In this document: piece by piece, positions 1-42,235 of the stretch
Numbering within the stretch: the first letter of the stretch is position 1
Layout: every line of letters starts with the position of its first letter
Source of the DNA: an uncultured Pelagibacteraceae bacterium
GTDB taxonomy: Bacteria > Pseudomonadota > Alphaproteobacteria > Pelagibacterales > Pelagibacteraceae
Length of the DNA stretch: 42,235 nt
Direction of reading: 5' to 3'
NCBI GenBank assembly: GCA_902520685.1
Contig: CABYPE010000007.1
Coordinates: forward strand, 1-42,235
Translations under genes and position numbers: made by a program
Notes under the pieces: model-generated
The model's database searches: none
Told to the model about the DNA's origin: nothing
What the model saw: the letters and a program-made list of their open reading frames with translations, nothing else

Positions 1-2
1 AA

Positions 3-968
3 CAGATTTTAAGTTTTATTCCAAAAGATCATCAAACTTTATTATTTTCAGCAACTTTACCTAATAACATTTTAAAAATTTCTCAAAAATACCTAAATAA
101 TCCTGAAAGAATTTCTGTTGGGTCATCATCAGCCCCTATTGAAAAAATTAAACAAGAAACTTTAAAAATTACTCAAGATAAAAAATACCATGAACTTATT
201 AATCAATTAATTGAAAGATCAGGATCTATTCTAGTTTTTATTAAAACAAAACATTCCGCAGATAAAATATCTAAAAGATTAAAATACGATGGTCATAAAG
301 CAGATGCTATTCATGGAAACTTGCGACAAAGTAAAAGAGATAGGGTCATCAATGGATTTAGAAATGGTCATAGTAGAATATTAATTGCAACTGATGTAGC
401 TGCACGTGGATTAGATATTCCATTAATAAAACATGTAATTAATTATGATCTTCCACAAGTGCCCGAAGATTATATTCATAGAATAGGAAGAACAGGCAGA
501 GCAGGTAAAGATGGTTCTGCTTTAACTTTTTTAACTCCGGGTGATCGATCAATGTGGAATTCAATTAGTAAATTAATTGATCCAAAATATAAACTTTCAC
601 ATCAACAAAATGAGAAAAAAATTAAAGAAAAAAGAGAAGAAAAAAATTCTTTTAAAAAGACAAAAAAGTTTAAAAATAACAAAAGAAAAGATTTTAGAGA
701 TAAAAAAAAATTCTTTAAAAAAAAAGATAATCAAAAATCAAAATTCAAAGGTAAAAATAAATTTTCCATCAATAATAAAGATAATAATAGAAGCTTTAAG
801 AATAAAAAAAAATCATTTGGTTTTACAAATAATCCTAAATATTTTGATAGAAAATCTGATGAAATTACCAAAGAAGATAGCAAAAAACCATCATTTAAGT
901 TTAAGAAAAAATTTAAGAATAGAAAAAGACCTAAAAACTTTAAATTTAAAAGATTTAAAAAAAATTAA
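3..968 (+). CDS. DEAD-box ATP-dependent RNA helicase (RhlE-like), 5' truncated by window edge, Lys/Asn-rich C-terminal tail
   Basis: Frame 3 is open from the window edge: ...QILSFIPKDHQTLLFSATLPNN (motif III SAT), then RILIATDVAARGLDIP and YIHRIGRTGRAGKDG (motifs V/VI); basic low-complexity C-terminus. Confidence 0.93.
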   Translation, partial: QILSFIPKDHQTLLFSATLPNNILKISQKYLNNPERISVGSSSAPIEKIKQETLKITQDKKYHELINQLIERSGSILVFIKTKHSADKISKRLKYDGHKADAIHGNLRQSKRDRVINGFRNGHSRILIATDVAARGLDIPLIKHVINYDLPQVPEDYIHRIGRTGRAGKDGSALTFLTPGDRSMWNSISKLIDPKYKLSHQQNEKKIKEKREEKNSFKKTKKFKNNKRKDFRDKKKFFKKKDNQKSKFKGKNKFSINNKDNNRSFKNKKKSFGFTNNPKYFDRKSDEITKEDSKKPSFKFKKKFKNRKRPKNFKFKRFKKN

Positions 969-1033
969 TTTTACTTACAATCTATTATCTTATAACTAAG
1001 TATTAAATTAAAAAAACATAGTATTATTAACAA

Positions 1034-1558
1034 ATGCAAGTAGTTAAAACCAAAATTAAAGATTTATTGATTATAAAAAAAGAAACATTTAAAGATGAAA
1101 GAGGCTTTTTAAGAGAGTTATATAAAGAAAAAATTATATCAAAAAAATTTATATTTGAGATTATCTCTAAATCAAAAAAAGATGTTTTAAGAGGATTACA
1201 TTTACAACAAAAAAAACCCCAAGGTAAATATGTGACAGTTTTAAACGGTAAAGCTTTTGATGTAGCTGTAGATCTGAGAAAAAATTCAAAAACTTTTGGA
1301 CAGCATTTTTCGATTATTTTATCAGGAAATCAAAATGTTTCATTTTATATTCCACCAGGTTTTGCACACGGTTTTTGTGCATTAGAAAATAATACAATTG
1401 TTCATTACAAATGTACAAACTATAGAGACGCTAAATCAGAACTTGGTATTTTGTGGAATGATCCAAAATTGAATATAAATTGGCCAATAAAAAAACCAAT
1501 TATATCAAAAAAGGATAAAAATAACCTTAGTTTTAAAGAATACATTAATCAAAAATAA
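1034..1558 (+). CDS. rfbC: dTDP-4-dehydrorhamnose 3,5-epimerase family protein
   Basis: FKDERGFLRELY, LRGLHLQ, KYVTVLNGKAFDVAVDLRKNSKTFG, FYIPPGFAHGFCAL motifs. Confidence 0.85.
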   Translation: MQVVKTKIKDLLIIKKETFKDERGFLRELYKEKIISKKFIFEIISKSKKDVLRGLHLQQKKPQGKYVTVLNGKAFDVAVDLRKNSKTFGQHFSIILSGNQNVSFYIPPGFAHGFCALENNTIVHYKCTNYRDAKSELGILWNDPKLNINWPIKKPIISKKDKNNLSFKEYINQK

Positions 1559-1561
1559 GTT

Positions 1562-1638
1562 TGGTAGCGGGAAGTGGGATCGAACCACTGACCTCGGGCT
1601 TATGAGTCCCGCGCTCTAACCAACTGAGCTACCCCGCC
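1562..1638 (-). tRNA. tRNA-Met (CAT anticodon), CCA encoded
   Basis: Reverse strand ggcggggtagctcagttggttagagcgcgggactCATaagcccgaggtcagtggttcgatcccacttcccgctaCCA folds as a cloverleaf with loop CTCATAA. Confidence 0.93.
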
Positions 1639-1732
1639 AAGTTTATTGAACGGTTTATACTACTTTTAAAAAATGATTCAAATAAGTTAATATTACAAAA
1701 ATTGGATTATTAATGATGTATTTATTAAAGTT

Positions 1733-1939
1733 TTAGAATATTAGAACACCAAATAAAAGCATACCAAGTGATGTTACTGCTGTAAATAATAATTTTTTTT
1801 GACTTTCTTTTTTTTGATCCCGTTTAACTCTATTAAGTAAAATATTTATATCTGTTGATTTCTTGTTGTCGAGATTTTCATCCTTTGCAGTATATCTTTT
1901 GACAATTTTATCTCTAATCGATGAGAAATTATTTTTCAT
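1733..1939 (-). CDS. Small protein with one C-terminal TM segment, paralogous to the next ORF
   Basis: 68 aa ORF; TDINILLNRVKRDQKKESQKKLLF followed by a C-terminal hydrophobic segment. Confidence 0.65.
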   Translation of the reverse strand: MKNNFSSIRDKIVKRYTAKDENLDNKKSTDINILLNRVKRDQKKESQKKLLFTAVTSLGMLLFGVLIF

Positions 1940-1980
1940 AAAACCTATTTAATCACCAATATTGAAAATTGACAAATCAT

Positions 1981-2211
1981 TTAAATTGAAAAGTAAATTC
2001 CTGCTGTTCCAAGAATTAAAAGAAAAAAAATTATAACAAAAAGGTTCTTTAAATTTTCTTTATCCTGGATAGCTTTGGCTCTTGCTTTAAGAATATTAAT
2101 ATCAACTTTTTGAGGCTTAATTTCTTCATCTTTTAAAGGCTTATCTGCTATTTCTTCAAGGTTTGGGGTCTCCTGAAAATTAACTTCCGCTTCAAAGCCT
2201 TTATCGTTCAT
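1981..2211 (-). CDS. Small protein with one C-terminal TM segment, paralogous to the previous ORF
   Basis: 76 aa ORF; VDINILKARAKAIQDKENLKNLF followed by a C-terminal hydrophobic segment. Confidence 0.68.
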   Translation of the reverse strand: MNDKGFEAEVNFQETPNLEEIADKPLKDEEIKPQKVDINILKARAKAIQDKENLKNLFVIIFFLLILGTAGIYFSI

Positions 2212-2322
2212 AGATCTATTAGATCACAATTACAATATTTCTCAAAAGTTCTTAAGTTCAATCTGGGTCACTATTTGATTGACACCTGTTCATTTTGGGT
2301 TTCAAATCCTATTTATACAATT

Positions 2323-3339
2323 ATGAATTTACAACAAATAGATTTTTCAAAAGTTCTAAACGATGAGCAAGTTTATGATCATATGATGGCCAACTATGAT
2401 CTGCTAGGAAAAGATTGGATTAATCACCAATGGAGATGGATGAATGCAGTCTATCAAGCTTTCAATGATCACTATAAATATATGATTATCATTTCACTTG
2501 TCGAGAAAACTTTACAGTTTTATGATCAAATGAATATTAAATTATCGTATGAGCAATATTATTCAAAAAATTTTCTCCAAATTGATAAATTTAGTATCTC
2601 AGAGTTATGTGAAAAACTTCAATTACCAAAAGAAACTGTAAGAAGAAAAGTTTTAGAACTTGAAAAATTAGGAGTTTTAAAAAGACAAAAAAAACAAATC
2701 ATCATTGATCGAAGATCATTTAGTTTTATTAAGCCTGAAAACCAAATGAAATATACAGCTGGTTATATTTTGAAAATCTCAGAAATACTTGCTAAAGAAA
2801 AACTTTATTCCAAAAAACTTGAAGTAAAAACGATTGAAAATGCGTTAAAGAAAAATTTCTCTATTTGTTGGAGATGGTTTTATAGGATGCAAATTCCAAT
2901 GATTATTGGATATCATGATATGTTTGAGGACTTAACAACATTTCACGTTTGGGGAACAGTTTGTATGAATCAGGCTTTTAATTTTAAAACAGCCTTAAAT
3001 AAAAAGAACGGCTCCAATCAAACACATGACTATATGGATTTTCAGAAAGAACTATTTAGTGATTATAATACATTTAACGAAGAGTTAATAAGAGGTGATA
3101 AAGCTAGAAGTAACGGTGTTAGTGCAATGTCTGTTTCTGATATGACTGGAATCCCTCGAGCAACAGTAATTAGAAAATGTAAGTTTTTAATAAAAAATGA
3201 TTTTTTAAGATTAAATGAAAAAAAACAATATATTTTAACAGGTTTTAATGTTCGAAGAGTTTTGCCATATCAAAAATTAATTTTCAAAAATAAAGCTAAA
3301 TTCATTAGAAAAGTTCTTAATCTATTGACAATTTCATAA
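2323..3339 (+). CDS. Putative transcriptional regulator with two winged-helix-like segments
   Basis: ORF 2275-3339; likely start at MNLQQID (2323). Segments SISELCEKLQLPKETVRRKVLELEKLGVLKR and SVSDMTGIPRATVIRKCKFLIKNDFLRL look like wHTH DNA-binding units. Confidence 0.65.
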   Translation: MNLQQIDFSKVLNDEQVYDHMMANYDLLGKDWINHQWRWMNAVYQAFNDHYKYMIIISLVEKTLQFYDQMNIKLSYEQYYSKNFLQIDKFSISELCEKLQLPKETVRRKVLELEKLGVLKRQKKQIIIDRRSFSFIKPENQMKYTAGYILKISEILAKEKLYSKKLEVKTIENALKKNFSICWRWFYRMQIPMIIGYHDMFEDLTTFHVWGTVCMNQAFNFKTALNKKNGSNQTHDYMDFQKELFSDYNTFNEELIRGDKARSNGVSAMSVSDMTGIPRATVIRKCKFLIKNDFLRLNEKKQYILTGFNVRRVLPYQKLIFKNKAKFIRKVLNLLTIS

Positions 3340-3404
3340 AATTCTTTTTTTTTCAAAAATTTTAAATATATTAATTATAAATTATTTATTTCATTAGGAG
3401 AGGG

Positions 3405-4256
3405 ATGGAAGTAGCAACAAAAATAGCACCTATCATACTCGCATTAATAATGTTGGGTTTGGGTTTAGGTTTAAAAATTGAGGATTTTACAAGAGTATTA
3501 AAAGCTCCAAAAGATTTTTTAGTAGGTTTTTTTTCTCAATTAATTATTCTTCCATTAGTTGCTTACTTATTAATTATAATTTTAAAAACACCGCCTGAAA
3601 TTGCTATTGGGGTTATGATCATTGCTGCTGCACCGGGTGGGGTTACATCAAATATTTTAACTAAATTTGCTAAAGGAGATGTCGCTTTATCTATTACTTT
3701 AACAGCTATAATAAGTTTAATTTCTATTATTACAGTTCCTTTTATAATTTTCACATCTGCTGATTTATTTGGAATTACTAATATTTCTCAAAATATTTCA
3801 ATGACTGGTATAGCGCTAAAAATGTTTTTAGTTGTAACGGTTCCAGTTATCTTGGGAATGATTATAAGAAAATTTGCTGAAAATTTTGTAAATACAAAAA
3901 TTCAGATGTTTGAAAAACTCAATATAGTATTATTTGTCATTATTTTTATAGTTGCATTTTATGAGGAAAGAGAAAGTTTTATAGACTTTCTAATGCAAGC
4001 AGGTTTAATTGTTTTTATTCTAAATATAACAATGATGTTTGTGGCTTATTACCTTGCAAAATCTTTTGCTTCAGGAATTAAACAAATGAAATGTATTGCT
4101 TTAGAATGCGGATTACAAAATGGTACTTTGGCAATATTTGTTTCTACACAAATATTTGGCACAGATATAATTTATATAACTCCAACAGCCGCATATGCTT
4201 TAATTATGTATATCACAGGTTTGATATTTGTTTATCTTTTGAAAGATAAAGTTTAA
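3405..4256 (+). CDS. Bile acid:sodium symporter (BASS) family transporter
   Basis: 283 aa polytopic membrane protein; MIIAAAPGGVTSNILTKFAKGDVALSITLTA and CGLQNGTLAI motifs. Confidence 0.85.
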   Translation: MEVATKIAPIILALIMLGLGLGLKIEDFTRVLKAPKDFLVGFFSQLIILPLVAYLLIIILKTPPEIAIGVMIIAAAPGGVTSNILTKFAKGDVALSITLTAIISLISIITVPFIIFTSADLFGITNISQNISMTGIALKMFLVVTVPVILGMIIRKFAENFVNTKIQMFEKLNIVLFVIIFIVAFYEERESFIDFLMQAGLIVFILNITMMFVAYYLAKSFASGIKQMKCIALECGLQNGTLAIFVSTQIFGTDIIYITPTAAYALIMYITGLIFVYLLKDKV

Positions 4257-6697
4257 TTATTTTTAAAATTTGTTTGTTTTAAGGGTTTACTGATTAATTC
4301 TATCGAATATTTCTTTTTTTCTACCTCAATGAATAAGTCTTTATTTTGAAGTTCTTTATTAGAGAAATCATTATTTATATATCCAAATACTAAATTCTTT
4401 TTAAAATTAAATGAATAGTTTCCAGATGTTGATCTTCCTATAATTTTTTCACCATCATAAATTGGTTCATCGTGGAGTAATAATGGTTTTCCTGGTTCAC
4501 TTTCTTTCAAAGTGAACATTGAAAATCTAGTTTTAACTTTGTCTTGTTTAATTTTTTCTAGAGCTTGTTTACCTATAAAATCTACATCTTTTTTATTGCT
4601 AATAGTAAAAGCTAAACCTGCTTGATACTGGTTTTCTTCAGGAGAAATATCATGTCCCCAATGTAAAAATCCACTTTCCATTCGCATAATATCCATTGCA
4701 TGCATTCCACAATTAGAAAGATTAAAATCTTTACCTTTTTCTATAAGTAATTCATATATTTTTTTTGCATCTTTAAGATCTACATATAGCTCGTAGCCTA
4801 ATTCACCTACGTAAGATAATCTTTGGGCCCAAATCTTTATCCCCTCAATTGTAATATGTTTTGCTGTACCAAATTTGAAATCTTCATTATCAAAATTATC
4901 TTTACTTAAAGTTTTGACTAAATCTCTACTTTTTGGACCAAATAAACCAAAAACACATAAATCATCTGTAACATCTTTTAATTCAACATTTTTAGAGAGA
5001 TGTTTTTTAATATGAAATTTATCTCTTTCTCTTGTAGCTGCAGAACTTATTATTCTAAAATGATCTTTATCAACACATACTACTGTTAAATCTGCCTCTA
5101 TTCCACCATCAGAGTTTAACATATGCGTATAAACACATTTACCAGGCTCATTTTTGATGTTTGCAGTGCAAATTTTCTGAAGTTCTTGATGTGCTTTATC
5201 TGATTTTATTTCAAACTTAGAAAAAGGAGTTAAATCAAACAAACCAACATACTTAATTGTATTGTTAGTTTCGTACTCTGCTGAGGGATACCAACTTTGA
5301 TAATTGTAACTATATTGATATTCAGATTTTTCACCATCAAGTGCAAACCACATAGGTCTTTCATATCCTCCTGAAACTCCAAAGCATGCTCCAAAGCTTT
5401 TAAGATTATCATGATGAGGTAAAGTTTTAATATTTCTTGAGGTTTTGTGTTGTTTAAATGGCCAATGCATTCCATATAAATCTCCTAATGACTCTGTAAT
5501 TCTTTTTTTTATGAAACCTAATTCTGAGTGAAATTTTTGAAATCTTTTAATATCATAATTAAAAATATCCTCATTGATATGGCCAGTCATCAACCATTCA
5601 GCTGTAACTTTACCAACTCCTCCTCCACTTCCAATTCCAATACTATTTAATCCACAACATACAAAAAAGTTTTTAATTTCAGATACTTCACCTAACAGTG
5701 TATTTGTATCTGGGGTAAAAGACTCAGGACCAGAAAAAAATTTTCTTATGCCTACTTTTTCTAAGACAGGAAATCTTTTAATAGCAGATGTTAAGTAAGG
5801 TTCAAAGTGTTCAAAATTTTCCTGAAATTCACCAAAAGAAAAATTTTCTGGAACTACATTTGTTTTATTCCAAGCTGGAATAGAATTGCCTTCAAAAATT
5901 CCAACTAATAATTTACCTGCATCTTCTTTGAAATAAGTACGATTATCAAAATCTCTAATCGTTGGTAATGTTTTGGATAAATTTTCAATTGGCTCTGTAA
6001 TAATATAAAAATGTTCTGCAGGATAAAGTGGAATGCTAACCCCTGCTTTTTCACCTATTTGTCTTGACCACATTCCTGATGCTAAAACGATATATTCACA
6101 TTCAATTTTTTGTCCATTAACTTTTACTCCTGAAATTTTTCCATTTTCCGTTAATATTTCTTCAACAGGAGATTTTTCAAAAATTTGGGCACCCTCTTGT
6201 CTTGCAGCTTTAGCCAATAAATGAGTAACACCTGAAGGATCAGCAGCTCCATCACCTGGCATTAAGATACCACCAATCACTTCATCCGTATTGATAATTG
6301 GATAATCTTTTTTGATTTGGTTTTTATCTAAAATTCTTACATCAACATCATACAATTGCGCAGTTGTTGCTTGTCTTTTAAGTTCTTGCCATCGTCCCTT
6401 ATTCTGTGCGATTGAAAGAGCACCATTTAATCTAAGCCCTGCAGAATGATCTACTTTCTTTTCAAGTTCCTTATATAAATCTAAGGAGTATTTTCTAATT
6501 TTAGTTATTGCTGCTGATGGTCCTAATTGGCTTACAAGACCTGCTGCATGCCATGTCGTCCCTGATGTTAATTGATCTCTTTCTAAAAGAATTGTGTCTT
6601 TCCAGCCAAATTTTACTAAATGGTAAGCAACTGAACATCCCACAACACCACCACCAATTACAACTACTTTAGTTGATTTTGGAATTTCTTTATTCAT
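4253..6697 (-). CDS. FAD-dependent oxidoreductase fused to GcvT-type domain (dimethylglycine/sarcosine dehydrogenase-like)
   Basis: N-terminal VVVIGGGVVGCSVAYHLVKFG dinucleotide fold, DAO domain (GTTWHAAGL), C-terminal aminomethyltransferase-like region (ELGYELYVD...GMHAMDIMRMESGF); start at MNKEIPKS (6697). Confidence 0.9.
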   Translation of the reverse strand: MNKEIPKSTKVVVIGGGVVGCSVAYHLVKFGWKDTILLERDQLTSGTTWHAAGLVSQLGPSAAITKIRKYSLDLYKELEKKVDHSAGLRLNGALSIAQNKGRWQELKRQATTAQLYDVDVRILDKNQIKKDYPIINTDEVIGGILMPGDGAADPSGVTHLLAKAARQEGAQIFEKSPVEEILTENGKISGVKVNGQKIECEYIVLASGMWSRQIGEKAGVSIPLYPAEHFYIITEPIENLSKTLPTIRDFDNRTYFKEDAGKLLVGIFEGNSIPAWNKTNVVPENFSFGEFQENFEHFEPYLTSAIKRFPVLEKVGIRKFFSGPESFTPDTNTLLGEVSEIKNFFVCCGLNSIGIGSGGGVGKVTAEWLMTGHINEDIFNYDIKRFQKFHSELGFIKKRITESLGDLYGMHWPFKQHKTSRNIKTLPHHDNLKSFGACFGVSGGYERPMWFALDGEKSEYQYSYNYQSWYPSAEYETNNTIKYVGLFDLTPFSKFEIKSDKAHQELQKICTANIKNEPGKCVYTHMLNSDGGIEADLTVVCVDKDHFRIISSAATRERDKFHIKKHLSKNVELKDVTDDLCVFGLFGPKSRDLVKTLSKDNFDNEDFKFGTAKHITIEGIKIWAQRLSYVGELGYELYVDLKDAKKIYELLIEKGKDFNLSNCGMHAMDIMRMESGFLHWGHDISPEENQYQAGLAFTISNKKDVDFIGKQALEKIKQDKVKTRFSMFTLKESEPGKPLLLHDEPIYDGEKIIGRSTSGNYSFNFKKNLVFGYINNDFSNKELQNKDLFIEVEKKKYSIELISKPLKQTNFKNN

Positions 6698-6726
6698 TTC
6701 GATGTTATAATAAAGAATATTATAAA
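6698..6726. promoter_or_regulatory. 29-bp divergent intergenic promoter with symmetric TATAAT boxes
   Basis: ttataata-aagaa-tattataa (6705-6725); TATAAT on + at 6706-6711 and on - at 6724-6719. Confidence 0.6.
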
Positions 6727-7734
6727 ATGAAAACAAAAATATTAGTAACTGGTTCTTCAGGGTTTATAGGTTTCAGCTTGTCAAAAAAACTTCTTGATGA
6801 CGGAAAAAAAGTCCATGGATATGACTCTATGAATAGTTACTATGATGTAAAATTAAAAAAAGCTCGCTATAATATACTAAAAAAATATAAAAATTTTTCT
6901 TTTACCAAAGGTGATTTAGAAAATAAAAAATTATTAGAAAAAACATTTAAATCATTTAAACCTAAGATAATTATTCATTTAGCTGCACAAGCAGGCGTCA
7001 GATATAGTATTGAAAATCCAGATATCTATTTGAATTCAAACATAATTGGAACGTTTAATGTAATCAAATTTGCTAATAAAGTTAAGGTTAAGCATCTTAT
7101 AATTGGATCGAGTTCCTCAGTTTATGGATCAAATAAAAAAATTCCTTTTCAGGAAATAGATAAAACCGATCATCAAATAAGTTTTTATGCAGCAACAAAA
7201 AAATCAACCGAAAATTTGGCCCACTCTTATTCAAGTTTATGGAAATTACCAATTACTATACTTAGGTTTTTTACTGTCTATGGACCATATGGAAGACCAG
7301 ATATGGCTTATTTTAAATTTACAAAAAGTATTTTAGCTGGAAAAAAAATAAGTATTTTTAACAAGGGCAAGATGTATAGAGATTATACTTATATTGATGA
7401 TATTGTCAGTGGTATTTCAAAATTATTAAATAAAGTTCCTTCAATTAAACAAAAAAAGAAAATCAAAAATGATAGTTTGTCTCCTGTGGCTCCTTTTAGA
7501 ATTTTAAATATTGGAAATACAAAAAAAATATTTTTATTAGATTTTATTAATTCTCTTGAAAAAGAACTTGGAAAAAAAATAAAAAGAAGATTTATGCCAA
7601 TGCAAAAAGGTGATGTTCATTCCACTCTATCAGACAGTTCTCTTTTAATGAGAATTACGGGCTATAATCCTAAAACTAACTATAAAACAGGTATAAAGAA
7701 ATTTGTTAGTTGGTACCTAAATTATTATAAATAA
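6727..7734 (+). CDS. NAD-dependent epimerase/dehydratase (UDP-glucuronate 4-epimerase-like)
   Basis: MKTKILVTGSSGFIGFSLSKKLLDDG Rossmann motif, HLAAQAGVRYSIENP, YAATKKSTE; start at 6727. Confidence 0.88.
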   Translation: MKTKILVTGSSGFIGFSLSKKLLDDGKKVHGYDSMNSYYDVKLKKARYNILKKYKNFSFTKGDLENKKLLEKTFKSFKPKIIIHLAAQAGVRYSIENPDIYLNSNIIGTFNVIKFANKVKVKHLIIGSSSSVYGSNKKIPFQEIDKTDHQISFYAATKKSTENLAHSYSSLWKLPITILRFFTVYGPYGRPDMAYFKFTKSILAGKKISIFNKGKMYRDYTYIDDIVSGISKLLNKVPSIKQKKKIKNDSLSPVAPFRILNIGNTKKIFLLDFINSLEKELGKKIKRRFMPMQKGDVHSTLSDSSLLMRITGYNPKTNYKTGIKKFVSWYLNYYK

Positions 7735-7735
7735 A

Positions 7736-9082
7736 TTAAATATTTAATTTATCTTTAATATTATAGAACAAAACAGCTAATCTAAAATAAAATATTCTTA
7801 ATTTTGGGAAAATAAATCTTTTGGGCAAACCTTTATAAATCTTTGATATATTTAAATCTTTACTGTTAGATGAAAAAACTAATTCTGATAACTGTTTACC
7901 AGTCCACGGAGCTGAACTTACACCAACTCCATGATATCCAAAACCATAATATATTTCTTCATTTTCTATTTTACCAATTGAAGGGGTTAATTTTTGAGAC
8001 ATAGCAATTAAGCCTCTCCAATTATAGTCTATAGAAATACTTGACCAGTCTGGAAAAATATTTTTTAAAAATTTTTCCATTATTTTTGACCTATTTAAAT
8101 TTGACTTATCACTTCCAATAAAATCTCCTCTTGTACCAAATAAAATCCGATTATCAGGTAACTTTCTATAATAATATAAAAGGTTCTTTGTGTTTGCTAT
8201 TGGTGAAAATGTTTTAAAATTATGAGAGTCAATTTCAGTTTTTGTTAATTTTCTTGTAACGATTATATTAGATATTACTGGTAAGATTCTAGAATTCATC
8301 TGAGGAACTAATCCTTCTTGATAAAATCCATTGGTTGCTACTACAATTTTTTTCGTTTTAACCAAACCCTCTTTGGTTCTAAGTATGTAAGAAGCATCAA
8401 TTTTATCAATTTCATTTACCAACGTATGTTCATATATCTTCAATTTTTTGGATATAGCATACCTAGCAATTCCATTTACAAATTTTAAAGGATTGATTGC
8501 AAAACCTGGTTTATATGAAAGAGCTCCAAATTGTTCTGTCCCACTATGACCAATTTTATCAAACTCTTCTTTAGAATAAATTTCAGTTTCTATACCAAAT
8601 TCACTTTTGTAGACCTTTGCTTGTTCCCTAATTTGTTTAAATTTGTTTGGATGATGAGCAAGGATAAAATTAGAGTCTCCTGTTACATCACAGTTGATAT
8701 TGTAATTTGAGATTATATCTTTTGTAAAATTTGATCCTTCTACTGCATTTTTAAAAAATTTTTTAGTTTCTTCTTTTCCATAAATTTTTTGTAATTTCTT
8801 AAAAGATGTTTTTATTGGTGGAAATGAGCAAAATCCTCCATTTCGAGATGAGGCACCCCAACCTATTTTGCCTGCTTCAAGTAAAATTACATCAAGATTA
8901 TAATTTTCAATAAGATTAATTGCACATAGTAAACCTGTATAGCCCCCACCTATAATAACAACTTCAGAACTAACATCCTTCGTTAATTTGTGTAAATTAA
9001 AATTTTCTTTTGTGGTTTCTTCCCAATAACTATCTACAGGTTTTTTAAAATTATAAATATCTGAGTGATAGATATTTTGCAT
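7736..9082 (-). CDS. FAD-dependent oxidoreductase, DAO family (gamma-glutamylputrescine oxidase/OrdL-like)
   Basis: VVIIGGGYTGLLCAINLIENY, GWGASSRNGGFC, GYHGVGVSSAPWTGKQLSELV. Confidence 0.85.
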   Translation of the reverse strand: MQNIYHSDIYNFKKPVDSYWEETTKENFNLHKLTKDVSSEVVIIGGGYTGLLCAINLIENYNLDVILLEAGKIGWGASSRNGGFCSFPPIKTSFKKLQKIYGKEETKKFFKNAVEGSNFTKDIISNYNINCDVTGDSNFILAHHPNKFKQIREQAKVYKSEFGIETEIYSKEEFDKIGHSGTEQFGALSYKPGFAINPLKFVNGIARYAISKKLKIYEHTLVNEIDKIDASYILRTKEGLVKTKKIVVATNGFYQEGLVPQMNSRILPVISNIIVTRKLTKTEIDSHNFKTFSPIANTKNLLYYYRKLPDNRILFGTRGDFIGSDKSNLNRSKIMEKFLKNIFPDWSSISIDYNWRGLIAMSQKLTPSIGKIENEEIYYGFGYHGVGVSSAPWTGKQLSELVFSSNSKDLNISKIYKGLPKRFIFPKLRIFYFRLAVLFYNIKDKLNI

Positions 9083-9087
9083 ATTTA

Positions 9088-10200
9088 TTAGAGTATTGAT
9101 AAGGGCTCTATAAACTCATGACCAAATACATCAGCAACAGCTTTATAAGTCACATGACCTTTATGAACATTTAGTCCTGCTAAAAAATTCTTATCATCAA
9201 GTAAAGCTTTTTGATAACCTTTATTTGCTAGTTTAACTAAATAAGGAAGAGTTGCTTGATTTAATGCAAAGGTAGAAGTTCTAGGAACACCACCTGGCAT
9301 GTTGGCTACACAATAATGAACTACATCATCAACAATATAAGTTGGATTTCCATGAGTTGTTGGTTTACTTGTTTCAACACATCCTCCCTGATCAATTGCA
9401 ACATCAACAATAACTGAGCCTCTTTTCATTAATTTTAACATATCTTTAGTGATTAATTTTGGTGCTTCTGCACCAGGAATTAAAACTCCACCTACCACTA
9501 AATCTGCATCAGCAATTAATTTGTTTAGATCTATTTTATCGCTTTGTTCTGGAATAATTTTATCACCAAACATTTCTACAAGCTGTTTTAATCTTGCATC
9601 AGATTTATCTATGATATGAACCTTTGCTTGCATTCCTGTCGCAATTATTGCAGCGTTTTCTCCTACAACACCGCCTCCAAGAATTAATACATTAGCTGGT
9701 TCACCTCCAGGCGCTCCTCCTAACAGTACTCCTCTGCCTTTTTGATTTTTTTCTAAGCAATGTGCTCCTGCTTGTACTGACATTCTTCCTGCAACAGCAC
9801 TCATTGGCGCAAGTAATGGTAATCTTCCATTATCATCAGTAACTGTTTCATAGGCAATGTTGATGCTTTTTGATTTTATTAACCCTTCAGTTAATTCTTT
9901 TGCTGCTGCTAAATGTAAATAAGTATATACAATTTGGTTTTCTTTTATCATATCTACTTCAACTTTTTGTGGCTCTTTTACTTTAACAATGATTTCAGCA
10001 TCGTTAAAAATATCAGCTGCAGTGTTCACAATTTTAGCTCCAGCATTTAGATATTGATCATTTTCAAAACCCGCTTCAAATCCACCATTGTTTTCAACTA
10101 AAACTTTATGACCTTCTGAAACTAAAGTTTTTACACTTTCAGGTGTTAATCCAATTCTGTTCTCTTGAGGTTTTATCTCTTTTGGTACTCCGATAATCAT
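9088..10200 (-). CDS. ald: Alanine dehydrogenase
   Basis: MIIGVPKEIKPQENRIGLTPESV, ILGGGVVGENAA, VDVAIDQGGCVETSKPTTH, YCVANMPGGVPRTST. Confidence 0.96.
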   Translation of the reverse strand: MIIGVPKEIKPQENRIGLTPESVKTLVSEGHKVLVENNGGFEAGFENDQYLNAGAKIVNTAADIFNDAEIIVKVKEPQKVEVDMIKENQIVYTYLHLAAAKELTEGLIKSKSINIAYETVTDDNGRLPLLAPMSAVAGRMSVQAGAHCLEKNQKGRGVLLGGAPGGEPANVLILGGGVVGENAAIIATGMQAKVHIIDKSDARLKQLVEMFGDKIIPEQSDKIDLNKLIADADLVVGGVLIPGAEAPKLITKDMLKLMKRGSVIVDVAIDQGGCVETSKPTTHGNPTYIVDDVVHYCVANMPGGVPRTSTFALNQATLPYLVKLANKGYQKALLDDKNFLAGLNVHKGHVTYKAVADVFGHEFIEPLSIL

Positions 10201-10241
10201 AGTTATCTCTGTAATTTATAAACTGATAATTTGTTTACTAA

Positions 10242-11588
10242 TTAGTTTTTTTGATTTTTTTGGTAATTAGTAATACCTGTTCTTAATTTATCAATAATTT
10301 CATCAATATGTTTTTCTTCACATATAAATTGTGGAGCAATGATTAAACAATCACCAGTTGCTTTAAAATTAACACCAGCTTCATAACATGATTTGAAACA
10401 TTCATAACCAGCTTTACCTGGTTTTGTATTCAACTTCATATCAATTCCTCCCATCATTCCATATCCTCTTATATTATCTACAGCTTCTAAATCTTGAAGA
10501 GAGAATAAACCTTTTTGAAAATATGGTGCTAAATTTTTTGCTCTATTAAAAATATCATCTTTTTCAAAAATATCTTGAACTGCTAATGCTGCTGCAACAG
10601 CGACTGGAATTCCTGAGTAAGTATAGCCATGAAACAATTCAACAGCTCCTGTTGGTGAAGCATCCATTACTGCATCATAAATACTATCATTACATGCTAC
10701 AACGCCCATTGGAACAACTCCATTAGTTGTGGCTTTTGCCATTGTCATAATGTCGGGTGTTACACCAAACTCATGTGCACCAAACTTAGATCCCGTTCTA
10801 CCCCATCCTGTAATTACTTCATCAAAAATTAAAAGTATTCCATGCTTGTCACAGATTTCTCTTAGTTTTTGTAAATACCCTTTTGGTGGAACTAATGTTC
10901 CTGTTGATCCTGCTATTGGTTCAACAATACAAGCGGCAATATTTTCACCACCAAAGTTTTGACAAATAGTTTCTAAATCATTTGCTAAATAATCTCCTGT
11001 TTCAGGCTGGCCACTTACAAATTTGTGTTCTGGCAAATGAGTGTGTCTAATATGTTGAACACCTGGCATTAAAATACTTGCAAATGTTTTTACATTATTA
11101 ACCATTCCACCAACTGAAACACAGCCTATGTTCATTCCATGATAGCCACGTTCCCTTCCTACAAACCTAAATCTTTGCGCATCTCCTTTTGCTCTATGAT
11201 ATGCAACGGCGATTTTAATAGCCGTCTCAACTGCAGTGGATCCGCAAATTGTAAAAAACATTTTATTTAAATCACCTGGTGTATGTTTTGCTATTTTTGA
11301 GGCAAGTTCGAAAGATCCTCCAAAACCTTGTTGAAAAGGTTGAGCATAATCTAAAGTATCTAATTGTTTCGTTACAGCTTCTGTAATCTCTTTTCTTCCA
11401 TGACCTAAAGGGTTACAAAATAATCCAGAGCTTGCATCAATTTGAGTTTTTCCATGATGGGTTTTTAAATAAACTCCCTTAGCTTCAGTAATTAATCTTG
11501 GATTTGCTTTAAAATCTTTATTTGATGTAAAAGGCATCCAATGTTCATTTAAAGAATTCGGGACTGAAATTCTATTTTCTGAGCTCAT
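10242..11588 (-). CDS. Class III aminotransferase, omega-amino acid (taurine or beta-alanine):pyruvate type
   Basis: LNEHWMPFTSNKDFKANPRLI, GRERGYHGMN, ILLIFDEVITGWGRTGSKFGA, MAKATTNGVVPMG (PLP lysine); adjacent to ald. Confidence 0.88.
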   Translation of the reverse strand: MSSENRISVPNSLNEHWMPFTSNKDFKANPRLITEAKGVYLKTHHGKTQIDASSGLFCNPLGHGRKEITEAVTKQLDTLDYAQPFQQGFGGSFELASKIAKHTPGDLNKMFFTICGSTAVETAIKIAVAYHRAKGDAQRFRFVGRERGYHGMNIGCVSVGGMVNNVKTFASILMPGVQHIRHTHLPEHKFVSGQPETGDYLANDLETICQNFGGENIAACIVEPIAGSTGTLVPPKGYLQKLREICDKHGILLIFDEVITGWGRTGSKFGAHEFGVTPDIMTMAKATTNGVVPMGVVACNDSIYDAVMDASPTGAVELFHGYTYSGIPVAVAAALAVQDIFEKDDIFNRAKNLAPYFQKGLFSLQDLEAVDNIRGYGMMGGIDMKLNTKPGKAGYECFKSCYEAGVNFKATGDCLIIAPQFICEEKHIDEIIDKLRTGITNYQKNQKN

Positions 11589-11766
11589 AAGTATTTTTTT
11601 TGTAGTTAAAATTATAATTCAAATTCTCTTTAGACTAAAATAAATACATTAACTACAACATTATTGACACAACTTCAGATTGAATAAACTATTTTTTTTG
11701 TTTTACTTAGGTCGAAAATTCAAATTAAATAAGCCTAATTTATATAAATCAACAAGAGGATAAATA

Positions 11767-12708
11767 ATGAAAAAAATATTAAGCTTTATTCTTGGAAGTA
11801 TATTTGCACTTAACTTAAGTATTTCAGTAGCAAATTCTGCTGCCAATGAAGTTAGAGTTGCATACTTTCTAGAATGGCCAAGTCCAAATCTAGAAGAAAT
11901 GATAAAAAAAGGTTATTCAAAAGCTATGGGAGTTCCAGTTAAATGGACAACTTTTTCTAATGGTGGAGCGATGACTGATGCAATGTTAGCTGGTGATATT
12001 GATATTTCTTACTCACAAGGATTAGTACCTTTTATCAATGCCGTAAAATCTAAAGCACCAATTAAATTAGTTGATGTTGCTATGGAATACGGAATGGGAG
12101 GAACAACTTGTGTTACTTCTAATGCTTCTGGAATTACAAAAGCGAATGGTTCTGAATTAGAAGGCAAAAAGGTAGCTGTTCCCCTTGGAACAATGGCTGA
12201 ATACGTTTTTGATGAAAGTATGAAAGTAATTGGAGCTGACAGAGATAAAATGGATATCATTCAAATGGATCCACCAGAAGGTGCGGCTGCTTTGGTAAGT
12301 GGTGATGTTGTTATGGCATGTTTGTTTGGTGGTAATTCAATTAAAGCAGCAACAGCAGTTGGAACTCGATTATTAACAGTTCAAGAAGCTAGAGATGCGG
12401 GAATACTTGGTATAGATATTACTTCAGTAACTACAAAGTTTATGAAGGAAAACCCAGGAATGCTTAGAACTTTCGTAGAAGTTACTCATGAAGCAAATGC
12501 AAGATATCATGCGGGTAAACATGATGTGAATGCATTATCTAAAGCTTCTGAGATGAAAGTTGCCGACTTGAAAGAAACTTTATCTGGAATGAAATTCTTA
12601 ACTCCAGAAGAGACTAAAGTATCTATGGAAAGTGGAAACTTACATAAATTTTTAGAAGGTATGGGCACTCCAAAAGGAAATGTCGATACAAGTTTCTTAC
12701 CTCTATAG
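11767..12708 (+). CDS. tauA: Taurine-type ABC transporter substrate-binding protein
   Basis: Signal peptide, then VRVAYFLEWPSPN...KWTTFSNGGAMTDAMLAGDIDISYSQGLVPF; followed by ATPase and permease genes. Confidence 0.88.
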   Translation: MKKILSFILGSIFALNLSISVANSAANEVRVAYFLEWPSPNLEEMIKKGYSKAMGVPVKWTTFSNGGAMTDAMLAGDIDISYSQGLVPFINAVKSKAPIKLVDVAMEYGMGGTTCVTSNASGITKANGSELEGKKVAVPLGTMAEYVFDESMKVIGADRDKMDIIQMDPPEGAAALVSGDVVMACLFGGNSIKAATAVGTRLLTVQEARDAGILGIDITSVTTKFMKENPGMLRTFVEVTHEANARYHAGKHDVNALSKASEMKVADLKETLSGMKFLTPEETKVSMESGNLHKFLEGMGTPKGNVDTSFLPL

Positions 12709-12730
12709 TTTTATAGGTAGTTAAAATTTA

Positions 12731-12769
12731 AATAGGCGCCAATTTAATAAATTGGTGCCTATTTTTTTA
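12731..12769 (+). terminator. Hairpin plus T-run between tauA and tauB (terminator/attenuator-like)
   Basis: aataggcgccaatt..aattggtgcctatttttttaa: about 13-bp stem (one G.U) with T-run. Confidence 0.75.
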
Positions 12770-12793
12770 AAAAAATATCTAATATAAAATTTT

Positions 12794-13591
12794 ATGAGTG
12801 ATCTTGTTTCACAAAATCTAAATATGATTTTTAAGACTCCTAAAGGGGAAACAGTTCATGCATTAAAAGATTTAAATTTCACTCTTAAAAAAGGAGAGCT
12901 ATTAACAGTTCTCGGACCATCAGGTTGTGGTAAAACAACTTTATTAAACATTACAGCAGGATTTATTAGACCAACTTCTGGCAGTATCACTCTAAATAAT
13001 AATGAAATTGACGGTCCAGGTGTTGAAAGAGGAATGGTTTTTCAACAAGGAGCTTTATTTGAATGGTTGACAGTGGCCGAAAATGTCAATTTTGGATTAA
13101 GAATGAAAAAAAAAGATCCAACAGAAACTCAAAGAAAAGTTGATGAATGGTTAGAAATTGTTGGACTAAAAGGTTTTGGAAATACTCCAACTTATCAATT
13201 GTCAGGAGGAATGCAGCAAAGAGTTGCTCTTGCAAGATGTCTTATAAATGATCCTGATTTAATTCTGATGGATGAGCCATTGGGAGCTCTTGATGCGTTA
13301 ACAAGAGAAAAAATGCAGTCTTTAGTTTTAAAAATTTGGAAAGAAACTGGAAAAACAATTATTCTAATTACTCACTCTGTTGAAGAAGCATTACTACTTG
13401 GTGAAAGATTATATGTTATGGCCCCTCGACCAGGTCGAATTCATAAAGAATATAATCTACCATTTGCTTCAATGGGGCTTAAAGAGGATTTGAGAGAAAT
13501 CAAAAAAAATAAAGATTTTTCTGTTAAACGAGATGAAATATTAGAAATGATATGGAATATGGAAGAAGAAATTATGGGGAAAGAAATTTAG
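12794..13591 (+). CDS. tauB: Taurine-type ABC transporter ATP-binding protein
   Basis: GPSGCGKTT Walker A, LSGGMQQRVALARCLINDPDLILMDEPLGALD. Confidence 0.93.
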   Translation: MSDLVSQNLNMIFKTPKGETVHALKDLNFTLKKGELLTVLGPSGCGKTTLLNITAGFIRPTSGSITLNNNEIDGPGVERGMVFQQGALFEWLTVAENVNFGLRMKKKDPTETQRKVDEWLEIVGLKGFGNTPTYQLSGGMQQRVALARCLINDPDLILMDEPLGALDALTREKMQSLVLKIWKETGKTIILITHSVEEALLLGERLYVMAPRPGRIHKEYNLPFASMGLKEDLREIKKNKDFSVKRDEILEMIWNMEEEIMGKEI

Positions 13592-15517
13592 ATGCTTACA
13601 CAAATAGTAACTTTTATAATATTCTTTGCTGTTATAGGCTGTATTCTTTATGGAAGACGATTAATAAGAACTGAAAAAGTTGATGCTGTTTTTGGAAACC
13701 CTGAAAGAGCATTAGGTGGAACTCACTGGATTATTGTTGGAAGTAGTTTTCTTATTTTTATTTGGCTTTATTATTCGTGGGATATTGCAAAAGGGTTTTA
13801 TCCAAAATCTGCAAACGAACTCTGTCAAGTAGCTAAGGTTAACGACTCATTACTAGGATTAAAATACCAATTTCCTATTGAGGAAAGAGAATTAAAAAGC
13901 ACTAATCAAATTAAGCAGGAAAACAAAAACCTTCAAATAATTCTTTTGGAGGTACAAAATTCTCAAGAACTTAATGATGAACAAAAAACAATTCTGATTA
14001 ATTTCATAAGTGAGACAAACCAATTAATTCCATTATTAACTAACGAAGATTTGCTTGAAACTGAAACTAAACAAAGAATAGATAATATAACTGGTAAAAT
14101 TAACCTTTTAACTGAAAATTTTCAAAAACCAGACTACCCATTAGAAACTGAACAAGAATTGAATGAAAGACTACAAGCTGTAAAAGAGGAAGGTGGTTGG
14201 GGTATAACAAAAATAAATGCTGGTTCAGGTTCAATAGAGAATACATTAGAAGTACCTCTAATCCCAGCAACAAATAGAGGTCTAAAATTTCATGCTGCAG
14301 CTCAAGAATTAAATTTAATAAGTGAAGAGTTTTTTAAATTACGAAACCATAATTCACAATTTAAAAATAAAATAAAAGAAATTAAAGATAATATTAAAAC
14401 TTATAGAAAAAGCCTGGATGATAGTGAAGAAATAGCCTCAACATATGCTAAAAATGTTGTCAAAATTGCAAGAAGAATAGAATTTGCAAGTATATACCCA
14501 CCAAACACTTTAGACAAAATGCAAAACGCTATTATTAAATTTGATAATGCACAACTACAAGCTCAAGGTGGGTTAAGATTCATTGATATCTTTTTATTCC
14601 CTGCCGGAACAATTGTTGCTAGTGGAGCAAATTGCTCAGAACAAGGTTCTGGAAGATGGCTTCCAAAACCATCTGATACATTTAACAAATTTATCTTGAT
14701 GTCAAAACCAAGTGTTGGGTATAAAGATGTTCCTCTTCTATGGATAAAAATGTTTGATATAAGCAACGTTGTTGGTTTTATCTTGCCTGATTTTATTGCA
14801 GATATTTTACCAGGCGAATATCCAATTCATAATAAAGATGGAATAGTTAAACAAAACTTTAAAGGTAGAGTTCTTAAAATTGTAACTGGTGATTTTAATT
14901 TATTAAAGGTGCCGGTTCCTTATGGACATATCTGGGACTCATTTATGAGAGTTTTCTTAGGATTAGTATTTGGAATACTTATAGGTGTTCCATTAGGATT
15001 GTTTATGGGGTTAAATAGATTTGCAAAAGGTTTTTTTGATCCCTTAATAGAACTCTATAGACCAGTACCTCCTTTAGCTTGGGCACCATTAATTATTTCT
15101 GTATTGGGAATTGATAATACAGGAAAAGTTTTTCTTTTATTTATGGTTTCATTATCAATTATGATTATCTCTGCTAGAGCTGGAGCATCTGGTACTCAAC
15201 TATCAAAAATCCATGCGGCTCATTCACTTGGTGCATCAAAGAAACAAATTTTAAGATATGTAATATTTCCCAACTCTCTTCCTGAAATATTAACAGGTAT
15301 CAGAGTTGCTGTGGGAATGTGCTGGGGTACTTTAGTTGCTGCTGAGTTTTTAGCTGGAACAACTGGTATTGGTTTTGTTGAAAATGTTGCAAAAAAATAT
15401 TTCCAATATGAAGTAATTTGGATCACTATTTTTATTATGGGAATGCTTGGATTATTATTTGATATAACTTTAAGAAAACTAATAGATAAATATATTCCTT
15501 GGCGAGGGAAAGGCTAA
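13592..15517 (+). CDS. tauC: Taurine-type ABC transporter permease with about 350-aa N-terminal extension
   Basis: 641 aa; C-terminal ~260 aa is a TauC-like permease (IGVPLGLFMGLNRFAKGFFDPLIELYRPVPPLAWAPL...EAA-like loop GASKKQILRYVIFP); N-terminus has 2 TM segments and a long hydrophilic region. Confidence 0.9.
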   Translation: MLTQIVTFIIFFAVIGCILYGRRLIRTEKVDAVFGNPERALGGTHWIIVGSSFLIFIWLYYSWDIAKGFYPKSANELCQVAKVNDSLLGLKYQFPIEERELKSTNQIKQENKNLQIILLEVQNSQELNDEQKTILINFISETNQLIPLLTNEDLLETETKQRIDNITGKINLLTENFQKPDYPLETEQELNERLQAVKEEGGWGITKINAGSGSIENTLEVPLIPATNRGLKFHAAAQELNLISEEFFKLRNHNSQFKNKIKEIKDNIKTYRKSLDDSEEIASTYAKNVVKIARRIEFASIYPPNTLDKMQNAIIKFDNAQLQAQGGLRFIDIFLFPAGTIVASGANCSEQGSGRWLPKPSDTFNKFILMSKPSVGYKDVPLLWIKMFDISNVVGFILPDFIADILPGEYPIHNKDGIVKQNFKGRVLKIVTGDFNLLKVPVPYGHIWDSFMRVFLGLVFGILIGVPLGLFMGLNRFAKGFFDPLIELYRPVPPLAWAPLIISVLGIDNTGKVFLLFMVSLSIMIISARAGASGTQLSKIHAAHSLGASKKQILRYVIFPNSLPEILTGIRVAVGMCWGTLVAAEFLAGTTGIGFVENVAKKYFQYEVIWITIFIMGMLGLLFDITLRKLIDKYIPWRGKG

Positions 15518-16536
15518 ATTAATTTTAGAAATTTCCTTATATTTTTTATTTCATTTTCTTTAGAGAACTTTTTTTTAAGTCTATTATACTGATTTTTAGA
15601 ATAATTTTTTTTAAAGTTAATTCTACTAATTCTGTTAATGATGGTTTTAACAAAATTATTTATCTCACCTGAATTTATTTTTGTAAATAATGGTTTTTTC
15701 CAATATTCGTTCCCTCCTTCACCTGTGTATCCAATTACTTGATTTCCAGCTAACACGGCTTCCACAGGAGGCAATCCTAACCCTTCTAAGTATGAGAAAG
15801 ATAAGAAAATTTTAGATTTTTTAATTGATGAAATAAATTCTTTGTTAGATAAATTATGTAAATTTTTTAGGGTCCATTTTTTAGGTAGATGAGGTTTTAA
15901 ATATGAAATTACCAAATTGCTATGTTGAGGTAATTTTCTACTCGAATAAGTAATAATATTTCTTTTTGCATTAAAATTGATTTTACCAAAATCTACGTGA
16001 TATGAAATTTTTAAAATTTTAGATTTCATTTTTGGAAATTTAAGCTTTATACAATTACTAGTATCGCCAGAACTTGAAAGAATAAACTTTGCATTTTCAT
16101 AGGCTCTTAAAAGTTTTTTTTCATCATTAGTTGAATCAATTACATATCCATTTTGAACAAAGATAGCATAATTAATATTATTTCTTATTAAAAGTTCATC
16201 AGCAATATGTGCAAAAATTTCAGGTAAAATTATAAAGTCTCTTTTTTTATCGAAATTAAAATTTTGTTTGATATTTACCTTGTTATCAAACCATTTATAT
16301 TTAAAATTTTTAGAGTAAGTTATATCTTTAAATTGCCAGCCAGAGTAAATATTTCTTTTAATATTTAACTTTTTATTTATTGAGTCTCTAAATTTTGAAG
16401 ACTTTTTTTTCTTGATATGAACAACTTCTGAAGAAAAATTTTTTATTTTATTTATTATCTGAGAATAATTATAAATATATTTAGCACCACCAGATGGTTT
16501 TTTTTCTGCATGTGTAAAAAAAATAATATTTTTCAT
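15514..16536 (-). CDS. Glycosyltransferase (GT4-like)
   Basis: KIFLSFSYLEGLGLPPVEAVLAGNQVIGYTGEGG resembles a GT-B C-terminal donor-site motif. Confidence 0.75.
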   Translation of the reverse strand: MKNIIFFTHAEKKPSGGAKYIYNYSQIINKIKNFSSEVVHIKKKKSSKFRDSINKKLNIKRNIYSGWQFKDITYSKNFKYKWFDNKVNIKQNFNFDKKRDFIILPEIFAHIADELLIRNNINYAIFVQNGYVIDSTNDEKKLLRAYENAKFILSSSGDTSNCIKLKFPKMKSKILKISYHVDFGKINFNAKRNIITYSSRKLPQHSNLVISYLKPHLPKKWTLKNLHNLSNKEFISSIKKSKIFLSFSYLEGLGLPPVEAVLAGNQVIGYTGEGGNEYWKKPLFTKINSGEINNFVKTIINRISRINFKKNYSKNQYNRLKKKFSKENEIKNIRKFLKLI

Positions 16537-16537
16537 C

Positions 16538-17416
16538 TTAAGAAGCTATCCAATCTTTATAATCCATAATATTATTTTTGATATATTTTGGTAATTTTGC
16601 TGTATCAATTTTTTCAAGCTTAGTTTCATCAAATCGATTAACTGAATTCTTTTTAGCTTTATAGTTATATGGAACTATCTTTCTTTTAATATTATCATTA
16701 ATTTTTTCGAGAGAATTATTTTGAAGTTCATACTCAGCATGATTTTCGTCATTAAGATATTTATTTTCTAACCCTTCAGATGTTTTTAAATTAGAAAAAT
16801 GCCAGCCCCCATCATTAACAATTTTTACTGAATTTTGTTTATATTGAGAAAATAAAGTATCTATTCTTAAATATGAATATTGTCTATTTTTTATGTTTCT
16901 TAAAATATCAATATTTTTAAGATATTTTAATTTGCAAGCTTTTGAACCAAACCAATTTAAATCAGACAAACCTAAATTTAATTTATAATAAAAAATTTTT
17001 TGATTGAAAATTACAAATTTTTTTGAATTTAGTCTAAAATCAAATTTTTCTAGATTAGGAATTTCATCATTATCACTATGAATTATATAATCTTCAGATG
17101 AAAATTCGTTTAGACTATTTTTAATATAATTTCTTTGGGCTCGTATTCGAAGTATGCTATTAAATCTTTTTTCATGAGCACTTAAACTATCTTTTTTTAT
17201 TAAATTTTCTGGATCTTTCTCCAATACTAAATGAATTATTTTATCTTTGAATTTAGGGTAATCATTCAAATTAAAATTTATTTTTTTTCTTTTTCCGCTA
17301 TGAGTAAATAAACTTTCACAAACTATAAATTTGTCTACATAAGGATTTAATATGTTAAACCTTATATCCATCATCATATTTTCTTCAAAAAAAGTTGTTG
17401 TATCTATAACTTTCAT
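16538..17416 (-). CDS. Glycosyltransferase family 17-like (beta-1,4-GlcNAc-transferase-like)
   Basis: MKVIDTTTFFEENMMMDIRFNILNPYVDKFIVCESLFTHSGKRK; YIIHSDNDEIPNLE; likely start 17416. Confidence 0.78.
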   Translation of the reverse strand: MKVIDTTTFFEENMMMDIRFNILNPYVDKFIVCESLFTHSGKRKKINFNLNDYPKFKDKIIHLVLEKDPENLIKKDSLSAHEKRFNSILRIRAQRNYIKNSLNEFSSEDYIIHSDNDEIPNLEKFDFRLNSKKFVIFNQKIFYYKLNLGLSDLNWFGSKACKLKYLKNIDILRNIKNRQYSYLRIDTLFSQYKQNSVKIVNDGGWHFSNLKTSEGLENKYLNDENHAEYELQNNSLEKINDNIKRKIVPYNYKAKKNSVNRFDETKLEKIDTAKLPKYIKNNIMDYKDWIAS

Positions 17417-17496
17417 AAAGATTGAGTATAACAATAAATTGATAAGTATGACATATTGAATCAAAAAAACTTATAAACCTTAAAGAAAAAATATTT

Positions 17497-18378
17497 CTAT
17501 TTCTTGTTGATAATATTGTTTATATAATCTTTAAGTTTTGTTCTACCAAAGTATCTATATACTTTATTAGACAAATTCATGTTCGTTAAGGCAGAAGAAT
17601 ATCTCTCGCCAGGACGTTTTTTTTGATATTTTATTTTTGATTTAAACATTTTTGCAACTTCTAGAATTGAAAAGCTTTTTTTATTAGAAATTGAATAATG
17701 TCTAGAAAGATTTTTTTTCCAAGCTAAATAGCAAATTTCAATTGTATCGTTAATATGAGTAAATCTTCTAGTTTGTGTACCTGGTAATACAACAGGTAAT
17801 GGATTTTTTTTTTTAAATGATTCCTCAAATATACCTATCACGGTAGCCATATTTCCTTTAGATATTTGACCAGGTCCATAAACATTATAAAAATAAATCA
17901 CTTCATATTTAAAATTAAACCATTTTTTTAAGTTTTCTAGATATTCCAAGTTTTTTGCTTTTGTAAATGCATAAGGAGATAAATTTTTATCATGACCTTT
18001 ATTTCCTAGGGATGCTGATGTTGCAGAATATACTAACTTTATTTTATTTTCTAAACAGAATTTAAAAATAGAATTAGTTCCTATTGTATTAGACTCAATA
18101 CATTCATTCATTTTTAAAAAACTTTGATAGATTCTAGCAAATTCCCCAAAATGAAATACAGAATGAATATTTTTTGGTTTTTTAATTAATTTCTTAATAT
18201 TTTTTGTTTCACCAGTTAAATATTTAATCCTTGAGTTCTTTAGGTGTTTTTTTTTAGAACCAGATGAATAATTATCTATACTTATAATGTTATATTTTGA
18301 TTTTAATAATAAAAATCTTAATAAATTAGATCCAACAAATCCTGCACCACCTGTTACTATAATTGTATTTTTACTCAT
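17497..18378 (-). CDS. NAD-dependent nucleotide-sugar epimerase/dehydratase
   Basis: TIIVTGGAGFVGSNLLRFLL, FHFGEFARI, YNVYGPGQ, RRFTHINDTIE. Confidence 0.87.
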   Translation of the reverse strand: MSKNTIIVTGGAGFVGSNLLRFLLLKSKYNIISIDNYSSGSKKKHLKNSRIKYLTGETKNIKKLIKKPKNIHSVFHFGEFARIYQSFLKMNECIESNTIGTNSIFKFCLENKIKLVYSATSASLGNKGHDKNLSPYAFTKAKNLEYLENLKKWFNFKYEVIYFYNVYGPGQISKGNMATVIGIFEESFKKKNPLPVVLPGTQTRRFTHINDTIEICYLAWKKNLSRHYSISNKKSFSILEVAKMFKSKIKYQKKRPGERYSSALTNMNLSNKVYRYFGRTKLKDYINNIINKK

Positions 18379-18451
18379 TTATAATTAATATTAATTTCAT
18401 TAATATATTTAAATTATTATTATTAAATCATGATATATAGCTATTCATTAA

Positions 18452-19456
18452 ATGAAAATCAAAAAACTTAAACCTTTATTAGTAAAAATTTTTAAAAAAA
18501 ATGGACTTAGTACTGACCATGCTTTAATTTCAGCTAACGCCTTAATAAATGCAGAATTAGTTGGTGCCTATGGTCATGGTTTATCAAGACTTAAAATGTA
18601 TTGTGATCGATTAAATAAAAAAGTAATCAATCCTAAGCCTAAAATTAAGATAAAAAAAATTTCTCAATCAATTTCACACATAGATGCTAATGATTGTATT
18701 GGATTTGTTGCTGGAGATATTGCTATCAAGACAGCCATCAAAAATGCAAAAAAAACTGGTATTGGGATGGTTGCTGTTAAAAACAGCGGTCACTATGGTC
18801 TTTCAGGATATTATGCTGAACAAGCTGTAAAAAAAAATTTGATAGCTATGGTCTATACAAATGCACCACCAGCAGTTGCTCCCTATGGTGCTTTAAAAAG
18901 TTTATTTGGTACAAACCCCATATGTTTTGGATGTCCAACAGGATCAAAAATTCCATTTATTTTAGATACTTCAATTTCTATGATTAATAGAGGAAAAATA
19001 AGAGTTGCTGCACGTAATAATCAAAAAATTCCTAAGGGTGTAGCATTAGATAAGTTTGGTAAACCAACAACAGATGCAAAAAAAGCCTTAGCAGGTGTTC
19101 AATTACCAATATCAGGATTTAGAGGATCTGGTCTTGCTTGGATGGTTGATATTTTAAGTGGTGTGTTAACTGGTGGTAATCATTCTGGTAAAGTAAAAGA
19201 TCCTTTTGATGATTTTTCAGGACCACAAAATATTGGTCATTTGTTTATCACATTTAAAACAAATTTATTTGTAAAAAATTTTAATAGTAGAGTTAAAAAT
19301 AACATAAAAACAATTAAAAGATTGCCAAAAATAAAAGGAATAAAAGAAATAATGTATCCTGGTCAAAATAAGTATAAAAGACTCAAAATGAACACAAAAA
19401 AAGAAATAGATATTTCTGGTGTTGTTAAAAAAGATTTAGAAATTCTCAAAAATTAA
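18452..19456 (+). CDS. Ldh-family (malate/L-sulfolactate-type) dehydrogenase
   Basis: GAYGHGLSRLKMYCDRLNK, VKNSGHYGLSGYYAEQAVKKNLIAMVYTNAPPAVAPYG, FGTNPICFG; next to Pta and HpsN-like genes. Confidence 0.85.
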   Translation: MKIKKLKPLLVKIFKKNGLSTDHALISANALINAELVGAYGHGLSRLKMYCDRLNKKVINPKPKIKIKKISQSISHIDANDCIGFVAGDIAIKTAIKNAKKTGIGMVAVKNSGHYGLSGYYAEQAVKKNLIAMVYTNAPPAVAPYGALKSLFGTNPICFGCPTGSKIPFILDTSISMINRGKIRVAARNNQKIPKGVALDKFGKPTTDAKKALAGVQLPISGFRGSGLAWMVDILSGVLTGGNHSGKVKDPFDDFSGPQNIGHLFITFKTNLFVKNFNSRVKNNIKTIKRLPKIKGIKEIMYPGQNKYKRLKMNTKKEIDISGVVKKDLEILKN

Positions 19457-19461
19457 TCCTT

Positions 19462-20373
19462 ATGCTTTCAAATAAAGAAATTATTTGTCCAGTAAATTTA
19501 TTAAATGTGGCCCATAAAAAAAAGGGCGTTAAAGCTGGGATAGTAAATGCTGGCAAACCTTTACCAATGTTATCTGTTCAAGATGCAGTAAATGAAAATT
19601 TGATTGAGCCAATTTTTATTGGTGATGAAAAAGAAATATTAAGATGTGCAGAGGATTTAAAATGGAATATTTCAAAATATGAAATTATTCATGAACCAGT
19701 TGAAAATAATACTGCAGCTATCGCAGCAAAATTAGCGAGTGAAAAAAAAGTTAAGATAATAGTTAAAGGTCATATTCACACTGATGTGCTTATGAAAGAA
19801 GTTTTAAAAAGAGAATATGATTTATTAGGAAAAACTCGATTAAGTCATATTTGGCATATGACGATTGACAAAGAAGATAAGCCCTTAATTATTACTGATG
19901 GAGCTTTAAATGTTTTACCAAACTTAAAAACAAAAATGCATATCTTAAAAAATGTTATTAATTTTTCAAATAGAATTGGTATTGAAAGACCCAAAGTAGC
20001 TGTTCTTTCAGCGACTGAAGAAGTTTTAGATAGTGTTCCAAGTTCAAAAGATGCTGAAGAATTGACGAAACTTGCTAAAAAAGAAAATTTAAGTGCTGAT
20101 GTATTTGGCCCTCTAGCTTTTGATAATAGTATTTCAAAAAAATCAGCTGCAATTAAAGGAATTAAAAATGATGTTGCTGGAATGGCAGATGTTTTATTAG
20201 TGCCGAGTGTTGAAACAGGAAACGGTTTAGTAAAAATGTTAATTTATTTTTCGGGAGCGTGCGCTGCAGGAGTTGTTGTTGGTGGGAAAGTTCCAGTTGT
20301 AATAACAAGTCGCTCAGATGAAGCTCAAGCAAGATTAGCATCTATTGCAGCTGCAGTTGTTGCTTTAGATTGA
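19462..20373 (+). CDS. pta: Phosphate acetyl/butyryltransferase family protein (short Pta type)
   Basis: IFIGDEKEI, VKGHIHTDVLMKEVL, GMADVLLVPSVETGNGLVKMLIYFSGACAAGVVVGGKVPVVITSRSD. Confidence 0.87.
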   Translation: MLSNKEIICPVNLLNVAHKKKGVKAGIVNAGKPLPMLSVQDAVNENLIEPIFIGDEKEILRCAEDLKWNISKYEIIHEPVENNTAAIAAKLASEKKVKIIVKGHIHTDVLMKEVLKREYDLLGKTRLSHIWHMTIDKEDKPLIITDGALNVLPNLKTKMHILKNVINFSNRIGIERPKVAVLSATEEVLDSVPSSKDAEELTKLAKKENLSADVFGPLAFDNSISKKSAAIKGIKNDVAGMADVLLVPSVETGNGLVKMLIYFSGACAAGVVVGGKVPVVITSRSDEAQARLASIAAAVVALD

Positions 20374-20467
20374 TTTTAAATAAAAATTAACTATTTTTTT
20401 AAATTCTTGATTGAATTAAAAGAACTTATACTTTAAATACTTCTCAATAAATCAGGGGAAACAATCA

Positions 20468-21754
20468 ATGGCAATAATATACTTAAAAAAATCACCAAAA
20501 ACTTCGTCGACAGATGACTCTAAAACTACAGAAATAGTAAAAAATCTTCTAAAAGAAATTGAAACTTCAAAAGAGGAAGCTTGTATTAGCTTAACAAAAA
20601 AATTTGATAAATATGATGGTGAGATAGTTGTTTCAAAAGAGAAAATTGAAAAAATTAAAAAAGAATTAGATCAAAAAACAAAAGATGATATTCAATTTTC
20701 TCATGAACGAGTAAGAAAATTTGCAGAAGCACAATTAAAAAATTACGGTCAAGATTTTGAAGTTGAATTATCTCCAGGATTATACGCTGGTCAAAAATTA
20801 ATACCCGTTAACACAGCCGGATGTTATATACCTGGTGGAAGATATGCTCACATTGCATCAGCAGTAATGAGTGTAACAACAGCCAAAGTGGCTGGAGTTA
20901 AAAACATCATTGCGTGTAGTCCCCCTAAAGAGGATGTGGGTGCTCATCCTGCGATTATTTATACTGCTGATTTATGTGGTGCAGATGTAATATTAAATTT
21001 AGGCGGAGTTCCAGGTATTGCCGCTATGACAAATGGTTTATTCAAAAATCCTCCAGCAGACATTTTAGTAGGGCCAGGAAATCAGTTTGTTGCTGAAGCA
21101 AAAAGAATTTTATTTGGAAAAGTTGGTATTGATCTATTTGCAGGCCCAACAGAAATAGCGGTCATCGCAGATGAAAAAGCTGATGCCGAAATGGTTGCTG
21201 TTGACTTAGTTGGTCAGGCTGAACATGGATATAACTCTCCTGCATGGTTGTACACTACAAGCAAAAAAATAGCTGAAGCAGTAATGAAAAGAGTTCCTGA
21301 ACTAATTAATGAATTACCTGAAATACCTAGGACTAGTGCTGAGGCTGCCTGGAGAGATTATGGTGAAGTTATCCTATGTGATACTGATGAAGAAATGGCG
21401 ACTATAAGCGATGAATATGCGCCTGAACATTTAGAGGTTCAAACACAAAACCTTGAATGGTTTCATAAAAGATTAAAAAATTATGGTTCTTTATTTATAG
21501 GAGAGGAGACTACTGTTGCATATGGAGATAAATGCTCTGGTACAAACCACATACTGCCCACAAAAGGTGCGGGAAAGTATACAGGTGGTTTGTTTGTAGG
21601 TAAATTTATTAAAACTTTAAGTTTTCAAAGAATGACAAAAGAGTCCACTAAATCAGTTGGTGCAGCTTGTGCAAGAATATCAAGATATGAAGGCATGGAA
21701 GCTCATGCAAGAACAGGCGATATTAGACTTAGAAAATATGGATTTTCAAATTAA
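20468..21754 (+). CDS. hpsN: HisD-superfamily dehydrogenase resembling sulfopropanediol 3-dehydrogenase (HpsN)
   Basis: PVNTAGCYIPGGRYAHIASAVMSVTTAKVAGV, AAWRDYGEVILCDTDEEM, EHLEVQ, TVAYGDKCSGTNHILPTKGAGKYTGGLFVGKFIKTLSFQRMT, GMEAHARTGDIRLRKY; no his genes nearby. Confidence 0.8.
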   Translation: MAIIYLKKSPKTSSTDDSKTTEIVKNLLKEIETSKEEACISLTKKFDKYDGEIVVSKEKIEKIKKELDQKTKDDIQFSHERVRKFAEAQLKNYGQDFEVELSPGLYAGQKLIPVNTAGCYIPGGRYAHIASAVMSVTTAKVAGVKNIIACSPPKEDVGAHPAIIYTADLCGADVILNLGGVPGIAAMTNGLFKNPPADILVGPGNQFVAEAKRILFGKVGIDLFAGPTEIAVIADEKADAEMVAVDLVGQAEHGYNSPAWLYTTSKKIAEAVMKRVPELINELPEIPRTSAEAAWRDYGEVILCDTDEEMATISDEYAPEHLEVQTQNLEWFHKRLKNYGSLFIGEETTVAYGDKCSGTNHILPTKGAGKYTGGLFVGKFIKTLSFQRMTKESTKSVGAACARISRYEGMEAHARTGDIRLRKYGFSN

Positions 21755-21757
21755 AAA

Positions 21758-22486
21758 TTAATTTAAAATTTCTTTTCCATCTTCTTTTTTAATTTTATTT
21801 TTTTTATTTAAAGTCTCTTTCTTTTTTCTAATATTAATAAGATCTGCAAAATTATGATTTACATCTCTGTGTCCTGCCTCATCATCCCTGATAACTCTTA
21901 CAACATCTTTTAATGTGGCGTGTAAAGGTAAATTCCAATAGTTTATTGCAATTTCTGGAGCTGGTTGATCAGGTATGGTTCCAGATTCAAGTTCATTTAA
22001 ATATTCTGTATAACTAATAACTGCTTCCTCTTCAAAATATCCAACTATCCTATGTGCAGTTCTTTGAGAAATTAAATAAATTAGAGCATAAGTAAAAATG
22101 AATATAAATTGAGCAATCATTATAATTAATCTTTCGAAAGCAGTTGGTTTTGCGATATGAATGAAAGTCATTAAATGCATTCTTTCATTTTCTGCCTCTT
22201 CTAATAATATTTTAATCCAACCCTTGTCATCTTCAATTTTTCTAAGAGATTTTAAATGTATTAACATACCAGCAACCATACCAGGTACTGCAGCGACTGT
22301 TTCGAGAACCACAGCTCTATGTCCATACCTTTTTTTAAAAAAAGTGTCAGCTAAAATTCTTAAAAATTTAGTGAAAGACAAGGCAACTTTGTCACTTAAA
22401 TTTTTTGGTTCGAAATGTTTTTTTAATTTACTCATAATTTTAAAATAGTTACTGATTGAAATTTTAACATGTGCCATAGTTGACAC
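21758..22486 (-). CDS. aox: Alternative oxidase (AOX), di-iron ubiquinol oxidase
   Basis: [54 protein letters not shown]: the four diagnostic AOX motifs. Confidence 0.93.
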
Positions 22487-22499
22487 TAAAAAATGTTAT

Positions 22500-23117
22500 T
22501 TATCTAAGAAAATAGATGGTCTCATTGATTATATAAATAGTCAAAAGCGACATAAAACCAATTATGAATAAATTAATAAATTTCCAAATTTTATCATTTT
22601 GAGCATATTTTGAAAAATAAGTAGACATATAACCTAATAAAAAAAAGAAAATAAAAGATGCAATAGAAGCACCAACTCCAAAATATATTTTTTCTTCTAG
22701 TAAAAAGTTTTTTGAAAAATTACCTAAAAAGAAAACAGTATCAGAATATACATGTGCATTTAAATATGTAAAACCAAGTGTCTTAAGTGATATTTCTATT
22801 TTGGATGCATCTTTTGCTTCACTATTAAAACTTAAATTTGCTTTAATAGATTTTATTTTTGAAAAAACAAAATAAATTAAAAAAATTATTAATAATATAT
22901 TTAAGATAAATTCTATGAATAAATTAAAATATTGATGAAAAAAATAAAAAAGGAGAATTCCTATAAATATTAAAATTAAATCCGATAACGAACAAATCAA
23001 ACAAACTAAAAATACATATTGTTTCTTTAGTCCCTGCTCTATCACGAAAATATTCTGAGCGCCTATCGCTAGAATTAAGCTAAGCCCGGTAAAAAAACCT
23101 AATACCAGGTATTCCAT
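22500..23117 (-). CDS. LysE/ArgO-type amino acid exporter
   Basis: FFTGLSLILAIGAQNIFVIEQGLKKQYVFLVCLICSLSDLILI; six-TM pattern. Confidence 0.87.
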   Translation of the reverse strand: MEYLVLGFFTGLSLILAIGAQNIFVIEQGLKKQYVFLVCLICSLSDLILIFIGILLFYFFHQYFNLFIEFILNILLIIFLIYFVFSKIKSIKANLSFNSEAKDASKIEISLKTLGFTYLNAHVYSDTVFFLGNFSKNFLLEEKIYFGVGASIASFIFFFLLGYMSTYFSKYAQNDKIWKFINLFIIGFMSLLTIYIINETIYFLR

Positions 23118-23128
23118 CTAAAATTAGA

Positions 23129-23539
23129 TTATTCTGAATTTGCAGTTAAAGTTTTAATCTCTAAAATATTTTCGTTAGGGTCTTTGACAAAAAATGTCTC
23201 TTGCTCATATTTTGTGCCTTTAAATCTTAAATAAGGCTCATCATAATATTTGGCACCTTTCTCTTTTAATCTATTTTTTAACGTATCAAAATCTTTTCTT
23301 GATAAATGTACGCCAAAATGCGGAACAGAAACATTGCCCATATCAACATCATGTCTTTCACTGTCTAATTTATGATCACTTGCATGAAGGGTTAATTCAT
23401 TGCCCCAAAAATCAACATCGGCCCACTCTTGAGCTGAATTATCTAATCTACAGCCTAATGTTTCACTATAAAATTTTTTTGCAGTTTCTAAATCACCACA
23501 TGGTATGGCTAAATGAAAACAATTTGTATTTTTGTACAT
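23129..23539 (-). CDS. VOC/glyoxalase-bleomycin resistance family protein
   Basis: NCFHLAIPCGDLETAKKFYSETLGC ... GTKYEQETFFVKDPNENILEIK; AAAGGAG upstream. Confidence 0.88.
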   Translation of the reverse strand: MYKNTNCFHLAIPCGDLETAKKFYSETLGCRLDNSAQEWADVDFWGNELTLHASDHKLDSERHDVDMGNVSVPHFGVHLSRKDFDTLKNRLKEKGAKYYDEPYLRFKGTKYEQETFFVKDPNENILEIKTLTANSE

Positions 23540-23607
23540 TATTACTCCTTTAATAAATCTAATACATCATTATATATATGTCACTCATTTAATATCAAGT
23601 TGACAAA

Positions 23608-24183
23608 ATGTTTATGAACAATTTTTTACAATCCATAATTGATAGAGATCCAGCAGCTAAATCCAAGCTTAGTTTGATCTTAACTTATCCTGGAGTAAAA
23701 GCTGTATTTTTTCACAGAGCCGCTAATTTTTTTGCAAAAGCAAAATTTGATATTTTAGCAAGAATAATCTCACAATTTTCAAGATTTTTAACTGGTATTG
23801 AAATTCATCCTAAAGCAGAAATAGGAAAAAATTTATTTATCGACCACGGTATGGGAGTAGTGATTGGTGAAACATCTAAAATTGGTGATAATGTTACAAT
23901 TTACCATAATGTTACTTTAGGTGGGATTGCTCCAAGTATAAATTCTAATGATCAAAGAAATATAAAAAGACATCCAACCTTAGAAGATAATGTAGTTGTA
24001 GGTTCAGGTGCCCAAATACTAGGGCCTATTGTGGTTGGTAAAAATTCTTTGATTGGTTCAAATTCAGTTGTCACAAAAAATGTTATAGAAAAATCTGTAA
24101 TGGCTGGCATTCCTGCGAGAAGAGTTGGTGATGCTACTAAAGGATTTAAACCTTATGCAGTTACTGATGAAGAAAAAGAATAA
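23608..24183 (+). CDS. cysE: Serine O-acetyltransferase
   Basis: [44 protein letters not shown] hexapeptide repeats; followed by cysK. Confidence 0.95.
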
Positions 24184-25184
24184 TGAACAATATAAAAAAT
24201 AATTTTATTGACTCAATCGGCAACACCCCTCTTATAAAACTTAAAGGAGCTTCTGAAATTACTAGATGTAATATTTATGGAAAAGCTGAATTTTTAAATC
24301 CAGGAGGTTCCGTTAAAGATAGAGCAGCTTTAGCATTAATCAAAGATGCCCAAGAAAAAAAATTAATTTCTAAAGGTGGTATTGTGGTTGAAGGAACCGC
24401 TGGTAATACTGGTATTGGATTAGGTCTTTTGGGTAATTCTCTTGGCTATAAAACAATGATTGTAATGAATGATAATCAAACTCAAGAGAAAAAAGACACA
24501 ATAAGAAATCTTGGTGCTGAATTAAGATTAGTTCCTGCTAAACCTTATAAAGATGAAAATAACTTTGTAAAAATTGCTGGACGTTTAGCTGATGAATTAA
24601 GACCAACTAATAACAACGGTGTAGTTTGGGCAAACCAATTCGATAATACTGCTAATGCTAAGGGACATTATGAAGGTACTGGTAAAGAAATCTGGGAACA
24701 AACTGAAGGTAAAGTAGATGGATTTGTTTGCTCATCTGGAACTGGTGGGACAATATCTGGTGTAAGTAATGCTCTTAAAGAAAAAAATAAAGATGTGAAG
24801 ATTTATCTTTCAGATCCTAAAGGATCAGCGCTTTACAATTATATTAAGAATGGTGAATTAAAATCTGAAGGAGGTTCAATAACAGAGGGTATTGGATCAA
24901 GTCGAATAACAAAAAATTTTGAAAATGCTAAAATTGATGGTGCTTTTTCAATTGATGATCATGAAGCTCTACCTATTCTTTATGATCTAATTCAAAATGA
25001 GGGATTAAGCCTAGGTACAAGTTGTGGGATTAATATTGCAGGAGCAATTAGACTTGGAAAAGAATTAGGCCCAGGAAAAACTATTGTCACTATTCTTTGT
25101 GATAAGTCAGATAAATACAACTCTAAGATGTTTAACAAAAAATTTTTAGAGGAAAAAAAGCTACCTATCCCTAGTTGGCTATAA
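24183..25184 (+). CDS. cysK: Cysteine synthase
   Basis: GNTPLIKL, NPGGSVKDRAALALI, EGTAGNTGIGLGL, SSGTGGTISGV. Confidence 0.94.
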   Translation: MNNIKNNFIDSIGNTPLIKLKGASEITRCNIYGKAEFLNPGGSVKDRAALALIKDAQEKKLISKGGIVVEGTAGNTGIGLGLLGNSLGYKTMIVMNDNQTQEKKDTIRNLGAELRLVPAKPYKDENNFVKIAGRLADELRPTNNNGVVWANQFDNTANAKGHYEGTGKEIWEQTEGKVDGFVCSSGTGGTISGVSNALKEKNKDVKIYLSDPKGSALYNYIKNGELKSEGGSITEGIGSSRITKNFENAKIDGAFSIDDHEALPILYDLIQNEGLSLGTSCGINIAGAIRLGKELGPGKTIVTILCDKSDKYNSKMFNKKFLEEKKLPIPSWL

Positions 25185-25201
25185 TATCGCATAGCTGCTA
25201 T

Positions 25202-25225
25202 GTAACAAAACTGTTACTTTTTTTT
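25202..25225 (+). terminator. Rho-independent-like terminator after cysK
   Basis: gtaaca-aaac-tgttac stem-loop followed by 8 T. Confidence 0.6.
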
Positions 25226-25293
25226 CATATATTTAATTAACGTAAGAAAATTAAATGAAGATCGGAGGAGATCTTTATTTGAAAGGAGAAACT

Positions 25294-25686
25294 GTGCTAA
25301 TAAAAAAAACTTTAAAAATATTTGCTACTTACTGTACAGCAATTCTAATATCTACTTCATCTTTGGCTGGTATGAGTGACAACGATAAGTCCAAAGCTTG
25401 GGACTGTGTTGGTATTTATATGGCTAACTACTTTCTTCCATCTGGTGAAACATTTGAATACGCTATGAAAGAAAAATCCATATCAACTGTAAAAGTTTTA
25501 AAATCCTACGCTCTTGAAATAGGTATTCCAGAAAAGGAGTGGGATGAAGGAGTTAATAAAGCAGTAGATAAACATTATGGATCAAAATATGACAAAGCTA
25601 AAACTGATAAATGTCATTCTTACGTTGAAGCTTTAGTTCCTAATGGGGCTGAAAGAGTTAAAAAAGTAATCCAAACATTGTATTAA
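25294..25686 (+). CDS. Secreted small protein, unknown function, paralog of next gene
   Basis: GTG start after aaaggaga SD; signal peptide; ...DNDKSKAWDCVGIYMAN...; two conserved Cys. Confidence 0.75.
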   Translation: MLIKKTLKIFATYCTAILISTSSLAGMSDNDKSKAWDCVGIYMANYFLPSGETFEYAMKEKSISTVKVLKSYALEIGIPEKEWDEGVNKAVDKHYGSKYDKAKTDKCHSYVEALVPNGAERVKKVIQTLY

Positions 25687-25688
25687 TA

Positions 25689-26063
25689 ATGAAAAAAATA
25701 CTAACAGCCTTATTATTGATAATGACAAGTAGTATTACCTTTGCAGATATGAATGATAGTAACAAATCTAAAACAATAGAATGCACTGGAATTTATTATG
25801 CTAATAGTATGATCCCTCAAGGTGAACTTGAATTAGAAAAGATTGTTCACTCTTTTGCAGCTAAAAAGTTTTTAAATTCTTATTTGTTAAAGGAAGGTGT
25901 TAAGGAAGAAAAACTTAATGAAGAATTATTAAAAGTTGTCGATATTCGTTACGGTAAACCATATGAGGAAGAAACAACAAAAAAATGTGATGAATTTATC
26001 TTTAAATTAATTTCAGGATCTAAAGATGAAATCAAAAAAATAGCAGAGTCAGGAATATATTAA
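25689..26063 (+). CDS. Secreted small protein, unknown function, paralog of previous gene
   Basis: Signal peptide MKKILTALLLIMTSSITFA; DSNKSKTIECTGIYYAN...RYGKPYEEETTKKCDEF. Confidence 0.78.
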   Translation: MKKILTALLLIMTSSITFADMNDSNKSKTIECTGIYYANSMIPQGELELEKIVHSFAAKKFLNSYLLKEGVKEEKLNEELLKVVDIRYGKPYEEETTKKCDEFIFKLISGSKDEIKKIAESGIY

Positions 26064-26079
26064 TAAACAAGGAGAAAAA

Positions 26080-26364
26080 ATGGAAAAAGAAATGTTAGTA
26101 GTGGCTAAATTAAAAGAGGGTATGTTTGAAAAATTTATGGGTTTCATGCAATCGCCTGAAGGTTTAGCAGAAAGAGCTAAAGTTGCAGTAGTAGAAAAAA
26201 CTATTGGGACGGTAACCCCAGATAAAAGTACTGTAATGTTTAAGATATTTTGTACTGATGAACCTGCATTACATAAATTTATTGAAGGAACTGAAGTATC
26301 AAAACCTATCATGGATGCTGTTTTAGAAAGCTATTCGATCTATGATTTAACAAAAGTAAAGTAG
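26080..26364 (+). CDS. Small protein of unknown function, possible dimeric alpha/beta-barrel fold
   Basis: 94 aa ORF with AAGGAG SD; predicted beta-alpha-beta pattern. Confidence 0.75.
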   Translation: MEKEMLVVAKLKEGMFEKFMGFMQSPEGLAERAKVAVVEKTIGTVTPDKSTVMFKIFCTDEPALHKFIEGTEVSKPIMDAVLESYSIYDLTKVK

Positions 26365-26371
26365 GAGAAAT

Positions 26372-26662
26372 ATGAAAAATTATATAGTAACACACACTTT
26401 TAAATCAAAAGAAGCAAAAGCTAAAATGATAGAAGTTACTGGTTCAATGTCGATGGAAGATATGACTAAGGCAATGACAAGTGACAATGCAAAGTGTCAA
26501 ATGAGCTGGAATACGCCAGGTGATAACTTAACAATGTTTTGCTGGTGGAAAGGTACAGATCCAGATGCAATTAATAAACAATTAGAGTCTATGAATGATT
26601 TCTATGAACCTCACAAATTTGTTGAGTGTACAGATGATATTATAGATTTTAATGCTAAATAA
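26372..26662 (+). CDS. Small protein of unknown function, possible dimeric alpha/beta-barrel fold
   Basis: 96 aa ORF with AGGAG SD; TMFCWWKGTDPDAINKQLESM similar layout to preceding gene. Confidence 0.77.
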   Translation: MKNYIVTHTFKSKEAKAKMIEVTGSMSMEDMTKAMTSDNAKCQMSWNTPGDNLTMFCWWKGTDPDAINKQLESMNDFYEPHKFVECTDDIIDFNAK

Positions 26663-26696
26663 AAATACCTAAACTTTGACTCAATAAGGAGAAACA

Positions 26697-27008
26697 ATGA
26701 AAGTAATTTATACTAGAACAATGAGAGTGAAAGATGACGGTTTAGGAAAAGCAATGGAAATTGGAAAAGGATTAGCGGCGGTTAGAAAAAAACATTATCC
26801 TAACCATGATGTCTATTTTTCTTTTCAAATGGGTGGAGATCCAAGAACAATAAGAGAAACTTTAATTGGATCTATGTTTGAAGGTGATAATGACGCTGAC
26901 GCTAACATGTCTGCAGATCCTGAATATATAAAACTTCAAGAGCAATTAAAAGATGTTGCTATAGAAGGAACAATTGAAGATGAGATCAGACCGATCTTTA
27001 GTGAATAA
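26697..27008 (+). CDS. Small protein of unknown function
   Basis: 103 aa ORF with AAGGAG SD in the same series. Confidence 0.75.
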   Translation: MKVIYTRTMRVKDDGLGKAMEIGKGLAAVRKKHYPNHDVYFSFQMGGDPRTIRETLIGSMFEGDNDADANMSADPEYIKLQEQLKDVAIEGTIEDEIRPIFSE

Positions 27009-27035
27009 ATTTAACAAAGAATTAAGGAAATAGTA

Positions 27036-27452
27036 ATGATAGATAAATTTGGTGGAATATTTTACTTAGCAATTTTTATAATTCATTTTATAGGTTATGC
27101 TTTTTATGGATTTAGATGTGTTGTCCAAACTCAAACTTTTTTGGATAAATATGGGATCGATGCTACAGGCGCAGGTGTAGTTAGATTTTTTGGATGTTTT
27201 TTTATCGGTTCAACCTTAATGGCAATCTATGTCGGCTTTATAAGACCTAACGGCTTAGAAGCTGCTTGGGCATTCTTTAATTTAGTATTTTTACAAAACC
27301 TATGTGCTTTTATTGTTGGTTTTTATAGTACTAAAATAAATAAACTTGGACATACAGATAAAACTTCGGATGAAGCAATTTATGGCCCATTAGCGCATAC
27401 TATTTTAAGTGCTGTACTTTGTTACGGTTTAGATGATAAAATTTATATTTAA
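27036..27452 (+). CDS. Small integral membrane protein of unknown function
   Basis: 138 aa ORF with about 4 hydrophobic segments; AAGGAA SD. Confidence 0.75.
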   Translation: MIDKFGGIFYLAIFIIHFIGYAFYGFRCVVQTQTFLDKYGIDATGAGVVRFFGCFFIGSTLMAIYVGFIRPNGLEAAWAFFNLVFLQNLCAFIVGFYSTKINKLGHTDKTSDEAIYGPLAHTILSAVLCYGLDDKIYI

Positions 27453-27463
27453 CAGGAGAAATT

Positions 27464-27784
27464 ATGTCGATAATAGAAAAGATGACTAAAATAGTGAATG
27501 AAGGTAATACCGCTGGAGCAGAGGAATTAATACATGATGATTTTCAGTTTTTAATGCATGCATCAGGAAAAACTTTAACCAAAAAAGATGTTGTTGGTTG
27601 GGTTGGCATGAAAGATGTTAAAAAAAGTAATGTAAGAGTACTTTTTGAAAATGATGAAGTTGGTTTCGAACATGCTATGGTAACTTTTAATGATGGTAAT
27701 AAAGAAGCTGTAATGTCTTACTATAAGTTTAAAGATGGGAAAGTTGTTCACCAAGAAACAGGAGCTACAAAACTACCAAAATAA
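27464..27784 (+). CDS. NTF2/SnoaL-like protein
   Basis: 106 aa; EKMTKIVNEGNTAGAEELIHDDFQFLMHASGKTLTKKDVVGWV ... MSYYKFKDGKVVHQE. Confidence 0.75.
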   Translation: MSIIEKMTKIVNEGNTAGAEELIHDDFQFLMHASGKTLTKKDVVGWVGMKDVKKSNVRVLFENDEVGFEHAMVTFNDGNKEAVMSYYKFKDGKVVHQETGATKLPK

Positions 27785-27801
27785 AGTATAAGCTTTATTC
27801 A

Positions 27802-28023
27802 ATGTTTCCAAAAAAATATTCTAACCTTTTATTTATTCTAGTTATGGGTTTTGGTATGAGCTTACTTATGACCTTAATCATCACATATGTAAATACTGGA
27901 ATAGATAGTGGTTACTTTAATAGATTTTTAAAAGCTTGGGCTGTAGGGCTTCCTATTGCAATATCTACTGCTTTATTGGTTGGTCCCTTCGCAAAAAAGT
28001 TTGTAGATAAAATTACTAAATAA
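27802..28023 (+). CDS. DUF2798-like small membrane protein
   Basis: 73 aa, two TM; FGMSLLMTLIITYVNTGID..FLKAWAVGLPIAISTALLVGPFAKKFV. Confidence 0.75.
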   Translation: MFPKKYSNLLFILVMGFGMSLLMTLIITYVNTGIDSGYFNRFLKAWAVGLPIAISTALLVGPFAKKFVDKITK

Positions 28024-28038
28024 GCTTAACCTTATATT

Positions 28039-28374
28039 ATGACTAACATCTCAGCATATATTGTGCTTATAATAGCTGTCATTCTAGGCACTGCAGCTAA
28101 CGGATTTGCTAAAGGGGCTCAAGGCTTTACCATACTTATTCCTAGTATCTTAACAGCAATAACAATTGTTGGGTGTATGTATACTTTATCAATTGTAATG
28201 AAATCAATTCCTGTTGGAATAACTTATGCATCATTTGCGGGCTTATGTATTATTGCAACTTCAATTGTTGGCATTTATAAATTTAATCAAATGCCAGATC
28301 TTTATACAATGGTAGGGCTATTTTTAATAATTTCTGGTGTATTAATAGTAAATCTTTTAGGAAAAACAAATTAA
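28039..28374 (+). CDS. SMR-family (EmrE-like) small multidrug transporter
   Basis: 111 aa four-TM; AVILGTAANGFAKGAQGF ... IPVGITYASFAGLCIIATSIVGIYKFNQ. Confidence 0.85.
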   Translation: MTNISAYIVLIIAVILGTAANGFAKGAQGFTILIPSILTAITIVGCMYTLSIVMKSIPVGITYASFAGLCIIATSIVGIYKFNQMPDLYTMVGLFLIISGVLIVNLLGKTN

Positions 28375-28385
28375 AACTTAAATAA

Positions 28386-29192
28386 TTACCTTGAAACAGG
28401 TTTTAAAATTTTAAGCATTTTGTTGTGGAGACTTTTATTTGCTGAACAAATTATATTTCCTCCTTTTTTGGCATCTTCATTTTTCCAAGTTGTAACTATA
28501 CCTCCTGCTGCTCTAATTATTGGCATCAAAGCATGGATATCCCAAATTTTATTCCTACATTGAATAACAATATCAAGTCTACCTTCTGCAAAATGAGAGT
28601 AACTTAAAGCATCTGCACAAGGAAATTGCATTCGTTTTAATATTTGGGGTATTTTTTTTTGTTGATTTAAAGATAAACTACCATGAAAAGCTGCTGATAA
28701 TTTCATATTTGAAAAAGTTGCCTTACTATTAATTTTTATTCTTTTTTTTTTACCGTTTTCCGAAACATATGCTGAGTTTAAAGAAGTATTAAAATAGTAT
28801 TTTTTAAGTATTGGAAAATTTGCAAGACCTACGACAGGATTACCTTTGTAATTTAGCGATATTAAATTACTCCATGTTGGATTGCCTATTACAAAAGATC
28901 TAGTTCCATCAATTGGATCAATCACCCAAGAATAATTACTTTTATTTTTTTTATGACCAAATTCTTCACCTATCACTTGGTGAGTGGGAAATCTTTTTTC
29001 AATTTCTTTTCTTATAAATTTTTCAAATGCTTTATCAGCACTGGTGACTGGGTCATACCCTTTTCCCTCAAGTTTATTTGATACTTTGAAAGGCTTATTC
29101 AATTTTAAGTAATAAAATTTATTTAACTTTTTTGCTAAACTTTCAATAAAAATTGAAAAAGTTTTATAATCTGATGATTTAATAATTTTCAC
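28386..29192 (-). CDS. Inositol monophosphatase family (histidinol-phosphatase-like)
   Basis: DPVTSADKAFEKFIRKEI, VIGEEFG, SWVIDPIDGTRSFVIGNPTW, KIWDIHALMPIIRAAGG. Confidence 0.92.
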   Translation of the reverse strand: MKIIKSSDYKTFSIFIESLAKKLNKFYYLKLNKPFKVSNKLEGKGYDPVTSADKAFEKFIRKEIEKRFPTHQVIGEEFGHKKNKSNYSWVIDPIDGTRSFVIGNPTWSNLISLNYKGNPVVGLANFPILKKYYFNTSLNSAYVSENGKKKRIKINSKATFSNMKLSAAFHGSLSLNQQKKIPQILKRMQFPCADALSYSHFAEGRLDIVIQCRNKIWDIHALMPIIRAAGGIVTTWKNEDAKKGGNIICSANKSLHNKMLKILKPVSR

Positions 29193-29236
29193 ACAGATCT
29201 ATTACTATCTTATTAGTATTGATTAAAGCTAAATTT

Positions 29237-29824
29237 TTAACTCAAAGAAATATTTTCTATTTGAGTTTCAGCATCTTTAATAGATTTTTCATAGTCTAAA
29301 GCCATTTGGTCAGCACTAACAACTTCAACTTTTTGAATACCAAAAAAATTTAGTATAAATTTTAACCAAGGTGTAAGGAAATCTTCATTACTATTTAGCT
29401 TTGTACCACCAGATGTAATCACTAAATATGCTTGTTTGTTTTTCAATAACCCTTCTCTTCTTCCGTTAGGCTTAAATCTAAAAGTTTCTCCAATACGGGC
29501 AGCAAGGTCTGACCAGGCTTTTAGAGTTGCAGGAGGACCATAATTATAAATTGGTGCTGAGATTATAATTACATCGCTTTCTTTAAGTTCTTTCACAAGT
29601 TTATTTGATAATTCAAACATCTTTTTATGATGTTCAGTTTGATCTTTTTCATCAATATTCATTCCTGACTCGGTAAGACCACTCACAAAAAGCATCTCAT
29701 CATCTAAATCTCTATAAATAACTTCATCACCAGGTTTCTTGATTTTATCTAAAAGTTTTTTTGCTAAAGCTCTAGAAGTAGAGCCCTTTTTTCTTGCACT
29801 TGAGTCTATTTGATAAATTTTCAT
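29237..29824 (-). CDS. FMN-dependent NADH-azoreductase/flavodoxin-fold reductase
   Basis: DSSARKKGSTSRALAKKLLDK, SAPIYNYGPPATLKAWSDL. Confidence 0.88.
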   Translation of the reverse strand: MKIYQIDSSARKKGSTSRALAKKLLDKIKKPGDEVIYRDLDDEMLFVSGLTESGMNIDEKDQTEHHKKMFELSNKLVKELKESDVIIISAPIYNYGPPATLKAWSDLAARIGETFRFKPNGRREGLLKNKQAYLVITSGGTKLNSNEDFLTPWLKFILNFFGIQKVEVVSADQMALDYEKSIKDAETQIENISLS

Positions 29825-29833
29825 AAATAAATT

Positions 29834-30541
29834 CTAACCAAATTTTTGCATAAATGGAAATATTTCAATTATGTAAAAGCCAATAACTTGTAATTGATTT
29901 GTTAAAATTAAAATACCAGTAATTAATAAAATTATTCCTCCTATTTTTGAGATTAAATTCATATTTCTCTTAAAATTTTTAGATAAAAGAAGAAATCTTT
30001 GAATCAAATATCCTGATAGGATAAATGGTAAAGCAAGACCTAAAGAATAAAATGTTAATAATAAAATGGCTCTAACTAAAGTATCCTCAATTGAAGCTAG
30101 TGCTAAAATAGAACCTAATATAGGTCCAATACAAGGAGTCCATCCAAAACCAAAAGCAAGACCAATTATATATGGGAAAAAAACATTTTTAGACTCTTTC
30201 GCATCAAATCTTTTTTCAAAGTTTAAATATGGAATATTTATAATTCCAATTAATTGAAATGAAAATATCACTATAATTACTCCAGCTAATACTCTTAAAA
30301 TTTCTGAATTTTGTAAAAACAGTTGACCTAATAAAGATGCAGATGCTCCAAAAATTATAAAAACAGTTGAGAAACCGCAACAAAACAAAATTAAAGGGAA
30401 AGGGTTTATTTTTTTTGATTTAATTACTTCTTGAAGTGATTGACCAGAAACATAAGAAATATATCCAGGTATTAAAGGTAAAACACATGGAGATAAAAAA
30501 CTTAAAAGTCCAGCTCCAAAGGCAACAAAAATTTCAATCAT
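29834..30541 (-). CDS. ccdA: Cytochrome c biogenesis protein CcdA (DsbD TM-domain family)
   Basis: FGAGLLSFLSPCVLPLIPGYISYVSG; FGFGWTPCIGPILGSILALAS. Confidence 0.94.
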   Translation of the reverse strand: MIEIFVAFGAGLLSFLSPCVLPLIPGYISYVSGQSLQEVIKSKKINPFPLILFCCGFSTVFIIFGASASLLGQLFLQNSEILRVLAGVIIVIFSFQLIGIINIPYLNFEKRFDAKESKNVFFPYIIGLAFGFGWTPCIGPILGSILALASIEDTLVRAILLLTFYSLGLALPFILSGYLIQRFLLLSKNFKRNMNLISKIGGIILLITGILILTNQLQVIGFYIIEIFPFMQKFG

Positions 30542-33229
30542 TTAACCAGTATTTTTCATGGCGGCAGAAATACCAGCTATTGAAGTTAAAAGAGCATCGT
30601 TTAAAAATATTTTATTTTTAATGTTCTTATTGCTCTTTAATTTGCTTATCACTATCGGTTGAATAATATTTAGAACCTCTGAGTAAATATTTCTAACAAT
30701 TATTGAAGTTCTAAATTGCTTTCTTGAATTCATAATTTCCTTAGGTGTTATCTTTTTATTCAAATTTTTAATTACTTCAAATTGAAATCTTAATTTTTTA
30801 CCTACTCTTTTTAAGGTATCATCAGCTAAATACTCCTCATAAATTTTTGAAATTTCTGGATCAGCTTTTGAAATAACCATATCTAACATATCAAGCATTG
30901 AATTAAAAAAAGGCCAATTTCTCTCCATATCATACAAAGTATTTCTAAATTGCTTTATATACGAGTATCTTAATGCCTCAGCGCTACCAAGCCAAGCTGG
31001 TAACATCAGCCTAATTTGTGTCCAGGCGAAAACCCAAGGTATGGCTCTCAGACTTTTTATGTTGTCAATATTTTTTCTTTTAGAAGGCCTTGAACCAATT
31101 GAAAGTTTTCCTAAAGCTCTATGTGGAGTTACAGTTTTGAAATATTTTATAAAATCAGAACTTTGATTGATATTTTTTCTATAAGAACTTTTCGATATAT
31201 CAGACATATTTTCTATCAATGATCTCCAGTCTTTTTTTGGATTAGGAGGTGGCTTCAAAGAGGCCTCTGTTACAGCGCCGATATAACTACATAAATTATA
31301 TTTTGCTAATGGTTCATAACCATATTTTTGCTGAATTACTTCTCCTTGATCTGTAATTCTTATTTTTCCATTAACTGAATTTGGGGGTTGGGATCTCAAT
31401 GTCGCTTGTATGGGACCTCCTCCTCGTCCCGCTGACCCACCTCTACCATGAAAAAAAGTAATATTAATATTAAATTTTTTACTTAATTTTACTATTTCTT
31501 CTTGTGCTTTATATTGATGCCAACTAGCACAAATTTTACCAGCATCTTTACTAGAGTCAGAATATCCAATCATAACTTCTTGAGTATTATTAATCAATTT
31601 TCGATACCATGATTGAGAGAATAAATTTTCCATGATTTCTTTGGCATTGATCAAATCATCTAAAGTTTCAAATAAGGGAACAACTCTTAACTTATTCTTA
31701 ATTTGTGCTTCTTTTTGTAAAAAAGAAACTGATAAAATATCAGATGCTGAAGTTGTCATTGAAATAACATAAGCACCCAAACATTCTGCTGGCTCATTAG
31801 CTAAAATTTTAAATGTTGACCAAACTTCTTTGTTTTCTTTATTCTTAAATTTAAATTTATTTATTTGATTTTTTTTAGAAAGTATTAACGTTTTTAAAAA
31901 TTGAATTTTTTCTTTTTCACTCATTTGTAGATAATTTTTTCTATATCTTTTTTTTACAAATTCAGAAATTAATTGACTATGTCGAGAAGATTCTTGTCTA
32001 ATATCAAGTCTTGCCAAATTGATACCAAAACATTTTGCTCTTCTCATCAAATCTAGCAATTCACCACTTGCTATATTTTCATTTTGGTTTTGCTCCAAAG
32101 ACTCTCTTACTATTCTTAAAGGTTTTAATATTTCTTCTCTTGAACTTAATAATTTATTTCTATCTAAGGATTTTTTATTAACTAAATGTTGCTCAATAGA
32201 TCTATGAGTTATTCTCATTTTGTCTCTAAGAGGTCTTAAAAAAACTCTGTATGGTTCATACGATTTACCTACCTTCTTTTGAATTTTCTTAGAACATTTT
32301 TCCATTGAATAAGATCTTATAATTTTTGTTAACTCCTTTTCATATAATTTAGCAGCTTCCCATCTAGATAGTAAAATTACTTCCCTTGTAACTTTTGCTG
32401 TAACATTTGGATTTCCATCTCGATCTCCACCCATCCATGAACCAAATTGAATTGGATTAAAATTTTTTGGCAAACCTTTATTTATATTTTGAATGAAAAT
32501 TGAATTTAATCTTCGGTAAACTTTTGGAATTGTATCCCAAAGACTATCTTCTATAATTGCAAGTCCCCATCTTGCTTCATCATATGGAGATGGTTTAGAT
32601 CTTTTTAGATCATCAGTATTCCAAATTATTGTTAGTTCATCAAAAAGTTTTTTGTCTAAAGTTTTTAATTTAGATGGGAATGCTTTTAAAAGTTCTCTTT
32701 GTTCTAAAATTTCAATTATTTTATGATACTTAAGAATTAAGGTTCTTCTTTTAACTTCAGTTGGATGTGCAGTTAAAACAATACCTACATCTAAATTTTT
32801 AGCTGTATCATATATTTTTTTTTCTGAAAGATTTTTACTATTGAATAAATCTTCAAATATTTCTTCAATAAATAAATTGTTATTAGCAATTTTCTTTTTA
32901 CTATTTTCATACTCATTTAAACTTCTAGAGGTATCAATAAGTTCTGCTAAATTAATAAAATTCATAAAATGAGCAAATGCTCTAGTTAATTTAAATGTAT
33001 TTTTTGGACTTAGATTTTTAATTGCTTTTATTACTTTTTTATTTGTTTGATGAGTTTTTAAATTTTTTTTATTAGCTTTTGAAAGTTTTCTCACTTTTTC
33101 AACCAATTCAAAAAAAAATTGACCTTCTTGTTCTTTGATAACTTTGCCTAATATATTTCCTATATATCTAACATCATCTCTGAGAAGTTTTGTAGGTATT
33201 CTCTCGTAATATAAATCTCTTTTTTGCAT
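30542..33229 (-). CDS. ppc: Phosphoenolpyruvate carboxylase
   Basis: VLTAHPTEVKRRT, GSWMGGDRDGNPNVTA, MIGYSDSSKDAGK, FHGRGGSAGRGGGPIQATLRSQP. Confidence 0.97.
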   Translation of the reverse strand: MQKRDLYYERIPTKLLRDDVRYIGNILGKVIKEQEGQFFFELVEKVRKLSKANKKNLKTHQTNKKVIKAIKNLSPKNTFKLTRAFAHFMNFINLAELIDTSRSLNEYENSKKKIANNNLFIEEIFEDLFNSKNLSEKKIYDTAKNLDVGIVLTAHPTEVKRRTLILKYHKIIEILEQRELLKAFPSKLKTLDKKLFDELTIIWNTDDLKRSKPSPYDEARWGLAIIEDSLWDTIPKVYRRLNSIFIQNINKGLPKNFNPIQFGSWMGGDRDGNPNVTAKVTREVILLSRWEAAKLYEKELTKIIRSYSMEKCSKKIQKKVGKSYEPYRVFLRPLRDKMRITHRSIEQHLVNKKSLDRNKLLSSREEILKPLRIVRESLEQNQNENIASGELLDLMRRAKCFGINLARLDIRQESSRHSQLISEFVKKRYRKNYLQMSEKEKIQFLKTLILSKKNQINKFKFKNKENKEVWSTFKILANEPAECLGAYVISMTTSASDILSVSFLQKEAQIKNKLRVVPLFETLDDLINAKEIMENLFSQSWYRKLINNTQEVMIGYSDSSKDAGKICASWHQYKAQEEIVKLSKKFNINITFFHGRGGSAGRGGGPIQATLRSQPPNSVNGKIRITDQGEVIQQKYGYEPLAKYNLCSYIGAVTEASLKPPPNPKKDWRSLIENMSDISKSSYRKNINQSSDFIKYFKTVTPHRALGKLSIGSRPSKRKNIDNIKSLRAIPWVFAWTQIRLMLPAWLGSAEALRYSYIKQFRNTLYDMERNWPFFNSMLDMLDMVISKADPEISKIYEEYLADDTLKRVGKKLRFQFEVIKNLNKKITPKEIMNSRKQFRTSIIVRNIYSEVLNIIQPIVISKLKSNKNIKNKIFLNDALLTSIAGISAAMKNTG

Positions 33230-34077
33230 TATTCATTATAAGCAACAACTTGATGTTTTTGTTTACCCAGTTTATCGACTCCTAAGACAACTTCTTCTCC
33301 ACCCTTTAAAAAATACGGAGGCTTCATATTTTCTCCAACCCCAGGAGGTGTTCCTGTGCAACAAATATCACCTGGATGTAAACTCATGCAAGAGCTCATA
33401 TAAGATACTAAAGTTTTTATATCAAATATCATTTTTTCTGTATTTCCTGTTTGCATTCTTTTTCCATTAACATCCAAAAACATATTTAATTTTTGAAAAT
33501 CTGGGAGTTCATCTTTAGTAACAATGTAAGGACCAATTGGACCAAAAGTATCAAATCCTTTTCCTTTATCCCAAGTTAATCCCTTATTTTTTTGATAATT
33601 TCTCTCACTAACATCATTTACCAAGAAAAATCCCAATACATGATCTAAAGCTTCTTCAACATTCACGTTTACTGCCTTTTTTCCAATTACAAATCCTAGT
33701 TCTACTTCCCAATCAGTATGCGTAGATCCTTTTGGTACGATAATAGGATCATTAGGTCCTGTAATGCAGCTAGTAAATTTTGAAAATATAATTGGTTCTT
33801 TTGGAATTGGTAAGTTTTGTTCCTCTGCGTGATCTTTAAAATTTAAACCAATTCCAATAAATTTTGATGGTGTAGATACACAAGCACCAATTCTAAGGTT
33901 TGAGTCTAATTCTGGAAGTTTAGATACATCTATATTTTTTATCTTTTCTAAAGTTTCAAAATTTAAAGTATCAGGATTTAGATCTTTTATAACTGATGAT
34001 AAATCTCTATATTTATTTTGATCGTCTATTAATGTGGGTTTCTCTGATCCTGTTTCACCTATTCTCAATAATTTCAT
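33229..34077 (-). CDS. Fumarylacetoacetate hydrolase family protein
   Basis: GIGLNFKDHAEE, DWEVELGFVIGKKA, DTFGPIGPYIVTKDEL, PGDICCTGTPPGVG. Confidence 0.93.
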   Translation of the reverse strand: MKLLRIGETGSEKPTLIDDQNKYRDLSSVIKDLNPDTLNFETLEKIKNIDVSKLPELDSNLRIGACVSTPSKFIGIGLNFKDHAEEQNLPIPKEPIIFSKFTSCITGPNDPIIVPKGSTHTDWEVELGFVIGKKAVNVNVEEALDHVLGFFLVNDVSERNYQKNKGLTWDKGKGFDTFGPIGPYIVTKDELPDFQKLNMFLDVNGKRMQTGNTEKMIFDIKTLVSYMSSCMSLHPGDICCTGTPPGVGENMKPPYFLKGGEEVVLGVDKLGKQKHQVVAYNE

Positions 34078-35520
34078 TTATCCCTTTATACCAAGATGTG
34101 TGTATTTTACATTTAAATAATCTTTAATAGCATGTGCACCACCTTCTCTGCCATATCCACTCTGCTTTATGCCACCAAAAGGTGCTTCGGCAATTGCTAC
34201 AACTCCAGTGTTTACAGCAACAGACCCTGTTTCTAATTGTTCAGATGCTAAATGAGCTTTTTCCATAGAATTTGTGCAAACATAACTACATAACCCAAGT
34301 TCATGATTGTTAGCTCTCTCAATAACTTCATCAAAAGATTTAAATGAAAGCATTGGCACTAATGGTCCAAAAGGCTCTTGTTTCATTATAGTAAAATCAT
34401 CTTTAACATTATCAAATATTGTTGGTTCATAAAAAAATCCTTTATTAAAACCAGCTGGTCTTTTTCCACCCAATAAAACTTTTGCTCCTTCTTGCTTTGT
34501 TGTTTCAACTAATTCTTCAATCTCTTTTAACCTTTTCTCAGTTGTAAGTGGGCCTAACTGTGTATCTGTATCCATCCCATTGCCAATTTTTAATTTCTTT
34601 GTTTTTTCAACAAATAAATTTACAAACTCATCCTTTTTACTATCATGAATATAAAACCTATTAGGTGAAATACATACTTGTCCATTATTTCTAAATTTTG
34701 CAGCAATTGCAATATCTGCTGCTTTTTTTATATCTGCATCATCAAAAACTATAAACGGTGAGTGCCCAGAAAGCTCCATTGTAACTCTTTGAACTTTATC
34801 TGCAGCTTGTTTTAGAATTAGTTTTCCAACTCTCGAAGATCCTGTAATTGAAACTTTTTTAATTATATCTGAAGCAATTAATTGTTGTGCAATACTTGGT
34901 GGATCACCTGATAAAAGATTAACTACACCTGGTGGAACTTCACATTCTCTACAAATATCAACCATCTCCATCACAACACCTGGAGTAATTACATCAGGCT
35001 TAATAATAACTGAGCATCCTGCGGCTAATGCAGTTGAGATTTTTCTAGCTGATAAAACGGCTGGAAAATTCCAAGGAGTTAATGCAGCCACTACTCCTAC
35101 CGGTTGGTAATAGACATGTACTCTAGTATCTTCAAATCTGCTTTCTACAGTTTGACCATAAATTCTTTTTGTTTCTTCTGAATTCCATTCAAAGATATCT
35201 GCTGCTCCACCTATTTCTCCTTTAGCTTCTGACAAAGGTTTTCCAACTTCAAGTGTCATCCATTTAGCTAACACATCTTGTTTTTCCCTCATTTTGTCAG
35301 CAATCCTTCTTATGATGTATGCTCTTTGCCAAGGTGGAGTTTTTTTCCATACCTGTAATCCTTTTGCTGCAGATTTGAGTGCTTTATTAACATCTTCAGA
35401 AGTTGCTTTCGAAGCATATCCAATTATCTCTTCAGTAGCCGGATTAATGACTTCATAAGTTCCTTTATCTGAGGATTGCTGCCATTTACCATCTATAAAT
35501 TGACCAAATTTTTCGTACAT
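34078..35520 (-). CDS. Aldehyde dehydrogenase, succinate-semialdehyde dehydrogenase-like
   Basis: TPWNFPAVLSARKISTALAAGCSVIIKP, VTMELSGHSPFIVFDDAD, FRNNGQVCISPNRF, KQSGYGREGG. Confidence 0.93.
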   Translation of the reverse strand: MYEKFGQFIDGKWQQSSDKGTYEVINPATEEIIGYASKATSEDVNKALKSAAKGLQVWKKTPPWQRAYIIRRIADKMREKQDVLAKWMTLEVGKPLSEAKGEIGGAADIFEWNSEETKRIYGQTVESRFEDTRVHVYYQPVGVVAALTPWNFPAVLSARKISTALAAGCSVIIKPDVITPGVVMEMVDICRECEVPPGVVNLLSGDPPSIAQQLIASDIIKKVSITGSSRVGKLILKQAADKVQRVTMELSGHSPFIVFDDADIKKAADIAIAAKFRNNGQVCISPNRFYIHDSKKDEFVNLFVEKTKKLKIGNGMDTDTQLGPLTTEKRLKEIEELVETTKQEGAKVLLGGKRPAGFNKGFFYEPTIFDNVKDDFTIMKQEPFGPLVPMLSFKSFDEVIERANNHELGLCSYVCTNSMEKAHLASEQLETGSVAVNTGVVAIAEAPFGGIKQSGYGREGGAHAIKDYLNVKYTHLGIKG

Positions 35521-35624
35521 TTTTGCAATCTAACATTACATTTGATTGTGTCTACTATGTAATTATTTCACATTAGAATATCTAAAATGGATGTTATTAT
35601 AATTAAATAAAAAAAGGAGGATTA

Positions 35625-35951
35625 ATGACTAAATACATCGTAATGGGTAATTACACTGCAAAAGCTTTTCAAGGTTTTATTAAAGATCCAAAACAAGATA
35701 GGTCTGCTGCAGTTAAAGCACTTACTGAGTCTGCTGGAGGGAAACTAGAGTCATTTGCTATAACAAGAGGTCAGTATGACTTTTGTGCAGTAACATCTGG
35801 TGATATGCCTTTTGAAAACTTCGCAGGTGTTAAATTGGCTGTAGAAGCAAGTGGGACAGTGGAAAATATGATTATACTTGAAGAAATGGATATGGGTAAA
35901 GCTGCTGAACAAGCTGCAAAATCAATGTCAGGTTATAAACCTGCTGGCTAA
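35625..35951 (+). CDS. GYD-domain protein
   Basis: 108 aa; LTESAGGKLESFAITRGQYDFCAVTSGD; strong aaaggagg SD. Confidence 0.85.
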   Translation: MTKYIVMGNYTAKAFQGFIKDPKQDRSAAVKALTESAGGKLESFAITRGQYDFCAVTSGDMPFENFAGVKLAVEASGTVENMIILEEMDMGKAAEQAAKSMSGYKPAG

Positions 35952-35960
35952 AATAAAATT

Positions 35961-35983
35961 GCTTCCAGTAACGGACTGGAAGC
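35961..35983 (+). terminator. Stem-loop after GYD gene (weak terminator candidate)
   Basis: gcttccagt-aacgg-actggaagc: 9-bp perfect stem, no strict T-run. Confidence 0.45.
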
Positions 35984-36015
35984 TAAAATCATATATTTTA
36001 TAAAAATTCTTTTTA

Positions 36016-37044
36016 ATGAAAAAAATTAATTGGGGCATAATTGGTTTAGGTAATATTGCAAATAAATTTGCTGAAGGTTTTTTTTTTTTAGATAATGCAA
36101 TAGTTAAAGGCATTGCTAGTACTAGCAATGATAAACTTTTTTCATTTAAGAAAAAATTTGATATTGAAGAAAAATATTGTTTTACAAATTATCAAAAACT
36201 AATTACATGTCCTGATATTGACATAATTTATATCGCACTTCCAAACTCTCTACATGCAAAGTACATAAACGACTGTATCAAGGCTGAAAAGAATTTTTTA
36301 GTAGAAAAACCTGCATTTATGAAATTAGAAGATTTTAATACTTTCAAAAAATTATCTTCTAATTCAAAATCTTATTTCACCGAAGGTTTTATGTATAGAT
36401 ATTTACCTTATTTTCAAAAGTTAAAAAATATTATAGAAAACAAAACTCTAGGAAATGTATCTGATATATTTTCAAATTTTAATATTAAAGTCTTTAAGGA
36501 AAGAAAAATTTTAGGAATAAAATTTAAAAAACCTAATTATTCTAATAGATTATTCAATAAATCTCTTGGTGGTGGATCAATTTTAGATCTTGGTTGTTAT
36601 CCTTTGTCACTTAGTACATTTATAAATTCTATTTCCTATAATGTGAATATTAAAGATATAAATTTAAAAAAAAATAATTCTCAATTTTGTGATAGTGGAG
36701 TAGATGTACATTCATCAATATCACTAGATTTTGACAAAAAATTTACTTCTCACATTACGTGTTCTTTTCAAGAAAAAAATAATCAAAATACAAAAATTAA
36801 TTTTACTAATGGCCATATACTTATTGAAGATACATGGGCACCAGGTAAAAATATGCAAATGATAATATTTGATAAAGATAAGAAAAAAAAAATAGAATTT
36901 AAAAATGACAATATTTATTCTTATCAAATCAAAAGTATTTCAAATCAATTAATCGAAAATAAAATTGATCCTATCTTTCCCTCTATGAATTTAAATGAAA
37001 TTGAAATGAATACATTTTTATTAAGTAAATGGATTGATAGTTAG
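36016..37044 (+). CDS. Gfo/Idh/MocA family oxidoreductase
   Basis: INWGIIGLGNIANKFAEG, IDIIYIALPNSLHAKYINDCIKAEKNFLVEKPA. Confidence 0.93.
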   Translation: MKKINWGIIGLGNIANKFAEGFFFLDNAIVKGIASTSNDKLFSFKKKFDIEEKYCFTNYQKLITCPDIDIIYIALPNSLHAKYINDCIKAEKNFLVEKPAFMKLEDFNTFKKLSSNSKSYFTEGFMYRYLPYFQKLKNIIENKTLGNVSDIFSNFNIKVFKERKILGIKFKKPNYSNRLFNKSLGGGSILDLGCYPLSLSTFINSISYNVNIKDINLKKNNSQFCDSGVDVHSSISLDFDKKFTSHITCSFQEKNNQNTKINFTNGHILIEDTWAPGKNMQMIIFDKDKKKKIEFKNDNIYSYQIKSISNQLIENKIDPIFPSMNLNEIEMNTFLLSKWIDS

Positions 37045-37048
37045 ATAT

Positions 37049-37942
37049 ATGAAAAAATTTAAATATTCTGAAATAACTTCTGAAAAAATTTATAATAATA
37101 GAAGAAAATTTATTAAAACTTTAAGTGTTGGTTTTGGCTCAATATGTTTTTCTAATTATAGTAATGCTAATATAGATCTATCAAAAATAACCTCTTTTAA
37201 AGATATAACGACATATAATAATTATTATGAATTTGGGACTGGAAAAAGTGATCCATATATAAAGTCACAAAATTTTAAAACAAAGCCTTGGAGTATAAGG
37301 ATCGAAGGAGAAGTTGAAAAACCTTTAGAAATATCTGTAGAAGAAATTTTATCTTTATTTTCGTCGGAAGAGAGAATTCTTAAATTAAGATGTGTAGAAG
37401 GTTGGTCAATGATTATCCCCTGGAATGGTTTTTCATTGAGTCAGATTATCTCTAAAGTTTCACTAACAAGTAAAGCAAAATTTGTTGAGTTTGAAAGTAT
37501 TTATGATCCCAATCAAATGAGTGGCCAAAGATACCCAGTTTTAAATTGGCCATACAAAGAAGGATTAAGAATTGATGAAGCAATGCACCCTTTAACTACA
37601 GTCGTAACAGGGTTATATAATAAAAAACTTCCAAATCAAAACGGAGCTCCTCTAAGAATTTTTATGCCTTGGAAATATGGTTTTAAAAGTGCGAAAGCAA
37701 TTGTAAAAATAAAATTCGTAGAAAAAATACCAACATCTTCGTGGATGTGGGCCTCGCCTAGAGAGTATGGATTTTATTCGAATGTAAATCCAAATGTTAA
37801 TCATCCTAGATGGTCACAAGCTACCGAAAGAGCAATTGGAAATGATATATTTGCTCCAAGAATAAAAACTGAGATGTTTAATGGTTATGGTGATCAGGTA
37901 GCACATTTATATTCTGGAATGGATTTAAAAAAATATTATTAA
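37049..37942 (+). CDS. msrP: Protein-methionine-sulfoxide reductase, molybdopterin catalytic subunit
   Basis: Tat-like NNRRKFIKTLSVGFG; KLRCVEGWSMIIPWNGFSLSQII; followed by msrQ; start likely MKKFKYSE. Confidence 0.94.
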   Translation: MKKFKYSEITSEKIYNNRRKFIKTLSVGFGSICFSNYSNANIDLSKITSFKDITTYNNYYEFGTGKSDPYIKSQNFKTKPWSIRIEGEVEKPLEISVEEILSLFSSEERILKLRCVEGWSMIIPWNGFSLSQIISKVSLTSKAKFVEFESIYDPNQMSGQRYPVLNWPYKEGLRIDEAMHPLTTVVTGLYNKKLPNQNGAPLRIFMPWKYGFKSAKAIVKIKFVEKIPTSSWMWASPREYGFYSNVNPNVNHPRWSQATERAIGNDIFAPRIKTEMFNGYGDQVAHLYSGMDLKKYY

Positions 37943-38514
37943 TGTTAAGATATTTTAAACCAAGTATTTTTATTCTAAGTCTTATTCCTTTTATATTAAT
38001 TACATATAAGATTTTTTTTAACAAACTGGGACCTGAGCCTGTTAAAGAAATTACTCATTTCACTGGAGAATGGACATTGATATTTATTTGTCTGACACTA
38101 GCAATGAGTCCACTTAAAAAATTTACCAATTCTACTTTTTGGATCAATATTAGAGGAATGTTAGGTCTTTTTGTATTCTTTTATGCAACACTTCATTTAC
38201 TAACCTATGTAGCTATAGATTATAGATTTGATTGGGAATCAATAACTAATGACATTGTTAAAAAAAAATATATCTATATTGGTTTTTCAGCATGGATATT
38301 ATTAATACCATTAGTTATCACATCTTCCAAAAAAATGATGAAATTACTTAAACACAATTGGAAAAAATTACATAGATTGGTTTATATAATTGCAATTTTT
38401 GGATCATTGCATTTTATATGGCTATCAAAAACAATATTCTTTAAACCATTAATGTATGCTTTGATAATTTTATTACTTTTGAGTTTAAGAATTAAATTTA
38501 AGAAAAGTACTTAA
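37942..38514 (+). CDS. msrQ: Protein-methionine-sulfoxide reductase heme-binding membrane subunit
   Basis: HFTGEWTLIFICLTLAMSPLKKF, RGMLGLFVFFYATLHLLTYVAIDY, HNWKKLHRLVYIIAIFGSLHFIW. Confidence 0.94.
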   Translation: MLRYFKPSIFILSLIPFILITYKIFFNKLGPEPVKEITHFTGEWTLIFICLTLAMSPLKKFTNSTFWINIRGMLGLFVFFYATLHLLTYVAIDYRFDWESITNDIVKKKYIYIGFSAWILLIPLVITSSKKMMKLLKHNWKKLHRLVYIIAIFGSLHFIWLSKTIFFKPLMYALIILLLLSLRIKFKKST

Positions 38515-38864
38515 TTTTTCTTATCTTCGTTGTCAACTACTAAGCAAATTTCAGATTTTGTTAAAAATCTCTTTCCAGTTCCATTGTCTAAAGAAAACAT
38601 TCCACCAATACCTTTTACCGCATCTATAGTCAAATCTGTGTGTTTCCATTTTTCATATTGATCTGCATTCATGTAAAAAGGAACTCCACCAATTTCACCT
38701 AACTTCACATCATTATCACCTAATGGAAACTCCCCTTCAGGAAAACACATTGGCGCACTGCCATCACAACAGCCTCCAGACTGATGAAACATTAATTTTT
38801 CACCATATTTTTCTTGAAGTTCAGATAATAGGTTTAACGCTGAATTAGTTGCAGATACTTTCAT
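38511..38864 (-). CDS. DUF779 family protein
   Basis: ALNLLSELQEKYGEKLMFHQSGGCCDGSAPMCFPEGEF; adjacent to aldehyde dehydrogenase; likely start at MKVSATN (38864) rather than 38882. Confidence 0.9.
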   Translation of the reverse strand: MKVSATNSALNLLSELQEKYGEKLMFHQSGGCCDGSAPMCFPEGEFPLGDNDVKLGEIGGVPFYMNADQYEKWKHTDLTIDAVKGIGGMFSLDNGTGKRFLTKSEICLVVDNEDKKN

Positions 38865-38875
38865 TTTTAAACTAC

Positions 38876-38900
38876 GGCCCATGATTTAGAATCATGGGCC
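38876..38900 (-). promoter_or_regulatory. Perfect 11-bp stem-loop in the aldehyde dehydrogenase-DUF779 spacer
   Basis: ggcccatgatt-tag-aatcatgggcc. Confidence 0.8.
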
Positions 38901-38918
38901 AGTATATATTATTATTTA

Positions 38919-40664
38919 TTAAAAGAAGCCTAATTTCTTCTCAGCATAAGAAACATGAAGGTTCTTATTCTGCCTATAATGACTAAGCATCATTTTGTGA
39001 GTTTCTCTTCCAACACCTGATTGTTTGTAACCACCAAATGGAGAGTGAGCTGGATAAGCATGGTAACAATTAGTCCACACAATTCCTGCTTGAATTGCTC
39101 TTCCCATTCTGTAAGCAATGTTTCCATTTCTAGTCCAAACACCTGCACCTAAACCATAAAGAGTATCATTAGCTATTTCTAAAGCTTCTGCCTCATCTTT
39201 AAATTTAATAACAGACACTACAGGGCCGAATATTTCCTCTTGAGAAATACGAGATTTATTATTGGTCTCAAAAATTGTAGGTTGGATGTAATTTCCTTTT
39301 TCCAATCCACTATTAAGTTTACCAACATTTCCTCCAGCAAGAACTTTAGCACCTTCTTTTTTACCAAGATCTAGATAAGATTTAATCTTCTCCATTTGCT
39401 CAACTGAAGCTTGTGCACCAATCATAGTTTCCATTTTTAATGGATTATCTTGGACAACAGCTTTTGTTCTAGCGATACATTTTTCCATAAATTTATCATA
39501 AATAGATTCTTGGACTAATGCTCTACTTGGACAAGTACATACCTCACCTTGGTTTAAGTTAAACATTACAAAACCTTCAACACACTTATCTAGAAAATCA
39601 TCATCTTTATCCATGATGTCTGCAAAGAAGATGTTAGGAGATTTACCACCTAACTCTAGTGTGATTGGAATAATGTTTTGAGCAGCATACTGCATGATCA
39701 ATCTTCCAGTAGAAGTTTCACCAGTAAAAGCAACTTTTGCAACTCTTTTTGAAGATGCTAAGGGCTTACCTGCTTCTAATCCAAAACCGCTCACTATATT
39801 TACAACTCCTGGAGGTAATAAATCACCAATCAGTTCCATCATAACCATGATAGATGCCGGCGTTTGTTCTGCTGGTTTTAAAACTGAACAATTGCCTGCT
39901 GCTAACGCTGGTGCTAGTTTCCATGTAGCCATTAATAATGGAAAGTTCCAAGGAACAATCTGACCAACTACTCCTAATGGTTCAGGAATGTTGTAAGAGT
40001 ATTGTGAATTGCTAATCTCAGCAACAGAACCTTCTTCGGCTCTTATTACTCCTGCAAAATATCTCCAGTGGTCAATTACCAATGGTAAATCTGCTGCCAT
40101 ACACTCTCTTATTGGTTTTCCATTATCTAAACACTCAGCCGTAGCTAGTAAATCTAGATTTTTTTCTAAAACATCAGCTATTTTCATCATTATATTTGAT
40201 CTTGTAGTGATGTCAGTTTTTCCCCATGTTTCAAAAGCTGTATGTGCTGCATCTAATGCTGCCTCTACATCTTTTTCATTTGATCTTGCGACTGAACAGA
40301 TTGTCTCATTTGAAATCGGGCTTGGATTATCAAAATACTTGCCTGACTTAGGTTCTACAAATTTTCCATTAATGTAGTTTCCATACTTCGCTTTAAATGG
40401 AAATTTAACCTTTAAATGAGAGGTATCTAAAACAGACGACACTTTCATCGCTTCTGCACTCATTTTTTTTACCCCTTTTGTTTTTTTTGTTGATTTAAGC
40501 TTATTATTTTTTCTAGATTTTTTAGAACGTTTCTTAGTCGCAGATATTTTTCTCGCAACTTTTTTTTTCGTTTTTATTTTTTTTCTAGAAGTTATGACCA
40601 GTTTTTTTGTTTTTTTCTTGGTCTTTGGCTTTGGCTTTAACTTTTTTTTTTTTCTATTAGCCAT
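38919..40664 (-). CDS. Aldehyde dehydrogenase with lysine-rich N-terminal extension (alternative start 40463)
   Basis: [53 protein letters not shown]; residues 1-67 Lys/Arg-rich. Confidence 0.93.
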
Positions 40665-40781
40665 AAATCCATTAAACTAACAATGTTTGTTGAAGTCTAT
40701 TTGTATTATTAAAATATTCTACTTATAATTGTATAGATACAACATCTTGTGCTTAATAAAAAATTCATTAATATTTTTTAT

Positions 40782-41027
40782 ATGAATGAAAATCAAAAAA
40801 AAGATATCCAATCCGCTACTTTTGAAAGATTACTTAAGCATTTAGATGAAAGAAAAGATGTTCAGAATATTGATTTAATGAACTTAGCAAATTTTTGTAG
40901 AAATTGTTTATCAAGATGGTTTAGGGAAGAGGCTGAAAAAAAAGGTATATCTATTTCAGATCCAGATGCGAGAGAACACATCTATGGAATGCCTTACTCT
41001 GAATGGAAAGAAAAATATCAAAAGTAA
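40782..41027 (+). CDS. DUF1244 family protein
   Basis: ATFERLLKHLDERKDVQNIDLMNLANFCRNCLSRWFREEAEKKGISISDPDAREHIYGMPYSEWKEKYQ. Confidence 0.9.
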   Translation: MNENQKKDIQSATFERLLKHLDERKDVQNIDLMNLANFCRNCLSRWFREEAEKKGISISDPDAREHIYGMPYSEWKEKYQK

Positions 41028-41528
41028 TTATTTTTCTTTTAATCTAGGTATTAGTTCAACAAAATTACATGGTTTATTGTTAACATCTAATTGATGTTTT
41101 AAAATTCCATCCCATGCATCAGTAACTCCACCTGAAGATCCAGGTAAAGCAAATACATATTTTCCCTCTGCAAGAACAGCACATGCCCTTGACTGAATTG
41201 AAGAAGTGCCCACTGTCTTTAAACTTAAATATCTAAAAATCTCCCCAAACCCCGGAATATGTTTATCAGCAATTTCATCTAAAGCCTCAGGTGTAATATC
41301 TCTACCAGTCAAACCCGTGCCACCGGTTGTAATAATCACATCTATTTGTTTATTTTGAAGCCAATCTTTTAGTATTACAATAATATCATTTTTACTATCT
41401 TTGCAAATTTTTCGATCTAATAAATTATGTTTAGCCTCTTTAATTTTTTCAATAAGAATTGCTCCTGATTTGTCGTTATCAATTGTTCTTGTATCTGTTA
41501 CGGTTAATAATGCTATATTCACTTTCAT
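41028..41528 (-). CDS. moaB: Molybdenum cofactor biosynthesis protein B
   Basis: LTVTDTRTIDNDKSGAILIEKI, IITTGGTGLTGRDITPEAL, FALPGSSGGVTDAWD. Confidence 0.94.
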   Translation of the reverse strand: MKVNIALLTVTDTRTIDNDKSGAILIEKIKEAKHNLLDRKICKDSKNDIIVILKDWLQNKQIDVIITTGGTGLTGRDITPEALDEIADKHIPGFGEIFRYLSLKTVGTSSIQSRACAVLAEGKYVFALPGSSGGVTDAWDGILKHQLDVNNKPCNFVELIPRLKEK

Positions 41529-41542
41529 AAAATTTTTTTGAA

Positions 41543-42235
41543 ATGATTATATTATCAGTATTTTTTTTTATAACAGCTATTTTATATTCTAGTGTAGGGT
41601 TTGGGGGAGGATCTACCTATTTAGCTTTAATGTTAATTTGGGATATTCCTTACTATATTTTTCCAATAATAGCTTTGTTTTGTAATATCATCGTAGTATC
41701 TGGAAATTCAATAAATTATGTAAGATCAGGTAATCTTAATGTAAAATTACTTTTACCATATTTAATAGGGTCTATACCTTTTGCTTTTTTTGGGGCTTCA
41801 TTACAAATTTCTAAAAATGTGTTTGAAATAATATTATTTTTAATTTTAACTGTTGCTGGTACATTGCTATTCATTGAAAGCAGATCTTTAATAAATAAAG
41901 AATTTAAAATAAATAAAATACCAAAAATTTTTTCAATCTTAATTGGATCAGTTATTGGTTTTTTTTCAGGATTAATAGGAATTGGTGGAGGTATCTTTTT
42001 AAGTCCTATTCTTTTTCTTATGAAAGCAGGACATCCTAAACAAATAGCTGCCTCAGCATCTTTGTTTATTTTAATTAATTCTATATTTGGTGTAGCTGGA
42101 CAAATCACTAAAGATATTGTTTTTGATAAATTTTTAGATTTCTGGCTGTTCTTTTTAGCAGTTTTAATTGGAGGACAAATTGGAAATTTCTTAAATATAA
42201 AGTTTTTATCTAATAAAATATTAGCATCAATAACT
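41543..42235 (+). CDS. Sulfite exporter TauE/SafE family protein, 3' truncated by window edge
   Basis: Own translation from ATG 41543: MIILSVFFFITAILYSSVGFGGGSTYLALMLIWDIPYYIFPIIALFCNIIVVSGNSINYVRSG...; GFFSGLIGIGGGIFLSPILFLM; open to window end. Confidence 0.88.
   Translation, partial: MIILSVFFFITAILYSSVGFGGGSTYLALMLIWDIPYYIFPIIALFCNIIVVSGNSINYVRSGNLNVKLLLPYLIGSIPFAFFGASLQISKNVFEIILFLILTVAGTLLFIESRSLINKEFKINKIPKIFSILIGSVIGFFSGLIGIGGGIFLSPILFLMKAGHPKQIAASASLFILINSIFGVAGQITKDIVFDKFLDFWLFFLAVLIGGQIGNFLNIKFLSNKILASIT

Follow-up and report, generated by a model that had tools for sequence, protein, structure and literature searches.

A predicted all-helical domain inserted in the first periplasmic loop of a TauC-like permease from SAR11 bacteria

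The window analysed here, a stretch of 42,235 nucleotides from an uncultured Pelagibacteraceae bacterium, encodes a TauC-like permease of 641 aa that is more than twice as long as an ordinary TauC. Profile comparisons with shorter relatives place 286 of the added residues in periplasmic loop 1, as an insert between the transmembrane (TM) helices TM1 and TM2 that is accompanied by one extra N-terminal TM. The insert is confidently predicted to be a self-contained, compact and all-helical domain. By analogy with the MalF-P2 loop and the DppB scoop motif, it could work as a permanent docking and sealing platform for the binding protein TauA, a reading to which we give an even chance.

The reading frame at 13592-15517 (plus strand) is uninterrupted across its 641 codons. 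The Pfam family BPD_transp_1 covers solely residues 465-628 (E 2.3e-25), and among curated models the best match is that for taurine permease TauC, over residues 444-640 with 181.5 bits against a cutoff of 342 (NF007545); the protein is thus TauC-like, below the equivalog level. The Foldseek matches of the full-length model are the permeases NrtB (nitrate) and CmpB (bicarbonate), with E-values from 6e-8 to 1e-5. The BPD_transp_1 core, an EAA-type loop and an operon shared with a TauA-like substrate-binding protein (SBP) and a TauB-like ATPase place it among the TauC/SsuC-type permeases of type I ABC importers. The relevant genes of the window are the following.

9088 to 10200, minus strand: alanine dehydrogenase (TIGR00518, above cutoff)
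10242 to 11588, minus strand: omega-aminotransferase, probably a taurine-pyruvate aminotransferase (NF052567, above cutoff)
11767 to 12708, plus strand: TauA-like substrate-binding protein with a signal peptide (SsuA_fam and taurine_ABC_bnd matches, both below cutoff)
12794 to 13591, plus strand: TauB-like ATPase, directly abutting tauC (taurine ATPase model, E 8.7e-80, below cutoff)
13592 to 15517, plus strand: TauC permease of the alpha (helical) form, 641 aa (open reading frame with the BPD_transp_1 and TauC matches given above)
19462 to 20373, plus strand: phosphate acetyltransferase-like (Pta-like) protein (PTA_PTB, E 1.3e-32)

The tauA-tauB-tauC order is unchanged in every locus examined, and the omega-aminotransferase also adjoins the locus in a SAR11 genome of 1,308,759 bp. 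Elsewhere in the same genome as the window there is a match to Xsc, strong over its first 350 positions. The frame has only 358 aa, apparently because it runs off the end of a contig, and this shortness keeps the match under the cutoff for the whole protein. Judged by this gene content (aminotransferase, alanine dehydrogenase, Pta-like gene and Xsc match), the neighbourhood is of the taurine/sulfonate type. Taurine is the presumed substrate of the importer from this context, with TauA scoring below the taurine-binding cutoff. In R. pomeroyi, tauABC mutants, including SPO0676, are impaired on taurine (PMC10130141).

Further downstream, 3' of tauC and of the glycosyltransferases, positions 18452-21754 of the window encode a sulfolactate-dehydrogenase-like Ldh_2, the Pta-like phosphotransacetylase and a histidinol-dehydrogenase-like protein that is possibly HpsN-like. 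This suggests that the segment belongs to a broader island for the catabolism of C2 and C3 sulfonates, and TauABC may import other substrates besides taurine. Here, the interval between tauC and the Ldh_2 gene (15514-18378) is occupied by two glycosyltransferase genes and one for an NAD-dependent epimerase-like protein (minus strand), whereas Ldh_2 lies immediately 3' of tauC in the 1,308,759-bp genome; the genes at 15514-18378 are a strain-specific insertion of the surface-polysaccharide type. An alternative oxidase (AOX) gene is found at 21758-22486 on the minus strand, and six small ORFs in a row (94-143 aa, plus strand), with no Pfam match, occupy 25255-27452.

Within the permease, the following parts can be distinguished, all of them on the plus strand.

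13595 to 13672, plus strand: extra N-terminal TM helix (TM0), residues 2-27 (hydropathy; AlphaFold helix 2-27; absent from uninserted relatives)
13673 to 13720, plus strand: predicted cytoplasmic TM0-TM1 loop, positively charged, with invariant VFG and PxR motifs (invariant columns V33, F34, G35, P37 and R39)
13721 to 13789, plus strand: putative canonical permease TM1, residues 44-66 (hhalign of the FG..TM1 region against uninserted TauCs, E 9.5e-5, probability 59%)
13790 to 14647, plus strand: predicted inserted periplasmic all-helical domain, residues 67-352 (AlphaFold model, selection and lack of family or fold matches, as detailed below)
13823 to 13825, plus strand: Cys78 at the start of the insert, invariant in 50 long forms and 68 inserts
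14633 to 14635, plus strand: Cys348 in the closing beta-hairpin of the model, invariant in the same 50 long forms and 68 inserts
14657 to 14677, plus strand: WLPKPSD motif, residues 356-362, where the insertion ends (hhalign against the Ig-form flank, E 1.4e-6, probability 90%)
14705 to 14911, plus strand: second, smaller and hydrophobic loop-1 expansion, residues 372-440, well conserved and absent from short forms
14927 to 15493, plus strand: permease core TM2-TM6 (Pfam; Foldseek to CmpB and NrtB)
15212 to 15271, plus strand: EAA-type coupling loop HAAHSLGASKKQILRYVIFP, residues 541-560, the TauB contact site (sequence and conserved columns)

The location of the insert was deduced from its flanks. 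Uninserted relatives of ~288 aa (L088-L092), to which the SAR11 TauC core is 51-53% identical, read TVKFGDATAV...-TM-...PFYWPSIDGTWDRL. The counterpart of their FGD-TM1 part is found at residues 29-72 (KVDAVFGNPERALGG-TM-..GFYP), and that of their post-TM1 motif at residues 354-370 (GRWLPKPSDTFNKFILM), WLPKPSD being the canonical post-TM1 motif of TauC-like permeases. In profile comparisons, the flanks of a second inserted TauC, the Ig form described below, matched the short forms with E-values of 4e-14 and 2e-13 (98%). Direct comparisons were weak for the alpha TM1 flank against the Ig flank (11%) and for the alpha post-insert flank against the short forms (3%). Therefore, the site in the alpha form rests on the two stronger comparisons listed above, linked through the match between Ig and short forms. 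From these counterparts, the second hydrophobic segment would be the ordinary TM1, residues 67-352 the insert and residues 372-440 the smaller expansion, for which AlphaFold gives low-confidence short helices and strands and no confident TM. The "N-terminal extension" of an earlier note on this DNA consequently becomes a loop-1 insertion plus an extra TM. The hydrophobic segments that it placed near residues 1-25 and 47-66 do correspond to hydropathy peaks (1-19 and 41-65), but the second belongs to the core; instead of being limited to the C-terminal ~260 residues, this core consists of TM1 and about 200 C-terminal residues.

The EAA loop meets TauB, so that this loop and the C-terminus are cytoplasmic. 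Counting TMs backward from there, residues 67-440 would therefore lie outside and the loop at residues 20-44, which holds five K/R, inside. A periplasmic insert follows from this topology, assuming that the weak hydropathy peaks at 328-348 and 380-406 are not single membrane crossings, and the full-length model shows no crossing at either position. The periplasmic placement proposed earlier thus agrees with both the TM parity and the positive-inside rule.

The long TauC is widely shared. A full-length or near-full-length relative was present in 80 of 80 loci fetched from other SAR11 genomes, nearly all of 641 aa and 86-96% identical. The survey across the Pelagibacterales and beyond that had been proposed in the earlier note recovered the extra region in 195 of 297 genomes of the order, closed (single-contig) ones included, as well as in SAR116-type and a few other Alphaproteobacteria. 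Among SAR11-family genomes without the insert, 20 of the 21 checked had no orthologous TauC (permeases 21-29% identical, or nothing), and the remaining one carried a 180-residue TauC piece, 98% identical, apparently a contig-edge fragment. Therefore, the extra domain was present wherever this TauC was found in SAR11, and no natural deletion of the insert was seen across the 80 loci, the 297 genomes of the order and the 21 insert-less genomes of the family. The oversized permease can thus be taken as real. The unusual length could in itself point to a gene fusion or an assembly artefact joining two genes, yet we give this practically no credence: the same length recurs in dozens of genomes obtained independently, whether from single cells, from isolates or as closed sequences, homologous long forms exist in other groups, and the canonical TM1 sits 5' of the extra domain, which indicates an insertion.

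Modelled alone with 68 sequences, the insert yielded a pLDDT of 89.5 and a pTM of 0.83, with eleven helices and a closing beta-hairpin. The full-length AlphaFold model gives a consistent picture of the insert (pLDDT per block mostly 82-91 over residues 81-200 and 221-330) and is weak in the core. "Coiled-coil-rich", as the region had been called, is better put as a compact helical domain, while the idea of a separate extra domain gains from the agreement of predicted fold, conservation and selection. The search of this region for a known domain, suggested beforehand, retrieved no Pfam or NCBIfam family above cutoff for residues 67-352, and no known domain was found in PHROGs or in PDB sequence and profile searches either; the weak profile matches were to scattered coiled-coil families and were disregarded. 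Foldseek retrieved no PDB structure below E 0.04 and no viral model (BFVD) below E 0.05. Judged against the PDB and viral models, the predicted insert has no recognised fold.

The insert is under purifying selection and is less constrained than the core, with dN/dS values of 0.062 and 0.011, respectively, in 719 close SAR11 pairs. Even between inserts that share as little as about 24% identity, twelve columns do not vary, C78 and C348 included. TauC has only two other cysteines, at positions 17 and 577; a C78-C348 disulfide is therefore a natural prediction, and it would staple the base of the domain.

In a tree of the 201-column core, one clade (100/100) unites all helical forms: those of SAR11, those of SAR116-type Alphaproteobacteria (present in about 41 of the order's 121 genomes), those of a small order comprising three families (7 of its 11 genomes) and those of four Rhodobacteraceae-family genomes. 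One SAR116-order genome has a TauC 56% identical to the SAR11 form and grouping with SAR11 in this tree, reflecting either horizontal transfer or binning contamination. A TauC of ~445 aa with a different insert occurs in 70 of 150 Rhodobacteraceae genomes, the family being assigned through relatives named as Ruegeria and Paracoccus. The single member scanned has an insert that matches Pfam Big_9 (bacterial Ig domain) above cutoff; the Ig form was read by upstream length and sequence, the rows of the Rhodobacteraceae clade with at least 242 upstream residues all being of the Ig form. In the core tree, it is a separate clade (98/99) nested among uninserted forms. The Ig insert occupies the same loop-1 site as the helical one, between TM1 and the WLPxP motif, and it also comes with an extra N-terminal TM: by hydropathy, one TM precedes the core in uninserted forms and two in inserted forms, although the second falls below a simple hydropathy threshold in a few helical forms. 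The simplest reading of these alignments and trees would be two independent insertions at one site of TauC loop 1. The insert profile was not found in proteins other than TauC in 278 genomes of the class and 396 of the phylum, nor in plasmid records. No insert was found beyond the Alphaproteobacteria in the 396 phylum genomes, which are largely of the same class and test this weakly.

Among the roles offered in the earlier note, a docking domain for TauA is the most likely. TauC, presumably as a homodimer, would provide the permease of a type I ABC importer of the TauABC (taurine/sulfonate) kind, and there is one permease gene per operon; two copies of TauC, and of the insert, would therefore be expected per transporter. 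The two inserts could together ring the channel opening on its outer side like a collar. This collar would dock taurine-loaded TauA and hold it through the cycle, and it would seal the vestibule such that freed taurine is neither lost nor re-bound. Loop 1 would lie at the mouth where TauA binds, and it is from this position that we infer the docking and sealing function; the disulfide and the collar itself are likewise inferred. Ig-like domains, as found at the same site in the Rhodobacteraceae, commonly mediate protein contact. Type I importers commonly engage their binding protein through a periplasmic loop of the permease (PMC12136057). For the scoop motif in the TM1-TM2 loop of DppB, a sealing of the outward-facing cavity has been suggested; when the motif is deleted, uptake is impaired and ATPase activity drops to about a quarter (PMC12136057). 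MalF-P2 (residues 91-271) contacts MalE directly (PMC3150292). Against this reading, TauA/SsuA systems function even where the permease has no insert (L088-L092).

Co-evolution of the insert with TauA by a mirror-tree approach was also considered. By distance correlation, TauA was the strongest partner of the insert in 68 SAR11 loci (partial r 0.44, bootstrap 0.35-0.54), but this was not reproduced in 37 other helical-form loci from SAR116 and relatives (TauB 0.63, core 0.35, TauA 0.32). TauB ranked first there and yet cannot touch a periplasmic domain; therefore, the correlation mainly follows rate and descent, and it was dropped as evidence.

Rather unlikely, in our view, is a structural or assembly module that would stabilise the TauC dimer or anchor the importer to peptidoglycan or an outer-membrane protein, with no direct role in substrate transfer. 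The all-helical character of the insert without similarity to ligand domains, the wide divergence between lineages (about 24-32% identity) and the extra TM accompanying both insert types would fit such a module. However, the insert matches no known peptidoglycan-binding or outer-membrane-binding family, and the loop nearest the SBP face, used in two lineages, is better suited to an SBP-related role. It appears quite improbable that the helical domain is a second receptor or sensor, with taurine or some other molecule as its ligand, and serves to gate the importer or to capture substrate when this is very scarce. Periplasmic sensor domains made of helical bundles do exist, TorS and McpS (HBM-type) are among the Foldseek matches, and the invariant charged residues of the insert include K102, E220 and R295; yet these matches are non-significant (E about 1, TM-score below 0.2 by query length), and a separate soluble TauA is encoded upstream in every locus examined. 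We are a little more doubtful still of regulation by some other route, such as trans-inhibition, the sensing of membrane lipids or the recruitment of a partner, or of a neutral passenger impossible to lose. The faster evolution of the insert relative to the core would suit these readings, while its dN/dS value, its retention in strongly streamlined SAR11 genomes and the lack of natural deletions in SAR11 all speak against a passenger.

The claim of a "novel ABC importer architecture" was overstated, as periplasmic loop domains or motifs are already known in MalF (P2) and DppB (scoop). E. coli-type TauC/SsuC and the uninserted alphaproteobacterial TauCs (about 288 aa) share the BPD_transp_1 core, the EAA loop, an LPxP-type motif after TM1 and the tauABC order with the SAR11 protein, but they have neither the insert nor the extra N-terminal TM. 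The Big_9 TauCs of Rhodobacteraceae (Ruegeria conchae plasmid NZ_CP081104.1, Paracoccus aminovorans NZ_LN832562.1) have the same site, extra TM and operon, with a different, smaller, beta-type domain in place of the helical one. MalF P2 of the maltose importer is, like the SAR11 insert, a large folded domain in a periplasmic permease loop (about 180 residues); nevertheless, it sits in the TM3-TM4 loop of one heterodimer subunit, has another fold and occurs as one copy per complex, whereas the SAR11 insert is all-helical and placed in loop 1. The DppB scoop shares the topological place of the insert, the TM1-TM2 periplasmic loop as indicated by flank homology, but consists of about 30 residues (two short helices and a loop) compared with a predicted autonomous domain of 286. 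NrtB and CmpB (PDB 8wm8, 9u9z), the best structural matches of the core, are permeases of 250-265 residues without an inserted domain. In GlnP and OpuA, an SBP-fold domain is fused to the permease; in contrast, no SBP fold was detected in the all-alpha SAR11 insert by Pfam or Foldseek, and TauA is separate. No published description of the inserted domain was found in the openly searchable literature, where there also appears to be no account of its size, of its fold, of its setting in an importer with one permease gene or of the repeated insertions into TauC loop 1.

SAR11 are the most abundant ocean bacteria, with genomes stripped of dispensable DNA. A 286-residue domain with a dN/dS of 0.06, kept in every SAR11 TauC found, should thus pay for itself. 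For marine prokaryotes, taurine is a substantial source of carbon and energy (PMC6647121). As a tentative and, taken whole, rather doubtful proposition, the new helical fold would form a paired collar acting as a capture or gating module for nanomolar taurine, and TauC loop 1 would be a repeated graft site at which SBP coupling was solved twice by unrelated domains in marine Alphaproteobacteria. Unlike MalF-P2, the insert should be present as a pair, on a symmetric importer to which a single asymmetric binding protein docks. In nature, the loop of otherwise similar TauCs occurs in three states (empty, Ig and helical), which constitute a ready comparison set, and the insert would offer a handle on the coupling between binding protein and ABC importer in oligotrophs living at very low substrate.
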